The notes under the pieces were generated by a model. It did not search any database and had not been told where the DNA came from. It worked only from the letters and a program-made list of their open reading frames with translations. A DNA stretch of 64,000 bases from Gemmatimonadaceae bacterium (GTDB taxonomy: Bacteria > Gemmatimonadota > Gemmatimonadetes > Gemmatimonadales > Gemmatimonadaceae): contig JACCWE010000091.1 in the NCBI GenBank assembly GCA_013697785.1, forward strand, positions 1 to 64,000, given 5' to 3'. Position 1 is the stretch's first letter; the number at the start of each line of letters is the position of its first letter. The position numbers and the translations under genes are program-made. Positions 1-64,000 of this stretch are shown here, piece after piece.

Positions 1-1
1 G

Positions 2-211
2 TTCCCGGTGGTGCTGTTCGGCTCGCACTACTGGGCCGGCCTGCTGCGCTGGCTGCGCTCGCGGGTGCTGCAGGAGGGGAAGATCTCGGATGGCGACATG
101 GATCTGATCCTACTCACGGACGATCCGAGGGAAGCGGCCGCGGCGGTGATCTCGGCGTATGACTCGCAGGTGCACGCGTCGGACCGGCGGGAGGATGGGC
201 ATGGCAGCTAA
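2..211 (+). CDS. LOG-family protein, C-terminal end (5' part lies outside the window)
   Basis: Only the last 69 codons are present; the gene enters from the left edge in frame 2. The visible part ([11 protein letters not shown], then [13 protein letters not shown] and [11 protein letters not shown]) looks like the C-terminus of the LOG/TIGR00730 family, once called lysine decarboxylase-like, whose studied members cleave cytokinin riboside monophosphates. The catalytic PGGxGTxxE motif would lie upstream and cannot be seen. The stop overlaps the start of the next gene by 11 bases, so the two are probably co-transcribed. The family call rests on this short tail alone. Confidence 0.7.
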
Positions 212-1496
212 GAAGCGGGGCGGGTTCAAGGCGTCGAGGCACGGTACGCCGAAGGGATCGAACGAGTCGAAGGTCTCGGCGGCCGGCCCCAAGGCGGAGC
301 AGAAGCGGGCCGCGGAGCAGCGCGAGGCCGGCTCTGGCGGCGCGTCGGCCAGGGGCGGCGCCACCAACCGCTTTCTCAAGGGGCAGCGCATCGACCCGCG
401 CCGCATCGATGGGACGGAGACGGTCGCCGAGCTGATCGAGGGGACGTTTCTCGCCTACAACGCGGCGCGGCTACGCGAGGCGGCGCAGCTCCTCGTCACC
501 AAGATGCTCGCGCCCGACGTCACCGTGGGGCTCACCCTGACCGGCGCGCTCACGCCGGCGGGGCTCGGCATGGCGGCGCTCATCCCGCTCATCGAGGCGG
601 GGTTCGTGGACTGGATCATCTCCACCGGCGCGAACCTCTACCACGATACGCATTTCGGGCTCGGGCTCGCCATGCACCGCGGGAATGCGCAGGAGAGTGA
701 CATCGTGCTGCGCGAGGAAGGTGTCGTCCGCATCTACGACATCTTCTTCGACTACGATGTGCTCCTCTCCACCGACGCCTTCTTCCGGCAGATCATGCGC
801 GCGCCGGAGTTCCAGCGTGCGATGTCGAGCGCGGAATTTCACGCGCTCTGCGGCAAGTACGTTCGCGAGCGCGAGAAGGCGCTCGGCCTCTCCCATAAAT
901 CGCTTCTCTCGGCCGCCTACACCGCCGGCGTTCCGATCTACACATCGTCGCCCGGCGACTCATCGATCGGAATGAACGTCGCCGCGCTGGCGCTCGAGGG
1001 AAACAAGCTCCTGATCGATCCAAACCAGGACGTGAACGAGACGGCGTCGATCGTTCTCGCCGCCAAGCGGGCGAACGGAAAGAGCGCCGTCATGATCCTC
1101 GGTGGCGGGAGCCCGAAGAATTTCATGCTGCAGACGGAGCCCCAGATCCAGGAAGTGCTCGGCATCGATGAGAAGGGACACGACTTCTTTCTGCAGATCA
1201 CCGATGCGCGCCCCGATACGGGCGGGCTCTCCGGTGCGACGCCGGCAGAGGCGGTGAGCTGGGGGAAGATCGATCCCGACAAGCTGCCGGACGCCGTCGT
1301 GTGCTACGTCGATTCGACCATCGCGCTCCCACTGCTCACGTCGTACGCGCTCGCGAAGCGGAAGCCGCGCCAGCTCAAACGGCTGCTCGACAAGCGCGCT
1401 GCGAACATGGCGCGACTGGTGTCTGAATTCGAGAAGGCGGGCGGCGAGCCGCTCCCGTCGGAGCAGACCCGAGAGGTGTTGGGAAGACATCGATAG
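201..1496 (+). CDS. Deoxyhypusine synthase-like protein
   Basis: A 431-residue protein of the deoxyhypusine/homospermidine synthase family, an NAD-dependent enzyme group that transfers the aminobutyl part of spermidine. The first ~55 residues are a basic, Ala/Gly-rich, low-complexity tail. The core follows: [42 protein letters not shown] and GGGSPKNF. Lys306 in that last motif matches the position of the lysine that forms the enzyme-imine intermediate in eukaryotic enzymes. ATG 201 is preferred over ATG 195 because GGGAGG at 189-194 is then properly spaced. Bacteria lack eIF5A, so the acceptor is unknown; homospermidine synthesis or modification of another protein are both possible. Confidence 0.88.
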
Positions 1497-1552
1497 CGTG
1501 CACAAGGCTGGACAGCGCTCCGGCTCGCCTCTACAATGCACAAAGCACCCAC

Positions 1553-1586
1553 GCGCCCGGCTCTCATGCCGGGCGCTCACATTTTT
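1553..1586 (+). terminator. Rho-independent terminator after the deoxyhypusine synthase-like gene
   Basis: A perfect 9-bp GC-rich stem (GCGCCCGGC at 1553-1561 with GCCGGGCGC at 1568-1576) and a 6-base loop, followed within five bases by TTTTT. It lies between the stop at 1496 and the greA start, so it should insulate greA from the upstream operon. Confidence 0.75.
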
Positions 1587-1603
1587 ACGCTGTGTGTGGG
1601 ACC

Positions 1604-2077
1604 ATGATCGAAGAGCTGAAGGAAAAGCTGGAGCTGGAGGCCAACAAGCTCCAATTCGAATTGAACGTTACTCTGCCCAATGAGATCCGCAAAGCGGTCG
1701 AGATGGGCGATCTTCGCGAAAACAGCGAATACAAGGCGGCGCTCGAGCGCCAGCAGTTCGTGCAGGCACGTCTGGGTCAGCTGCGCCAGCGCCTCTCCAA
1801 GCTGTCGCAGATCGACGTCACGCAGATCTCGCACGACAGGGTCGGGCTCGGATCGCGCGTCATCGTGAAGGACACGGCGACGGGTTCCGAGGAGAGCTAC
1901 CAGCTCGTGTTCGGCGATGCCGTGGAGTTCGAAGAGGGGCAGGTCACGATGTCATCCGCCATCGGCAAGGCGCTCGTGGGCAAGGCCGTAGGCGAGCTCG
2001 TGATGCTCAGGCTTCCGAACGCAACGCGCAAGCTCGAGATCATCGATCTCAAGACGATTCACATCCCGGCGTCCTAA
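1604..2077 (+). CDS. greA: Transcription elongation factor GreA/GreB family
   Basis: A 157-residue protein, the usual GreA length. It rescues backtracked RNA polymerase by stimulating transcript cleavage. The N-terminal coiled coil (about residues 1-75) carries GDLRENSEY at its tip, with the acidic Asp and Glu that reach into the polymerase secondary channel. The C-terminal FKBP-like domain follows (VSYQLVFGDAVEF-type strand region, SSAIGKALVGKAVGE). ATG 1604 sits behind GGGA at 1598-1601; a GTG at 1592 would add four residues. It converges on glpD, and the two stop codons overlap by four bases. Confidence 0.92.
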   Translation: MIEELKEKLELEANKLQFELNVTLPNEIRKAVEMGDLRENSEYKAALERQQFVQARLGQLRQRLSKLSQIDVTQISHDRVGLGSRVIVKDTATGSEESYQLVFGDAVEFEEGQVTMSSAIGKALVGKAVGELVMLRLPNATRKLEIIDLKTIHIPAS

Positions 2078-3738
2078 GCCTCGGCGATTCCGAAGAGGTC
2101 GTCGATCTCGCGACGATAGGACTGCAGCTCGTCCTCCACGTTCCACGACATGAGCGGCGCGAGCTTCTCTGCCACCGCTGGCGCGATCGAGAGCCCGTGA
2201 TCGCGCGTCTCGTAGGCGATATGCACCCTGCGGATGAGCAGATCACCGAGCGTGAGCGCGAGCTCGTGCGACACACACCAGTCGATTTCGGCAGCGATAT
2301 AGGGAAGCTCCGGGATCAGCCGCTCGGCGAGCGCGCGATCGACGCTCGCGAGCTGCCAGATCGCGCGCCATCGCGTTCCGTAGAAGTGCACGAGATGCTC
2401 GGCGATGTCCGGCGCGCCGACGGTCGCGCGCGCGAGTGCGAGCTCGTCCTCGAGCGAGACGATGTCGCCGCCGGGGAGCGGCTGCCTGTGCGTGGCCGCG
2501 CGACGGTGGTCCACGCGCAGCTTGCGCGCGATAGTGTCCATCACGTCCGCAGCCATCGCGCGATACGTGGTGAGCTTTCCTCCCGTCACCGTCAGCAGCC
2601 CCGGCACCGTCCACACCACCGCGTGCTCGCGCGAGGCCGCATCGGGATCCTTGTCGCCCGATGCGACGAGCGGTCGAATTCCCGCCCACGCGCTCACGAC
2701 GTCGGTCGCCTGGAGATGTGCGCCCGGAAAGAAGGCGTTGGCGGAGCGCAGAAGGTACGTGACGTCGGCGGTGGTGGCGCGCACGCGCTCGGGCTTCCCA
2801 TCGAAGTCGGTGTCCGTCGTGCCGATGATGCTGAACTGGCCGGCCGGGAGCACGAACATCACGCGGCCATCGATCGGCGAGAGAAGCGTGAGCGCGCCAT
2901 TGTTGCGGATGCGATCGCGCGGCACCGAAACGTGCACACCTTTCGTGCCGCGCACCGCGCGCCGCGCCTGCGGCTCCGCCATACGCACGATCGCATCGCT
3001 CCACGGGCCGGCGGCATTGACCACGACGCGCGCCCTGATCTCGACGTCGGCGCCGGTACGGAGATCGAGCGCCCGCGCGCCGCAGACATCCTCGCTCGTC
3101 ATGAGCAGATCGTGCACGGAGACGTGATTGAGCACGATCGCGCCGGCGTCGCGGGCGCTCATCACGTTGGCGAGAGTGAGGCGAATGTCATCGGTGGCAG
3201 CATCGAAGTACGAGGCGCCGCCGGTCATCCCCATGTGCCGCAGCTCGGGCTCGAGCGCGGTGACGACGTGCACGCTGAGCGTGCGATGTCGCCCGAGATT
3301 GCGTCCGAGTGCGAGGGCGTCATAGAGCATGAGCCCTGCGCGGAGCTTCCAGAGCTTGATGCGCGCCTTTTCGTAGACCGGCCAGATGAATTGCAGCGGC
3401 CGCACGAGATGCGGCGCGATCGTCGCGAGAATGCGGCGCTCGCGGCACGCCTCGAAGACGAGGCCGAGCTGACCGTGCTCGAGATAGCGCACGCCGCCGT
3501 GCACGAGGCGCGACGAGCGGCTCGAGGTGCCGCTCGCGAAGTCCGATGCCTCGACGAGCGCGACGGAGAGCCCGCGCATCGCCGCGTCGCGCGCAACGCC
3601 GGCGCCGGTGATGCCGCCGCCCACGACGAGCACGTCGAAGGCTCCTTCGGCGAGCAGCGTGAGCGCCTCGGCGCGCTGCTCCGGAGCCGTCTGCCCGGGC
3701 AACACCGGCTCTCCCTCGATTCGTGGGTTGTCGGGCAT
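2074..3738 (-). CDS. glpD: FAD-dependent glycerol-3-phosphate dehydrogenase
   Basis: A 554-residue flavoprotein that oxidises glycerol 3-phosphate to dihydroxyacetone phosphate and passes electrons to quinone at the membrane. The FAD-binding motif GGGITGAG is at residues 40-47, followed by TSSRSSRLVHGGVRYLEHGQ, the family hallmark. Further matches are VVNAAGPWSDAI, IGTTDTDFDG, SAWAGIRPL and VTGGKLTTYR. The C-terminal ~130 residues form the alpha-helical DAO_C domain. The gene stands alone on the minus strand. It is divergent from fadI, so the 67-base gap at 3739-3805 should hold both promoters. It gives entry of lipid-derived glycerol next to fatty-acid oxidation genes. Confidence 0.93.
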   Translation of the reverse strand: MPDNPRIEGEPVLPGQTAPEQRAEALTLLAEGAFDVLVVGGGITGAGVARDAAMRGLSVALVEASDFASGTSSRSSRLVHGGVRYLEHGQLGLVFEACRERRILATIAPHLVRPLQFIWPVYEKARIKLWKLRAGLMLYDALALGRNLGRHRTLSVHVVTALEPELRHMGMTGGASYFDAATDDIRLTLANVMSARDAGAIVLNHVSVHDLLMTSEDVCGARALDLRTGADVEIRARVVVNAAGPWSDAIVRMAEPQARRAVRGTKGVHVSVPRDRIRNNGALTLLSPIDGRVMFVLPAGQFSIIGTTDTDFDGKPERVRATTADVTYLLRSANAFFPGAHLQATDVVSAWAGIRPLVASGDKDPDAASREHAVVWTVPGLLTVTGGKLTTYRAMAADVMDTIARKLRVDHRRAATHRQPLPGGDIVSLEDELALARATVGAPDIAEHLVHFYGTRWRAIWQLASVDRALAERLIPELPYIAAEIDWCVSHELALTLGDLLIRRVHIAYETRDHGLSIAPAVAEKLAPLMSWNVEDELQSYRREIDDLFGIAEA

Positions 3739-3805
3739 CGACGAACGCTACGGGGACGGGTGCACGCGGGTCAACTTCCACAGGTCGAATCGAGTAACTT
3801 TCAGC

Positions 3806-5100
<1,295 letters not shown>

Positions 5101-5104
<4 letters not shown>

Positions 5105-7254
5105 GACCGGCGCTCACGACCGACGTCCGCGAGGGCGGCATCGCCGTCGTCACCCTCGATCTCGAGGGCGAGTCGGTGAACAAGCTGACGCGCGGCGTGG
5201 TGGAGGAGTTCAAGGCGCTGATGGATCGTGTCGACGGCGACACGACGATTCGCGCGCTGGTGCTCGTGTCGGGGAAGCCCGACCTCTTCATCGCGGGGGC
5301 GGACATCGATGGCTTTCTAGAGCTGCGCACGGCGGCGGAGGCCGAGGCGTTGAGTCGGGAAGGGCAGGAGATGATGAGCCGGATCGAGAAGCTTCGCGCC
5401 CCCGTGGTGTGCGCGATTCACGGTGCGTGCGTGGGTGGCGGGCTCGAGGCAGCGCTCGCGGCGGCGTACCGTATCGCGACCGATCATCCGAAGACCGTGC
5501 TCGCGCTCCCCGAGGTGCAGCTGGGACTGATTCCGGGCGCGGGCGGCACACAGCGGCTGCCGAAGCGCGTTGGACTCAGGCAGTCGCTCGACATGATTCT
5601 GCAGGGGAAGAACGTGCGCGCGAAGAAGGCGCTGCAGATCGGGCTGATCGACGAGCTCGTCCATCCTTCGATCCTGCTCGACGTAGCGGTCGATCGTGCG
5701 GCGAAGCTCGCCGACGGGAAGATCGCGCGCGAGCGAGGACGCGCGGTGCACGGGATGATGGATGTCGTGCTCGAGGAGAACACGCTCGGACGATCGGTGG
5801 TGTTCCGCAAGGCGCGCGAGGCCACGCGAAAGGCGACGAAGGGAAATTACCCTGCGCCGCTCGCGGCGATCGATGCGATCGAGCAGTTGTACGCGGGCGA
5901 TCGCGCGAAGGGATTTGCTACCGAGGCGCGGCTGTTCGGCGAGATGGCGGTGACGGACGTGAGCCGGCAGCTGATCTTTCTGTTCTTCGCGACGGCCGCG
6001 CTCAAAAAGGGCAGCGGCGTCGACGATCCGAACCTGAAGCCCGAAGCCGTCGAGAAGATTGGAATACTCGGCGCCGGTTTCATGGGGGCAGGGATCGCGG
6101 CGATCGCGGCTCAAGCGGGAACGGTGGTGCGGCTCAAGGATGCCCAGCACGAGCGCGTGGGACACGGGCTCAAGGAAGTGAGCGGGATTCTGCGCGACCA
6201 ACTCAAGCGGAAGCGGATCACGAAGCGGCAGCTCGAGGATCAGCTCACGCTCGTTGGTGGGACGATCGACTATTCTGGGTTCAAGGACGCGAACATCGTG
6301 ATCGAGGCCGTGTTCGAGGATCTCAAGGTGAAGCAGAGCGTGCTCGCCGAGGCGGAGGCGGCGGTGCCGCGCGCGATCTTCGCGTCGAACACCAGCACCA
6401 TACCCATCGAGCTGATTGCGGCGAACGCCAACCATCCGGAGCGCGTGCTCGGGATGCATTTCTTCTCGCCGGTCGCGAAGATGCCGTTGCTCGAGGTTAT
6501 TCGCGCGAAGGCGACGGGAGATGAGGCGCTCGCGACGGCGGTGTCGTACGGAAAGAAGCTCGGGAAGACCGTGATCGTCGTGCGGGATGCGCCGGGCTTC
6601 TACGCCAACCGGATTCTCGCGCCGTACGTGAACGAGGCCGGGCTGCTCCTCGACGAAGGCGTGGCGGTGGATGCGATCGACAAGGCACTCGTCGAGTTCG
6701 GATTTCCGGTGGGGCCGATCACACTGATCGATGAGGTGGGACTCGACATCGCCGGGAAGTCGAGCGCGGTGATGATCGGCGCATTCGGCGAGCGGATGAT
6801 CCCGGCGCAGTCGCTCGCGAAGGTAATCGAAGCGGGACGCACCGGGCGAAAGGGTGGGAAGGGCTTCTATAGATATGAGCAGGGCAAGAAGAAGGGCGTC
6901 GATGAGACCGTCTATCCGCTCTTCTCGAGCACCGGACAGCGGATGCTGATTGGCGCGCGAGACATCGTGGAGCGTTGTGTATTCGCGATGCTCAACGAGG
7001 CGGCGCGCTGTCTCGAGGAAGGGATCGTGAGCAGTCCGCGCGATGGCGACGTGGGCGCGGTGTTCGGCATCGGCTTCCCTCCGTTTCGCGGAGGTCCGTT
7101 CCGTTATCTCGATACGCTCGGCATCCCCACCGTGATCCGCGCGCTCGAGGTGCTCGATGGCCGCTTCTCACCGCGCTTCCGTCCCGCGCAGATCCTGCGG
7201 GAGATGGCGGCGTCGGGGGCACACTTCTACCCCGATCGCGAGAAGCCGAGGTAG
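5101..7254 (+). CDS. fadJ: Fatty-acid oxidation complex alpha subunit (enoyl-CoA hydratase / 3-hydroxyacyl-CoA dehydrogenase)
   Basis: A 717-residue bifunctional enzyme. The N-terminal crotonase domain (about 1-190) has the oxyanion and acid/base motifs IAGADI, GACVGGGLE and LPEVQLGLIPGAGG. The dehydrogenase part starts near residue 318 with the NAD motif GILGAGFMGAG and contains SNTSTIPI, MHFFSPV and RDAPGFYANRIL. A second C-terminal dehydrogenase domain ends in FPPFRGGPFRY. It hydrates enoyl-CoA and oxidises the product to the 3-ketoacyl-CoA used by FadI. It overlaps fadI by four bases. The N-terminal domain and partner type favour FadJ over FadB. Confidence 0.93.
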
Positions 7255-7279
7255 TCGCAAACGCGCTTGGGAGCGGGAG

Positions 7280-7304
7280 TTGACAGCTTCCTGACATTGT
7301 CAGG
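7280..7304 (+). promoter_or_regulatory. Possible -35 box with adjoining palindrome upstream of the sensor kinase
   Basis: A perfect TTGACA (7280-7285) is followed four bases later by the 15-base palindrome CCTGACATTGTCAGG (7290-7304, 7-bp arms around one T). TGACA thus occurs twice, 11 bases apart. No good -10 box lies at 17 bases. The arrangement would suit an operator over a -35 region, for instance for autoregulation by the downstream response regulator. This is inference. Confidence 0.35.
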
Positions 7305-7315
7305 GAGGTCGCACA

Positions 7316-7335
7316 CCGGCGCTATTGCCGGCTTT
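7316..7335 (+). terminator. Weak hairpin after fadJ
   Basis: A 5-bp stem CCGGC/GCCGG with a GCTATT loop, followed by CTTTCT. It could be a weak terminator for fadI-fadJ, but the stem is short. Confidence 0.25.
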
Positions 7336-7350
7336 CTGCCCGACGTATAA

Positions 7351-9117
7351 ATGATGGGGGTGACCTCATTCCGCCGGTTCTTCGCGCGCGGCCCCTCCAC
7401 GTCATCCGGACGAACTCCGCACGTCCGCAGCACGGGTCTGTTCGCGGTACTGCTGCTCGCACTGCTCGCTACGATCGCGCTCACGGCGCAAGCGTGGCTG
7501 GCATCGCGCGCACAGAGGCGCGCGGCCGAGGAGGCCGTTCGGGACTACGCGCGCTTCGCGGCGAACAACTACGCGATGGAGTCGCAACGCGCGCTCCGCC
7601 AATCGGCGCTCGCGATCTTCTCGTGGCTCGGCGCGAAGAGCAGCAGGCTCGAGGCGGACAGTCTGTACGATCTCGCGGTGCTCAGCGATGCGGCGGCGGA
7701 TGTGAAGGGGTGCAAGTGCATGTGGGATCCGCAGCCGCTCTACTTCTTTCGCTACGTTCCGAGCACGAACGAGCTGAAGACCATCGGCCCGCACACGCCG
7801 TCGCCGATGGAGCTGGACGTTCTGCGCGACTCGATTCGCGGCGACCCGAAGACGCCGCTGTTCGCTGCGCCGAACGTCCTGCGCGGTGCATTCTACATGG
7901 TGTCGTTCCCCGACTCGCTCGTGGGCGAGCGGATCCTGCTGCTCACGGCGCTGCACGGGGTGCGAGGCGCGCCGGATGCGATCTACGGCTTCGCCTCATC
8001 GCTGTCGTCGTTTTCGCCGCGCACCTTCCGCGCGGTCGGCTCGATGCAACTACTTCCGCCGTCGCTCACCAGGGGCGTGAAGAACGACAGTCTGTTCGCG
8101 GTGAAGGTCTTCGACGATCACCGTCTCGTGTACGAGTCGCGCTACAACGGCGACACGGTCTACTCGGCGCGCAGCCCGCTCTGGACCGGGAACGTGACGA
8201 CGAAGGCTGCGGTTCAGGTGTCGATCCTTCCGAACATGGCGTCTCGGCTCCTGATCGGCGGAATGCCGGAGACGCGCGCGCCGCTGCTCTTCGCGTTCTG
8301 CGTGCTCTCCTGCGCGCTCCTGCTCAGCGCCTTCGTCATCACGCGCCGAGCGCAGGATCTGGCATCGATACGCGACGACTTCACGTCGAGCGTGTCGCAC
8401 GAGCTTCGAACGCCGCTGGCCGAGATCATGGTGTATGCGGAGATGCTTCAGCTGGGGCGCGTGTCAGCGCCGGACGAGCGCTCGCACGCCGTGTCGGTAA
8501 TCGTGCGCGAGGCTCGGCATCTCACGCATCTCATCGACAACGTACTTCTGTTCTCGCGTGCGTCACGCGAGCAGCCGACGGCGCCGCCTGCGAATCCGCT
8601 CCCGCTCGCGCCGCTCGTGCACGAGCTCGTGCGCACCTTCGCTCCGCTTGCGCGCCGACAGGGGATCTCGATTCACGAGGAGCTCGACGAGGATCTCGCG
8701 GCTTCGATCAGTGCGCCGGTGCTTCGCCACGCGCTGCTCAACCTGCTCGACAACGCAGCGAAGTATGCGCCGCCGTCATCGGTGGTCACGGTGCGCACGT
8801 CGCGGCACTGGGAGCAGGTGCGGATCTGCGTCGACGATCGGGGCGAGGGAGTACCGACCGCTGAGCGCGAGCGCATCTGGGAGCCGTACGTGCGGCTGCC
8901 ACGCGAGGTCACGTCGTCATCAACGGGGAGTGGCATTGGGCTCTCGGTGGTGCGGCACCTGGTGGACCGGTATCGCGGACGAGCATGGGTCGAGGATGCG
9001 CCGGAGGGCGGGGCGCGCTTCGTGATCGAGGTGCCGGGGATGACGCTCCCGCGCACGGCGGAAGTGGACGACGGTTCGTTCTCGATCCGTTCCCCTGTCG
9101 CGCAAAGCGGAGACTGA
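7351..9117 (+). CDS. Membrane sensor histidine kinase
   Basis: A 588-residue kinase. A signal-anchor (about 29-49) and a second membrane segment (about 310-331) enclose a ~260-residue external sensor domain that I do not recognise; it holds a CKC pair at 121-123. There is no HAMP domain. The HisKA dimerisation helix follows at once, with phospho-acceptor His350 in SVSHELRTPL. The ATPase domain has the N box (LLDNAAKYAP), DDRGEG and GSGIGLS. The response regulator gene starts six bases after the stop. TATAA lies directly before the chosen ATG, so the true start could be a few codons later (GTG 7360). Confidence 0.9.
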   Translation: MMGVTSFRRFFARGPSTSSGRTPHVRSTGLFAVLLLALLATIALTAQAWLASRAQRRAAEEAVRDYARFAANNYAMESQRALRQSALAIFSWLGAKSSRLEADSLYDLAVLSDAAADVKGCKCMWDPQPLYFFRYVPSTNELKTIGPHTPSPMELDVLRDSIRGDPKTPLFAAPNVLRGAFYMVSFPDSLVGERILLLTALHGVRGAPDAIYGFASSLSSFSPRTFRAVGSMQLLPPSLTRGVKNDSLFAVKVFDDHRLVYESRYNGDTVYSARSPLWTGNVTTKAAVQVSILPNMASRLLIGGMPETRAPLLFAFCVLSCALLLSAFVITRRAQDLASIRDDFTSSVSHELRTPLAEIMVYAEMLQLGRVSAPDERSHAVSVIVREARHLTHLIDNVLLFSRASREQPTAPPANPLPLAPLVHELVRTFAPLARRQGISIHEELDEDLAASISAPVLRHALLNLLDNAAKYAPPSSVVTVRTSRHWEQVRICVDDRGEGVPTAERERIWEPYVRLPREVTSSSTGSGIGLSVVRHLVDRYRGRAWVEDAPEGGARFVIEVPGMTLPRTAEVDDGSFSIRSPVAQSGD

Positions 9118-9123
9118 GAGGAC

Positions 9124-9819
9124 ATGGCGAGAATACTCGTGGTAGAGGACAGCGTCGATCTCGCGCGCGCATTGCGCACCAATCTCGAGCTCGAAGGGCA
9201 CGAGGTCGCAGTCGCGCTCGACGGCGAGCGAGGGCTCGCGCTGGTGCGCTCGTCGCGCCCCGATCTCATCGTGCTCGACCTGATGATTCCGAAGATGGAT
9301 GGCTATCTTCTCCTCCGCGCGGTGCGCGGTGAGGGGATGCACATGCCGGTGCTCATCCTCACCGCACGATCAGATGAGGCGGAGAAGGTGCGCGGCTTTC
9401 GCTGGGGCGCCGACGACTACGTCACGAAGCCATTCAGCCTCATCGAGCTGCTCGCGCGCGTGGAGGCGCTGCTCCGGCGCTCACGCCAGGCGACGGCAGT
9501 GGCGGCCGAGCAGGCAGATGCGGCCGTGCGCTTCGGAACGATCGAGGTGCATCCGTCGAAGCGGCTCGTGATGCGCCAGGGCGCGCCGGTTCCGCTAAGG
9601 CCGAAGGAGTTCGATCTGCTCATGGCGCTCGTGCGTCGCGATGGCAGCGTGGCGCAGCGTGCCGAGCTCCTGCGCGAGGTGTGGGGATACAAGCCGGCGA
9701 TGGTGAGTCGAACGATCGACACGCACATCGTCGAGCTGCGCCGCAAGCTCGAGGATGATCCATCCTCGCCGCGCCATTTTCTCACCGTTCGGAAGACGGG
9801 CTACCGCTTCGAGCGCTGA
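9124..9819 (+). CDS. OmpR-family response regulator
   Basis: A 231-residue regulator. The receiver domain (1-~118) has the acidic pocket Glu8/Asp9, phospho-acceptor Asp52 (IVLDLMIP), Thr80 and Lys102 (YVTKPF). The C-terminal winged helix (about 130-230) has RPKEFDLL, VWGYKPAMVSRTIDTHI and TVRKTGYRFER, typical of OmpR/PhoB DNA-binding domains. It is paired with the kinase just upstream. Its targets are unknown. Confidence 0.93.
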   Translation: MARILVVEDSVDLARALRTNLELEGHEVAVALDGERGLALVRSSRPDLIVLDLMIPKMDGYLLLRAVRGEGMHMPVLILTARSDEAEKVRGFRWGADDYVTKPFSLIELLARVEALLRRSRQATAVAAEQADAAVRFGTIEVHPSKRLVMRQGAPVPLRPKEFDLLMALVRRDGSVAQRAELLREVWGYKPAMVSRTIDTHIVELRRKLEDDPSSPRHFLTVRKTGYRFER

Positions 9820-9840
9820 CCCGGCGGGGGGCCGCAATAG

Positions 9841-10173
9841 TCACACTTGCTGCTCCACCACCACCGCCGTTCCGTAGCACAGCACTTCGGTGACGCCCTG
9901 CGCGAGCTCCGTCGCGTCGTAGCGCACGCCGATCACGGCGTTGGCACCGAGGGCGGCCGCGTGCCCCATCATGAGATCGAAGGCGTCGTTGCGGGTCTTC
10001 TCGCACAGCTGCGTGTAGATCGTGATGTTGCCGCCCATAATCGTTTGCAGCCGCGCGCCGAAGGTGCCGACGATCGAGCGCGAGCGCACGATGATTCCGC
10101 GAACGACGCCGAGCGAGCGTGTAACCCGATAGCCTTCGATCGTGAAGGTCGTCGTTGAAAAGGCCTGTTGCAT
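9841..10173 (-). CDS. YbjQ/UPF0145 family protein
   Basis: A 110-residue protein with the full-length fold of the UPF0145 (YbjQ, heavy-metal-binding-like) family: the start [11 protein letters not shown], then [16 protein letters not shown], a central helix with [32 protein letters not shown], and a last strand [11 protein letters not shown]. Members form pentamers and have no firmly known role. The gene is transcribed divergently from the dipeptidyl peptidase gene. Confidence 0.88.
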
Positions 10174-10207
10174 CCAGAGCTCCTACGAGGGATGCGCGAT
10201 GATCGCC

Positions 10208-10224
10208 CGCGGGCTCGGCCCGCG
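10208..10224. repeat. GC-rich inverted repeat in a divergent intergenic region
   Basis: CGCGGGC (10208-10214) and GCCCGCG (10218-10224) form a 7-bp stem with a TCG loop between ybjQ-type and peptidase genes. It may act on either transcript or be chance in GC-rich DNA. Confidence 0.3.
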
Positions 10225-10292
10225 CAATGGCCGCGCGGACTATCCGCCCTGCGGACCTGCCGATAAAATTCCTCGTCTTCGCCCATCGAGTG

Positions 10293-12509
10293 ATGCGCAA
10301 AACTCTCGTACTCTCCGCGTTCCTCTGCGCCACATCCGCTCCGGCCGCGGCCCAGCGAGGCTCCGACCTCACGGTCGAGGCCATCACGCACGGCGCGTTT
10401 ACCGGTGCGAGAATGCCGGATCCCCAGTGGCTCGCCGACGGTAGCGCCTACCTCGATCTGCGGCCGGTGGCGAGCGGGAACGGGACGAACGAGATCGTTC
10501 GGGTGAATGCGGCGACGGGTGCCCTTACCGTGATCGCGACGGCGCAGGCGCTCAACTCGAACGGCACGCCGCTCGCGGTCGAGAGCATCGTCATCTCGCA
10601 CGATGGGACGAAGGTGCTGCTCTTCCACAACTCGGTTCGCGTGTGGCGGCAGAATACCCGCGGGGTATACGACGTGCTCGATGTCGCGAGCGGGAAGGTG
10701 ACGCCGCTGTCGACGGCGCCGGGGCTGCAGCTGTTCGCGAAGTTCTCGCCGGACGGATGCCGCGTGGCGTTCGGGCGCGCCAACAATCTCTTCGTCACGG
10801 ATCTGGCGACGCGCGAGGAGCGCGCGCTGACGAACGATGGCAGCGACATGATCATCAACGGCACGAGCGACTGGGTCTACGAGGAAGAGCTCTCGATCCG
10901 CGATGCCTTCCGCTGGAGTCCGGACTCGAAGCGGCTGGCCTTTTGGCGCTTCGACCAGTCGCCGATCCCTGTTTTCCCGATGCTCGATGAGCTCTCCGAG
11001 CAGGCGACGATGATCCCGCTCCGCTATCCGCGCCCGGGTGCGCCGAATTCGAAGGTCACCATCGGCGTCGTCGATGCGGATACGCGCGCAACGACGTGGC
11101 TGCACACCGGCGAAGGCGAGTACGTTGCCGCGATGGCGTGGGCGGGGCCGGACAGCGTAGCCGTCCAGCGCATGCCGCGCACGCAGAATCGCATCGATCT
11201 TCTTATGCTGAGCGCTGCGAGCGGCGACGGGCGCACCGTACTCACCGAGCGCGACTCGGCGTGGGTCGACATCGACGAGGAAACTCCGCGCTGGGTCGCC
11301 GATGGTACGATGTTCCTCTGGCCGAGTGATCGGAGCGGCTGGCGACAGTACTACCTGTACAAGCGCGATGGCTCGCTGGTGGGGCGCGTCACGCGCGATG
11401 GAGTCGACATCTCTTCGCTCGCGGGCGTCGACGAAAAGCGCGGCTTCGTCTACGCAGTGGCGGCCGAGCCAACGCCAATGCAGCGGCAGCTCTTCCGGTA
11501 TCCGCTCAAGGGTGGCGCTGAGACGCGCGTGACGACGGAGCCGGGGACGCACAAGGTTCACATCTCGCCAGACGGGAGCGCGATGGTCGACATCGCCTCG
11601 TCGGCGCAATTCCCCGGTGCGGCGACGCTCGTCTCGCTCGCGCCGGGCGGCGCGCATCACGTGCTCGAGGCGAATGCAGAGCTGCGCAAGCGGCTGGCGC
11701 AGATCACGCGCGCGCCGGAGTTCTTCCAGCTCCCGCTTCCCGACGGGTCGAAGCTCAATGCCTATCGCATACTCCCACCGGACTTCGACAGCACGCGGAA
11801 GTATCCGGTGCTCATGTATGTCTACGGCGGCCCGGGATCGCAGACGGTGCTCGACGATTTCGGTGGCGATCGCTACCTCTGGCACGAGATGCTCGCGAAG
11901 AAGGGGATCATCGTTGTCAGCGTCGACAACCATGGCACCGGCGCCCGTGGCGCTGTCTTCCGCGAGGTCGTCTACCAGCACCTCGGCATCCACGAGTCCG
12001 ACGATCAAATCGCGGCGGCGAAGTGGCTAGGCACGCAGAAGTGGGTCGATCCGGCGCGCATCGGTATCTGGGGGTGGAGCTACGGCGGCTACATGACCGC
12101 GATGACCTCGTTCCGCGGCGGCTCGCTCTTTCGCGCAGCGATCTCGGTCGCGCCGGTCACCGACTGGCGGCTCTACGACGATATCTACACCGAGCGATAC
12201 ATGCGCACGCCGGCCGAGAACAAGCGCGGCTACGACGACGGTGCCGCGCTCAAGTACGTGAGCGGGCTCTCGGCGAGCTATCTCCTCGTGCACGGCACGG
12301 GCGACGACAACGTGCATCCGCAAAACTCGATTCAGCTGATCGACAAGCTCGAGGCGGCGAACAAACAGTTCCAGCTGATGCTCTACCCGTCGCGCACGCA
12401 CTCGATCTCGGGCGGCAACTCGCGGATGCATCTGTTCACGCTGCTCACGAATTTCGTGGATGAGAACCTCGGGCCGGCGTCGGTGGCGGCGTCGCCGGTG
12501 AATCCGTGA
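10293..12509 (+). CDS. Secreted dipeptidyl peptidase IV-like serine peptidase (S9B)
   Basis: A 738-residue protein with a signal peptide (1-21, ending APAAAQ), so likely periplasmic or secreted. An N-terminal eight-bladed propeller region (DPPIV_N) holds the characteristic YEEELSIRDAFRWSPDS with the paired Glu that bind the substrate N-terminus. The C-terminal alpha/beta hydrolase has catalytic Ser596 in GWSYGGY, Asp in HGTGDDNVHP and His in SRTHSI. It would release X-Pro or X-Ala dipeptides. The stop overlaps the next gene's GTG start. ATG 10293 is preferred because the upstream extension lacks signal-peptide character. Confidence 0.92.
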   Translation: MRKTLVLSAFLCATSAPAAAQRGSDLTVEAITHGAFTGARMPDPQWLADGSAYLDLRPVASGNGTNEIVRVNAATGALTVIATAQALNSNGTPLAVESIVISHDGTKVLLFHNSVRVWRQNTRGVYDVLDVASGKVTPLSTAPGLQLFAKFSPDGCRVAFGRANNLFVTDLATREERALTNDGSDMIINGTSDWVYEEELSIRDAFRWSPDSKRLAFWRFDQSPIPVFPMLDELSEQATMIPLRYPRPGAPNSKVTIGVVDADTRATTWLHTGEGEYVAAMAWAGPDSVAVQRMPRTQNRIDLLMLSAASGDGRTVLTERDSAWVDIDEETPRWVADGTMFLWPSDRSGWRQYYLYKRDGSLVGRVTRDGVDISSLAGVDEKRGFVYAVAAEPTPMQRQLFRYPLKGGAETRVTTEPGTHKVHISPDGSAMVDIASSAQFPGAATLVSLAPGGAHHVLEANAELRKRLAQITRAPEFFQLPLPDGSKLNAYRILPPDFDSTRKYPVLMYVYGGPGSQTVLDDFGGDRYLWHEMLAKKGIIVVSVDNHGTGARGAVFREVVYQHLGIHESDDQIAAAKWLGTQKWVDPARIGIWGWSYGGYMTAMTSFRGGSLFRAAISVAPVTDWRLYDDIYTERYMRTPAENKRGYDDGAALKYVSGLSASYLLVHGTGDDNVHPQNSIQLIDKLEAANKQFQLMLYPSRTHSISGGNSRMHLFTLLTNFVDENLGPASVAASPVNP

Positions 12510-14182
12510 GGGGTTGGGTGGTCGCTGCGGGCGCGGCGCTGATGTCGGCGATTGGGTGTTCGCATCGAGTGCCCGACTACATGCGTGCCGACGTGACGGA
12601 TGGACCCATAGTGATACGTGGCCTCCCGCGCACGAGCGCTGAGCGTACTTCGTACAGCGAGACGTCGACGTACGCGGATGTGATTGCCTTCATCGACTCG
12701 CTCCAAGCAAAAAATTTACCGTTCGTACGTCAGGAGCTCGGCAGGACCACCGAGGGGCGCGTCCTCCCTCTGCTGATCCTTTCGCGCCCGCTGGTGCACA
12801 CGCCGGCAGAGGCCCGCGCGCTTCACCGCCCCATCGTCTACGTCCAGGCGAACATCCACGCTGGTGAGGTGGAGGGGAAGGAAGCGCTGCAGGCGCTCGT
12901 GCGCGATCTCGCGTCGACGTCGCATAACGTCCTCGACTCGATCGTCCTCATCGCCATACCGATCTACAACGCCGACGGCAACGAGGTCTTCAAGCCGCAG
13001 GCGGTGAATCGCACGGAGCAGAACGGGCCCGAGAGCGTCGGGCAGCGGCCGAATGCGAAGATGCTCGATCTCAATCGCGACTACGTGAAGGCCGAGGCGC
13101 CGGAGACGCGCGCGTCGCTCGCGGCGTTCGAGAAGTGGAATCCGGATGTCTTCGTCGATCTGCACACGACCGACGGGAGCTTTCACGGGTACGCACTCAC
13201 CTACGCCCCATCGCTCAACCCTGCGGCGCGCGAGGCAGGTGCATATACGATGGACTCGCTCCTCCCGGAGCTGCGGCGGAGGATGCAGCGACGCGATGGC
13301 TTCGCGGTGTTCGACTACGGCAACTTCGATTCGGGGTACGAAGAGCGCGACATCACGGACACCGTGAAGCAGGGGTGGTACAGCTACGATCACCGCCCGC
13401 GCTTCGGCACCAACTACTTCGGACTCCGCCAGCGCATCTCGATCCTGAGCGAAGCCTACTCGCACGACCCGCTCGAGCGTCGCGTGAAGTCGACGTACGC
13501 ATTCGTGCGCGAGATTCTGTCGCTCGTCGCCGAGCGCGGCGCGCGCATCCGCGCGATCGAGGCGCGCGCGGACTCGCAGTTCGCGCATGGCGATTTCACG
13601 ACGCTGGTTCCGATCCGCTCGCACCTCACGACCGCGCCGCAACAGCAGTCCGTGGTCTTCGAGGTGATGGCGCACACGGGTGACTCGTCGCTGACGCAGC
13701 CCGGCGTGCCGCGGGGCTACCGGCGCACCGGCGCGATGCGCACGCAGACGATGCCGGTTTACCTGCGATTCGAGCCGGCACTCGCGCGCACGATTCCCCG
13801 CGCATGGCTGCTTCCCGCGCGCGACACCGCCGCCATCACGCTACTTCGTCTCCATGGAATCCAGGTGGAGCACCCGTCCATCAACATGACCTCCGCCCGC
13901 CTCAGCCAGTTCGTGATCGACTCGCTCCGTACCGAGCCGCGAGAGTTCCAGGGACATCACGAGGTGCATCTCAGCGGCAGCTGGCGCGACACGACCACTC
14001 AGCTTCCCGGCGGGATGGTGATGGTGCGCGGTGATCAGCTCCAGGCCGTCGCCGCCCTCTACCTCCTCGATCCCGAGAGCGACGATGGACTCGTCACCTG
14101 GAATGTCTTCGACCCCGAGCTCGCGCCGGGCAGGACGTTCCCCGTGTTTCGCGTTCTCTCCTCCCCGAACGGGTCGCGATGA
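12506..14182 (+). CDS. M14-family zinc carboxypeptidase, lipoprotein
   Basis: A 558-residue predicted lipoprotein: a short hydrophobic leader ends in a lipobox-like SAIGC. The M14 fold follows, with zinc ligands His and Glu in NIHAGEVEGKE, the substrate-binding MLDLNRDYVK, and the third zinc His in VDLHTTDG. The C-terminal ~200 residues are a family-specific extension. The GTG start overlaps the preceding stop (GTGA), so both peptidases should be made together; endo- or dipeptidyl products of the first could be trimmed by the second. Exact specificity cannot be read from the sequence. Confidence 0.88.
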   Translation: MRGWVVAAGAALMSAIGCSHRVPDYMRADVTDGPIVIRGLPRTSAERTSYSETSTYADVIAFIDSLQAKNLPFVRQELGRTTEGRVLPLLILSRPLVHTPAEARALHRPIVYVQANIHAGEVEGKEALQALVRDLASTSHNVLDSIVLIAIPIYNADGNEVFKPQAVNRTEQNGPESVGQRPNAKMLDLNRDYVKAEAPETRASLAAFEKWNPDVFVDLHTTDGSFHGYALTYAPSLNPAAREAGAYTMDSLLPELRRRMQRRDGFAVFDYGNFDSGYEERDITDTVKQGWYSYDHRPRFGTNYFGLRQRISILSEAYSHDPLERRVKSTYAFVREILSLVAERGARIRAIEARADSQFAHGDFTTLVPIRSHLTTAPQQQSVVFEVMAHTGDSSLTQPGVPRGYRRTGAMRTQTMPVYLRFEPALARTIPRAWLLPARDTAAITLLRLHGIQVEHPSINMTSARLSQFVIDSLRTEPREFQGHHEVHLSGSWRDTTTQLPGGMVMVRGDQLQAVAALYLLDPESDDGLVTWNVFDPELAPGRTFPVFRVLSSPNGSR

Positions 14183-14253
14183 TGTGCGGCACGGTCTAGC
14201 TTGCAACCATAGAGGCGCGCTCCGCTGCGCTCTCGCTACTCATACCGACATTC

Positions 14254-15192
14254 ATGCTTCGTCAGAGTCTTCTCTACCTCTCCAATCAGCCGAGCATCTT
14301 CAAGCTCGTCCGCAAGAACGGATTCGCGAAGCGATTCGCCGAGCGCTTCGTCGCCGGCGAGACGCTCGATACCGCGCTCGACGCCGTACGCGCACTGAAC
14401 GCGCGAAAGATCACGGCCTCGCTCGACCTCCTCGGCGAGAGCGTGAGCACCAAGGCCGAAGTCCAATCGGCCGCGCAGGAATATCTCACCATGCTCGACC
14501 GGATCCACGAGCAGAAGCTCGATGCCAACGTCTCCGTCAAGCTCACGCAGATGGGGCTCGATGTGGACGAGGAGCTGTGCGTCGAGACAATGCAGCGCAT
14601 CCTCTCCCGTGCGCGCGACTACCAGACCTTCGTGCGCCTCGACATGGAAGGGAGCGCCTACACCGAGCGCACGCTGCGGCTGTTCGAGGATCGCCTCTAT
14701 CCGAACTACCGCGACAACGTCGGCATCGTGCTGCAGAGCTATCTCTATCGCACGAGCGCAGATGTCGAGCGCGCGATCATGCTCAAGGCGCGCGTACGCA
14801 TCTGCAAAGGCGCGTACAAGGAGCCCGCGGGCGTCGCGTACCCCGACAAGAAGGACGTCGATGAAAATTACGTGCGCTGCATGGAGAAATTGATTGCCGA
14901 TGGCAACTATCCCGGCGTCGCGACGCACGATCCGAAGATCATCGAGGACGCGAAGCGCTTCGTGCAGGACAAGGGAATTCCATTGTCGCGCTTCGAGTTC
15001 CAGATGCTCTACGGCGTTCGCCGCGACATGCAGGATCAGCTCGTGCGCGAGGGCTACAACATGCGCGTCTACGTTCCCTTCGGCACGCAGTGGTATCCGT
15101 ACCTCATGCGCCGGCTCGCCGAGCGTCCGGCGAATCTCGCGTTCATTACCGGCAACGTCGTGCGCGAGATGATGAGCGGCTACAAGCAGTAA
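14254..15192 (+). CDS. Proline dehydrogenase, monofunctional
   Basis: A 312-residue FAD enzyme oxidising proline to pyrroline-5-carboxylate. It has the short form typical of Gram-positives, Deinococcus and Gemmatimonadota, not the PutA fusion. Barrel motifs include SVKLTQMG, VRLDMEGS, GIVLQSYLYRT, RICKGAYKEP, ATHDPKII, FEFQMLYGVR and RVYVPFGTQWYPYLMRRLAERP; the last, with its RR pair, binds the proline carboxylate. No pyrroline-5-carboxylate dehydrogenase lies nearby. It opens a run of four genes with almost no space between them. It fits with the peptidases that would supply proline. Confidence 0.92.
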   Translation: MLRQSLLYLSNQPSIFKLVRKNGFAKRFAERFVAGETLDTALDAVRALNARKITASLDLLGESVSTKAEVQSAAQEYLTMLDRIHEQKLDANVSVKLTQMGLDVDEELCVETMQRILSRARDYQTFVRLDMEGSAYTERTLRLFEDRLYPNYRDNVGIVLQSYLYRTSADVERAIMLKARVRICKGAYKEPAGVAYPDKKDVDENYVRCMEKLIADGNYPGVATHDPKIIEDAKRFVQDKGIPLSRFEFQMLYGVRRDMQDQLVREGYNMRVYVPFGTQWYPYLMRRLAERPANLAFITGNVVREMMSGYKQ

Positions 15193-15588
15193 ATGGCGCG
15201 ACACGAGCCGCCGGACCACACTAAGGGAGACGAGAAGACTCTCGGCGGGTACATGGCGGTTCACGCGCGGCCGGCGGCCTTCGAAGGCTCCGATGGCCGC
15301 TCGTACACGGTCGCGATCGAGACGGATGAAACGGGCGATCGCGCGCGGCCGGTGGGCGGATTTTTGTTGTTCGTGCGCTGGGGCGGCGAGCAGCCCGAGG
15401 TCACCGGACACATCGAGTCGCCCTTTCTCGCATGGGGCGCAACCGCGGACGAAGCGACGCGCGCCGTCGGCGCGCTGTCGCTGCACGAAGTGAAGAAGCA
15501 GCTCGACCTTCTCGTGGGCGGAAAGCCGCAGTCGTCGCGCCCGTGGTGGGAAGCGATGCGCGAGGAGGGCACCGGGCATGGCCAGTGA
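15193..15588 (+). CDS. Hypothetical protein between proline dehydrogenase and rsgA
   Basis: A 131-residue soluble protein I do not recognise. It starts on the base after the proline dehydrogenase stop and its end overlaps the rsgA start by 11 bases, which supports it being a real gene. A central beta-rich part (FEGSDGRSYTVAIETD, GGFLLFVRWGG) is followed by a helix (ADEATRAVGALSLHEVKKQLDLLV). An internal ATG at 15253 would remove 20 polar residues and may be the true start. There are no catalytic motifs or membrane segments. Confidence 0.7.
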   Translation: MARHEPPDHTKGDEKTLGGYMAVHARPAAFEGSDGRSYTVAIETDETGDRARPVGGFLLFVRWGGEQPEVTGHIESPFLAWGATADEATRAVGALSLHEVKKQLDLLVGGKPQSSRPWWEAMREEGTGHGQ

Positions 15589-16528
15589 TGCGCCCGCGAT
15601 GACGGAGGCGCCGGGCGACGTGCGCGGGATAGTCATGAACGGTACCGGCGGCGTCTGGACGGTGCGTACGGCCGGGGGCGCGCAACACCAAGCGACGATG
15701 CGCGGCCGGCTCAAGCAGGAGGGCGCAGACAAGATCGCCGTCGGCGACGACGTGCGCCTCGAGGAGGAGGAGCGCGGCGGCAGCTGGGTGATCGCCGAGC
15801 TCTTTCCGCGACGGTCGCGCCTCGCGCGGCGCGCACCGGGCGGCTCACACGGCGAGCGCGTCGTCGTCGCAAACATCGATCAGGTCATCGTGGTATTCGC
15901 CCTCGCGATGCCCGAGCCGCATCCGCGCATGCTCGATCGCTTTCTCGTAATCGCGGCCGCGAACGACATCCAGGCGCGCATTGTCTTCAACAAACGCGAG
16001 CTCGTGAGTGAGATTCCCGCGTGGCTCGATGAATACAAGCTCGCCGGTTATCCGATTCACTTCACGAGCGTGAAGGAGCGCATCGGGCTCCACGCGCTCG
16101 GCGAGGCGCTGCACGGTCGCACCTCGGCGCTCAGCGGACCGTCGGGCGTCGGGAAGTCATCGCTCCTCAACTCGATCTATCCGGGGCTCAACTTTCGCGT
16201 CGGCGAGATCAGCGAGTCAGTGAACAAGGGGCGCCATACCACCGTCGGCGCCGCTCTTCATCCGCTCCCCGACGGTGGCTTCGTCGTCGATACGCCTGGC
16301 CTGCGCGAGATCGGCGTCTGGAATCTGCTCGCGAGCGACCTCGACGACTGCTTCCTCGAGTTCCGTCCCTTCATCGGCGATTGCAAGTTTGGAGACTGCA
16401 AGCACGCGCACGAGCCGGGATGCGCCGTGCGTGGTGCGGTGGCGAAGGGCGCGATTGGCCCCTCGCGCTACGACAGCTATCTCAAGCTCCTGGGCGAGCT
16501 CGAAGAGGGAGAGAAGGAGACGTATTGA
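15578..16528 (+). CDS. rsgA: Ribosome small-subunit-dependent GTPase A
   Basis: A 316-residue circularly permuted GTPase that checks late 30S maturation. An OB-fold comes first (about 15-85). The GTPase motifs then run in permuted order: NKRE (138-141, G4), GPSGVGKS (187-194, G1), switch KGRHTT and DTPG (238-241, G3). The C-terminal zinc finger has Cys269, Cys274, His276 and Cys282. G4 ends in Glu instead of the usual Asp, a tolerated variant in the family. The start overlaps the upstream gene and the stop overlaps the ClC start. Confidence 0.93.
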   Translation: MASDAPAMTEAPGDVRGIVMNGTGGVWTVRTAGGAQHQATMRGRLKQEGADKIAVGDDVRLEEEERGGSWVIAELFPRRSRLARRAPGGSHGERVVVANIDQVIVVFALAMPEPHPRMLDRFLVIAAANDIQARIVFNKRELVSEIPAWLDEYKLAGYPIHFTSVKERIGLHALGEALHGRTSALSGPSGVGKSSLLNSIYPGLNFRVGEISESVNKGRHTTVGAALHPLPDGGFVVDTPGLREIGVWNLLASDLDDCFLEFRPFIGDCKFGDCKHAHEPGCAVRGAVAKGAIGPSRYDSYLKLLGELEEGEKETY

Positions 16529-18321
16529 GCCCGGGATTCTCGCGCGCCGCCGCGGCGCGCTCGGCGGCGGTCGTGAGCCGCATCGGCGCGCCATGGACGA
16601 AGATCGTGGGATGGCTCGAGCGGCGTGACTGGGATGAGGGAACGCTGCTCATGGTGTTCGCGCTCGCGATCGGCGCGGCGGCGGCACTCGGAGTCGTCGG
16701 ATTCTACCGGCTCATTGATCTCGCGTACGAGCTCCTCGTCACGCAAATCGGCATGCGCCTCGATCCGGTGGCGCGAGCGTTCTACCGCCCGCTCGTTACT
16801 GCGCTAGCGCTCTGGATCGCGTGGGCGATCGTGCGCTGGGCCAGAATTCCCGACGGACAAACCGTGCCGGATGTGCAGCTCGCGGTCGCAAAGCGCGGCG
16901 GCGTCGTACCCTTTCGCCCGGTGCTGGCTCGCACACTCGCGGCCGTCGCGACCCTCGCGGGCGGAGGGTCGGCGGGAAGCGAAGGACCGACGGCGGTGCT
17001 CGGATCCGCGATCGGATCGGCGGTAGGGCGCGCGCTGCGTTTCCAGCCGCGCCGCCTGAAGATTCTCGTGGGCTGCGGCGCGGCGGCGGGCATTTCGGCG
17101 GCGTTCAACGCACCGTTCGCCGGAGCTTTCTTCGCGCTCGAGGAGGTGCTCGGCTCCTTCTCGATCGGCGCGTTCAGCCCCGTCGTGATCGCGAGCGTCG
17201 TGGCGGCGATTACCGTGCGACCATTTCTCGGCTCGCATCCGGCATTTCACATCCCGCCGTACGGGAGCATCAATCCGCTCGCGATCGTGCTCCTCTATCC
17301 GCTGCTCGGCGTTGCCTGCGGTCTCGCATCCGCATTCTACTCGCGACTGTTCTTCGCCACCGCAGACGTTTTCAAGCGGCTCAGGCCACAGTGGATCCGT
17401 CCGCTGCTGGGGGGACTCGCGGTAGGGCTGCTCGCGTATTTCGGCGGGTCGCTGCTCACGGGCACGGGCCATCTCGCCATTCCGATCGAGATGTTCGGCG
17501 GCATCGCGTGGTACGCGTTGATCGGCTTCGCGCTCGCCAAGATGCTCGCAACATCGCTGACACTCGGCTCCGGCGGATCGGGCGGCCTCTTCACGCCGAC
17601 GCTCTTCGTGGGCGCGGCGTTCGGTGGCGGCGTCGGCGTGCTCGCGCAGCGACTGCTCCCGCATTTCGGCCTGCATCCCGAGGCGTGGGCGCTGGTCGGA
17701 ATGGCGGGACTCATCTCCGGCACGGTACACGCTCCGATCACCGCGATCTTCATGGTGTTCGAGATGACGGACGACTACAACCTCGTCCCGCCGCTCATGA
17801 TCGTCTCGGTGATCGCGCTGGCCACCTCGAAAGCATTCGCGGAGCATGGGCTGTACGATGGCTGGCTCGCGCGCAAGGGCGAGCATCTCGCCCACGGTGC
17901 CGACCGCGCAATCATGCATCGTCTGCTCGTGCGCGACGTGATGAACGCAGCGCCCGTGACCGTGACTCCCGAAGCGACGCTGGAAGAACTGGTGGCCGCG
18001 TCATCGACGTCGCGGCTGACGACGCTTCCCGTCGTCGACGGCGACCAGCTGCTGTACGGAGTCATCACCTTCGCGGAGCTGCGACTCGCCTTGCTCGATC
18101 GCGGCGATCTCGCGCCGATCCTGCTCGCCGCGGATCTCGCCGAGCCTACGGAGGTTGCGGTGGTGACGGATACGGTGCAGACGGCGCTCGCGAAGTTGAA
18201 TGCGCGCGCCGCCGATCTTCTGCCCGTCGTCCAGAGCGAGGCGCGTCCGATTCTCCTCGGTGTCCTCACCCGCGAGGACGTGCTCGCGGCGTACGAGCGC
18301 GAGCTGATGCACCAGGTATAG
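16525..18321 (+). CDS. ClC-family chloride channel/antiporter with C-terminal CBS pair
   Basis: A 598-residue membrane protein. About ten membrane segments carry the ClC motifs GSEGP (151-155, with the gating Glu153), FNAPFAG followed by EE near 206 (the proton-path position in exchangers), and GSGGSGGLFTP. Two CBS domains (about 470-590) may sense nucleotides. Conservation of both glutamates favours a chloride/proton exchanger over a passive channel. The TTG start at 16525 overlaps the rsgA stop and has GGAGAGAAGGAGA upstream; GTG 16573 is the alternative. The upstream in-frame extension overlaps rsgA and is not ClC-like. Confidence 0.9.
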   Translation: MSPGFSRAAAARSAAVVSRIGAPWTKIVGWLERRDWDEGTLLMVFALAIGAAAALGVVGFYRLIDLAYELLVTQIGMRLDPVARAFYRPLVTALALWIAWAIVRWARIPDGQTVPDVQLAVAKRGGVVPFRPVLARTLAAVATLAGGGSAGSEGPTAVLGSAIGSAVGRALRFQPRRLKILVGCGAAAGISAAFNAPFAGAFFALEEVLGSFSIGAFSPVVIASVVAAITVRPFLGSHPAFHIPPYGSINPLAIVLLYPLLGVACGLASAFYSRLFFATADVFKRLRPQWIRPLLGGLAVGLLAYFGGSLLTGTGHLAIPIEMFGGIAWYALIGFALAKMLATSLTLGSGGSGGLFTPTLFVGAAFGGGVGVLAQRLLPHFGLHPEAWALVGMAGLISGTVHAPITAIFMVFEMTDDYNLVPPLMIVSVIALATSKAFAEHGLYDGWLARKGEHLAHGADRAIMHRLLVRDVMNAAPVTVTPEATLEELVAASSTSRLTTLPVVDGDQLLYGVITFAELRLALLDRGDLAPILLAADLAEPTEVAVVTDTVQTALAKLNARAADLLPVVQSEARPILLGVLTREDVLAAYERELMHQV

Positions 18322-18328
18322 CAGCCGA

Positions 18329-19654
18329 TCAGAACGTCGTGATCAGCTGTCTGGAGACCTTGGTCGAGTCGCCGACGTACGCGAAGTGCATTCCCTTCAT
18401 GTACTTCCTCGACGCATCGCGGATCTGCTCCGGCGTCACCGCACGCAGCTGATCGACGAACTGCCCCGCGAGCCGATAGTCGCCGCGGTACAGCTCCGCT
18501 CGCGCGATCTGGTTCGCCTGCTCCGCGTCGGTCTCGTTGTTCAGGTAATACTCGGTGATGAACTGCTGCACGATCACGTTGAGGTTCTCGGGATCGAGCA
18601 GCGTCGTCTGCATCCGCGCGATCTCGCGGCGCATGATGCCGAGCACCGAATCCGGATACACCGTGGTGACGTACAGTCCGCCGGATGAGATCGCGCGCTC
18701 GACGAATGGCGCGGACACGTCGTACGTCAGGTTGCGGCGCACGCGGATTTCGGTGAAGAGCCGCCCGCTCAACACCGACGTCGCGATGCGGAGCGCCTGG
18801 TAGTCGGAGCCCGTGGAGCGGGGGCCCGGGTAGTAGCCCAGGATGTAGTTCGTCGGCAGTGCGCGCTGCACGAAGATCGCGTCGGCCGGACGCACGACAG
18901 GATTGGGCGGCGGCGTCCACTTGTAGTTGCCGCGCGGAAGGGTTCCAAGCGTGGGCAGGATGAGCTTCTCGAGTCGCGCGCGCTCGATGTTGCCGACGAC
19001 GACGAGTAGCATGCGCGACGTGACCATCTGCGTCGCGCGATACTTCTGCAAATCGGCGACGGTGATCGATGAGAGCGAATTCGCGTCGCCGGTGGCCGGC
19101 ATCGCGTACGGCTGCCCGGCGAAGAGGAGGCTGTCCGCGAGCCCTTGCACGAGATCGTCGGGCGAGTCGTTGCGCTGGCGCACTCCGGAGAGCACCTGCG
19201 CGCGAATGAACTCGACGTCGGCCGGCGCGAGCGTCGGCGCCATGAGCCTGTCGGCGAGGATCGCCCACGTGCTGTCGAAAGTGTCGCGGGTGCCGCGGAA
19301 GCCGAACACGGTCCAGTCATCGCGTGGCTCGACGATGATCGTGCTGCCGAGCGCCGCCATCTTGGAGGTGAGCGCATCGCGGGAGTAGTGCTTGGTCCCA
19401 CGCTCCGACGCCCAGAGCAGCAGCGGCTCGGTGCCGGCCGTTTGCGGAGTCGACTGCTGGTTGCCGCCCAGCAGGTAGAGATTGGCGGCGACGACATCGT
19501 TGGCCGCGTTGCGACGCAGGATGACGTGCACTCCGCCGACATCGAATACCGAAGTTGAGGTGTCGGTGCTCGCGCGCTGAGCGGAGGCGGGGAGCGCCCC
19601 GCCGAGCATCGCGAAGCCAGCGATGACCACGCGAGCGACGAGTGCGCGGCTCAT
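18329..19654 (-). CDS. M16 peptidase-like protein lacking the zinc-binding motif
   Basis: A 441-residue secreted protein (signal peptide to about residue 25, PASAQ). It has the M16 two-domain layout, with NDSPDDLVQGLADSLLFAGQPYAMP and the C-terminal R/Y stretch RRNLTYDVSAPF that closes over substrate in this family. The HxxEH zinc motif is absent; the aligned region reads LLLWASERGTKHY. In known two-subunit M16 peptidases one subunit is catalytic and the other is not, so this is probably the non-catalytic partner of the gene just upstream, whose stop overlaps this start as ATGA. Confidence 0.88.
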   Translation of the reverse strand: MSRALVARVVIAGFAMLGGALPASAQRASTDTSTSVFDVGGVHVILRRNAANDVVAANLYLLGGNQQSTPQTAGTEPLLLWASERGTKHYSRDALTSKMAALGSTIIVEPRDDWTVFGFRGTRDTFDSTWAILADRLMAPTLAPADVEFIRAQVLSGVRQRNDSPDDLVQGLADSLLFAGQPYAMPATGDANSLSSITVADLQKYRATQMVTSRMLLVVVGNIERARLEKLILPTLGTLPRGNYKWTPPPNPVVRPADAIFVQRALPTNYILGYYPGPRSTGSDYQALRIATSVLSGRLFTEIRVRRNLTYDVSAPFVERAISSGGLYVTTVYPDSVLGIMRREIARMQTTLLDPENLNVIVQQFITEYYLNNETDAEQANQIARAELYRGDYRLAGQFVDQLRAVTPEQIRDASRKYMKGMHFAYVGDSTKVSRQLITTF

Positions 19655-21126
19655 TGCACACCTACGACGTTCGCATGCTCGCCCTGGATCAGCTCTTCCT
19701 TCGTGAGATTGAGCTGCTTTCGGTCCTCGGGCGACAGAAGGACGCCGGTGACGTGCGGCTTGCCGACGATGTAGCTGTGCGCGTACGCGCGCAGATCAGC
19801 GGGGGTGCGTCGAGCCATGTTGTCGATGTATCCCATGTAGTAGTCGAGACCCGCCACGCTCCACCAGAAGCCCAGCTCGTGCGCAAAGCCCGATGCGCGC
19901 TCGAGGCCGAGCACCGTTCCAACCTTGCGCTGCTGCTTCTGCGGTCCGAGCTCGGCGACGCTCATGTAGCCGGGCTTGTCGAACTTCGCGATCTCCTCGT
20001 CGAGCGCGGCGAGGGCGGGGCGCAGCTTGTCGGCGGTCGTCTCGCCGCTGATCGTGATCGGGCCGGTCTGGTTGAGCGTGTAGTAGTTCACCAGCAGCGA
20101 GTGCCAGAGCCCACTGTCGACGAGGCGGCGCTGGAACGCGGAGCCGTCCTGATTGAGAATGCCGGAGAAGACGTCGGCTGCGTACGTCGCATCGGGATCC
20201 TTCCCGACGCTCGGGCCGAGCCACTGCATGATCACGGCAACCGTGTTCACGGGCTGTTCGATGATCACCGCGTCGTTCCCCTTGAGTGGCGGAATGGGCG
20301 GAATCGGATTCGCGATGAACGGGTCGGCGCCGCGCGCTATATCGCCGTAGATCTTCTCGGCGAGTTTGAACACGGTGTCGGGAGAGACGTCGCCGGCGAC
20401 GATCAGCGCCGCGTTGTTCGGGACGTAATAGCGATGCTGGATGATCCGCATCTTCTCGGGCGTCGTCGTGCGCACGATGTCGCGATCCCCGAACTTGTTC
20501 TTGCGGCTCCACTCGGTGGTGTAGAGCGTCTTCCCCATCTGCTCATCGAGCCTGAAGTACGGACTCGACTCCTGGCGGTCGTATTCGCCGAGCACGACTT
20601 CGCGCTCCGGCGCGAGCTCCTCCTCGCGGAAGAGCGGCGAGCGGAACGCGGATGCGAGGAAGCGCATACCGCCGACGAGCGAGTCCGCGGGGACGGTGAG
20701 GTAGTAGTTCACCACCTCCTCCTGCGTCTGCCCATTGAACACGGCGCCCAGCTCCGCGGCGCGATCGATGAACTGCTCGGGCTCGGGGTAGTCCTTGTTG
20801 CTCTTGAAGAACATGTGCTCGTAGAGATGCGCGAGTCCTTCGTACTCGTGCGTCTGCGTGAACGAGCCGTTGCGCACGTCCAGCTCGACGGTGGCGAGGG
20901 GCACGCCGTGATTCTCGACGACGATCACCTCGAGGCCGTTCGAAAGGATCTTCGTGTGAATGATCTTCTCGAGCTTGGCACGCTGCGTGAGCACAGCGGG
21001 AGCAGGTGCCGCTGGCGCAGGATGCGCTTGCTTCGTCTTCTGCGCAGGGAGCGCGATAGCCGCGAGCGCCAGCGCGCAGCTCATCAAGCAGCTGCGAATG
21101 GTCGAGAGAATCAGCGAGTTGGACAT
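19651..21126 (-). CDS. M16 zinc peptidase, catalytic subunit
   Basis: A 491-residue secreted protein with an N-terminal signal (to about residue 28). An Ala/Pro-rich linker precedes the catalytic domain, with inverted zinc motif HLYEH in EGLAHLYEHMFFKS and the distal Glu region APEREVVLGEY. This is the pitrilysin/insulinase signature. It heads a two-gene operon with the non-catalytic partner, and the pair likely forms a clamshell peptidase for short peptides in the periplasm. A near-palindrome ATACACTGTAT lies 34 bases upstream of the start. Confidence 0.92.
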   Translation of the reverse strand: MSNSLILSTIRSCLMSCALALAAIALPAQKTKQAHPAPAAPAPAVLTQRAKLEKIIHTKILSNGLEVIVVENHGVPLATVELDVRNGSFTQTHEYEGLAHLYEHMFFKSNKDYPEPEQFIDRAAELGAVFNGQTQEEVVNYYLTVPADSLVGGMRFLASAFRSPLFREEELAPEREVVLGEYDRQESSPYFRLDEQMGKTLYTTEWSRKNKFGDRDIVRTTTPEKMRIIQHRYYVPNNAALIVAGDVSPDTVFKLAEKIYGDIARGADPFIANPIPPIPPLKGNDAVIIEQPVNTVAVIMQWLGPSVGKDPDATYAADVFSGILNQDGSAFQRRLVDSGLWHSLLVNYYTLNQTGPITISGETTADKLRPALAALDEEIAKFDKPGYMSVAELGPQKQQRKVGTVLGLERASGFAHELGFWWSVAGLDYYMGYIDNMARRTPADLRAYAHSYIVGKPHVTGVLLSPEDRKQLNLTKEELIQGEHANVVGVQ

Positions 21127-21159
21127 GCGGGAAAGCTAGAGGGGGAAGGAGTGCATTTC

Positions 21160-21170
21160 ATACACTGTAT
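21160..21170. promoter_or_regulatory. Palindrome upstream of the M16 operon, possible GntR-type operator
   Basis: ATACACTGTAT is an 11-base palindrome (5-bp arms around C) placed 34-44 bases before the M16 start on the minus strand. GntR-family operators often have GTnTAnAC-like symmetry, and a GntR-type regulator gene lies 400 bases away. The link is inference. Confidence 0.3.
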
Positions 21171-21332
21171 ATGACGATCGGTGCCCATAGTACGTACTGC
21201 TGTCGGCCTGCCTGTTTAGGGAGTCTTTTGCGCGAGTCGCACGCTTCCATTGTAGCCATCGCCAAGCCCCCGCTATCCTCCCATCCATGACGATATCGCT
21301 CGTGTTCAGCAATTCGAACTGGCGTCTTCCGG

Positions 21333-21351
21333 CGTGCCGCAATGCGGCACG
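21333..21351. repeat. Perfect 8-bp inverted repeat
   Basis: CGTGCCGC (21333-21340) and GCGGCACG (21344-21351) pair perfectly around AAT. This could be a protein-binding palindrome or an RNA hairpin upstream of the terminator at 21405. Confidence 0.5.
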
Positions 21352-21404
21352 TGTCGGAGCACGAGGGTGTGTTCGTCGATAGCGCGTTACACTCGCGCGA
21401 CCCG

Positions 21405-21445
21405 TCGCCCTTAGGTGCCGTTACGTAGGGGCGATTTCTTTTTTT
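21405..21445 (+). terminator. Strong rho-independent terminator or attenuator without an upstream gene
   Basis: The arms TCGCCCTTA (21405-21413) and TAGGGGCGA (21426-21434) give a 9-bp stem with one G-U pair and a 12-base loop, followed by TTTCTTTTTTT. It reads on the plus strand. The only plus-strand candidate before it is an unsupported 31-codon ORF (21287-21382), so it may end a small RNA or act as an attenuator for the tiny ORF 23 bases later. Confidence 0.7.
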
Positions 21446-21467
21446 GTGTACTTCACCTCGGAGCCCC

Positions 21468-21563
21468 ATGTTCGGATTCAGGGAAATCGCGGCCATGGGC
21501 ACGTTCACGCACTTCGATGTCAACGGCACGGTCGACATGCTTCCCCTTACCGCATCGCGATGA
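21468..21563 (+). CDS. Tiny 31-residue ORF, possible relic of a moaC-like start
   Basis: ATG 21468 follows GGAG at 21460-21463 by four bases. The peptide contains FTHFDVNGTVDM, whose spacing THxDxxGxxxM matches the conserved N-terminus of MoaC (molybdopterin biosynthesis), where MVDV follows; here it reads MLPL and a stop comes six codons later. It may be a truncated relic, a regulatory leader peptide, or chance. It lies directly after a terminator and runs toward the end of the convergent regulator gene, 13 bases away. Confidence 0.3.
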   Translation: MFGFREIAAMGTFTHFDVNGTVDMLPLTASR

Positions 21564-21576
21564 GCCGCGCGCGCGA

Positions 21577-22509
21577 TCACGCGCGTGCGCTCAGGGCGGC
21601 GAGGTTCGCTTTGAGGATGAAGGAGATGAGCTCCTCCGCGGTAGACGACGAGAAGGTGCGCGCATTCGGGAGCATGCGTCCGCCTACGTCGTGCTCGCGC
21701 CCTGCGTCGCGCAGCCAGTCGCGTGCGCCGCGAGTGACGTAGGTCGGCGCACTGGCGGGGATTGCGGTGACGTCGTCGGTATCGACGATGAGGACGCGGA
21801 GATTTTCCTTTCCCTTCGTATTCTCGAAGAAGGCGAGCAGCGCATTCTTGAATTGCGTATCGCGCACGATGACGTAGACCGGCTTGCGCAGCAGCAGGCG
21901 CCACTCGCCTCCGATCAGATCCGTGCGCACATCGGCAATGATGCAGGGCTTTTCGAGCTGCGCGGCGATCTTTCTGACGAGCGTCTCGTGCGCCGGTGTG
22001 GTCACGAGCAGATCTGCCTCGCGGACCTCCGGCGAACGTACGGTGCCTCCAATCTCGTCGAAGCCCACGGCTGAAGCCTCGAAGCCATAGTCTTCCTCGA
22101 GCTCCGTGCACATGCCGGTGCGCTGGTCGGTTACCGCGTGGATGACGACCGCGCGCAGGCGCATCGTCTCGGTGGCACGGCGCAGCGAGTCGATCACTCC
22201 CCGCATCGACATATCGCGCGCGCGGCCCTGCATGAAGATCCCATGCAGCCAGTGCTCCGGCGGCATCGGCTCGCGCACTGCTCCGACGGTGGCGTTCGCG
22301 ACGTAGATCCCGCCGCGAGGGCGCATCTCCACGAGCCCCTCAGCCACCAGCTGATGGTACGCAGCGACCACGACCCGGTGATCGACGTCGAAGTCCGCTG
22401 CCAGCTCGCGCGTGCTCGGCAGCCGGTCGCCCGTCGAGAGCGAGCCGGCGTTGATTCCGAGTCGGACTCTTCTTCTCAGCAAGTCCGCGATTTCCTGACG
22501 CCGTTCCAT
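21577..22509 (-). CDS. GntR-type transcriptional regulator
   Basis: A 310-residue protein. The N-terminal winged helix (about 5-75) has the GntR signature LSTGDRLPSTRELAADFDVDH and LVAEGLVEMRPRGGIYVA. The C-terminal ~220 residues are not FCD or UTRA domains that I recognise; alternating strands and helices (RAVVIHAVTD, LLVTTPAHETLVRKIAAQ, RVLIVDTDD) suggest a periplasmic-binding-like or receiver-like ligand fold. The gene is divergent from the ferritin-like cassette, and the 271-base gap between them holds two inverted repeats that could be its operators. Confidence 0.85.
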   Translation of the reverse strand: MERRQEIADLLRRRVRLGINAGSLSTGDRLPSTRELAADFDVDHRVVVAAYHQLVAEGLVEMRPRGGIYVANATVGAVREPMPPEHWLHGIFMQGRARDMSMRGVIDSLRRATETMRLRAVVIHAVTDQRTGMCTELEEDYGFEASAVGFDEIGGTVRSPEVREADLLVTTPAHETLVRKIAAQLEKPCIIADVRTDLIGGEWRLLLRKPVYVIVRDTQFKNALLAFFENTKGKENLRVLIVDTDDVTAIPASAPTYVTRGARDWLRDAGREHDVGGRMLPNARTFSSSTAEELISFILKANLAALSARA

Positions 22510-22563
22510 GAATCTCTCCGTTCGAGCGACCCGAAACCGGGCTCAGCTAGTCCGTATGAACAG

Positions 22564-22591
22564 TTGGCCTATCCTCTACGCGGTAGGCCGA
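22564..22591. repeat. Inverted repeat upstream of the GntR-type gene
   Basis: GGCCTA (22566-22571) pairs with TAGGCC (22584-22589), and the flanking TT/GA extends the stem to eight pairs with one wobble. It lies about 55 bases upstream of the regulator start, in the divergent gap, and may be an operator. Confidence 0.35.
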
Positions 22592-22641
22592 AGGTTGGAT
22601 TCGTTGTGTGCACATTACATGCTACAGATTAAACAGTGTCA

Positions 22642-22669
22642 CTGGTCCTGTTCGTAAGATTTGGACCAG
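22642..22669. promoter_or_regulatory. Inverted repeat in the divergent regulator/ferritin-like gap, possible operator
   Basis: CTGGTCC (22642-22648) and GGACCAG (22663-22669) are perfect 7-bp arms separated by 14 bases, about one and a half turns of DNA. It lies 34 bases before a TACAAT (22703-22708) that could be the -10 box of the ferritin-like operon. No convincing -35 box is present, which would suit an activated promoter. Confidence 0.4.
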
Positions 22670-22780
22670 AATGGCCCCGTAAATGCGTTATGTGCGCAAT
22701 AATACAATCCTCGCCGGGGCGTGCCGCTGGCCGCACCATGTCGGGTTTACAGAAGCCAGCGGATTATCAGGAGGAAGGGC

Positions 22781-23524
22781 ATGGCTCAAAAAAATACTTT
22801 GGTGATCTCGTCGGCCGATCAGCTTCTGGAAGCGCGCACGCGTCGCGACTTCCTCAAGGTGCTCGGCGTCGGCGGCGTCATGGTCCTGTTGCCGACGGCA
22901 CTTGCTGCGTGCGGCGACAACAACGCCGTGACGGGTCCACGCCCGGGTTCGGGAAACGCGCTGACGATTGATTTTGCGAATGGAGATTTCGCGGTCCTTC
23001 AGTTTGCGTACGCGCTCGAGCAGCTCGAAGCGGATTTCTACACGAAGGTGGTCGCGCAGTTCGGAAGTTCCGGGCTCTCCGCAGCAGAGCAGGCGACGCT
23101 GGCCGACATCAAGAATCACGAGATCATTCATCGTGAATTTTTGAAGGCTGCGCTCGGATCCACGTATGGCTTCACCATCACGACGACATATCCGGCCGTG
23201 AACTTCAGCAGCCGTTCGTCCGTGCTCGGCACCGCCGCCAACTTCGAAGACCTCGGCGTTGCCGCCTATAATGGCGCGGCGCAGTACCTCTCCAGCACCG
23301 ATTACCTCACCCTCGCAGGCAAGATCGTTTCCGTCGAGGCACGGCACGCCTCCGCGATTCACGATCTCATCGCACCGAAGACCAGCGCTTTCGCGCCGAA
23401 GACCTTCGATGATGCGTTCAGCCCGACCAAGGTCGCAGGTATGGCTCAGGGTTACATCGTCGACAAGCTCGCATTCGCGAACGCGCCCAGCACATTCGTG
23501 CAGGGCCCCAACAACAACGGTTGA
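22781..23524 (+). CDS. Tat-exported ferritin-like lipoprotein
   Basis: A 247-residue protein. Its N-terminus has a twin-arginine signal (TRRDFLKVLG, about residues 20-29), a hydrophobic stretch and a lipobox LAAC, so it should be exported folded and then lipidated. The mature part is a ferritin-like four-helix domain (Ferritin_2 type): ALEQLEADFY, IKNHEIIHREFLKAAL, AANFEDLGVAAYNGAAQY and VSVEARHASAIHDL carry the Glu/His positions expected for a di-iron site. The start has a strong ribosome-binding site (AGGAGGAAGG, 22769-22778). It heads a cassette with a second ferritin-like gene and tatA. Confidence 0.88.
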   Translation: MAQKNTLVISSADQLLEARTRRDFLKVLGVGGVMVLLPTALAACGDNNAVTGPRPGSGNALTIDFANGDFAVLQFAYALEQLEADFYTKVVAQFGSSGLSAAEQATLADIKNHEIIHREFLKAALGSTYGFTITTTYPAVNFSSRSSVLGTAANFEDLGVAAYNGAAQYLSSTDYLTLAGKIVSVEARHASAIHDLIAPKTSAFAPKTFDDAFSPTKVAGMAQGYIVDKLAFANAPSTFVQGPNNNG

Positions 23525-23537
23525 GGAGCCCTTCATC

Positions 23538-24365
23538 ATGGATCAGAAGACACTTTACGATACGATCGACCCCGAGATTCTCACGCGCGTGAATGCGCGG
23601 CAGGAGGAGATCTCCAAGGGCGCATCGATCAATTCCAAGCTCGCAGCGGCGCTCGCGCTCGGCTCCATTCCGGTCGCACTCGCTGCTCTCACGAAGGACG
23701 TCTTTGCCCAGGCGCCGAGCGATGTGCTCGACGTGCTGCAGTTCGCACTGCTGCTCGAGCAGCTCGAGGCGGAGTTCTACGATCGCGGTGTGGCCGCGAG
23801 CGGCCTCATCGATGCGGGCGACATGGCGATCTTCGCGCAGATCAAGGCTCACGAAGATGCGCACGTGACCGCGATACAGGCTCTCATCACCGGCAAGGGT
23901 GCGACGCCGAATGCGAAGCCGACGTTCGATTTCACGGCGCACGGCGCGGTAGCGGGCTTCAATTTTTCCGCCGGCCAGTATGAGACGTTCAAGGCACTCG
24001 CGCAGGCGTTCGAGGATACCGGAGTGCGCGCGTACAAGGGACAGGCGCCGCGACTGATCAACGACAAGGCCGTCCTTACGGCTGCGTTGACGATTCATGC
24101 GGTCGAGGCGCGCCACGCGTCCGAGATCCGTCGACTTCGCGGGCTCAAGGGGTGGATCACCGGCGCGAGCCGCGACGATCTTCCCGCGTTCACGCAGGGC
24201 ATCTACGATGGCGAGGACAACGTCATGCAGGGTGGAGTGGATGTGAGCTCGCTGTCCCTCACGGCTTCGAATGGCGGAGTCGATGCGGCAACAGAGGCGT
24301 TCGATGAGCCTTTGACAAAGGCGCAGGTTACGGCGATCGTGATGCCGTTCATCGCCACGTCGTAA
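23538..24365 (+). CDS. Ferritin-like domain protein, paralogue of the upstream gene
   Basis: A 275-residue protein whose ferritin-like domain repeats the pattern of the upstream gene: LLLEQLEAEFYDR, IKAHEDAHVTAIQALI, AQAFEDTGVRAYKGQA and HAVEARHASEIRRLRG. The N-terminus has one hydrophobic stretch (about 29-45, ending FAQA) but no twin arginine, so it may be Sec-exported, membrane-anchored, or carried out with its Tat partner. It starts 13 bases after the previous stop, with GAGGAG before the ATG. It resembles desiccation-related PCC13-62-type proteins. The upstream in-frame extension overlaps the first gene and is not meaningful. Confidence 0.87.
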   Translation: MDQKTLYDTIDPEILTRVNARQEEISKGASINSKLAAALALGSIPVALAALTKDVFAQAPSDVLDVLQFALLLEQLEAEFYDRGVAASGLIDAGDMAIFAQIKAHEDAHVTAIQALITGKGATPNAKPTFDFTAHGAVAGFNFSAGQYETFKALAQAFEDTGVRAYKGQAPRLINDKAVLTAALTIHAVEARHASEIRRLRGLKGWITGASRDDLPAFTQGIYDGEDNVMQGGVDVSSLSLTASNGGVDAATEAFDEPLTKAQVTAIVMPFIATS

Positions 24366-24380
24366 AGCTCGAAAGGGCGG

Positions 24381-24403
24381 GCGGCATCCGATCCGGGTGC
24401 CGC
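24381..24403 (+). terminator. Hairpin after the ferritin-like pair
   Basis: GCGGCA (24381-24386) and TGCCGC (24398-24403), with further pairing inside, form a GC-rich hairpin 16 bases after the stop. There is no T-run, so it may be a partial terminator or a transcript stabiliser. Confidence 0.35.
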
Positions 24404-24469
24404 ATCGTCGCTCGGCACGACCGTTGCTTTTATCGTTACCGAATCAACATCTCTCGCCTCGAGGCTCGC

Positions 24470-24724
24470 ATGTTTGGAATCGGACCGGAAAAGATCTTGC
24501 TGCTGGGAATCGTCGTGCTGCTGTTATTCGGCGCGAAGCGCATTCCCGAGATCGGCTCCTCCTTCGGCAAGGGGATTCGCGAGTTCAAGAAGAGCATCGG
24601 CGACAACGGCGATGATAGCGCAGCCCGCGCCGAGATCCGCGCTCCGGCGCGCGAGATGGAGACACCCGTGCGCTCCGAAGCAGCCAAAGAGCCGGAGTGG
24701 CAGCCCCGCCGACTCGGCTCCTGA
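24470..24724 (+). CDS. tatA: Sec-independent translocase subunit TatA/TatE
   Basis: An 84-residue protein with the TatA layout: a short N-terminal membrane helix (KILLLGIVVLLLFG, about 8-21), the hinge AKRIPEIGSSFG, and an amphipathic helix KGIREFKKSIGD, then a polar tail. It forms the pore-like part of the twin-arginine translocase. It lies 104 bases after the ferritin-like pair, whose first member carries a Tat signal, so it may serve that substrate. tatC is not in the window. Confidence 0.93.
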   Translation: MFGIGPEKILLLGIVVLLLFGAKRIPEIGSSFGKGIREFKKSIGDNGDDSAARAEIRAPAREMETPVRSEAAKEPEWQPRRLGS

Positions 24725-24774
24725 ATTGTGCCCAATCGGGCGCGCTCTCATTCATAGATAGGGAGATCCACCTG

Positions 24775-25890
24775 ATGCACGCAGTTCGATATTTCACGGC
24801 GGTCGCGATCGTCGTGCTCGCCGCAGCATGCACGCGTGCGTCGAAGAGTGCCGATTCCACCTCGACTCCCGCCGATACGACCGTCGCGGCGCCGCCAATG
24901 ATGCCTGCCGCCGGCGATTCCGCGCCAATGGCCAAAGCCGACTCCGACATGCAGGCCGTGCTCGACCAGCTCGCAGCGCTGCACGGCAAACCGATCGAGA
25001 CGTTGACGGCCGTCGAAGCGCGTAAGCAGCCGACCCCGACCGATGCAGTGAAGGCCTTGCTCGTGAAGATGGGGAAGCCGACGACGCCGCCCCCCGGCGT
25101 GACGACGGTCGATTGCGAGATCACCGGCGCGGCGGGCACGATCAAGGCACGCATCTACACGCCGGATCAGGGAACGAAGCCGCTCCCGATCATCGTGTAC
25201 TATCATGGCGGTGGATTCGTGATCGCGACGATCGATACGTACGATGGCGGCGCGCGTGCGCTGTCCCGGATGGCGAAGGCGATCGTGATCTCGGTGGAAT
25301 ATCGGAAGGCGCCCGAGAGCAAATTCCCCGCTGCGCACGACGATGCATTCGCGGCGTACAAGTGGGCGATGGCGAACGCCTCGAAGATCGGCGGAGACTC
25401 GTCGCGGATGGCGCTGGCAGGTGAGAGTGCTGGCGGCAATCTCGCGGTGGCGACGGCGATGGCCGTTCGCGACGCGAAGCTCCCGCTGCCCAAGTACGTT
25501 CTTTCGGTTTACCCGATCGCGCAGCCGGACACAGAGACGGCGTCGTACAAGGAGAACGCCGCCGCGAAGCCACTCAGCCGCCCGATGATGGAATGGTTTC
25601 TGAAGCAGTACGAGCGCACTCCGGCAGACGGCATGGACCCACGCATCAATCTTGCGGGCGCGGATCTCAAGGGCCTGCCGCCGGTGATGATCATCAACGC
25701 GCAGATCGATCCGCTGCGCACCGATGGCGAGATGCTCGAGAAGAAGCTCAAGGCTGACGGCGTCACGGTGGAGCGGAAGGTCTATCCGGGCGTCACGCAC
25801 GAGTTCTTCGGAATGGGCGCGGTCGTCGCGAAGGCGAAGGACGCGGAGCAGACGGGCGCGTCGGCATTGGCGGACGCGCTGGCGAAGTAA
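24775..25890 (+). CDS. Alpha/beta-hydrolase esterase (hormone-sensitive lipase type), lipoprotein
   Basis: A 371-residue predicted lipoprotein (lipobox LAAAC, about residues 16-20) with a ~70-residue Thr/Ala/Pro-rich linker before the enzyme. The HSL-family oxyanion motif YYHGGGFV, nucleophile GESAGGN, Asp in INAQIDPLRTDGE and His in GVTHEFFGM are all present. It should hydrolyse short- to medium-chain esters in the periplasm. ATG 24775 follows GGGAG at 24761-24765. An upstream in-frame extension overlaps tatA and lacks the signal. Confidence 0.9.
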   Translation: MHAVRYFTAVAIVVLAAACTRASKSADSTSTPADTTVAAPPMMPAAGDSAPMAKADSDMQAVLDQLAALHGKPIETLTAVEARKQPTPTDAVKALLVKMGKPTTPPPGVTTVDCEITGAAGTIKARIYTPDQGTKPLPIIVYYHGGGFVIATIDTYDGGARALSRMAKAIVISVEYRKAPESKFPAAHDDAFAAYKWAMANASKIGGDSSRMALAGESAGGNLAVATAMAVRDAKLPLPKYVLSVYPIAQPDTETASYKENAAAKPLSRPMMEWFLKQYERTPADGMDPRINLAGADLKGLPPVMIINAQIDPLRTDGEMLEKKLKADGVTVERKVYPGVTHEFFGMGAVVAKAKDAEQTGASALADALAK

Positions 25891-25916
25891 CGCAACGCTC
25901 GTCCCGATCGTAGACA

Positions 25917-25951
25917 GAACGGGCGCTCCGCGAACGACGGGGCGCCCGTTC
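25917..25951 (+). terminator. Hairpin between the esterase and PPK2 genes
   Basis: A perfect 10-bp stem (GAACGGGCGC, 25917-25926, with GCGCCCGTTC, 25942-25951) with a small inner CCG/CGG stem. Only a TTT follows nine bases later. It is the likely end of the esterase transcript. Confidence 0.55.
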
Positions 25952-25989
25952 GCGTGTAGCTTTGGATTACCTCAGCCCAACGAATCGCG

Positions 25990-26802
25990 ATGAAGCTCAC
26001 CCCGGTCGGCCCTCACGACAAAATCTCTCTCGGCGACAAGGCGGCGCTCCCTCCGCGCTCCCTCGACGCGAACGACGACACGCTCGAGAAGAAGATGGAG
26101 AAGCTGCACGTTCGGCTCGACGAGCTGCAGAACGCGCTCTACGCGGAGTCGAAGCAGTCGCTGCTCGTCGTGCTGCAGGCGCGAGACGCGGGCGGGAAGG
26201 ACGGCACGATACGGCGCGTGTTCAGCTCCGTGAATCCGCAGGGATGCTCGGTGACGGCGTTCAAGGCGCCCTCGCACTCCGAGCTCGCACACGACTATCT
26301 CTGGCGCGTCCACGCGGCGGTTCCCGCGCACGGGTTGATCGGGATCTTCAATCGCTCGCACTACGAGGACATCCTCGCGGTGCGCGTCCACGAGCTCGCG
26401 CCGAAGAAGGTCTGGAAGGCGCGCTACGACGAGATCAACGAGTTCGAGCGATATCTCACACAGAACGGCGTCACGATCCTCAAGTTCTTCCTGCATGTCT
26501 CGAAGGAGGAACAGCGCGTCCGGCTGTGCGAGCGGCTCACGGACGAATCGAAGAACTGGAAATTCCAGGAAGCGGATCTGAGCGAGCGCGATCTGTGGAA
26601 GGACTATACGGCTGCGTACACGGACGTCTTACGGAAATGCAGCACCAAATACGCCCCGTGGTTCATCGTACCGGCCGATCGCAAGCACGCCCGCGACTAT
26701 CTGGTGCTGGAGAAGATCGTCTCGACGCTCGAGCGGATGAACCCGAAGTATCCGGCGGCGGATCTCAAGACATTGAAGCTGCTGACGAAGTTGGAGGCGT
26801 AG
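25990..26802 (+). CDS. Polyphosphate kinase 2 family protein
   Basis: A 270-residue PPK2-type phosphotransferase, which moves phosphate from polyphosphate to nucleoside mono- or diphosphates. The Walker A-like DAGGKDG is at 66-72, Walker B NRSHYEDIL at 121-129, and the lid region has KFFLHVSKEEQ and LTDESKNWKF. The single-domain length fits PPK2 class I or III; the substrate (AMP or ADP) cannot be decided here. The last 38 bases overlap the convergent cysteine synthase gene. Confidence 0.9.
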   Translation: MKLTPVGPHDKISLGDKAALPPRSLDANDDTLEKKMEKLHVRLDELQNALYAESKQSLLVVLQARDAGGKDGTIRRVFSSVNPQGCSVTAFKAPSHSELAHDYLWRVHAAVPAHGLIGIFNRSHYEDILAVRVHELAPKKVWKARYDEINEFERYLTQNGVTILKFFLHVSKEEQRVRLCERLTDESKNWKFQEADLSERDLWKDYTAAYTDVLRKCSTKYAPWFIVPADRKHARDYLVLEKIVSTLERMNPKYPAADLKTLKLLTKLEA

Positions 26803-27724
26803 CGGAACCGGTTCGTTCCTGATCCGCCTCGAAGAGCGCCGTCGTCAGATAGCGCGCTCCCGAGTCCGGCGAGATGCATGCGACGCGCTTTCCCGGGCCG
26901 AGCTCGCGCGCGATTGAAAGCGCTACGAATGCGATCGCGCCCGTCGACATCCCGACGAAAAGTCCCTCCTCGCGCGCGAGCCTGCGCGCGAGAGGGAAGG
27001 CATCCTCTTCCCACGCGGTCACGATCCGATCCACTACGCTGCGGTCGAAGTTGTCCGGGACGAAGCCCGGCCCCATTCCCTGGAATTGATGCGTGCCGCG
27101 CTCGCCGCCGCTCAGCACCGGTGATCGCGCCGGCTCCACCGAGATCACCTGCGTCTTTGGTGAGCGCTCCTTGAGATAGCGGCCCACGCCGCTGATCGTC
27201 CCGCCGGTTCCCGAGCCGTACACGAACGCATCGATACGCCCGCCCATCTGTTCCCACAGCTCCGGGCCCGTGTATTCGTAGTGCACGCGCGGGTTCGCCG
27301 GATTCGAGAACTGATTCGGCATCCATGCGCCCGTCCTGTCGCGAATGCGCTCAGCTTCCTCGATCGCGGCGAGCATGCGCCGTTCGGGATCCGTGAGCAC
27401 GAGCTGCGCGCCGTACGCGAGCAGCGTGCGCTTGCGCTCCTCGCTCATCTGCGAGGGAAGGCAGAGTATGAGCTTGTAGCCTCGCGTCGCCGCGACTTGT
27501 GCCAGGCCGATGCCGGTGTTCCCGGACGTCGGCTCGACGATCGTTCCGCCCGGCTTGAGCACTCCGCGCTGCTCGGCGTCCGTGATCATCCCCAGTGCCG
27601 TGCGGTCCTTGATCGAGCCGCCGGGGTTGCTCCCTTCCACCTTCATCCACACCTCCGCCATCTCCGGCTCGACGACCTTCTCGAGCCGGACCAGCGGAGT
27701 ACGGCCTATCGCTGCATCGATCAC
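26765..27724 (-). CDS. PLP-dependent cysteine synthase (CysK/CBS-type)
   Basis: A 319-residue fold-type II PLP enzyme. Lys39 in NPGGSIKDR is the Schiff-base lysine, PTSGNTGI binds the substrate carboxylate, and GSGTGGTI binds the PLP phosphate. It should make cysteine from O-acetylserine (or a similar donor) and sulfide. The NPGGSIKDR form is also common in cystathionine-beta-synthase-like enzymes, so the exact acceptor is open. It is last in a minus-strand operon after rhodanese and OsmC genes, nine bases after the latter. The C-terminal tail is rich in Ser/Thr/Ala and overlaps the convergent PPK2 gene. Confidence 0.9.
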   Translation of the reverse strand: MIDAAIGRTPLVRLEKVVEPEMAEVWMKVEGSNPGGSIKDRTALGMITDAEQRGVLKPGGTIVEPTSGNTGIGLAQVAATRGYKLILCLPSQMSEERKRTLLAYGAQLVLTDPERRMLAAIEEAERIRDRTGAWMPNQFSNPANPRVHYEYTGPELWEQMGGRIDAFVYGSGTGGTISGVGRYLKERSPKTQVISVEPARSPVLSGGERGTHQFQGMGPGFVPDNFDRSVVDRIVTAWEEDAFPLARRLAREEGLFVGMSTGAIAFVALSIARELGPGKRVACISPDSGARYLTTALFEADQERTGSATPPTSSAASMS

Positions 27725-27733
27725 GAGTCTCCG

Positions 27734-28162
27734 TTACTTCAATTCAAGCTCCCACTCGACCGGGATCTTCGGGTCGAGTGAATCGCGCACCGAGCAGTAC
27801 TTCGTCACCGACAGCTCGATCGCCTTGAGCGCTTGCTCGCGCTCGATGCCGGGACCGGAGATCCGGAAGATCATGAGCGCGTGCTTGAGGCGGCGCGGAC
27901 TCGCATCCTCGCGAGTGCCCACCACTTCGACCTCGAGCGACGTCGCGGGAGTTCGCTGCTTCTTCAGAATCCCAACGACGTCCATCGCTGAGCACGTGCC
28001 GAGTGCGCTCAGGAGCGTGTCGACGGGGCCCTGTCCGGTCTTTCCATGACCATCGATGCGCGAAGTCACGCCACCGATCTTTCCCGTGTCGAACTCCTGC
28101 TCACCTTTCCAGACCGCGAGGATTCGTTGCGGTGGCTTTTCGGCCGGCGTGGGATCGCTCAT
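27734..28162 (-). CDS. OsmC/Ohr-family protein
   Basis: A 142-residue OsmC-like protein. The family uses a peroxidatic cysteine (in [12 protein letters not shown]) and a second cysteine (in [11 protein letters not shown]) to reduce organic hydroperoxides with thiol reductants; both cysteines are present. ATG 28162 overlaps the stop of the sulfurtransferase gene (ATGA), making them translationally coupled. The in-frame upstream extension overlaps that gene and lacks family similarity. The context suggests sulfur and thiol-redox handling. Confidence 0.9.
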
Positions 28163-29046
28163 TTCTCGATCGGAAGTCGCACGGAATTTCCCCACTCGGT
28201 CCAACTGCCGTCGTAGTTCCGGACCTTCTCGTAGCCGAGGAGATACGAGAGCACGAACCACGTGAACGATGAGCGCTCGCCGATGCGGCAGTAAGCGACG
28301 ACATCGTCGTCCTTCTTCAGGCCGATCTCCCTCTCGTAGATCGCACGCAGGTCATCCGCGCTCTTGAAGGTGCCGTCGGTGTTCGCGCCGCGCGCCCACG
28401 GAACACTCTTCGCGCCGGGAATGTGGCCGCCGCGCAATACTCCTTCCTGGGGATACTCGGGCATGTGCGTCTTCTTCCCGGAGAACTCATCGGGCGAGCG
28501 CACATCGACGAGCGGCTTCTTCGCCTTCGAGTGCGCGAGCGTCTCGTCGCGGAACGCACGGATCTTCGAGTCGTCGCGCGGCCGCGCCTTGTACGTCGTC
28601 GTCGAGAACTTCGGAACGTCGGTCACGAATTCGCGTCCCTCCGCCTCCCACTTGATGCGGCCCCCATCGAGCACGCGCGCGTTCTCGAAGCCGAACAGCT
28701 TGAACACCCAGAAGGCATAGGTAGCCCACCAGTTGTTCTTGTCGCCATAGAACACGACGGTGGTGGACTCGTCGATCCCCTTCGAATGGAGCAGCTTCTC
28801 GAACTGCTCGGGGCTCACGTAGTCGCGCACGGTCTCGTCGTTGAGGTCGAGATGCCAGTCGACCTTCTGTGCGTTCCGTATGTGGCCGAGGTCGTAGAGG
28901 AGCACATCCTCATCGCTCTCGATGATGCGGATCTTTGGATCGTCGAGATGCTGAGCGAGCCACTCGGTGGACACGAGCACCTCGGGGTGCACGTAGCCCT
29001 TCGCCGCTATCACCTTGTCGTTGTCCACTGCCGTTGCCGATGCCAT
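28159..29046 (-). CDS. Tandem-rhodanese sulfurtransferase
   Basis: A 295-residue thiosulfate/3-mercaptopyruvate sulfurtransferase with two rhodanese domains. The N-terminal inactive one runs from about 20-145 ([31 protein letters not shown]). The C-terminal catalytic one has [19 protein letters not shown] and active-site Cys253 in CRIGERSS, a loop typical of thiosulfate-type enzymes. ATG 29046 is chosen over the upstream start because the extra 16 residues are not conserved in character. It is first in the operon with OsmC and cysteine synthase. Confidence 0.91.
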
Positions 29047-29125
29047 GCCGTTCCCCCTGTTCGTGTGGACACACTGCTGAACGCCTGAGCACACGGCGTA
29101 GTTTCGCCTCGCGGAGTCGACCCAT

Positions 29126-29623
29126 CTATGACCTTGCGCGCACCACCTTCGCCGTCGCCACGATCCCGCCTACGTGACGCTGCGTGTGCTCCGCGATGTG
29201 CACGAGCAGGCCGAGCACCGTAGTCGGGAGCTTGCGGCGTCCCACGCCGCGCGAATCGAGATAGGTACCCGGTGGCGTCACACGCATCGCCTCGATCGCA
29301 CGCCCGATCGCGGTCACGGCATCGCGCGCGAGCTGATCGGCGTCGCGACCATCGTCCTCGATTTCCGCATCGAGCTCGACCGTCTGCGCATCACTGAGCA
29401 TCTTGCCGTTTTCATAGGTGAGGAGCCGATCGATGCTCCCCGCCAGATGCCGCAGATGGAAGCCCACAGCCGCCGCGCCCCCCGGCAACGCCCACAGCTG
29501 TGCCGTCGTCAGCCCCTCGGCCGCCATCGGGATGTCCTCGGCCGCCTGCATCAGTGCGTGCGCGGCGGGCATCACCATCGCCGGCATTCCTGCGATCGGG
29601 CCGCGAAGCCACGGCTCAGCCAT
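29126..29623 (-). CDS. DinB-family protein
   Basis: A 165-residue four-helix protein of the DinB/YfiT superfamily. The usual metal-binding histidines are present in [12 protein letters not shown] near residue 57 and in [15 protein letters not shown] near the C-terminus. Members are thiol-S-transferases or uncharacterised stress proteins. It stands alone and is divergent from the ferredoxin gene. The substrate is unknown. Confidence 0.85.
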
Positions 29624-29639
29624 GAGTGTGCAACAAAAT

Positions 29640-29669
29640 TTGTCTCCGCCAAGGTGTGCGAGTTATAAG
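29640..29669 (+). promoter_or_regulatory. Candidate sigma70-type promoter for the 2Fe-2S ferredoxin gene
   Basis: TTGTCT (29640-29645) and TATAAG (29664-29669) are separated by 18 bases, matching the -35 and -10 consensus at four and five of six positions. It lies about 70 bases before the ferredoxin ATG in an A/T-richer gap. Confidence 0.4.
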
Positions 29670-29737
29670 CGAAATATGCACCGATAAACGTCAATGTAGC
29701 GTCTGCTTCGTGAGCCTTGCCCGCTAGATTTCACGCC

Positions 29738-30058
29738 ATGGGACAGTACAAGCATCACGTGTTTGTTTGCACATCGGGCGGCACGTGTCCGGGGCAGGGA
29801 AGTGATCTCGTTTTCGCGGCACTCAAGAAAGGCGCAGCCGCCGCTGGAATTCAGAACAGTGTTCGCGTCAATCACTCAGGATGCATGGGGCAGTGCGGCA
29901 ACGGTCCGATGGTGGCCGTGTATCCGGAAGCAGTATGGTATTCGCACGTTGATGTGGCCGGTGCGGAGCAGATTCTGCACGAGCATCTCATCGCCGGGCA
30001 AGTTGTCGAGCAGTATCGCTACGTCGCACCGCCTGGCGACAACAAGCTTCCCAAATAA
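29738..30058 (+). CDS. Thioredoxin-like [2Fe-2S] ferredoxin
   Basis: A 106-residue protein of the thioredoxin-like 2Fe-2S ferredoxin family. Four cysteines, Cys11, Cys17, Cys49 and Cys53 (CTSGGTC and CMGQCGNGP), would bind the cluster; the short first spacing fits the Shethna/2Fe2S-thioredoxin type. GPMVAVYPE and WYSHVDVAGAEQILHEHL complete the fold. ATG 29738 is taken rather than an earlier start that adds seven residues. The electron partner is unknown. The next gene follows after 11 bases. Confidence 0.9.
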   Translation: MGQYKHHVFVCTSGGTCPGQGSDLVFAALKKGAAAAGIQNSVRVNHSGCMGQCGNGPMVAVYPEAVWYSHVDVAGAEQILHEHLIAGQVVEQYRYVAPPGDNKLPK

Positions 30059-30069
30059 AGAAGGGCCGT

Positions 30070-30432
30070 ATGTCGATGTTTGATCAACATGATGAAAGTG
30101 CGCGCGATGGTGCGCGCTCGGAAGCAGCCACGCAGCCGATGTACGCAGCGCTCCGCTCACTCGAGGAAAACGGGGTCGACGTCACGGGCTCCGAGAGCGC
30201 TCCGGAGCTCACCATGATGCAGGTGGCGGTCGACGCCTTCCGCCGCGCCGCAGAGCTTCTCGCAGGTCGAACGTCGCCCCCGCAGCTCGGCACTCCGGAT
30301 GATCTCTGCCGCCACGTCGTTCCGCCGCGCGCGGCCGACGAGACGCCGCGCCAGTACAGCGAGCGCGTCAACAGAATGACGGAGCGCTTTCGCTCCCTCA
30401 CACAAAGCCCAGGCCGCGATCGCTCGCGCTGA
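30070..30432 (+). CDS. Hypothetical small protein after the ferredoxin gene
   Basis: A 120-residue polar protein that I do not recognise. A helical core (MQVAVDAFRRAAELLAG, TPRQYSERVNRMTERFRSL) is flanked by charged, flexible ends. It has no cysteines that could bind metal beyond one, no membrane segment and no signal. Its close position behind the ferredoxin gene (11 bases, same strand, with AGAAGGG before the ATG) suggests co-expression. Confidence 0.65.
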   Translation: MSMFDQHDESARDGARSEAATQPMYAALRSLEENGVDVTGSESAPELTMMQVAVDAFRRAAELLAGRTSPPQLGTPDDLCRHVVPPRAADETPRQYSERVNRMTERFRSLTQSPGRDRSR

Positions 30433-30438
30433 AGGTCG

Positions 30439-30801
30439 CTAGCGCTCCGAGAGCCGTCGCTGCGCACGCTTGAAGTCGCTGCGCGCGAGCTGCTCCTCCA
30501 CCGCCCGCAAATGACGTGGCCACACCGCAGTCGCCAGCGCGAAGAAGTATTTGCGCGCGACTGGCTCCGAGGAGAGAAATTCGGCGAGCTTGCGGTGGCC
30601 CTTGAGTGTGTTGCAGCCCTTGCACGCCGTCACTAAGTTCCCACCGGATCGGTCTCCTCCCCGCACGCGAGGCTGCACGTGATCGACCGTCAGCTCCTCC
30701 GCGGGAAAGATCTCTCCACAGTACACGCAGCGATGCTTGTCGCGCGTGAAGACCTGGTCTCGAGTCATGACTAGTCCGATAAATCCACGTCGTGCGCTCA
30801 T
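30439..30801 (-). CDS. HNH endonuclease
   Basis: A protein of up to 120 residues with a complete HNH fold: CVYCG (Cys25, Cys28), TVDHVQPRVRGG with the general-base region DH near 40-41, NLVTACKGCNTLKG (Asn55, Cys60, Cys63). The four cysteines bind structural zinc. The family cleaves DNA, and stand-alone copies like this are common in bacteria with no assigned role. ATG 30768, giving MTRDQVFTRDK, is an equally likely start. The 5' end overlaps or abuts a divergent small gene. Confidence 0.85.
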   Translation of the reverse strand: MSARRGFIGLVMTRDQVFTRDKHRCVYCGEIFPAEELTVDHVQPRVRGGDRSGGNLVTACKGCNTLKGHRKLAEFLSSEPVARKYFFALATAVWPRHLRAVEEQLARSDFKRAQRRLSER

Positions 30802-31087
30802 GGGTGCGGCGAAGAAATACTTCCTCGAGCAGGGCGAAGCCGCGCTCTCCGCTTCAACGAACGATGACCCGCCACGACTCACCCTCAAAGCCCTAGAGAC
30901 GATATCCATGTCGCGCAGCCGCGAACGCATCCTCAACAATCTGGACGAGATGTACCGGGAGAGCTTCGAGCGAGCCAAGGCGACCGAAGACAGCACGTCG
31001 ATGGCCACGCTCGACTTCGCCTATCGTCGTGAACAGCTCTACTTCGAGATCCTTCTCGACATTCGCGACGCCATGGAGCGGCGCTAG
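30800..31087 (+). CDS. Hypothetical small helical protein
   Basis: Up to 95 residues, not recognised. The C-terminal half is strongly helical and charged (SRERILNNLDEMYRESFERAKA, DFAYRREQLYFEILLDIRDAM), as in small coiled-coil proteins. ATG 30908 would give a 59-residue protein of only this part and leave room for a promoter opposite the HNH gene; ATG 30800 is listed to cover the longer option. The lipoprotein amidohydrolase gene starts seven bases downstream. Confidence 0.55.
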   Translation: MGAAKKYFLEQGEAALSASTNDDPPRLTLKALETISMSRSRERILNNLDEMYRESFERAKATEDSTSMATLDFAYRREQLYFEILLDIRDAMERR

Positions 31088-31093
31088 CGCGGG

Positions 31094-32791
31094 ATGGAAG
31101 TCTCCTGGCGCGCGTCGGTTCTCGTCATGATGACTGCATTCACGCTCGCCGCGTGCTCGAGCGGGAGTAAGCCCGCACCCGTCACCCTCGCGGTGGTGAA
31201 CGCCCGCGTCTGGACGGGGAATTCGAAGCGGCCGTGGGCCGAGGCGATCGCGGCGCGAGGCGATACCATCGCGGCGGTGGGCTCGAGCGCCGAAATCCGG
31301 AAGATGACTGGCGCTGGGGCGAAGATGATCGACGCGCACGGCCAGATGCTCGTCCCGGGCTTCATCGACGCGCACACGCACATCATCAGCGCAGGCCGCG
31401 GGCTCTCGTCCGTGAAGCTTCGCGATGCGAAGACGCCTGCCGAGTTCGCTTCGCGCATTCGCGACTACGTGAAGACGATTCCGAAAGGCGCGTGGGTCAC
31501 CGACGGCGACTGGGATCACACGCTCTGGGGTGGAGAGCTTCCTACGCGCCAGTGGATCGACTCTGTGTCGCCGGACAATCCGGTATGGGTTGCGCGCCTC
31601 GACGGGCACATGAGCCTCGCCAACAGCGCCGCGCTCCGGGCCGCGCACGTCACGAAGGAGACGCCCAATGTCGACGGCGGGCTGATCGTTCGCGATTCGA
31701 AGGGCGAGCCCACGGGGTTGCTCAAGGACAACGCGCAGGGGCTCGTGGATGACTCAATGCCCGACCCGCCTCCTGCGGTCGCCGACCGCGCCTTCGACGC
31801 CGCGATGAAGTACTTCGCGGAGCATGGAGTTACGTCGGCGCAGAATATGGGCACGTGGTACGACCTCTCGATCTTCGAGCGCGCGCATCACACTCCCGGG
31901 CGGATGATCACGCGGATCTACGCAGTGGTACCGCTCGCGACCTGGGAGCGTCTGCGGGACACGGTCGCGGCTCGGGGCCACGGCGATGCGTGGGTGCGGA
32001 TCGGCGGGCTCAAGGGATTCGCCGACGGCTCGCTCGGCTCGCACACCGCGGCGATGCTCGCGCCGTTCACCGACTCGCCGAAGGACAGCGGATTTTACGT
32101 CACGGAGCCCGAGAGTCTGTACGCGCGTACCTCCGGCGCCGACAAGGCAGGGCTGCATGTGATGGTGCATGCGATCGGCGATCGCGCGATTCGCATGCAG
32201 CTCGACGTTTACGCTCGTGTGGAGAAGGAAGACGGCCCGAAGGATCGCCGCTTCCGCATCGAGCACGCGCAGCACATCGCGCCGTCGGACATGGCGCGCT
32301 TCGGCACGCTCGGCGTGATCGCGAGCATGCAGCCGTACCATGAGATGGATGATGGGCGGTGGGCGGAGGCGGTCCTCGGCCACGAGCGCTCGACGACGAC
32401 GTACGCCTTCAAGTCGATCCTCGACGCAGGTGCGCGCCTCGCCTTCGGCAGCGACTGGTCCGTCGCGCCGGCGATCCCGATCGAGGGGATCTACGGCGCG
32501 GTCACGCGCGAGACGCTCGACGGGAAGCATCCCGGCGGCTGGATCCCTGAGCAGAAGATCACGGTCGAAGACGCGCTGCGCGCGTACACGAGCGGCGCCG
32601 CGTACGCGTCATTCGAGGAAAACATCAAGGGCACGCTCGAGCCGAACAAGCTCGCGGACTTCGTGCTGCTCGACCGCGATCTCACGCGCATCCCGCCCGC
32701 CGACATCCGCAACGCACGCGTGATGATGACGATCGTTGGCGGAAAAATCGTCTACGAGCAACCCGACTCAGTACTTCGCGGGCCCCAGTAG
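31094..32791 (+). CDS. Amidohydrolase (YtcJ-like), lipoprotein
   Basis: A 565-residue metal-dependent hydrolase of the amidohydrolase_3 group. The N-terminal signal ends in a lipobox LAAC (about 18-21), placing it outside the cytoplasmic membrane. Metal-site motifs are GFIDAHTHI, HAIGDRAI, IEHAQHI and FGSDWSV; KGFADGSLGSHTAAM is typical of the YtcJ family. Substrates of this group are mostly unknown amides or cyclic imides. The 3' end overlaps a minus-strand M14-peptidase relic by 24 bases. Confidence 0.9.
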   Translation: MEVSWRASVLVMMTAFTLAACSSGSKPAPVTLAVVNARVWTGNSKRPWAEAIAARGDTIAAVGSSAEIRKMTGAGAKMIDAHGQMLVPGFIDAHTHIISAGRGLSSVKLRDAKTPAEFASRIRDYVKTIPKGAWVTDGDWDHTLWGGELPTRQWIDSVSPDNPVWVARLDGHMSLANSAALRAAHVTKETPNVDGGLIVRDSKGEPTGLLKDNAQGLVDDSMPDPPPAVADRAFDAAMKYFAEHGVTSAQNMGTWYDLSIFERAHHTPGRMITRIYAVVPLATWERLRDTVAARGHGDAWVRIGGLKGFADGSLGSHTAAMLAPFTDSPKDSGFYVTEPESLYARTSGADKAGLHVMVHAIGDRAIRMQLDVYARVEKEDGPKDRRFRIEHAQHIAPSDMARFGTLGVIASMQPYHEMDDGRWAEAVLGHERSTTTYAFKSILDAGARLAFGSDWSVAPAIPIEGIYGAVTRETLDGKHPGGWIPEQKITVEDALRAYTSGAAYASFEENIKGTLEPNKLADFVLLDRDLTRIPPADIRNARVMMTIVGGKIVYEQPDSVLRGPQ

Positions 32792-32896
32792 AATCGCGTT
32801 GCGCACCAGGTGGTCGAGCGACGACCACCAGCCGCGGAACATTGGCTCATTGGTGAAGAGCACCACGTTGCCGCTGCCGATCTGCTCGTGGATCAT
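32768..32896 (-). pseudogene. 3' relic of an M14-type zinc carboxypeptidase gene
   Basis: The minus strand encodes at least 42 residues ending in a proper stop: EQIGSGNVVLFTNEPMFRGWW, then a LDHLVRNAILLGPAKY-type end. This is the C-terminal signature of secreted M14 carboxypeptidases in this kind of genome (GxGxVVLF, F/YR, W, LxNAILxGP). No catalytic part follows upstream; there lies the leader of the next plus-strand gene instead. The frame stays open for at least 18 more codons without similarity. I read it as the remains of a gene deleted when the neighbouring secreted gene came to lie here. Confidence 0.55.
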
Positions 32897-32977
32897 GAAT
32901 GCCGTAGAACATTGTGACGCTGGCATTGGACGCTCGCCCCTCTTAGCTTCGCGAAATAACTCTTCGGAGAAACCCAG

Positions 32978-33907
32978 GTGTCGCAGTCAGCTTCCCGATG
33001 GCGCGTTGCCGCCGTCATCCCGGTGTTCGCGCTCTTCGTTGCCGCCACCCCGAGCGCGACGAAGGGCATTACCTACGATTTTACGATGGACACCCATAAC
33101 GACAACGGAAAGGGCAAGGACTTCACCATGGGCGGAAAGGGCTACGTCGCCGGCGGCAACGCGCGCATCGAGTTCACCAACGTGAACAACCCGCAGATGA
33201 AGGCGCAGGGCGGCCCGTTCGCCGAAGGCTCTTACATCCTCTTCAAGGGCGCGACCAGGGAGTTCATCGTCGTCGACACGAAGCGGAAGCAGTACGCCGA
33301 CATGAATCAGGATCAGCTGATGCAGATGACGAGCATGCTGACCAACCTCGTCAAGTTCGAGATGACGAACGTTCACCTCGATGCGAACCGCGTGCAGCCG
33401 GACACTACGGTCGACGGCTTCAGGACGCAGCACTACAAGCTGACGCAGACCTATCACATGAAGCTGTCGATGGCGTTCATCCACCAGGAGACCGACGTCA
33501 ACACGAGCGGCGACTACTACTACGCCCACGAGCTCGACGATCTGATCAATCCGTATATGTCAACGGGGTGGAGCTCTTCCACGAACTTCTTCAACAACGC
33601 CGATTATACCAGTCAGCTCAAAGCGGTAGCCGCGAAGATGCCGCACGGCGTGCCGGTGCTCGCGGTGATTCGCAGCACGAACACGGACAAGAAGGGGAAA
33701 CAGCAGACGGGGACGACGACGATGCACAGCACGAACATCGTGCGTGGTGATATTCCGGCGTCGACGTTCGAAATCCCTGCGGGATACACGAAATACGAAC
33801 CGCCCACTCAGCCCGCGGCTGGTGCATCGGACGCGCAGGATGCAAATACCCAAACCGACACCACCACCAAGAAGAAGAAGCACGGGTTGTTTCACATCCC
33901 GATCTGA
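32978..33907 (+). CDS. Secreted protein of unknown function (DUF4412-like)
   Basis: A 309-residue protein with a signal peptide (about 1-27). The mature part is beta-rich, with YDFTMDTHNDNGK, GYVAGGNARIEF, GSYILFKGATREFIVVDTKRKQYADM and HYKLTQTY, resembling the LolA/LolB-like or DUF4412 fold of periplasmic proteins that report on a stored or bound substance. A Thr/Lys-rich tail ends in KKKKHGLFHIPI. The GTG start has GGAG eight bases upstream. It has no catalytic motif and the function is unknown. Confidence 0.78.
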   Translation: MSQSASRWRVAAVIPVFALFVAATPSATKGITYDFTMDTHNDNGKGKDFTMGGKGYVAGGNARIEFTNVNNPQMKAQGGPFAEGSYILFKGATREFIVVDTKRKQYADMNQDQLMQMTSMLTNLVKFEMTNVHLDANRVQPDTTVDGFRTQHYKLTQTYHMKLSMAFIHQETDVNTSGDYYYAHELDDLINPYMSTGWSSSTNFFNNADYTSQLKAVAAKMPHGVPVLAVIRSTNTDKKGKQQTGTTTMHSTNIVRGDIPASTFEIPAGYTKYEPPTQPAAGASDAQDANTQTDTTTKKKKHGLFHIPI

Positions 33908-33923
33908 GATCGGCTCGAATAGA

Positions 33924-33955
33924 CGAAGCGCCAGGCACAGAGCCCTGGCGCTTCG
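33924..33955. terminator. Bidirectional hairpin between convergent genes
   Basis: A perfect 12-bp stem (CGAAGCGCCAGG, 33924-33935, with CCTGGCGCTTCG, 33944-33955) and an 8-base loop, between the plus-strand stop at 33907 and the minus-strand stop at 33978. There is no T-run on either side. It is probably a shared terminator. Confidence 0.6.
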
Positions 33956-33977
33956 CACAGCCACGCTTCCCCGACGG

Positions 33978-36086
33978 CTAGAACGTCATCAGCTCGGCGT
34001 ACGCCTTCTTGAAGTCGTCCACCTGCGGGAGGATCGCATCCTCGAGCGCTGGCGCGTAGCCGACAAAGGTGTCCGTGCTCGCCACGCGCTTCACCGGCGC
34101 GTCGAGCCATGCGAAGCACTCGTCGGCGATCGCCGCCGCGATCTCTGCGCCGTAGCCCCACGACATCGAGTCCTCGTAGCCAACGATTACGCGATTCGTC
34201 TTCCGCACGCTCGCGAACACGGTCTCGCGATCCCACGGGCTCAGCGTGCGCAGATCGATCACCTCGACCTCCACACCCTGCTCGGCCGCGTAGTTCGCCG
34301 CGATCAGCGCGCGCTGCACCGTCGCGCCGTACGTCACCACCGTGATGTCCGATCCTTCGCGCACGACCTTCGCCTTCCCAAACGGAATCATGAAGTTCGG
34401 GCCGGGATAGCACGCCTTGTTGTACGTCTGCCGGTAGAGATGCTTGTGCTCGAGGAAGATCACCGGGTCGTCGCCTCGAATCGCGGTGCGCAGAAGCCCG
34501 TTCGCGTCGAGCGCGCTCGACGGGCAGACGACGCGGAGCCCCGGCGTGTGGGTGAACAGCGACGCACCGGTCTGTGAGTGATAGATCGCGCCGCGGATGT
34601 AGCCGCCGTATGTCGTGCGCACGACCACCGGCGCGCTGAACGCGTCGTTCGAGCGCCAGCGCATCGTCGCGAGCTCATCGCGCAGCTGCATGAACGCCGG
34701 CCAGATGTAGTCGAAGAACTGGATCTCGACCACGGGCTTGAAGCCGCGCAGCGCCAACCCGATCGCCCGGCCGATGATGTTCGCCTCGGCCAGCGGCGAG
34801 TTGTACACGCGCGCACCGCCGAACTCCTTCTGCAGTCCCCAGGTGACCTTGAAGACGCCGCCCTTTCCCTTGAGCGTGCCGAGGTTCTGATCGCGCGAGA
34901 CGTCGGCAACGTCCTCGCCGAAGATCAGGATCTTCTCGTCGCGGCGCATCTCGTCCTTCATGCACGCGTTGAGCAGATCGACCATCGTCGTCGGCTCGCC
35001 CGCAAAGTGCGGATCGTCTTCCGTGTCGAAGTTCTCGCCCGTCGGATCGACGTGCGGCGAGTAGACGCCGTGATAGATCGTGTCGGCCGTCGGCTGCGGT
35101 TGCTCGAGCGCGTCGTCCGTCGCCGCGAGCACGAGCGCGTCGACCTCCTCGCGCATCGCGGCCAACGACTCCTCCGTCGCATGCCCCTCGGCTATCAGCC
35201 ACTTCGGATAATTCACGATCGGATCGCGCGCTGCGTCGGCCTCGCGCTCCGACGTCGGGCGATACATCACCTCGTCATCCGAGAGCGAGTGCGAGTACGG
35301 ACGGATGACGTGCGCGTGCACGAGCGCGGGTCCCTTCCGCTTCCGGGCGTAGTCGATTGCGCGCGCCATCGACGCGTGCGATGCGACGAAGTCACAACCG
35401 TCGACTTCCTGGATGTACAGCCCCGGGAACGATGCGAGCAGCTTCGAGATGTTGCCCCCCGGCGTGTTCACCTCGACGGGCACCGAGATCGCGTAGCCGT
35501 TGTCCTCGACGAGATACACCACTGGCAGGCCGAGATTGCACGCGCTCGAGATCGACTCCCAGAACTCGCCCTCGCTCGTCGCGCCCTCACCGGTGGAGAC
35601 GTAGACGACCTCGTCCTCCGTGAAGCCCTCGGTAATGCCAATGAGCTTCGCGCGCTTCGATGCCTCGGCGAGCCCGACCGCCTGCAGAAACTGCGTTCCC
35701 GTCGGCGACGATGAGGAGACGATGTTCCACTTCTTGTGGCCCCAGTGGCTCGGCATCTGCCGCCCGCCAGACGCCGGATCTGCCGCCGCACCCACCGCCT
35801 CGTAGAGCATTTCGGCCGGCGTCACGCCCTGCTGCAGGCAGAAGGCGCGGTCGCGATAGTACGGGAGTGACCAGTCCGAGCCCGCGCGGATCAGCATCCC
35901 GGCAGCGGTGAGAATCGCCTCGTGCCCCGCACCCGAGATCTGAAAGAAGATCCGATTCTGCCGCTTGAGCTGGATCTCCTTGTCGTCCATACGCCGCGAC
36001 AGATACATGTTTCTGTACGCAGCGACGAGTTGATCTGCGCTCAGCGTCGTTGCGGTCGGCAGCGTGGCGGTTGCGGGCGTGGCCAT
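33978..36086 (-). CDS. 2-oxoacid dehydrogenase E1, alpha-beta fusion (branched-chain type)
   Basis: A 702-residue thiamine-diphosphate enzyme. The alpha part (about 1-335) has [23 protein letters not shown], and the TPP motif beginning [12 protein letters not shown] and ending LVEDN. A ~35-residue linker leads to the beta part (about 365-702), with [37 protein letters not shown] and FLEHKHLY. The fused form is known for branched-chain 2-oxoacid and some pyruvate complexes. The alpha-beta order and HWGHK region favour 2-oxoisovalerate. No E2 or E3 gene is nearby, so those subunits must be encoded elsewhere. Confidence 0.9.
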
Positions 36087-36257
36087 GTCAGGTCAGCTCC
36101 AATGAGATCGACGGTGTAAGATACCTTCCCTCCCGCCGCTGATGCCACACGAACGGCTACCGGGGGCGCGCCGGACGCCTTATCATCCGTGGGCAGCGGT
36201 CACACGGCTGCAACTACTCTTTACGCGAGCGGCCTCGACCGCTTCCTGGACGACGAC

Positions 36258-36746
36258 ATGGCCTCCGGCTCACCAAACGCACACTGCATTTTTTGCGACA
36301 TCATGAAGGGTGCCGCCGAGGTCTCCGTGTGCTACGAGGACTCGAGCGCGATTGCGTTCATGGACGTGCAGCCGGTGAACGCGGCGCACACGCTGGTCGT
36401 GCCGCGACAGCACTACGAGTCGTTCCAGGATCTGCCGACAGACCTCGGAATGCATCTCTTCGAGGTCGCGATGCGTCTGAATCCGGTGATCCGGAAGGTG
36501 GCAGGGGCCGATGCCATGAATCTCATCGTCTCGAGCGGTGCGGCGGCGGGACAGGATGTGTATCACTTCCACATCCATCTCATTCCGCGCCGCGCAGGAG
36601 ACGGCTTCGATGTGCCGCTGCCGTTTCCCGGCTCCGTGATGCCCGATCGCACGATCCTCGACGCGCAAGCCGCGCAGATTCTGGCGTCGCTCCGTGATCC
36701 GATGCGCCCCACGCCGCGCGTCGCGCCGGCAGTCGCGAAGAAGTAG
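36258..36746 (+). CDS. HIT-family nucleotide hydrolase/transferase
   Basis: A 162-residue histidine-triad protein. The active site HFHIHLIPR and CIFCDI (a zinc-type cysteine pair at 10-13) with VVPRQHYESFQDL are standard. It cleaves nucleotide phosphoramidates or dinucleoside polyphosphates. ATG 36258 is chosen; a GTG at 36189 would add 23 residues with no family similarity. Confidence 0.9.
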   Translation: MASGSPNAHCIFCDIMKGAAEVSVCYEDSSAIAFMDVQPVNAAHTLVVPRQHYESFQDLPTDLGMHLFEVAMRLNPVIRKVAGADAMNLIVSSGAAAGQDVYHFHIHLIPRRAGDGFDVPLPFPGSVMPDRTILDAQAAQILASLRDPMRPTPRVAPAVAKK

Positions 36747-36811
36747 CGTAGGCTGGTCGCAAGCCGTGGTTCAGTACTTCCTGGGCGCGAAGAGTCCGCA
36801 GGACACACAAC

Positions 36812-36849
36812 ATGAAGGGCCAGTCCCGCGCTGCGGACTGGCCCTTCAT
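36812..36849. terminator. Long bidirectional terminator hairpin
   Basis: A perfect 15-bp stem (36812-36826 with 36835-36849) and an 8-base loop that itself starts and ends with complementary bases, between the convergent HIT gene and the small membrane protein gene. There is no strong T-run, but its position and length make a shared terminator likely. Confidence 0.65.
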
Positions 36850-36874
36850 CGTGATTCATGCTGTCGAAGCACTT

Positions 36875-37141
36875 CTAGCCGATGAGAGATTCCTTCTCTC
36901 GCTGATTCAGTAGCGCACCTGCCAACATGAAGAATGCCGCCAGAAATGTCACCCAGGGCGGTGTCGCGATCATGCCAGGCAGCGACAAAAGAAAGCAGGC
37001 TGCTCCAAACGCGAACGCGGGAGCCGCTCTTTTCCAGCCGCCGAGCTTCGAAAAGCCGATCATGATGCCCTTGACGAGGCAAAAGGCAGCGGCGAGGCTC
37101 GCACCGAGTGTCAACCCGACATCGAGTGGCTGTAGAGTCAT
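36875..37141 (-). CDS. Small membrane protein, partner of the upstream lipoprotein
   Basis: An 88-residue protein with about three hydrophobic segments (LGASLAAAFCLVKGIMIGF, PAFAFGAACFLLSLPGM, WVTFLAAFFMLAGALL) and a charged C-terminus. I do not recognise the family. GAGG five bases before ATG 37141 supports this start over longer ones. It starts seven bases after the stop of the lipoprotein gene, so the two form an operon. A role as accessory or protective partner of the lipoprotein is possible but unproven. Confidence 0.7.
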   Translation of the reverse strand: MTLQPLDVGLTLGASLAAAFCLVKGIMIGFSKLGGWKRAAPAFAFGAACFLLSLPGMIATPPWVTFLAAFFMLAGALLNQREKESLIG

Positions 37142-37148
37142 GGAATCC

Positions 37149-38159
37149 TCACTTGGTGTACTCGTCGATATATATACACGCTTGGGTAACAATGCCATTG
37201 CTGCACCCGCCAAAATCACCTGCTCCACCCGAGCCCCCAGCTCCGAAGTCGCCCCCCGAACCTCCGCCCATGCCTCCGCCAAAGGTCGACCTGATCTGGC
37301 AATTGAGCAGCGCGTCCTCGGCCTTTGCAGCAGCGAAGAGTGCGGCGGCGAACGCCGCTTCGGTCAATCCGCACGCGGGGCAGGCAGCCAGCGCAACTGC
37401 TGCCACCGCAAGCGCCAGCCCTGCGGCCTGGTACGTGAGCCACTCCTGTGTGCACGGTCCAAACAGCCCAGGAATGCTCGATTGGGCGAGTGCATCCGCG
37501 GGAGCGAAGACGTTTGCTAGTCCGAGCGCGAAGTATCCCGCCAGTCTGCCTCCCAGTGGTACGTGGTCGTTGATGACCATCTGGCCCGGACCGCAGTTGG
37601 GACTAACCTTTGGATTGCACGGCTTCGTTGCCACGGTGTAGACGCCCTGGATGGCCTGGGACGACAGAACGGAACCGCTGGCGGGATTCATAACCTGAAA
37701 CGTCATCAGTGAGCGATACCATCCACCCGTGATCCTGGTCCACGTGTTCTTCGTCTCGCTCAGGAGCTTGCCGTCGATGTAGTGCTGAACGGCAGTTGGC
37801 GGTCCACCACTGTTGGGGTACAGGTACAGGATGTCGTGCTTGTGCTTCGTCGCATCCACCGTACTGACCTTGAGATGCGCAGCACCGACGTGCGACACGC
37901 TCGCCGCATTGTCCGCGAGAAGCATCGCGGGCTCCGATGCAGGTGCGGTGGTCGCGAGAGACACACCGTTGGAGTTATGAAACCCGGGTGCATAGCGGGT
38001 GAGCACGCCCGTGGTGGGGTTCAGGATTTCGATACTCGTTTCCGATGCGTAATACTGCGGCGATTTTTCGGGCGCGATTATGGAGTCGCTGCATGCAGCG
38101 GCGACCAACACCACCCCTGCCACTGCGAGAGTGGCAGCGCTAGCCAGACGATGGTTCAT
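37149..38159 (-). CDS. Lipoprotein with hydrophobic and Gly-rich C-terminal region, unknown function
   Basis: A 336-residue predicted lipoprotein (VAAAC, lipid-bearing Cys23). The N-terminal two thirds are soluble and beta-rich (ILYLYPNSGGPPTAVQHYIDG, GGWYRSLMTFQVMNP). Then comes a long Ala-rich hydrophobic stretch (about 245-285, AAGLALAVAAVALAACPACG and on), a run of GGGMGGGSGG-type repeats, and a short Cys-containing end. Six cysteines cluster in the last ~130 residues. The hydrophobic plus Gly-rich tail recalls some secreted toxin or bacteriocin ends, but no family is recognised. The longer upstream start is ignored because MNHRLAS begins a clean lipoprotein signal. Confidence 0.7.
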   Translation of the reverse strand: MNHRLASAATLAVAGVVLVAAACSDSIIAPEKSPQYYASETSIEILNPTTGVLTRYAPGFHNSNGVSLATTAPASEPAMLLADNAASVSHVGAAHLKVSTVDATKHKHDILYLYPNSGGPPTAVQHYIDGKLLSETKNTWTRITGGWYRSLMTFQVMNPASGSVLSSQAIQGVYTVATKPCNPKVSPNCGPGQMVINDHVPLGGRLAGYFALGLANVFAPADALAQSSIPGLFGPCTQEWLTYQAAGLALAVAAVALAACPACGLTEAAFAAALFAAAKAEDALLNCQIRSTFGGGMGGGSGGDFGAGGSGGAGDFGGCSNGIVTQACIYIDEYTK

Positions 38160-38194
38160 ATGCCTCCAGTTGGTGAAGAGATGGAGTGAACGTC

Positions 38195-38220
38195 GTCGAC
38201 GTGAGTGCACTCGCGTCGAC
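38195..38220. repeat. 26-base near-perfect palindrome between the MCP-like and lipoprotein genes
   Basis: GTCGACG-T-GAG-TGCA-CTC-G-CGTCGAC: 10 of 11 arm pairs are Watson-Crick and one is T-G, around a TGCA centre. It lies 36 bases before the lipoprotein start and 42 bases after the MCP-like stop (both minus strand). It could be the terminator of the latter or an operator of the former. Confidence 0.55.
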
Positions 38221-38261
38221 TATCGCCAGCATATGTTGTGAGGTGCGAACCAGCAGGACCG

Positions 38262-40391
38262 TTATCGCCCCGCTCGAACCGCTGCCACTGCGTTCGCCAG
38301 CGTCTCCGCCGTCGCACTGAGCTCGGTCGCGGCGCCGTTCAGCGAATCGATCGCTCCCTCCTGCTGCGTGCTCGCGCCCGCGACCACGCCGGTCTCCGAC
38401 GCCGCCCGCGTCGCCTCTTCCTTCGCGTCGGCGAGCGCGCGCGCCATCACCCCCGAGCGATCCGCGCTCTCGCGCGCCGCATCGACGATGCGATGTCCCG
38501 CCGCCGCTACCGACTCGGAGGCGAGCACGATGCGGTCGAGCTCGTCCACCCAGTTGCCGCTCGCATCGGCGACGGAGAGCACTTCGCCGCGCGTGCGCTG
38601 CATCAGCGCCACGGCGCGATCGAGCGTCACGCGGATGTCGCGCACCGCATTGTCCATCCCCTCCGCTTCCGCCGCGCTCCTGTCCGCCAGCTCGCGAATC
38701 TCGCGCGCCACGACGGCGAAGCCGCGTCCGTGCTGTCCGGCGCGCGCGGCCTCGACCGCGGCGTTGAGCGCGAGCAGTCCCGTCTGATCGGCGAGCTCGG
38801 TGATCGTCTGCCCGAATCGCTGCACAGCCTCGGAGATCTCGCGCAGCCGCGAGACCTGATCGGCGCCCAGCTGCACGGTCGCGGCGGCGGCGGTGAGCTG
38901 CGCGCGCGCCTGTTCCGTCGCACCGCGCACGACGCGCGCGTCGGCGAGCATCTGGCCGCCGCTCTGCTGCGTCACGCGCCCTTCGGTGACGGTGCTGTCC
39001 GCGATCACCTGCGCATTGCGCGCACCGTCGGCGCCGCGGGAGAGTGTGTCCGCGAGATTGCGCACCGTCGCGGCGAGGCGCCGCGCGGTCTCCGCGCTCT
39101 CCTGCGCGCTCGCGTGCAACTGCTGTGTCGTTGCCGTGATCGATTCGACGTGCGACGTCATCTCCGCGGATGCGGTGACCACCGGCTGAATGAGCTTGTC
39201 GAGCGCCAGCGAGAGCGCGAGCTGGGGCGCGATGTACTCGAGCAGCGACGCATCGTGAATGCGATACATCTCGACGCGCGAGTGGCGCACCGTCCAGATG
39301 CCGACGAGCCGCTCGCCGTACTTGAGCGGGATCACGATCTGCGATCGCTGCGCCGCCTCCGTTGGGCGCTGCGCGAGCGGAAGCGCCAGATCGGTGATCG
39401 CGTGGCCGGCGCGGAGCGCGCTGCCGACCATCCCCTCGGTAGCCGAGATGCGCGTGCCCACGGGAACATCGCTCGACGTGTCGACGACGACGACGAACTC
39501 GTTCCGATCGGCATCGTATGCGGCGATTCCCATCTGCTCCCACGGCACGAGCGAGCGCGTGAGCCGCTGGATGTCCACGAGCGCGTGGCGCAGCTCGGGG
39601 CGTGCGCTGATCGCGCTCGTGAGCCGCTGCACGAGCTGAAGACTCTCTCCCACCGCGGCCTGGCGAACGAGCCAGTGCGTGAGCACGCCGATGAGCGTGA
39701 GCACGAGCGCGCCGGCGATCATCGTGCGCGGCGCAGTCTGGCTGTAGGCAAGCCGAAGCGCGCCGAGCGCGAGGAGCGTCGCGAGCACAGCGACGGTGCT
39801 TTCCCAGCGCGCGGTGAGTCTCGGATCGACCCACGCGATCGCGGGTGAGAGCTTGAGCTGCAGGTAGAAGGTGCCGTTTACCGTGAGCAGGAAGAGCGCG
39901 ATCATGAAGCCGAGCCGCCACGCGTTGCCTGACGAGAATGCGGCGAGGCCGAGCTCACCACTCATCAATCCGTAATAGACGTAGCCGGCGACGGTTCCTG
40001 CCGTGAGAAAATGTCCGGCATTGCTCACGGCGTTGCGCAGCGGAAGACGCCGCACGACCGCATCGCCGATCACGATTCCGAGCGCGACGACGAGCGCGCC
40101 TGCCGCCCAGTCGAGTGCGATGATCGCCGCGATCCCGGGACCGACTGCGAAGCTCGCGAAGCCTTTCCCGGGGAGCGGGATGCCGAAGACGCGCGTCGCC
40201 GCTGCAATCACGACGAGGAGTCCGGCCCCGAGCCACGGGAACGGATGTGCGTAATAGTTGAAGGCGAGCCCGAGCGCGACGGAGAGCGTGCCGAAAGCGA
40301 CCACGCACATGCGCACGAGCTCGTCGGTCATCCACGACCGGCGCGAGGGAAGCATTCGCGTGGCGGTGATCTCGAGCTGCGACGTCGTCAT
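38262..40391 (-). CDS. Methyl-accepting-chemotaxis-type membrane protein with GAF domain
   Basis: A 709-residue protein. About eight membrane segments (residues ~25-240) come first, unlike ordinary chemoreceptors with two. A GAF-like domain follows (about 265-390; [37 protein letters not shown]). The C-terminal coiled coil has the receptor hairpin tip [22 protein letters not shown], which binds CheA/CheW. There is no HAMP domain and no che gene in the window. It may report a membrane-linked or cytoplasmic signal to a distant chemotaxis-like pathway. Confidence 0.87.
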
Positions 40392-40441
40392 TGTAACTAG
40401 TGGACGCGCGGTGACTTAGCAGCGTCACCGGGTACTTCGAG

Positions 40442-42910
40442 TCAGGACCCTCGCAGCACGTCCATCGGGTCGACCGCCGCGGCGCGCCGCGCCGGCAGCC
40501 AGCTCGCTACGAGCGCGACGACCGCGATCAGCACAATGACGCTGAGGTACGCGATCGGGTCCGTCGTGCTCACGCCGTACACGAGGCCTGTGAGCAGCCG
40601 TGTGAGCGCGAGCGCGACCATAGCCCCAACGAGAATTCCGGTGATCGCGAGCGATACGCCCTGCCTAAGCACCATGCCCAGCACATCGCCGCGCTGCGCG
40701 CCGAGCGCGATGCGTACGCTGATCTCGCGTCCCCGCTGCGCTACGATGTACGAGATCACGCTGTAGACGCCGAGCGTCGCGAGAAAGAGTGCGGCGCCGC
40801 CGAAGACGCCGACGAGAAGCAGCAAGAACTTGCGATCAGCCACGGACGTCGACACGATCGTCTCCATAGTGCGCACCTCCGCGGACACATCGGGTCGAAG
40901 CCCGCGCACGACCGAGCTCGCTGCTGCCATGACCGGCGCCGCATCACCGGCGGTCTGCATGACGACGTACATGCTCTGCGCTGCGTGCGCGCGCTGCGGG
41001 AGATATGCATAGAACGTTGGCTGCGGCTCGGCTGCCAGACTCGCGTCGCGCACATCGCCGACCACTCCAACAACGGTGAACGGCCGCGGATCGCCGTCCA
41101 TGTTCCCGTACTCAATGACCTTGCCGATGGGGCTCTCGTTCGGCCACTTCGCTTTCGCCAGCGACGCGCTGACCACCCCGACATGCTGCGCGTCCGGCGA
41201 GTCGCCGTCGCGAAAGGCTCGGCCGCTGAGCACCGGAATGTTCATGGCTTCGAAATAGGCGCCGTCGACGACCTGAAAATTCGCGTATCCGCTGCGCGCG
41301 GGATCCTTGAAGAGCTCCGACATCTTCTCCGGCTCGATTTTCTCGTCGGCGCTGGTCATGATGATGTAGGCACCGTCGGCGGCGCCGCCGAGCAGGGGAA
41401 AGCCGTTGGATGCGCCCACCTTCCGCACTCCGGGAATCGCCGCGGCGTGCTCCATGACTTCGGTGTAGAACGACACGCGCCGTCGCGCCGCATCGTCGCC
41501 GGATTCGTACGGAAGCGTGGCGTCGAGAATCACGGCGTGGTCGGTGCGATAGCCTGGGTGTACGTCGAGCAAGCGCACGAAGCTTCGACTGAGGACTCCC
41601 GCGCCGATGAGCAGCACCACGGTAAGTGCCATCTGACTCACGACGAGCGACTTCCGGATGCGCGCGCCCGCGACCGTCCCTGCCTGCGTCCGCTGCGAAG
41701 ACGCCATCGAGTTGCGAATGTCGCGGCGCGTGCCCTGCCACGCGGTGAGCAGTCCCATGCCGAGCGCCGCGAGGAGTGAGATGCCAATAGCGAAGAGCAG
41801 CACCGGGACGCTCATGTGGATCTCATCGACGCGCGGCAGCTTCGCGCCCTTAAGCCCGATGAGTACGCGTATGCCTGCTGCCGCGATGGCCATGCCCGCC
41901 AAACCTCCAGTGAGCGAGAGCAGCGCGGACTCCGTGAGCAGCTGTTGCACGAGGCGCAACTGGCTCGCGCCGAGTGCGACGCGCACGCTGAGCTCCTCGC
42001 GGCGAATCGACATCCGCGCGACGAGGAGATTCACGACGTTCGCACAAGAGATGAGCAGGAGAAATGCGGAGGCGCCGAGCAGCACGAACAGCGCGGTGCG
42101 GCTATTGCCGACGAGCTGCTCGCGAAGCGTGACCGCGTTGGCGTCGGACATGTAGCTGTCGTCGCCATACTCCTGCTTCATACGACGCGACAGCGCGCTG
42201 ATCTCGCGCGACGCCTGCGGCGGCGTGGTGCCATCTCGCAGTCTCGCGATCACACGCCAGCCGCCGGCTGAGCGGCTGTGATTCACCTCGTCCGCCGGAT
42301 GTGGGAGCCAGACCTCGTTCCCCGCGGGATAGTTCATTGCCGCGGCCATCACGCCGGCGATCGTGACGAGCTTCCCATCGACCGTCATCGTCCGTCCGAT
42401 CGCAGCCGCAGCTGTGCCGAACTGCCGCTGTGCAAAGCCGCTGCTCACCACCGCTTCCGGCGCGGCTCCGACCTGCATCTCAGCGTCCCCGAACGTGCGA
42501 CCTGCGGCCGGCGTCAAGCCGAACACCGGAAAAAAGGCGCCTCGCACATATGCCACCTGCGCACGGGCCGGCGCGGCCAGTCCGTTCACCGGTATGGTGA
42601 ACGCCGCCGATGAAATCGCCATGCTAGAGAAGTCTCGTGACTGCGACTGCCAGTCTTCGAAGTTCGGCTCCGACGAGCTGATGTTCTTGCCGTTCTTGTC
42701 GAGCGGCAGCAGCTGGACGATTTGGTCGGAGCGCGGATATGGAAGCGGCTGGAGGAGCACGCCATTTACGACGCTGAAAATCGCCGTGGTTGCGCCTATT
42801 CCGAGTGCGAGCGTGAGCGCCGTGATGACGAAGAACCCTGGCGTGCGGCTGAACGACCGCGCGACGTAGCGTAGATCCTGCAGCATGGAAATCATCGTTC
42901 GGCTCGCCAT
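40442..42910 (-). CDS. MacB/FtsX-type permease, duplicated orphan (ADOP-like)
   Basis: An 822-residue membrane protein built of two MacB periplasmic-core plus FtsX units. The start LQDLRYVARSFSRTPGFFVITALTLALGIGATTAIFSVV is the usual first segment of acidobacterial-type duplicated orphan permeases. The middle block SCANVVNLLVARMSIRREELSVRVALGAS and the last block YIVAQRGREISVRIALGAQRGDVL are repeated FtsX motifs. No ATPase gene lies beside it, as usual for ADOPs. They are thought to export lipids or peptides or to act on the envelope. The start is uncertain: ATG 42886 is an alternative. Confidence 0.9.
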   Translation of the reverse strand: MASRTMISMLQDLRYVARSFSRTPGFFVITALTLALGIGATTAIFSVVNGVLLQPLPYPRSDQIVQLLPLDKNGKNISSSEPNFEDWQSQSRDFSSMAISSAAFTIPVNGLAAPARAQVAYVRGAFFPVFGLTPAAGRTFGDAEMQVGAAPEAVVSSGFAQRQFGTAAAAIGRTMTVDGKLVTIAGVMAAAMNYPAGNEVWLPHPADEVNHSRSAGGWRVIARLRDGTTPPQASREISALSRRMKQEYGDDSYMSDANAVTLREQLVGNSRTALFVLLGASAFLLLISCANVVNLLVARMSIRREELSVRVALGASQLRLVQQLLTESALLSLTGGLAGMAIAAAGIRVLIGLKGAKLPRVDEIHMSVPVLLFAIGISLLAALGMGLLTAWQGTRRDIRNSMASSQRTQAGTVAGARIRKSLVVSQMALTVVLLIGAGVLSRSFVRLLDVHPGYRTDHAVILDATLPYESGDDAARRRVSFYTEVMEHAAAIPGVRKVGASNGFPLLGGAADGAYIIMTSADEKIEPEKMSELFKDPARSGYANFQVVDGAYFEAMNIPVLSGRAFRDGDSPDAQHVGVVSASLAKAKWPNESPIGKVIEYGNMDGDPRPFTVVGVVGDVRDASLAAEPQPTFYAYLPQRAHAAQSMYVVMQTAGDAAPVMAAASSVVRGLRPDVSAEVRTMETIVSTSVADRKFLLLLVGVFGGAALFLATLGVYSVISYIVAQRGREISVRIALGAQRGDVLGMVLRQGVSLAITGILVGAMVALALTRLLTGLVYGVSTTDPIAYLSVIVLIAVVALVASWLPARRAAAVDPMDVLRGS

Positions 42911-43067
42911 GGAGGAGTCGCGGATTCGATCGCACCGCGTCGACGGTTCGACATGCGATCGCACGCGATGGTTTGAAGCGGGGGCAGGGCGTATCTCATT
43001 CCCGCAGCCCGGCACCCCACTCCGATGTCACGCCATACGAGCCAGTGCGCGTTTAGTTCCAGCGCTC

Positions 43068-44909
43068 CTAGTAATCCACCGGGCGCAGGTAGCTCTCACC
43101 GATCGCCGTGCCGCTCACCATCGCCACCGTCGACATTCGGCGCTTCCAGTGCGTCGACCCCAGCCGCCTCTTCACCGTCTCGACATCGTCCTTCGCGAAG
43201 CCGCGCGCGATCAGGTCGTCGGCGGAGAAGCCGCTCAAGATCCAGTGCAGGATCTGATCGGCGCGCTCGTAGACGATCCCCATGTCGTCCTCGTCGGTCT
43301 GCCCCTGATGCAGATCGGCAGACGGCGCCTTGTCGACGATCGCGGCAGGGACGCCGAGGTGCTTCGCGAGCTGCCGCACCTGCGTCTTGTACAGATCACC
43401 CAGCGGATTCACCGGCGGTGCGTCGTCGCCGTGCCAGGTGAAGTAGCCGAGCAGGCGCTCGGTCTTGTTTCCGGTGCCCAGGGGAAGCGCCTTGTAGCGC
43501 GCGCCGAGATCGAAGGTGGCAATCATGCGCATGCGCGCCATGACGTTTCCGCGGCGTGTCGTGTCGGCGTCGGGCTCGTTGGCGAGATAGCCATCGACGG
43601 CCGCGCTGATGTCGAGCGTGCGCGACTCGATGCCGAGCGCGTCGATGACGAGCTGCGCGTGCTCGAGACTCTCCGGGCTCGACGTGCGATAGGGAAGCCG
43701 CAGGCCGATGACGTTCTTCGCGCCAATCGCCTTCGCGGCGAGAAAGGCGGTGACGGCGGAGTCGAGCCCGCCCGAGAGCCCGATGATCCCCTTCTCGTAG
43801 CTGCGCTGCGAGAGCTCGTCGCGGATGAACGTCGTGAGCCACCCTTCGGTGAGCGCGCCGTCGATCGTCAGCGCCGGTGGCGCTCCGCTCTCGAGCGCGG
43901 TGACCTGCACGATCTCGATGCCGCCTTGGGTCGATTTCGATTTTTCGCGCCCGTTCGATTTCGCCGCCATCCTTGCCTTCGGCGCGGGGTCGTACTCGAG
44001 CGCGGCGGGCGCCTCCGCCTGGATCTGCTCGAGGTTCTCGATGAGATGCGGCATCGCGGTCTGCAGATCGGCGAGCAGCGGCATCTCCGAGCGCGCGCGC
44101 GCGAGATCGTCGAGGTCGATGGGAATCGAGACGAGCGCCTCGCGCCAGAGCGGGCCGCGCACGCGTACTTCGCCGAGCGGACCGGCGATCGTCGCGCCGC
44201 CGGGGAAGGACTTTCCGCCTTCATTCGCCACGAGATTAGCCAACGACACGAACACCCCGTGCTCCTCGGCGATGTCGCGCACGAGTCGCTCCCAGCGCGC
44301 GACGCTCGATGGACCGGGAATCGCGTCGTCGCGCGGATGGATGCCGCGGGCGGGCGCGGCCGCGGAGATGAAGATCATCGTCGCGCCGTCGAGCGCGAGG
44401 AGCGTTCCGGGCAGCGAGTGCCACGCGTCCTCGCACACCAGCATCGCGAACCTCCCCCACGGCGTCTCGAAGGCGCGGATGTCGTGGCCGCGCTCGACGA
44501 AGCGCTCCTCGTCGAACAGGCCGTACGTCGGAAGGAAGTTCTTGCGATGCACGTGACGGATGAGCGGCGCGTCGCCGCCGAGCCGTACCCACATCGCGCT
44601 GTTGTAGAGCGTGCTGTTCCAGAGCTCGTAGAAGCCGATCGCGACCTCGAGCGGCTGCGACGCGGCGCTCGAGTCGAGGTAGGCGGCTTGCAGATCGGCG
44701 GCGAAGGCGCCGGCGGTGCGCGAGTGCTCCCGAACGCCGCCCTCGAGGAAGTAGCCGGTGAGTGCCGACTCCGGGAGGTGGAGGACGTCGGGCCGCGGGT
44801 CCAGCGAGTCGAGCTGCGAGAAGATATCGCCCAGCCGCGCGAGGTTGGCGACATATTCCCCTTTGCCGGGGGAGAACTGCAGCGCGGCAAGCTGGAGAAT
44901 GTGGGGCAT
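43068..44909 (-). CDS. nadE: NAD synthetase, glutamine-hydrolysing
   Basis: A 613-residue two-domain enzyme for the last step of NAD synthesis. The N-terminal nitrilase-type glutaminase has its triad in LPESALTGY (Glu), HRKNFLPTYGLFDE (Lys) and VCEDAWH (Cys). After a ~40-residue linker with a basic KSNGREKSKS patch comes the synthetase domain with P-loop SGGLDSAVT, PLGTGNKTERLLGYFTWHGD and KAPSADLHQGQTDEDDMG. It converts deamido-NAD, ATP and glutamine to NAD. It is divergent from the penicillin-binding protein gene. Confidence 0.94.
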   Translation of the reverse strand: MPHILQLAALQFSPGKGEYVANLARLGDIFSQLDSLDPRPDVLHLPESALTGYFLEGGVREHSRTAGAFAADLQAAYLDSSAASQPLEVAIGFYELWNSTLYNSAMWVRLGGDAPLIRHVHRKNFLPTYGLFDEERFVERGHDIRAFETPWGRFAMLVCEDAWHSLPGTLLALDGATMIFISAAAPARGIHPRDDAIPGPSSVARWERLVRDIAEEHGVFVSLANLVANEGGKSFPGGATIAGPLGEVRVRGPLWREALVSIPIDLDDLARARSEMPLLADLQTAMPHLIENLEQIQAEAPAALEYDPAPKARMAAKSNGREKSKSTQGGIEIVQVTALESGAPPALTIDGALTEGWLTTFIRDELSQRSYEKGIIGLSGGLDSAVTAFLAAKAIGAKNVIGLRLPYRTSSPESLEHAQLVIDALGIESRTLDISAAVDGYLANEPDADTTRRGNVMARMRMIATFDLGARYKALPLGTGNKTERLLGYFTWHGDDAPPVNPLGDLYKTQVRQLAKHLGVPAAIVDKAPSADLHQGQTDEDDMGIVYERADQILHWILSGFSADDLIARGFAKDDVETVKRRLGSTHWKRRMSTVAMVSGTAIGESYLRPVDY

Positions 44910-45004
44910 GTACGAAAGATGCGTGTATTAAAGGAAGAGGGGTAGCCGCGGAAGCGCGTGCCGCCCCCGACTAACTTGCCACCCCGTTCATTCGTCGGCC
45001 GGAC

Positions 45005-46987
45005 ATGCGCCTGCGCAACCCATTCGCCACCGCTCTGCTGATAGCGTTGACCGTCGCTTCGCCGCTCGCGGCGCAGGCGCCCAGCGAGGCGTGGCAGATC
45101 GTGCCGCAGCCGCAGTCGTCGCTCGTGCTCGCACGCGATGGGCAGTTGATCGGCGAGCTCGGCGCGCAGTTTCGCGTGAGCGTGCCGATCCGCTCGCTCC
45201 CGCCGTATGTCGGCGAGGCGTTCATCGCGGTGGAGGACCAGCGCTTCTACAAGCACGACGGCGTCGACATGGTCGGGATGGCCGCGGCGCTCAAGGATGC
45301 GTTGCGTGGGCACGCGCGCGGCGCGAGCACCATCACACAGCAGCTCGTCGGCAACATGCACCCCGACATCATCGATCGCTCCGACCACTCGATCTCGCGC
45401 AAGATCCACGAGCAGAACGCGGCGCGCGAGATGGAGCGTCATTACGACAAGCAGGAGATCCTCGAGGCGTATCTCAACCAGATTCACTTTGGCCACGGCT
45501 GGTACGGGGTCGAGGAGGCATCGCGCCACTATTTCGGCATCCCAGCAGCGCGGCTCTCGCTCGCGCAGGCAGCGACGCTCGCCGCGCTGCCCAAGGGGCC
45601 CGCGCTCTACGACCCGATTCGCCATCCCGATCGCTCGAAGGAGCGGCGCGATCTCGTGCTCTCCCTGATGGCGCAGCAGGGCTACGCGACGGCCGCCGCC
45701 GCCGCCGCCGCGAAGGCCGAGCCGATCGTCACCGCGCCGTCGATGTCGTCGGCGCCGTACGTCGTCGACGTCGTGCGCCGCGAGGCGGAATCAGCGGGAA
45801 TTCCGGTGATGACCGGCGGCTTTCAGATCATTACGACCATCGATGGGCAGCTGCAGACCCTGGCCGCCGACGCGCTCACATCCGGACTCGCGCGTGCAGA
45901 GGCGCGCGCGGGGTACAAGCATCCGCTGTTCGCCACGCGCACGGCCGGAAGCAGCGACTATCTCCAGGGCGCGGTCGTCGCCATCGATCCTGAGGATGGC
46001 GATGTGCTCGCGCTGGTCGGCGGGCGCAACTACGCCGACTCGCGCTTCAATCGCGCGATCAACGCACTGCGCCAGCCCGGATCGTCGTTCAAGCCGATCG
46101 TCTATGCCGCCGCGATCGCCGACTCCTTCACGGCCGCGTCGATCGTTTACGACAGCGCGCTCGCGATCCCGCTCGACCGCAACGTCTATCGCCCGCGCAA
46201 CGACGACGGTCAATTCCTCGGTCCGCTCACGCTGCGCGAGGCACTCGTGCGCTCGCGCAATCCGGTGGCGGTACAGCTCGGGATGGCCGAGGGGATGGAT
46301 ACGATCGCAGCGCTCGCGCGCGCGCTGGGGATCACGACGCCGATCTCGCCGTATCCCGCGAGCGCGATCGGCGCATCGGCGGTGCGGCCGATCGAGATGG
46401 TCGCGGCCTATGCTGCGTTCGACAACGATGGATCGCGTGTGACGACGCGCTTCATCCACAGGATCACCGATGCGAGCGGGCGCCAGGTGTACGCCGAGCG
46501 CAGCGTCGCGCGCGACTCGGTGCTCGATCCGCGCGTCGCATTCGTGGTGCGCGACATGATGCGCGACGTCGTCACCCGCGGCACGGCGACGAGCGTGCGG
46601 CGCTATCTCCCCGAGCGCATCAGTGCAGCCGGAAAAACGGGAACGACGAACAACGACACCGACGCGTGGTTCGTGGGGATGACGCCGGAAGTCGTCGCCG
46701 GAGTGTGGGTGGGCTTCGACAAGCCGGTGCCGATCTCGCCCGGTGCCGCGGGCGGCTCGGTCGCCGCGCCGATCTGGGGTGACATGATGGGTCGTTACTA
46801 TCAGTCGCGCTCGAGCGGTGCGTGGAATATTCCTGAGGGGATCGCGGCGGTGGCCTTCGACCGCGACACGATGGCGCCGGCGGACAGCACGACGGTGCCG
46901 GAACGGCGCTACATGGAATACTTCCTCGAGGGAACGCAGCCCGGGGATCCGTGGATCATCTTCGCGAACGGGCCGATAACGTTTTAG
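45005..46987 (+). CDS. Class A penicillin-binding protein (transglycosylase/transpeptidase)
   Basis: A 660-residue cell-wall enzyme. The N-terminus (1-24, ending LAAQA) looks like a signal peptide that could also serve as an anchor. The GT51 glycosyltransferase has Glu77 in AVEDQRFYKHDG, GASTITQQL and KQEILEAYLNQIHFG. The transpeptidase has SSFK (nucleophile Ser in RQPGSSFKP), SRN and KTGTT. It polymerises and cross-links peptidoglycan. The cleavable-looking leader is unusual, since most relatives have a firm membrane anchor. Confidence 0.93.
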   Translation: MRLRNPFATALLIALTVASPLAAQAPSEAWQIVPQPQSSLVLARDGQLIGELGAQFRVSVPIRSLPPYVGEAFIAVEDQRFYKHDGVDMVGMAAALKDALRGHARGASTITQQLVGNMHPDIIDRSDHSISRKIHEQNAAREMERHYDKQEILEAYLNQIHFGHGWYGVEEASRHYFGIPAARLSLAQAATLAALPKGPALYDPIRHPDRSKERRDLVLSLMAQQGYATAAAAAAAKAEPIVTAPSMSSAPYVVDVVRREAESAGIPVMTGGFQIITTIDGQLQTLAADALTSGLARAEARAGYKHPLFATRTAGSSDYLQGAVVAIDPEDGDVLALVGGRNYADSRFNRAINALRQPGSSFKPIVYAAAIADSFTAASIVYDSALAIPLDRNVYRPRNDDGQFLGPLTLREALVRSRNPVAVQLGMAEGMDTIAALARALGITTPISPYPASAIGASAVRPIEMVAAYAAFDNDGSRVTTRFIHRITDASGRQVYAERSVARDSVLDPRVAFVVRDMMRDVVTRGTATSVRRYLPERISAAGKTGTTNNDTDAWFVGMTPEVVAGVWVGFDKPVPISPGAAGGSVAAPIWGDMMGRYYQSRSSGAWNIPEGIAAVAFDRDTMAPADSTTVPERRYMEYFLEGTQPGDPWIIFANGPITF

Positions 46988-46990
46988 CGC

Positions 46991-47018
46991 ACCGCGATTT
47001 GCGCCGGCCATTCGCGGT
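46991..47018 (+). terminator. Hairpin after the penicillin-binding protein gene
   Basis: ACCGCGA (46991-46997) pairs with TCGCGGT (47012-47018), with a CGCCGG-rich loop. TTTACTT follows within ten bases. It is a likely weak terminator before the next gene. Confidence 0.4.
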
Positions 47019-47033
47019 AGCGACTTTACTTCA

Positions 47034-47744
47034 ATGACCGACCGCCGGTACGACGACGAAGAAATCGCGGCAATCTTCCAGAAGGCTGCCGAGGGTCCGC
47101 AGAGCACATCGCTGTCGGCGCCTCACAGCGAGGGGATGACGCTCGCCGAGCTGCAGGAGATCGGCCGCGAGGCCGGCATCGCGCCGGACGCGGTCGCGCG
47201 CGCTGCGCAGTCGCTCGCGATTCGCTCCCCATCCGACGTGCGGACCTTCCTCGGGATGCCGCTCGAAGTGGGACGCACCATCGACCTCGGTCGCAGGCTC
47301 ACGGATGAAGAGTGGGAGCAGCTCGTGGGCGAGCTGCGCGTGGTGTTCAAGGCGCGCGGCAACGTGAGCTCCGGCGGATCGCTACGTCAGTGGACGAACG
47401 GGAATCTTCAGGCGCTGCTGGAGCCTACGCCGACGGGCCACCGCCTGCGGCTCTCGACCGTGAAGGGCGACGTCCGCGGCTGGACGATGCTCGGCTCTAT
47501 ATCGTTGACCGGGAGCGCAGCTGTCGCGATGGGTGCCGCTGCCGCGGGGCACTTCGGCGCATCGATTGACGCGGTCGTGATGCTCGCGCTCGTCGGCGCA
47601 GGCTCAATCGCGAACGGCGCGCTCAGGCTGCCCAGTTGGGCGCGCACGCGCGGACGGCAGATGGATGCGATCGCGGAGCGGCTCGCGCTGGAAAGCAGCT
47701 CGACGAGCAAAGATTCGAAGAGCGACCCGAAGAAATTAGTTTGA
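47034..47744 (+). CDS. Hypothetical membrane protein
   Basis: A 236-residue protein not assigned to a family. The N-terminus is a predicted helical module (EEIAAIFQKAAEG, MTLAELQEIGREAGIAPDAVARAAQSL) of the kind found in front of membrane proteins in this group of bacteria. A middle beta-rich part (WEQLVGELRVVFKARGNV, LQALLEPTPTGHRLRLSTVKG) is followed by two membrane segments (about 150-200) and a Ser/Lys-rich tail. It ends 15 bases from the convergent kinase gene. Confidence 0.72.
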   Translation: MTDRRYDDEEIAAIFQKAAEGPQSTSLSAPHSEGMTLAELQEIGREAGIAPDAVARAAQSLAIRSPSDVRTFLGMPLEVGRTIDLGRRLTDEEWEQLVGELRVVFKARGNVSSGGSLRQWTNGNLQALLEPTPTGHRLRLSTVKGDVRGWTMLGSISLTGSAAVAMGAAAAGHFGASIDAVVMLALVGAGSIANGALRLPSWARTRGRQMDAIAERLALESSSTSKDSKSDPKKLV

Positions 47745-47759
47745 GTTCAAGATATCTCC

Positions 47760-50402
47760 CTACTGCGGCTGCCTCCCCGACTCGATCATGCGCTCGAATC
47801 GCGGATTGCCGTGGAGCGCAGCGAACGTCGGATCAACCGCCAGGTACGCCGGCGTGATGTAGTAGTGCTCCTTCAGCAGCTTGTCGAGCAGATCCATCGC
47901 GTGATCGTTTTCTCCGGCGATCGCATAGATGAGCGCGAGCGAGTGCTCTGCCTCCGGGCCATCGTTCGCGTCGCGAGCCACGGGGAGAAGCGCCACCGCG
48001 CGCTTGCCCTCGCGGATGGCTTCCTCGCCGCGACCTGCGTACGCGAGCGACAGCCCAAGCTGCTGGCGAAGAAAGGCGTTGTCGGGCACCGAGCGCAGCA
48101 GCGCGACAAGGTGAATGCGCGCCGTATCGGCGTAGGCGACCTGCTTCGCCTTGTTGCCGCGCATCACGTACGACTGCGCGACCACGAGCGCCCAGTTCGC
48201 GGTATCCGCATCGAAGGCTTCCGGGGGAAGTGTGCCGATAAACTCGAGCTGCGCGCTGTCCATCGCCCACATCGCTTCGCGGTAGTGACTGACGAACGCG
48301 ACGACGCGCGTCGAGTCGAAGGTTGCTCCTGTACCGCGAATCGCCGAGCGCGCACTTGCGAGATCGCCGTCCGCGACGAAGGTGAGCGCGCGTAGCTGCA
48401 GCAGCGCAGAGTTCTCCGGATCGATCGCGAGTGCTCGGCCTACTGCCTGCCTCGCTTCGGCGGACCGTTTCATCCGAAGAAGCACGAGCACGAGTCGTCC
48501 CATCGCCTGAGGATCGCGCGGATCGAGAGCGACGGCTTGCGCAGCATGCGCCGCGGCTGCGACCCACCTGCCCATGTGTTCTTCCGCCGTCGCTGCGGCC
48601 GCGAGCGACGGCGCATTGGGTCCATTCGCAAGTCCCTTTTCCGCCTCCCCGAGCCCCTGCGCGTAGTCGCTCCTCACCTGCGTGAGGTATAGCGCTCGGG
48701 ATGCGTGCGCGTCGACCGAGCCCGGCGCCAGCTCGAGTCCGCGTGCGGTGGCATGGTCGGCGGAGTCCGCGAACGCAGGGAGCGGCTGGCTGTAGTAGAA
48801 CAGCTGCGCATACACCCGCCCGAGCGAGCTCCAAGCGAGCGCAAAACTTGAATCGCGCGTGGCGGCATCTCGCAGCAGAGTGATCGCGTGTCGCGTGTTC
48901 GATGGCGTGAATCCCAGCTCCATCGCGCCCTGCGCTCTGAGAAAAGCGTCGTAGGCAAGCAGGTTCGAAGTCGGTCGCGATGCCAGCCGGGCCTCAGCCG
49001 GCGCCGTGAGCGCAATTTGCAGCGCCTGCGCGACCTTCCCGGCGATGTCGGATTGTACCTGGAAGACGTCCGTGAGCGGCGCGTCGAACGGCTGCGCCCA
49101 CTTGTCAGTCGACGAGCCGACATCTACCAGCTCGGGGCTGACCCGAACGCGACTGGCTTTCCCCGTTGCCTTTGCCCATCGCACGCGCCCTTCGAGGACG
49201 TAGCGCACGCCGAGCTCCTCCCCGATCTGCTTTGCGGATTTCGTGGTCCCGCGATACTGCCTCGCGCTCGCCGTGCCGATCACCTCGATGCCCGGCACGC
49301 CCGCGAGCTTGTCGTGAACGGCCTCCGTCATTCCCTCCGCGAAGTAGCTATCGGCCGAGTCGCCCTCGTTCTCGAACGGCAACACCACGAGTCGAATGGC
49401 AGTCGTGGCCAGCGGCGCAGGAGTCGCGACATGCCTCGGTCGCCACGCCAGCGCCGCCAACGCAGCCGTCAGGATCGCCAGCGCTCCGATGAACAGCGCC
49501 GTGCGGGTTGCGCCGCCGACGCGCGCAGGAATCGCTGCGGGCGCGCGCTGCGTCTCGTCGAGTGCGCGAGAGAATTCGCCAGCGGACGTCCACCGATCCG
49601 CGGCGATTGGCTCCAGCGCGCGGCGCAGCACCGCGTCGATGCCGCTCGACACTGCCGGGCGCACCATACAGATCGACGGAGGCTCGCTCGCGAGCATGCG
49701 CGCGATGATCGCCTGCGCCGTCGGCCCGGTGAACGGAGGCTCGCCGGCGAGCGTCTCGTAAAACACAGCGCCCAGCGCGTAGACATCGCTGCGCGCATCG
49801 AGCGTGCGCTGTCCGCTCGCCTGTTCGGGGCTCATGTACTGCGGCGTCCCAATCGATGCTCCCGTCGCGGTGAGCGTCGGTACTCCGGGCCCGAGCACGC
49901 CGCTGTCGAGCGCCTGCGCAATTCCGAAATCCGCGAGGAGTGCGTCGCCCTGCTTCGTCAGCAGCACGTTCTCGGGCTTGATGTCACGGTGGATCACGCC
50001 GCTCAGGTGCGCGTAGTCGAGCGCGCCCGCGAGCTCGCGCACGATTCGTAGCGCATCTTCCACCGAGAGCTGGATCTCGCGCTTCAGCCGCGCTCGGAGC
50101 GTCTCGCCATCCACGAAGGGCATCGTGAACCACAGCCGACCATCCGAGGTCTCGCCCGAGTCAAAAACCCCGAGCACGTGCGGGTGCTGGAGCCTGCCCG
50201 CAGTGGCAACCTCGCGACGGAATCGGTCGGGCCCGAGCGTCGCCGAAGAGTCCGCATGCAGAATCTTGATTGCGACCAGCCGCTGATGCTTGTTGTCGTG
50301 GGCAAGGTACACCGTCGCCATGCCGCCGCGGCCGAGCTCTCGCTCCAGCGTATACGCCACACCGATCGCCGCCTGGAGCATCTCCTGTTCCGCCGGCGTC
50401 AC
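47760..50402 (-). CDS. Membrane Ser/Thr protein kinase with FlgO-like and TPR domains
   Basis: An 880-residue protein. The kinase domain (about 18-285) has GRGGMATVY, Lys46, HRDIKPEN with catalytic Asp140, DFG (158-160) and the APE-loop form YMSPEQ. One membrane helix (about 300-320) leads to an outer part. This starts with an FFAEGMTE/LxGVPGIEVIGTAS-type FlgO/TolB-like domain (about 335-460) and continues with TPR-like helical repeats to the end (DPRDPQAMGRLVLVLLRMKR, AYAGRGEEAIREGKRAVALLP). The layout fits a surface sensor that recruits partners through the repeats. It lies downstream of lon on the same strand, with a terminator between them. Confidence 0.9.
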   Translation of the reverse strand: MTPAEQEMLQAAIGVAYTLERELGRGGMATVYLAHDNKHQRLVAIKILHADSSATLGPDRFRREVATAGRLQHPHVLGVFDSGETSDGRLWFTMPFVDGETLRARLKREIQLSVEDALRIVRELAGALDYAHLSGVIHRDIKPENVLLTKQGDALLADFGIAQALDSGVLGPGVPTLTATGASIGTPQYMSPEQASGQRTLDARSDVYALGAVFYETLAGEPPFTGPTAQAIIARMLASEPPSICMVRPAVSSGIDAVLRRALEPIAADRWTSAGEFSRALDETQRAPAAIPARVGGATRTALFIGALAILTAALAALAWRPRHVATPAPLATTAIRLVVLPFENEGDSADSYFAEGMTEAVHDKLAGVPGIEVIGTASARQYRGTTKSAKQIGEELGVRYVLEGRVRWAKATGKASRVRVSPELVDVGSSTDKWAQPFDAPLTDVFQVQSDIAGKVAQALQIALTAPAEARLASRPTSNLLAYDAFLRAQGAMELGFTPSNTRHAITLLRDAATRDSSFALAWSSLGRVYAQLFYYSQPLPAFADSADHATARGLELAPGSVDAHASRALYLTQVRSDYAQGLGEAEKGLANGPNAPSLAAAATAEEHMGRWVAAAAHAAQAVALDPRDPQAMGRLVLVLLRMKRSAEARQAVGRALAIDPENSALLQLRALTFVADGDLASARSAIRGTGATFDSTRVVAFVSHYREAMWAMDSAQLEFIGTLPPEAFDADTANWALVVAQSYVMRGNKAKQVAYADTARIHLVALLRSVPDNAFLRQQLGLSLAYAGRGEEAIREGKRAVALLPVARDANDGPEAEHSLALIYAIAGENDHAMDLLDKLLKEHYYITPAYLAVDPTFAALHGNPRFERMIESGRQPQ

Positions 50403-50476
50403 CGTGTCATGCTCCCGCGAGTCGTCAAGAATTGAAGTCTACGGATGCATGCCGCACGTCGCCAGCGTGCAGATGC

Positions 50477-50510
50477 AAAAGCGCCGCGGCATTTCTGCCA
50501 CGGCGCTTTT
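50477..50510 (-). terminator. Rho-independent terminator of lon
   Basis: The arms AAAAGCGCCG...GGCA and TGCC...CGGCGCTTTT (50477-50491 with 50496-50510) form a 14-bp stem with one mismatch and a 4-base loop, ending in TTTT on both strands. It lies 29 bases past the lon stop, before the kinase start at 50402. Confidence 0.85.
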
Positions 50511-50538
50511 CCCCAGCATCCATACGATCAGGGTAGAG

Positions 50539-53124
50539 CTACACCCCCGCGTGAACTTCCGCGCTCTCGTCCACCTCTTCGACCAGCGTCGGCTCCCCGG
50601 GCAGAATCAGCTCGCCCTCCGGCTCCAGCGCGATCGCGAACACTTCGTCCAGCGTGCTCACCGTGTGGAAGGTGAGGCTGTTGCGAACCTCCTCGGGAAT
50701 GTCTTCCATATCCGCCTCGTTGTCCTTCGGCAGGATGATGGTCGTGATCCCCGCGCGGTGCGCGCCGAGCACCTTCTCCTTCAGTCCGCCGATCGGCAGC
50801 ACCCTGCCGCGCAGCGTCGCCTCACCCGTCATCGCAACGTCCTTCCGAACCTTCCGGCCGGACATCGCCGAAACCAGCGCGGTCGAGATCGAGACACCGG
50901 CGCTCGGCCCGTCCTTCGGAATCGCTCCCGCAGGAACGTGCACGTGCACCTCGATCGATCCCAGCTTGTCGGTGGGAATGCGGAGCTGCGCCGCATGCGT
51001 CGCCGCATACGTGAGAGCCGCCCGTGCCGACTCCTTCATCACGTCGCCAAGCTGGCCCGTGAGAATGAGCGACACATTTCCCCAACCCGAGACCTGCACA
51101 TCGCCATCGGGCGAGGCTGGTGGTGCGTACAGCCGGCGAATTGCCGCTTCCACGAACATGATGTCGCCGCCCGCAGGCGTGTAGTACATCCCCGTCGCCA
51201 CGCCGACCTCGTTATCCTCGGCCGCGTGCTCCGGGTGCACCTTCGGACGTCCCAGCAGCTCGCGAACATCCGCGGGCGTGATGGTGAGCGAATCGATCTC
51301 CTTCGCCGCGATCTTGCGCGCGACCTTCCGCGCCACCGCGCCAACCTGTCGCTCGAGCTGTCGCACGCCGCTCTCGCGAGTGTACCGCGTGACGATCGCC
51401 GTCACCGCTTCATCCGTGAACGTGACGCCCTTGTCCTTGAGCCCCGCGTCTTCGAGCTGGCGCGGCACGAGATAGGTCTTCGCGATCTCCGTCTTCTCAC
51501 GCTCGGTGTAACCCGAGAACTCCACCACCTCCATTCGATCCAGCAGCGGCGCCGGAATGTTCTGAATGAAGTTCGCCGTCGCGATGAAGAGCACTTCGCT
51601 CAGATCGAACGGAACGTTGAGATAGTGATCGGTGAAGCTGTCGTTCTGCGCAGGATCGAGTACCTCGAGCAGCGCGCTCGACGGATCGCCCTGATACGAG
51701 CTGCCGAGCTTGTCCACTTCGTCGAGCAAAAAGACGGGGTTCTTCGTTCCCGCCTGCTTGAGTCCATTGATCACACGCCCCGGCATCGCGCCGACGTACG
51801 TGCGGCGATGTCCGCGAATGTCCGCCTCGTCGCGAGCGCCGCCGAGTGCCGCGCGGATGTACTCGCGTCCGAGCGAGCGCGCGATCGACTTTGCGATCGA
51901 CGTCTTGCCGACGCCCGGAGGTCCGACGAAGAGCAGAATCGGCCCCTTCGCCATCGCACGCGCCTTCACTTCCTGCTTGTCGGTGATCGGACGCTCCTCA
52001 TCCTCGCCCGTCGCCAGCGTCGGCACGACATCCTCCTTCGCCGACTTGAGCTTCGCCGCCGGGTACTCGCCGGTCTTCTCGACCTCCTCGGCCAGCTCCT
52101 GCGCGCGCAGCTGTCGCACGGCGAGGAACTCCAAAACCCGGTCCTTCACATCGGGTAAGCCATAGTGATCCTCGTCGAGCACCTTGCTCGCGTGACGCAG
52201 ATCGAGATTGTCATCCGAGCGCGTATTCCACGGAAGCTCGGCGACCCACTCGAGATACGTGCGGATGACCTGCGCCTCCATGGACTCGCGTCCCGAGCGC
52301 TCCAGCCGTCCGAGCTCGCGCTCGACTTCCTGACGCGCCGACTTCGGCAGCTCGAGCTTCGAAAGCTTCTCGCGAAGCTCCTCGATCTCGCGGCTTTGAT
52401 CGTCGTCGCCGAGCTCCTTCTGGATCGCCTTCATCTGCTCGCGCAAATACATCTCGCGCTGGCGAGTTCCGAGCTCTTCCTGCACCTGCGACTTGATCTC
52501 TTCCTGCGCCTCGAGCAGTCCGATCTGGCGCTGCACGTGCACGAGCACGCGACGCAGTCGCTCCTCGACGCTCAGCGTCTCGAGCAGTCCCTGCTTCTCG
52601 GCCACCGAGAGCTCGATGTAGCCGGCGACGAGATCGGCGAACTTGCCGGGCTCGGTGACGGAGTCGAGTACCTGATGTACGACCTCTTCGGGAAGACCGC
52701 GCTTCTCGCCAAGCTCGGCGGCACGCTCGCGAATCTCCTTGTGGAGAGCCTCGAAGGCGCTGTCATGCTCGTCCAGCGCATTCATGTCTTCCACCTGCAC
52801 CGAGACGGCTGCGAGGTAGTTGTCGCTTGTGGAATATTGGAGTGCAGTGGCACGCTGCTCGCCCTGAAGCAGCAGCTGAACGCCACCGAGTCCGCGCTGC
52901 ACCTGTCCGATGCGCGCGATCACTCCCATTGTGTAAAGATTGTCCTGAGTGGGCTCTTCCGCGTTGTCGCGCTGCGCTACGGCGAAAACGAGCCGATCGC
53001 CCTTGAGCGCCGCCTCGATCGCGCGAAGCGTTCCCGGCCGCCCAGCCGCAATGGGTGCGGTGAGGCCCGGGAAGATGACGGTTCCGCGAAGCGGAAGTAC
53101 TGGCAGTGTTTGACGTTGCGCCAT
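50539..53124 (-). CDS. lon: ATP-dependent protease Lon
   Basis: An 861-residue protease, longer than the usual ~780-820. The N-terminal LON domain runs to about 200, followed by coiled coil. The AAA+ module has Walker A GPPGVGKTS near 400, Walker B FLLDEVDKL and arginine-bearing TRESGVRQLERQ. The protease domain has the Ser-Lys dyad in PKDGPSAGV (Ser near 740) and IGGLKEKVLGAHR (Lys near 781). The extra length comes from a charged stretch just before Walker A (EKTGEYPAAKLKSAKEDV and on) and one between FVEAAIRRLY and ILTGQLGDVM. ATG 53124 starts the conserved QTLPVLPLRG. Confidence 0.94.
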   Translation of the reverse strand: MAQRQTLPVLPLRGTVIFPGLTAPIAAGRPGTLRAIEAALKGDRLVFAVAQRDNAEEPTQDNLYTMGVIARIGQVQRGLGGVQLLLQGEQRATALQYSTSDNYLAAVSVQVEDMNALDEHDSAFEALHKEIRERAAELGEKRGLPEEVVHQVLDSVTEPGKFADLVAGYIELSVAEKQGLLETLSVEERLRRVLVHVQRQIGLLEAQEEIKSQVQEELGTRQREMYLREQMKAIQKELGDDDQSREIEELREKLSKLELPKSARQEVERELGRLERSGRESMEAQVIRTYLEWVAELPWNTRSDDNLDLRHASKVLDEDHYGLPDVKDRVLEFLAVRQLRAQELAEEVEKTGEYPAAKLKSAKEDVVPTLATGEDEERPITDKQEVKARAMAKGPILLFVGPPGVGKTSIAKSIARSLGREYIRAALGGARDEADIRGHRRTYVGAMPGRVINGLKQAGTKNPVFLLDEVDKLGSSYQGDPSSALLEVLDPAQNDSFTDHYLNVPFDLSEVLFIATANFIQNIPAPLLDRMEVVEFSGYTEREKTEIAKTYLVPRQLEDAGLKDKGVTFTDEAVTAIVTRYTRESGVRQLERQVGAVARKVARKIAAKEIDSLTITPADVRELLGRPKVHPEHAAEDNEVGVATGMYYTPAGGDIMFVEAAIRRLYAPPASPDGDVQVSGWGNVSLILTGQLGDVMKESARAALTYAATHAAQLRIPTDKLGSIEVHVHVPAGAIPKDGPSAGVSISTALVSAMSGRKVRKDVAMTGEATLRGRVLPIGGLKEKVLGAHRAGITTIILPKDNEADMEDIPEEVRNSLTFHTVSTLDEVFAIALEPEGELILPGEPTLVEEVDESAEVHAGV

Positions 53125-53406
53125 TGTGTCGACCTTGTTGTAAGACAGCATCTCAAGCCGGTTCGAGGCCTCCGATCATCAGACCAAGCGGATGGCGAGG
53201 GAAGTCGTTCCGACGTACAAGTCCAGCACCAAACAGGCCATCGAGGCAGAAGTTGCAACTTCTACACGTCGCTTTGACGTAGTACCCCTGCCAGCGCGGC
53301 TGATTGTCTTTTCAGATCGCGCTGCAAATGGTACACTAAGCAGACTCTATTCCTCCCGGAGGGCCGTTGTCCCCGAGGGCTTCTTGCTCCCCCCAGGGGT
53401 TCTCGA

Positions 53407-55347
53407 GTGCCTGATCCCGCCGTGCCTGCGGATGCGGAGATCCGTGCTGTAGCCGAGCGCGCGCTCGCCGCCAATTATGAGCTCGACAACGAGCTTGGGC
53501 GCGGTGGCATGGGCATCGTGTATCGCGCGAAGGACCGCCGGCTGAAACGGCTGGTCGCGATCAAGCTGCTGCCGCCGGAGCTCGCCTTCCGCAGTGAGAT
53601 CAAGACGCGATTTCTGCGCGAGGCCGAGACGGCGGCGCAGCTCAGTCATCCGAACATCGTCCCTATCTACAGCGTCGACGAGCGCGAGGGATTGGTGTAC
53701 TTCGTCATGGCGCTGGTCGAAGGGCCGACGCTCGCGAAGAAGATGTACGAGGATGGGCAAATGTCGGTCGACGAGACGCGCCGCGTGCTGCGCGAGGTCG
53801 CCGACGCGCTCGCCTACGCGCACGCGCGCGGCGTGATCCATCGGGACATCAAGCCCGACAACATTCTCCTCGACAAGGAGAGCGGGCGCGCGATGGTGAC
53901 GGACTTCGGAATCGCGCGCGCGATCCAGGAAGGATCGGACTCGCGACTCACCGCCACCGGCGTCGCCATTGGCACGCCGGCATTCATGTCGCCGGAGCAG
54001 GCCGCGGGCGATCGCGAGATCGACGGACGCACCGATCTCTACGCGCTCGGCGTCGTCGCCTACCAGATGCTGTCAGGACGGCTGCCGTTCCAGGCGGCGA
54101 CGACCGCATCGATGTTGATGAAGCAGATCACCGAGCGTCCGGCGCCGGTGAATCAGCTGCGCGCCGACTGTCCCGCGGATCTGGCGGCGACGGTGATGTC
54201 GCTGCTCGAGAAGGAGCCGGAGAATCGTGTGGCGAGTGCGGCTGCACTCTCGCGCGCGCTCTCCGGCGACGTGACGGTGATTCCCGCGGTGGTCGATGCG
54301 CCGCCGCCGCAGCGCACGTCGTCGCAGGACTGGACGCCGCGCCCGTTCGAGACCGCGCCATCGTCACCGCTTCCCGCGTCGCACGCGCTCTCGAACTACA
54401 GCCCCGCGACCAGCGAGGAGATCGCGCGCTGGATGGCGCCCGAGGTTCGCGCCTTCCGCGGAAAATTCGGGACGTTCGCGTTCGTCAACGCCGTGATCAT
54501 CGCCTTCTCGATCTTCGGCCACGCGGATTTCTTCTTCGTGACGCCCGTCTGGGGCATCTTCATGGCCTTCAAGTATTCGAAGCTGTGGAATGCGGGCTAC
54601 GATTGGCGCGATGTCTTTCGCCAGCCGCGCGATCGCCGCCTCGTGGATCTGGCAGGCGAGACGATCGAGGAAGCGCGCGGGCTGTTCGACAAACAGCGTC
54701 GCTCGCTCCCGCGCCCGCCGCGCATGTCGCTTCCGCCAATGCCGGGCCCCGGGAACACCGGGATGCAGCGCGCCGCGGGCTTCGATCCGAATCGCACCGA
54801 CATGGGTCCGTATCGCGGCACCGTGCAGCGCGCGGAGCAGGATCGGAGCGAGATCATGCGCATGGTGAGCTCGCTGCCGCCGAGCGATCAGTCGCTCGTC
54901 GACGGAGTGATCCCGGCCACTGAGGCGCTCTTCCAGCGCATTCAGCTCCTCGCGCAGGCGACGGCGGCGGACGAGAAGGCGAGCGCGCCCGATGCGCTCG
55001 CGCAGATAGAGTCGCAGATCTCGGAGCTCGAGGCGCAGGCGAATCCACTGGAGCGCGGGAGCGAGGATCGCGTGCGGAGGCTCGCGCTGCTCAAGCGCCA
55101 GCGCCGCGGCGTCGCGGACATCTCACGCCGCCACGACGACGCACGCGCGAAGCTGGACAGCTGCGTGCTCGCGCTGCAGAACATGCGCCTGGACATCCTG
55201 CGTTTGCGTGCGGGAGCGGTCGCGAACGCGGGGAGCCACATTACGCAGCTCACCGAGCGCGCGCGCTCGCTCGCGGATGAAGTGGACGCGGCGGTTTACG
55301 GCGCGGAGTCCGCGCGCGGCTCGAGTGGCGTCCGCGGCGCGTCATGA
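53407..55347 (+). CDS. Ser/Thr protein kinase with 2TM and coiled-coil tail (first of tandem pair)
   Basis: A 646-residue protein. The kinase domain (about 24-285) has GRGGMGIVY, Lys53, HRDIKPDN with Asp147, DFG (166-168) and FMSPEQAAG. A Pro/Ser-rich linker follows. Then comes a hydrophobic two-segment block (about 352-395; FVNAVIIAFSIFG, FFFVTPVWGIFMAF) like a 2TM domain, another Pro-rich linker, and a C-terminal charged coiled coil (about 470-630). The GTG start is at the end of a 282-base gap upstream that is shared with lon. The stop overlaps the next kinase start (ATGA). Confidence 0.9.
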   Translation: MPDPAVPADAEIRAVAERALAANYELDNELGRGGMGIVYRAKDRRLKRLVAIKLLPPELAFRSEIKTRFLREAETAAQLSHPNIVPIYSVDEREGLVYFVMALVEGPTLAKKMYEDGQMSVDETRRVLREVADALAYAHARGVIHRDIKPDNILLDKESGRAMVTDFGIARAIQEGSDSRLTATGVAIGTPAFMSPEQAAGDREIDGRTDLYALGVVAYQMLSGRLPFQAATTASMLMKQITERPAPVNQLRADCPADLAATVMSLLEKEPENRVASAAALSRALSGDVTVIPAVVDAPPPQRTSSQDWTPRPFETAPSSPLPASHALSNYSPATSEEIARWMAPEVRAFRGKFGTFAFVNAVIIAFSIFGHADFFFVTPVWGIFMAFKYSKLWNAGYDWRDVFRQPRDRRLVDLAGETIEEARGLFDKQRRSLPRPPRMSLPPMPGPGNTGMQRAAGFDPNRTDMGPYRGTVQRAEQDRSEIMRMVSSLPPSDQSLVDGVIPATEALFQRIQLLAQATAADEKASAPDALAQIESQISELEAQANPLERGSEDRVRRLALLKRQRRGVADISRRHDDARAKLDSCVLALQNMRLDILRLRAGAVANAGSHITQLTERARSLADEVDAAVYGAESARGSSGVRGAS

Positions 55348-57320
55348 CCGACGTGATGCACGACCGCGTCGTCGTAGCGGTCGGTGATCTCTACGATGTG
55401 CAGAACGAACTTGGCCGTGGAGGGATGGCGCTCGTCTACCGCGCCATCGATCGCAGGCTCAAGCGCCCTGTCGCGCTCAAGGTGCTGCCGCCGGAGCTCG
55501 CCTACCGCGAGGAAGTGAAGCGACGCTTCCTTCGCGAAGCGGAGACGTCGGCTAAGCTCAACTACCAGAACATCGTCCAGATCTACTCGGCCGACGAGCG
55601 AAACGGCATCGTGTATCTCGCGATGGCGCTCGTGGACGGAGAGACGCTTGCCGCCCGGCTCGCGCGCGCACCGCGAATGACCAACGACGAGGTTCGACGC
55701 CTGCTGCGCGAGGTCGCGGGCGCGCTCGCGTACGCACACGCGCGGGGCGTCGTGCACCGCGACATCAAACCGGAGAACATCCTCATCGATCGCGAGAGTG
55801 GACGCGCGATGGTGACGGACTTCGGAATCGCGCGCGCGGCGGAGGGCGATGCACAGCTGACGGCGACCGGCGTCGCGATCGGCACGCCGGCCTACATGTC
55901 GCCCGAGCAGGCGCTCGGCGAAAAGGAGGCGGATGGGCGGAGCGACATCTATTCGCTGGGCGTCGTCGGCTACGTGATGCTCACAGGCGAGCTGCCGTTC
56001 AAGGCATCGAATACGCCGTCGATGATGATGAAGCATCTCTCGGAGAAGCTGCGCCCGGTGAGAGAGGTGCGCGGCGATGCGCCGCCGGACATCGCAGCGA
56101 TCGTCGAGTATGCGCTCGCGAAGAAGCCGGAGGATCGCTTCTCGAGCGCCGCCGAGATGGCGTCGGCGCTGGCGTCGCCGGGGTGGAGACCGCGCGCAGT
56201 GGCGCCTGTCGCGCCGGCGCCAGTCGCGCAGCAGCCAGTCGCGCAACCGCAGGGGTACGTGCCGCAGTACGGTATTCCGCGAAACGCACCGCTTCCACCC
56301 CCGCCGCCGGTGCCAGCGCTTTTCCGCGATCCCGCCGCTCCATGGGCGCATCAGGCGGCGGCGTTCCCGATGGGTGCGGACGGCATGCCGGCGCATCCGA
56401 TGTCGCGGCGCGAGTGGAAGGAGTGGCGGAAGAACTATCGCGATCAGATGAAGATGAGCGTCGATGGCCGGCCGGTGCGTACGATCGGCGAGCGCATCGT
56501 GCTCTTTCGTCGGCATGTCGTGAGCAACTTCGCCGTGATCGGGATGCTCGCCGGGATCAATCTCCTCACGAGTCCCGTGACTCCCTGGTTCCTCTTCCCG
56601 GCGGTATTCATGACCGTCGGTCTCATCAAGGAGTGGGGGAATCTCTGGTCCGAGGGCGTGACGTTCGGTCAGATCCTGTCGCGACCTTCGGCGCCTGACC
56701 TCGCATCGCTCGGTTCTGCAGGGGCCGGAACGGCAGCGCGCGCGCTGCCGCCGGCGGTCGCCGAGGATGAGGCGGCGAAGCTCGCGCCGCGCGAGGTGCT
56801 TGCGGGCGCATACGGCGCGAGCGTGCGTCGCGCGGTCGCAGACCGCGCAGCGGTGCTCGCGACCGTCGCATCGCTCGCCAAGGCTGATCGCGACTTGCTA
56901 CCCGATGTCGTGCCGACGGTGACGGCGCTGGTCGAGCGCGTCGCGTCGGTGGCGCAGGCGCTGCACCATCTCGATGCGGACTGCTCGCCCGAGCTGGTGA
57001 AGGAGATCGAAGGTCGCATCGCTCAGGTCGAGCTCGAGCCGGCCGAAGCGTCGGATCGGGATCGGCGGTTCTCGCTGCTCAAACGACAGCTCGTGTCGAT
57101 GACAGAGCTCGCTTCGCGACGTGCGCGTCTAACCGGACAGCTCGACAGCGCCGGTCTCGCGTTGCAGAATTTGAAGTATGACCTACTCAAGCTCCGCTCA
57201 TCCGGTGTGCAGTCAGCCATCGGCGACGTCAACAGCGCGACCGTCGAGGCACGCGCTCTCTCCCGCGAGATCGGCCACGTGCTCGAGGCCGCCGACGAGC
57301 TCCGCAAGATCGACGTCTGA
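55344..57320 (+). CDS. Ser/Thr protein kinase with 2TM and coiled-coil tail (second of tandem pair)
   Basis: A 658-residue paralogue of the upstream kinase with the same order of parts: kinase (GRGGMALVY, Lys46, Asp140 in HRDIKPEN, YMSPEQALG), a Pro-rich linker with a PPPPP stretch near 315, a two-segment hydrophobic block (VVSNFAVIGMLAGINLL, PWFLFPAVFMTVGLI), and a C-terminal helical coiled coil. The shared tail implies duplication and perhaps hetero-oligomers. ATGA overlap with the first kinase ensures joint translation. The M14 peptidase frame begins within or just after its 3' end. Confidence 0.9.
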   Translation: MTDVMHDRVVVAVGDLYDVQNELGRGGMALVYRAIDRRLKRPVALKVLPPELAYREEVKRRFLREAETSAKLNYQNIVQIYSADERNGIVYLAMALVDGETLAARLARAPRMTNDEVRRLLREVAGALAYAHARGVVHRDIKPENILIDRESGRAMVTDFGIARAAEGDAQLTATGVAIGTPAYMSPEQALGEKEADGRSDIYSLGVVGYVMLTGELPFKASNTPSMMMKHLSEKLRPVREVRGDAPPDIAAIVEYALAKKPEDRFSSAAEMASALASPGWRPRAVAPVAPAPVAQQPVAQPQGYVPQYGIPRNAPLPPPPPVPALFRDPAAPWAHQAAAFPMGADGMPAHPMSRREWKEWRKNYRDQMKMSVDGRPVRTIGERIVLFRRHVVSNFAVIGMLAGINLLTSPVTPWFLFPAVFMTVGLIKEWGNLWSEGVTFGQILSRPSAPDLASLGSAGAGTAARALPPAVAEDEAAKLAPREVLAGAYGASVRRAVADRAAVLATVASLAKADRDLLPDVVPTVTALVERVASVAQALHHLDADCSPELVKEIEGRIAQVELEPAEASDRDRRFSLLKRQLVSMTELASRRARLTGQLDSAGLALQNLKYDLLKLRSSGVQSAIGDVNSATVEARALSREIGHVLEAADELRKIDV

Positions 57321-57348
57321 GCGCCTGGCGCGATCGCTGCGGCGCATC

Positions 57349-59658
57349 GTGCTCGCCGTCGCGCTCGGAGCTCCGCTGCTGCTCGGCGCACCCAGTGCGA
57401 GGGCGCAGACGAGCGTGCCCACACCCGCATCGGTGATCGGCTTCGTTCCCGGCACCGATCGCAAGCTCCCCGCGTGGTCGCAGGTCGTCGCCTACTTCAC
57501 CGCGCTCTCGAAGTCGAGCCCGCGCATTCAGCTCCACGTGCTCGGCAAGACGACGCTCGGCCGCCCCTTCATCGCTGCCATCATCTCCGACTCGGCGACG
57601 ATCGCGAATCTCCCGAAGTACCGCGAGATCCAGCGCCGGCTCGCGGACCCGCGCGTGCGGAAGCCCGGTGAGCGCGATTCGCTGATCGCGAACGGAAAGC
57701 TCGTCGTGCTCATCACGTCGAGCATTCACTCGGATGAGGTGGGCGGCATCCTCACGCCTCTCGTGCTCGCGCACAAGCTCGTGAGCGGCGAGGACGCCGA
57801 GGCGAAGGCGATACGCGCGCAGACGATCGTGATCATGGTGCCGTCGCTCAATCCCGATGGTGTCGACATCGTCGGTGACTGGTACCGAAGCACGATCGGG
57901 ACGCCCGCGGAGGGAACCGATCCGCCAGTGCTCTACCATCACTACACTGGTCACGACAACAACCGCGACTGGTACGCATTCACGCAGCTCGAGACGCAGA
58001 TGACGGTGGATTCGCTCCACAATCTCTGGCATCCGCAGATCGTGAACGACATCCACCAGCAGGGTTCCGACGAGGCGCGACTGTTCATCCCGCCGTACAT
58101 GGATCCGATCGAACCGAATGTGGATCCGATCCTCATTTCCGGCGTCAACGCGCTCGGGCTCGATATGACATGGCGGCTGACGGCCCAGGGGAAAACCGGT
58201 ATCACGAACAACTCGACGTACGACGCGTGGACGCCGAGCCGGGCGTATCAGCACTACCATGGAGGCGTGCGCATTCTCACGGAGACCGCGAGCGCGAGCA
58301 TCGCGACGCCGCTCGTGACGCCGTTCGACTCGCTGAAACCGGGGCGCGGCTACGACTCCAAAGTGTCGTCGTGGAATTTCCTCGTGCCGTGGCAGGGCGG
58401 AATATGGACCGTAGGCAACATCGTCGACTATCAGGTGAGCGCGTCGTGGGCACTGCTAAGCTCTGCGGCGCCGATGCGCACAACGTGGCTCGAGAACTTC
58501 TCACGCGTGAGCGAGCGCGCGGTGCAGGGAAGGAAGGCAGCGCAGCGCGAGAAGTGGCCCGCTGCGTTTCTGATCCCGATGCAGCAGCCGGATCAGTCAT
58601 CGCTGCGTACAGTGTTGCGTATTCTGCAGCGTGGTCAGGTGGAGATCCGTCGAGCGACGGCGCCGTTCGTGGCGAATCGCGTGCGCTTCTCGGCCGGCAC
58701 TTACGTGGTGATGCTCGACCAGCCGTACGGCGGCTTTGCGAAGGCGCTGCTCGAGAATCAACACTATCCCGATTTGCACGAATATCCGGGCGGCCCGCCG
58801 AAGGCTCCGTACGATGTGACAGCGCAGACGCTGCCGCTCCTGATGGGCGTGGGCGCGATCGCAGTTGATTCGTTCCCGGTCACGACGTCCGACATCATCG
58901 CGCAAATTCCGCCGCCGAAGCTCGACGTGCCGGGGCTCAGCGGCAAGACCGCGCGCCGCATCGCGATCTACAGAAGCTGGAACCCGTCGATGGATGAGGG
59001 ATGGACGCGCTTCATCTTCGACCAGTACCGCATTCCGTTCACCGTCATCGGCGATCGCGAGGTGCACGCGGGGAATCTCGCGTCGCGCTTCGACGCGATA
59101 ATCCTCCCCGACGAGTCGCCGCGCGGGTTGCAGCAGGGCGCGCGCGAGGCGGGGTATCCCGACTCGCTCAAGGGCGGTCTCGGCACCGCGGGCGATGCGG
59201 CGCTGCACGACTTCGTGAACGCGGGCGGAACGCTCATCACGTTCAACGATGCAAGTCGGTGGGCGATTGAATATTTGAAGCTGCCGGTGAAGAACGTGCT
59301 CGAGGGGGTGAGCGACCGCGACTTCTATGCGCCCGGCTCGCTCTTCGCGCTCAACCTCGACCAGTCGCATCCGCTGAACAGGCTGATGCTCGCGCATCCG
59401 GCGGCGTGGTTCGAGAGCGGCCCGGCGTTCGAGATCACGGACACAACGCTCGCGACTGCGGCGGCGGTGTATCCGTCGACGGGGTCGGCGCTGCTGAGCG
59501 GATGGCTGCTAGGCGCCGAGAAGTTGCGAGGGAAGGCGGCGCTGGTGGATGTGAAGGAAGGGAAGGGGCATGTGGTGCTGTTCGGGTACCGGCCGCAGTA
59601 CCGGGCGCAGAGCATGGCGATGTATCCGCAGCTCTGGGCGGCGTTGCTGGGGTATTAA
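57349..59658 (+). CDS. Secreted M14-family zinc carboxypeptidase
   Basis: About 770 residues. Zinc motif His/Glu in SIHSDEVGG, third His in VNDIHQQGSDEA, a catalytic-type Glu in ILTETASAS, and DNNRDWYAFTQLE are present. The C-terminal half is a glutamine-amidotransferase-like domain (SFPVTTSDIIAQ, DAIILPDESPRG, NAGGTLITFNDAS) ending GKGHVVLFGYRPQYRAQ. The start is unclear: the signal peptide reads ARSLRRIVLAVALGAPLLLGAPSARAQ, but no ATG, GTG or TTG precedes its RSLRR except far inside the kinase gene. GTG 57349 keeps only the hydrophobic core; CTG 57325 would give the whole signal. Confidence 0.85.
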   Translation: MLAVALGAPLLLGAPSARAQTSVPTPASVIGFVPGTDRKLPAWSQVVAYFTALSKSSPRIQLHVLGKTTLGRPFIAAIISDSATIANLPKYREIQRRLADPRVRKPGERDSLIANGKLVVLITSSIHSDEVGGILTPLVLAHKLVSGEDAEAKAIRAQTIVIMVPSLNPDGVDIVGDWYRSTIGTPAEGTDPPVLYHHYTGHDNNRDWYAFTQLETQMTVDSLHNLWHPQIVNDIHQQGSDEARLFIPPYMDPIEPNVDPILISGVNALGLDMTWRLTAQGKTGITNNSTYDAWTPSRAYQHYHGGVRILTETASASIATPLVTPFDSLKPGRGYDSKVSSWNFLVPWQGGIWTVGNIVDYQVSASWALLSSAAPMRTTWLENFSRVSERAVQGRKAAQREKWPAAFLIPMQQPDQSSLRTVLRILQRGQVEIRRATAPFVANRVRFSAGTYVVMLDQPYGGFAKALLENQHYPDLHEYPGGPPKAPYDVTAQTLPLLMGVGAIAVDSFPVTTSDIIAQIPPPKLDVPGLSGKTARRIAIYRSWNPSMDEGWTRFIFDQYRIPFTVIGDREVHAGNLASRFDAIILPDESPRGLQQGAREAGYPDSLKGGLGTAGDAALHDFVNAGGTLITFNDASRWAIEYLKLPVKNVLEGVSDRDFYAPGSLFALNLDQSHPLNRLMLAHPAAWFESGPAFEITDTTLATAAAVYPSTGSALLSGWLLGAEKLRGKAALVDVKEGKGHVVLFGYRPQYRAQSMAMYPQLWAALLGY

Positions 59659-59659
59659 C

Positions 59660-61498
59660 TCACGCCTTCGTCTTCTTCTCGCTCACCCACGCCCTGATCC
59701 GCGCGTCGAGCACATCCAGTGGCAGCGCGCCCTGGTCCAGCACCTCATCGTGAAACTCGCGCACGTCGAACTTGTCGCCCAGCTGCTGCTCGGCGTACGC
59801 GCGCAGCTCCTTGATCTTGAGCTCGCCCGTTTTGTAGGCGAGCGCCTGCCCCGGTGTCGTGATGTAGCGGTCGACCTCGACCACGATGTCGTTGTGCGTC
59901 TTCGCCGAGTTGGCTTCGAAGTAGTCGATCGCGTCCTGGCGTGACATCCCCTGCGCGTGGATCCCAGTGTCGATGACGAGACGGATCGCGCGCCACATCT
60001 CGTAGGTCAACTGCCCGAACTTAGAGTACGGATCCTTGTAGAGCCCAATACTCGGGCCAAGACTCTCCGAGTAAAGCGCCCACCCTTCGACGAACGCCGT
60101 GTAGCCGCCGTATCGGCGAAAGTCGGGGACGTCGGTGAGCTCCTGCGAGATCGCGATCTGCAGATGATGCCCCGGCACCGCCTCGTGCGACGACAGCGCC
60201 TCCATCTCCCACTTGGGACGCGTGTTGAGTGCGTACGTATTCACGTAGTAATAGCCCGGGCGCCCCGCTTCGTACGATCCCGGCTGGTAGTATGCCGTCG
60301 TCGCTGACTTCGCGGCGTACGAGGGGATCGTCGTGACACCGTACGGCAGCCGCGGCAGATGCCCGAAGAGCTTGATCAGCTCGGGATCGATGCGCTTGAC
60401 GATGTCTCGATAGGCGCGCACGAGATCGGCGCTGTCCGTGAAGAAGAACTTCGGATCCGTGCGCAGGAAGTTCGTGAACTCGGCGAACGTCCCCTTGTAG
60501 CCGATCGACTTCATCACGCTGTCCATCTGCCCGTGTATCCGCTTCACCTCGGCCAGCCCCGTCTCGTGAATCTGCGCGGGCGTGCGGTTGGTCGTCGTCT
60601 GGATGCGGACGTTGTACGCGTACCACGCGGCGCCATCGGGGAGCGCCCTCATGCCGACTGTTTCCCGCGCGCCTGGGAGGTACTTGGTCGTGAGGAAGGT
60701 GTAGAGCCGATCGTAGGCGGGCTTCACCTTCTCGGTATACGCCTTCACCGCGGCGTCGGTGAGCCTCTTCTGCTCGGCCGCGGGAATGCTCGCTGGAAAG
60801 CGCGTGAACATCACGAGCACGGGGCTCTTCAGCGGACTAGTGGTGAGTAGCCCCTTCACCTGATCCGGCACATCGCGCAGTGTGATCTTCGGCGCCGTCA
60901 CCTTCGCGTCGAGTCCCTTCTGCAGGAGCACGATCGTCTCATCGACGACAGCGCCGAGCCCGTTGACGCGGGCGAGGATGTCCTCGTAGTCCCTCACAGT
61001 TGCGCTCGGGTTGAGCTCGAGAGCCTGTGAGAGCAGTTGCGGCCCACTCCGTGCATCGATCGAGAGATACTCGCCCGGAAAGCGCGTGCCCGCGATGTTG
61101 TCCTCGGCCCCGCGGCGAAAGAGATCGTAGTTGAGCTGATCCCTCGTCGAGAGCGACGCCCGGTCAATCGACGAGATCACCGCCATCGGGTTCTGCAGCT
61201 CCTTCTTTCGCTGCGCGATCGCCGCGAGCGAGACATCTGTCCACCGGTCGTTCTGCCCCTTGTAGCCGGAATACGTCGCGCCCTCGGGGTACTCGATGTT
61301 GCCGTAGTCCCAGTCGAGCGCGAACAGCTCGTGCAGTCGCACGCTGTCCACCTTCTGCCCCTTCTCGGCTACGATCGCCTGGTAGCGAGCGGTCCAGTCG
61401 GGGCGGTTGGCGCGCTGCGCGGCAAGCGGTTGAGCGGCGAGCGCGAGGCACACGCCCGCGAGGGTCGCGAACGAACGACAGCTCGCCGCTGCGATCAT
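59660..61498 (-). CDS. DUF885 family putative metallopeptidase, secreted
   Basis: A 612-residue protein with a signal peptide (about 1-27, ending PLAAQ). The DUF885 core has the zinc-type motif HEAVPGHHLQIA, RYGGYTAFVEGWALYSE with a third-ligand Glu, and GQALAYKTGELKIKELR. Members are related to M32-like carboxypeptidases. ATG 61498 is chosen; a GTG at 61507 would overlap the upstream stop. It is five bases downstream of the prolyl oligopeptidase gene, so the two form an operon. It converges with the M14 gene with a single base between stops. Confidence 0.88.
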   Translation of the reverse strand: MIAAASCRSFATLAGVCLALAAQPLAAQRANRPDWTARYQAIVAEKGQKVDSVRLHELFALDWDYGNIEYPEGATYSGYKGQNDRWTDVSLAAIAQRKKELQNPMAVISSIDRASLSTRDQLNYDLFRRGAEDNIAGTRFPGEYLSIDARSGPQLLSQALELNPSATVRDYEDILARVNGLGAVVDETIVLLQKGLDAKVTAPKITLRDVPDQVKGLLTTSPLKSPVLVMFTRFPASIPAAEQKRLTDAAVKAYTEKVKPAYDRLYTFLTTKYLPGARETVGMRALPDGAAWYAYNVRIQTTTNRTPAQIHETGLAEVKRIHGQMDSVMKSIGYKGTFAEFTNFLRTDPKFFFTDSADLVRAYRDIVKRIDPELIKLFGHLPRLPYGVTTIPSYAAKSATTAYYQPGSYEAGRPGYYYVNTYALNTRPKWEMEALSSHEAVPGHHLQIAISQELTDVPDFRRYGGYTAFVEGWALYSESLGPSIGLYKDPYSKFGQLTYEMWRAIRLVIDTGIHAQGMSRQDAIDYFEANSAKTHNDIVVEVDRYITTPGQALAYKTGELKIKELRAYAEQQLGDKFDVREFHDEVLDQGALPLDVLDARIRAWVSEKKTKA

Positions 61499-61503
61499 TG
61501 ATT

Positions 61504-63627
61504 TCACTGTACGATGGAGACTTGCTGACTCTGCCCGACGGCATCGAGCATGAAAGCATCGCGGAATGCGATCTCGTGCAACCGCTCGTAACGTCCCGAG
61601 CTCCCGCCGTGACCGCCCGCCATGTTGATCTTGAAGTAAAGCGGATTTGAATCGGTCTTCGTCGCCCGTAGCTTTGCCACCCACTTCGCCGGCTCCCAAT
61701 AAGAGACCTGCGAATCGTTGAGCGACGACGTCACGAGCATCCACGGATACGCCTTGTGCTCGACGTTGTCGTATGGCGAGTACGTCTTCATGTAATCGTA
61801 CTGCGCGTTGATGTGCGGGTCGCCCCACTGTTGCCATTCCTGCGACGTGAGCGGCAGCGACGCATCCATCATCGTGTTGATTACGTCGACGAAGGGGACG
61901 TCGGCGACGATCGCGCGAAAGAGATCGGGGCGCATGTTCGAGATGGCGCCCATGAGGAGGCCGCCGGCGCTGCCGCCATTCGCCACCATCTTGTCGGCAC
62001 TCGTGTACTTCTCCTTTTCGAGATATTCAGCGACGTCGACATAGTCATTAAAGGTGTTTTTCTTGTTCAACATCTTGCCGTCGTCATACCACTGACGCCC
62101 CATTTCCTGCCCGCCGCGAATGTGCGCGATCGCGTAGGCGAAGCCGCGATCGACGAGGCTGAAAGCAGGCGAATTGAATGTTGCCTCGGTTGTGTATCCG
62201 TACGAGCCGTAGGCGTAGAGCAGGAGCGGATGACTGCCATCCCGAACCCATCCCTTCTTCACGAGCATCGATACCGGCACGCGCGCGCCGTCGCGTACGC
62301 TCACCATCAATCGTTTGACCTCGTATCGCGACGGATCGTAGCCCGGCACCTCGAGTCGCTTTTTGAGAACGCGGTTGTGCGTCGCCATGTCGTAGTCGTA
62401 CGTCGATGCCGGAGTTACGAGCGACGAATACTGAAAGCGCAGCGTCGGCGAGTCGAACTCGGCGTTTTGCGTTGGGAACACGCCGTATGCGGCTTCCGGA
62501 AAGGTGATGAAGTGCGTCGCGCGCGTCGCGAGATCGGTGACGCGAAGGCGGGGGAGTCCGCCGGCGCGCTCCGAGACGACGACGAAATGCTTGAACGGCT
62601 CGACGCCTTCGACGAACACCGAGTCGCTGTGCGGCCGCCATTCGGTCCACTTCGCCGGCGTGAAGTCATCCTCGGGAATGCGCATGATCTTGAAGTTGCG
62701 CGCGCCGTCGTTGGTGACCATGAGAAATGCGCCATCGATGTGGTCGACGGTGTACTGCACGTTCGCGCGGCGCGGTGCAATCACGCGTGGCGAGGTCGTC
62801 GGCGCGGCAGTCGGAATCGCGCGCCATTCCGAGCTCGTAAAGCCATCATCGGCGATCAGCACGAACTTTCCGCTCTTCGTGCGCCCGACGTTCACATTGT
62901 TGAGGACGTCGTCATCCTCGAACACCCGCACATCCTTCGATCGTGGATTGCCGAGCGTGTGGCGCCACACGGCGTTTGTGCGGCGCGCCGAGTCCGCGGT
63001 CGAGTAGAACAGCGTGCGATTGTCATTGGCCCACGCGAGGCCGGGCACGACTTCGCCGAGCGTATCGGTGAGGGGCTTGCCCGTCACGAGATTTTTTACG
63101 TATAGCGTGTACACGCGCAGCGCGGTCGTGTCCTCGAGATATGCGACGAGCTTGTTGTCCGGACTTCTCTGAACCTCGCCGAGCGAAAAGAACTTTTTGC
63201 CTTTGGCCATCGCATTCTCGTCCAGCATGATCTCTTCCTTCGCGTCGAGCGAGCCTTTCTTTCGGCACAGGATGGGATAGCTCTTCCCTTTCTCCGTACG
63301 CGAGTAGTACCAGAAGCCGCTGTCGCGGTAAGGCACTGTGAGGTCGGTTTCCTTCACGCGTGCGAGCATCTCGCCGTACAGCTTGCTCTGCAGGGCCTCC
63401 GTGTGGCGCATCCGGGCGGCCGTGTACGCGTTTTCGCTGTCGAGATAGGCGATCACCTTCGGATTGGTCTTCTCGCGAAGCCAGAAGTAGTTGTCGATTC
63501 GCACATCGCCATGCACGGTGTCTACTCTTGCGATTTTCGTGGCGACTGGGCCGGCGGGCTCCTGCGCGGCCAGGCTCGCAGTCAGCGCGATCACGGCGAA
63601 TGAGATGGCTACGAACGAGCGTGACAT
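61504..63627 (-). CDS. Secreted prolyl oligopeptidase family peptidase (S9A, oligopeptidase B-like)
   Basis: A 707-residue protein with a signal peptide (about 1-21, SLAAQ). A seven-bladed propeller (about 60-420) is followed by the alpha/beta hydrolase: catalytic Ser in NGGSAGGLLMG, Asp in SSLNDSQVSYWEP and His in AGGHGG. RGGQEMGRQWYDDGK and FNDYVDVAEYL favour oligopeptidase B-like cleavage after basic residues, but this enzyme is exported. ATG 63627 gives a clean signal; the upstream extension is Arg-rich. It is first in the operon with the DUF885 gene. Confidence 0.92.
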   Translation of the reverse strand: MSRSFVAISFAVIALTASLAAQEPAGPVATKIARVDTVHGDVRIDNYFWLREKTNPKVIAYLDSENAYTAARMRHTEALQSKLYGEMLARVKETDLTVPYRDSGFWYYSRTEKGKSYPILCRKKGSLDAKEEIMLDENAMAKGKKFFSLGEVQRSPDNKLVAYLEDTTALRVYTLYVKNLVTGKPLTDTLGEVVPGLAWANDNRTLFYSTADSARRTNAVWRHTLGNPRSKDVRVFEDDDVLNNVNVGRTKSGKFVLIADDGFTSSEWRAIPTAAPTTSPRVIAPRRANVQYTVDHIDGAFLMVTNDGARNFKIMRIPEDDFTPAKWTEWRPHSDSVFVEGVEPFKHFVVVSERAGGLPRLRVTDLATRATHFITFPEAAYGVFPTQNAEFDSPTLRFQYSSLVTPASTYDYDMATHNRVLKKRLEVPGYDPSRYEVKRLMVSVRDGARVPVSMLVKKGWVRDGSHPLLLYAYGSYGYTTEATFNSPAFSLVDRGFAYAIAHIRGGQEMGRQWYDDGKMLNKKNTFNDYVDVAEYLEKEKYTSADKMVANGGSAGGLLMGAISNMRPDLFRAIVADVPFVDVINTMMDASLPLTSQEWQQWGDPHINAQYDYMKTYSPYDNVEHKAYPWMLVTSSLNDSQVSYWEPAKWVAKLRATKTDSNPLYFKINMAGGHGGSSGRYERLHEIAFRDAFMLDAVGQSQQVSIVQ

Positions 63628-63711
63628 GGAGCTCCTGCGGCGGGGAAGGCAGCGACGACGCATCGGCTGCTGAATTCAGAAGTTATCGCTGAATGCATTA
63701 ATCGCCAGCGG

Positions 63712-63724
63712 TTGCGTATCGCAA
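63712..63724. promoter_or_regulatory. Palindrome in the divergent gap before the last gene
   Basis: TTGCGTATCGCAA is a 13-base palindrome (5-bp arms around TAT), with a further TTGCG copy nine bases later (63733-63737) directly before the ATG at 63740. It could be an operator for either divergent gene. Confidence 0.35.
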
Positions 63725-63739
63725 TTGATAGATTGCGAA

Positions 63740-64000
63740 ATGCTCCATCGTGCCCTCGCCCTCACCGCTACGCCGCTCATAATCGCGGGTGGATCGTCGA
63801 TCTCCGCGCAGGCTCCGGCTGCACTCGCACCGCAGCCCAACTTCTGCCCCGCCCCCGCGCGCGTCACCTCCCCCGACTCGCTCCCCGACCTCCGCCCGCC
63901 CCTCGTCCCGCTCCCCAAAGTCGTCCGCGGACTCTACGTCAATCGCTGGGCCGCGCTCGGCGATCGCGGCTGGGAGCTGATCGGAGTCGCGAGCCACACC
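63740..64000 (+). CDS. Secreted protein, 5' part only, possible glycoside-hydrolase-like (DUF4015 type)
   Basis: The first 87 codons are in the window and the frame is open to the right edge. A signal-like N-terminus (to about residue 22, SISAQA) is followed by a Pro-rich linker (about 23-60). Then VVRGLYVNRWAA begins a fold that resembles the first strand of the putative glycoside hydrolase domain PF13200 (xRGLYV). Too little is visible to be sure; the catalytic part lies outside. It is divergent from the prolyl oligopeptidase gene. Confidence 0.6.
   Translation, partial: MLHRALALTATPLIIAGGSSISAQAPAALAPQPNFCPAPARVTSPDSLPDLRPPLVPLPKVVRGLYVNRWAALGDRGWELIGVASHT

Follow-up and report, generated by a model that had tools for sequence, protein, structure and literature searches.

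A structured RNA leader and candidate transcription attenuator upstream of a small gene in one genus of Gemmatimonadota

What is encoded in a 450-base gap (positions 21127-21576) that contains a strong terminator on one strand and is bordered by genes on the other? The gap lies in a 64-kb window (the whole stretch of DNA analysed), which is part of a source assembly (G000) of 169 contigs and 3.8 Mb. A first-pass annotation had reported, between two minus-strand genes, a perfect 8-bp hairpin, a strong terminator and a tiny open reading frame with a good ribosome-binding site, all on the plus strand, and had read them as a small RNA or a leader/attenuator. We found that both flanking genes are indeed on the minus strand:

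19651-21126, minus strand: M16 peptidase gene, left flank of the gap
21577-22509, minus strand: GntR regulator gene, right flank of the gap

The reported hairpin and terminator are also present. The hairpin, CGTGCCGC-AAT-GCGGCACG at 21333-21351, has a 3-nt loop. The terminator stem, at 21404-21435 on the plus strand, has 10 bp, extended by another 3 beyond a single mismatch, and is followed by a T-tract, TTTCTTTTTTT, at 21435-21445. A simple terminator scan (loop limit of 8) missed this site, because the 9-bp stem as first annotated leaves a loop of more than 8. A wide scan of the 64 kb found two sites on the plus strand and none on the minus strand, and 21404-21445 was much the stronger of the two. 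The terminator is strong, as claimed, and surpasses any other intrinsic terminator in the window. The control, a wide scan of six first-order Markov sequences, yielded 2, 1, 0, 0, 0 and 0 sites of any quality.

We searched 60 relatives with the region. Matches across the whole locus came from four congeners, G001 to G004; the remaining matches were mostly short pieces of the M16 gene. A leader ending in the terminator and a gene downstream from it are both present in G003 and G004 (two of the four congeners) and both absent from G001 and G002, where the region upstream of the M16 gene runs nearly straight into the end of the GntR gene. We also noted, at 21158-21174, a near-palindrome (TCATACACTGTATATGA) that lies upstream of the M16 gene. 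ATTTCATACACTGTA is exactly conserved at the same place in four of the five genus genomes, G002 being the exception, and has a single copy in each of these four; this site is possibly the M16 promoter or an operator. Reading the sequence at the other end of the gap revealed, at 21563-21590, a GC-rich inverted repeat that lacks a T-tract and overlaps the GntR stop codon.

The tiny open reading frame has 31 codons and a GGAG as its ribosome-binding site, as had been described, and comparison with G003 and G004 indicated what it is. In both genomes, the gap sequence continues up to the ATG and is followed by an intact 156-codon open reading frame in the same frame. The tiny open reading frame consists of about the first 9 codons of this gene fused in frame to about the last 22:

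21460..21463, plus strand: ribosome-binding site (GGAG) of the remnant gene, separated from its ATG by four bases; a purine-rich stretch also precedes the ATG in G003 and G004
21468..21563, plus strand: 31-codon remnant of the 156-codon gene, 375 bp shorter, frame kept

The start of the remnant matches G004 at 23 of 27 bases and G003 at 22 of 27 (9 codons), and the end matches at 49 of 66 and 48 of 66 bases, respectively. The genes in G003 and G004 are both longer by the same 375 bp. Since both its start and its end match the intact gene, the tiny open reading frame is an in-frame deletion remnant, and the assembled sequence contains a 375-bp deletion. Among the carriers of the leader, only the source genome appears to have undergone a large coding loss. 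The last 22 codons in the window still look selected (pS 0.62 and pN 0.12 compared to G004; 0.57 and 0.13 compared to G003), which points to a recent deletion or a fault in the assembly. The context differs from the one given in the first-pass annotation: in the relatives, the terminator precedes a real gene, and the tiny open reading frame is its remnant.

The intact gene is under purifying selection. Between G003 and G004, synonymous differences (pS 0.38) exceed non-synonymous differences (pN 0.11), which marks it as a genuine protein-coding gene. When 179 family genomes were searched with the protein, G003 and G004 alone had intact copies at this locus. There is one paralogue in G000 (L042:1423-1794) and one in G001 (L041:1405-1884), and distant homologues were found in 14 of 395 sampled phylum genomes, a count that includes G000, G001 and G004. 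The paralogues belong to a family of barrel proteins that is scattered through the phylum. No family in Pfam or NCBIfam matched the 156-aa protein, and a sequence search of the PDB gave nothing below E 0.26. AlphaFold2 predicted eight strands, with a mean pLDDT of 72.3 (4 sequences) or 80.1 (18 sequences). The nearest folds in the PDB, all weak matches, were barrels of the dirigent, allene-oxide-cyclase and Diels-Alderase type (best E 0.0036 and 0.0089; query TM-scores mostly 0.4-0.5). Based on these models, the product in the relatives would be an eight-stranded barrel protein. It is probably exported, because several homologues have hydrophobic N-termini.

The sequence upstream of the gene is conserved as a structured leader. 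Its parts are as follows:

21287..21445, plus strand: structured leader RNA with an intrinsic terminator at its end (identity, indels and consensus fold)
21289..21377, plus strand: predicted 5' domain (by folding), closed by GACGA (21289-21293) with TCGTC (21373-21377)
21333..21351, plus strand: hairpin 1 (8 bp, loop AAT), within the 5' domain; two pairs double-changed in G003; G004 has lost two outer pairs
21382..21398, plus strand: hairpin 2, GCGCG/CGCGC; invariant in the three genomes, which speaks neither for nor against pairing
21404..21445, plus strand: intrinsic terminator, 10+3 bp stem then TTTCTTTTTTT (scan and three-genome comparison)

Of the 163 columns in the alignment of the leader from the window, G003 and G004, one is an indel. 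In the stretch 21287-21447, the window is identical to G004 at 148 of 160 sites (92.5%) and to G003 at 130 of 161 (80.7%). Just upstream (21221-21286), it is identical at 49 of 66 sites (G004) and 44 of 66 (G003); at the coding end of the GntR gene, the numbers are 256 of 304 and 234 of 304. The plus strand folds into the 5' domain, a small hairpin and a terminator with a stem of 10 to 14 bp (14 bp in G003 and G004), and the terminator stem and T-tract are conserved in all three genomes.

We found that the changes in the leader mostly preserve pairing. RNAalifold gave a single fold with 52 pairs for the three-genome alignment, and in this consensus fold 94.9% of 156 cells are paired (8 of 156 are unpaired). 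Five pairs are double-changed (compensated), compared to 2.0 expected, in an alignment of only three sequences from which the structure was also derived; 2 of 500 shuffles were as high. Controls in which the alignment was slid gave pairing of 26-56% and 0-2 double changes. The plus strand had a z of -6.07 (0 of 300 column shuffles as low). The minus strand scored too (z of -3.68; 1 of 300 as low), because the stems are symmetric. The 5' domain alone distinguishes the strands, with a z of -4.42 on the plus strand versus -1.3 on the minus strand. Folds of the single sequences had z values of -2.86 (window), -3.15 (G004) and -4.31 (G003); hairpin 1 of G004 by itself was weak (z of -1.40). Hairpin 2 and the closing helix are invariant in the three sequences, and hence give no covariation signal either way. 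Conservation of the stems in relatives had been proposed as the check on the first-pass reading. The stems are kept, with compensatory changes, in two of the four congeners, which supports the reading as a small RNA or a leader/attenuator.

We looked for coding in the leader. A 31-codon open reading frame spans 21287-21382. The differences between the window and G003 fall at its three codon positions 8, 7 and 9 times, pN is close to pS, and we saw no codon signature or selection at the level of protein. It was rejected as coding for lack of a codon signature, as was a 68-codon open reading frame on the minus strand, which has a stop in G003 as well. By these comparisons, the leader appears to be RNA and not protein.

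The leader is apparently restricted to three genomes of one genus (G000, G003 and G004). Rfam 15 had no matches over the window at the curated threshold, and the best score within 21200-21480 was for M23, at 15.1 bits (E 2.6) versus a gathering score of 41.2. A DNA search of 148 family genomes with the leader found it in these three genomes and found two 31-base fragments in G023. A covariance model of the leader, searched against 179 family genomes, scored 186-191 bits at the three source loci. Below them came a long tail of matches from 26.5 bits down; at E up to 1, there were matches in 65 genomes in all. We inspected six alignments from the tail, found the conserved block in none, and rejected these matches as distant copies of the leader. 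We judge the tail to be chance. One of the six, in G017 (L054:1501-1658), shares only a similar terminator and T-tract (TTTCTTTTTT); it lies after an open reading frame that we read as selD-like and just before one that we read as a HAD-type hydrolase. The model was also run on 21 loci homologous to the protein gene and matched only the G004 source locus (the next score was 7.2 bits). Besides G004, one weak upstream stem (L084) was found by a terminator scan of 14 homologous loci, a set that leaves out L078, L080, L082, L083, L088, L089 and L095.

How would the gene be transcribed? No sigma-70-like promoter passed a scan of 20500-22300. Comparison of the three genomes and folding of the RNA gave two further candidate features:

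21250..21279, plus strand: candidate promoter TTGTAG-N18-TATCCT (weak; three-genome conservation)
21359..21371, plus strand: 5' strand of a possible antiterminator, pairing with 21403-21418 (predicted in all three genomes)

The candidate promoter is conserved as TTGTWG-N18-TAWCCT in the window, G003 and G004, with 6-7 of 12 matches to the consensus. It is one of two conserved plus-strand candidates with similar scores, and conservation rises just downstream from it. In the window, the spacer between the T-tract and the ATG is 22 nt. This spacer has diverged (8 of 21 compared sites are identical to G003) and so leaves little room for a conserved promoter of the gene. It is therefore most likely that transcription of the gene begins upstream and has to run through the terminator. 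The leader is positioned before a gene under selection, with its terminator upstream, in the same orientation and close to the gene start (intact in G003 and G004), as in an attenuator.

We folded the RNA cut before the 3' arm of the terminator. In all three genomes, the predicted fold pairs 21359-21371 with 21403-21418, a pairing that breaks the 5' domain and blocks the terminator. At 133 nt, the predicted probability of this antiterminator was 0.59 in the window and 1.00 in both G004 and G003. By 148 nt, the probability of the terminator was 1.00 in all three; that is, the complete terminator always wins at equilibrium. The best duplex with the 5' arm of the terminator was equalled by 55 (window), 402 (G004) and 40 (G003) of 1000 shuffles. 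The antiterminator helix is nearly invariant in the three sequences and has no covariation. As modeled, the order of folds has the layout of an attenuator with a kinetic choice.

We think it fairly likely that the gap encodes the 5' leader of the small gene and that this leader controls the level of the gene by attenuation. A plus-strand transcript would probably start near 21287, fold into the 5' domain and the small hairpin, and usually end at the terminator (21404-21445). The gene, 22 nt downstream, would be read by those polymerases that continue beyond the terminator. The leader would thereby set how much of the gene product is made (transcription attenuation), and the most likely switch would be a competition among the 5' domain, the antiterminator and the terminator. 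The leader is probably a cis-acting attenuator, or one that also yields an sRNA. What the sequences show is the conserved structure, its place before a gene under selection, and the deletion; transcription, its start site, readthrough and switching are inferred. Some findings count against attenuation: the promoter candidate is weak, the antiterminator does not reliably outdo the shuffles, the completed terminator always wins at equilibrium, and the leader is apparently absent from other members of the protein family. In addition, a 14-bp stem is stronger than usual in attenuators, according to Naville and Gautheret (PMC2965389).

Could the leader be an independent trans-acting sRNA, ~160 nt long and equipped with a promoter and terminator of its own, followed by an unrelated gene that is read by leak-through? 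Its very strong terminator, its folded 5' domain and its intact appearance in the window despite the deleted gene would fit. We consider this unlikely: leader and gene co-occur or are co-absent in the five genus genomes, the gene would be without a conserved promoter of its own, and one leader can do both jobs, as reported for UpsM (PMC5089854). The 31-codon open reading frame at 21287-21382, at or near the 5' end of the RNA, might instead encode a leader peptide, with ribosome stalling picking the antiterminator or the terminator in trp-type fashion. It has the same length, and its ATG and TAG the same place, in all three genomes, and its stop directly follows the antiterminator strand. There is also the case of the ilvB-II motif, which had been taken for an RNA motif and turned out to be an upstream open reading frame of such a type (PMC10272879). 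A leader peptide is quite improbable here, given that the differences are distributed evenly among codon positions, that no amino acid occurs in a run and that the sequence has no ribosome-binding site; the ATG and TAG also lie in or beside RNA helices that could explain their conservation.

It is also conceivable that these are chance hairpins in a GC-rich spacer, or that the gap holds a decaying gene remnant with no RNA function at all. The downstream gene is broken in the window, GC-rich DNA readily forms stems, and the antiterminator is within the range of shuffles. Against this stand the covariation, the plus-strand bias of the 5' domain, an identity above that of flanking DNA, and a T-tract kept in three species, and we regard chance as very improbable. 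A different doubt concerns the deletion. If the 375-bp loss were an assembly artefact, the whole gene would really be present in the source genome, and the reading of the leader would be unaffected. The 169 contigs of the assembly and the selected look of the C-terminal codons (pS 0.62 and pN 0.12 versus G004) are compatible with an artefact. The lost middle part does not turn up elsewhere in the assembly, in which a protein search picked up just the remnant and a paralogue of 34% identity, and we find an artefact rather improbable.

Attenuators of the trp type have mutually exclusive helices and a leader open reading frame that encodes a peptide rich in one amino acid. The proposed attenuator has the order of mutually exclusive helices and the leader open reading frame in common with these and with the ilvB-II motif (PMC10272879), and differs from both in having no codon signature and no amino-acid-rich peptide. 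It resembles the 5'-UTR attenuators obtained from analysis of premature terminators by Naville and Gautheret in 2010 (PMC2965389) in having a terminator oriented with the gene and near its start, and in being a lineage-restricted leader with a potential antiterminator and no known ligand. In contrast to those, which are found in many species ahead of the same gene family, it occurs in three genomes of a single genus and has a terminator of unusual strength. By the account of Naville and Gautheret, attenuators are diverse and evolve quickly, and only a small part of them is annotated; an element restricted to a genus fits this picture. Like the UpsM leader of the dcw cluster of Rhodobacter sphaeroides (PMC5089854), it is a long 5' UTR with an intrinsic terminator in one lineage; on termination, the UpsM leader also serves as an sRNA. 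The downstream genes are unrelated, and transcription of UpsM was demonstrated experimentally, whereas here it is proposed from sequence.

As a kind of system, an attenuator is ordinary. We found no description of this individual element in Rfam or in the literature searched, and a search of titles and the starts of abstracts gave nothing on attenuators in Gemmatimonadota, a phylum in which regulation by RNA seems to be little described. As a speculation, for which we would give low odds, the 5' domain may be the sensor of a hitherto undescribed RNA switch, restricted to the genus, for an uncharacterised exported barrel protein, and the terminated form may also be an sRNA that has outlived the lost gene. 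The remnant at 21468-21563 illustrates that an apparent small open reading frame can be the scar of a deletion. If confirmed, attenuation at this locus would provide a small example, open to testing, of a leader RNA that is young and was gained with a gene, and would show the fate of a leader once its gene is gutted.
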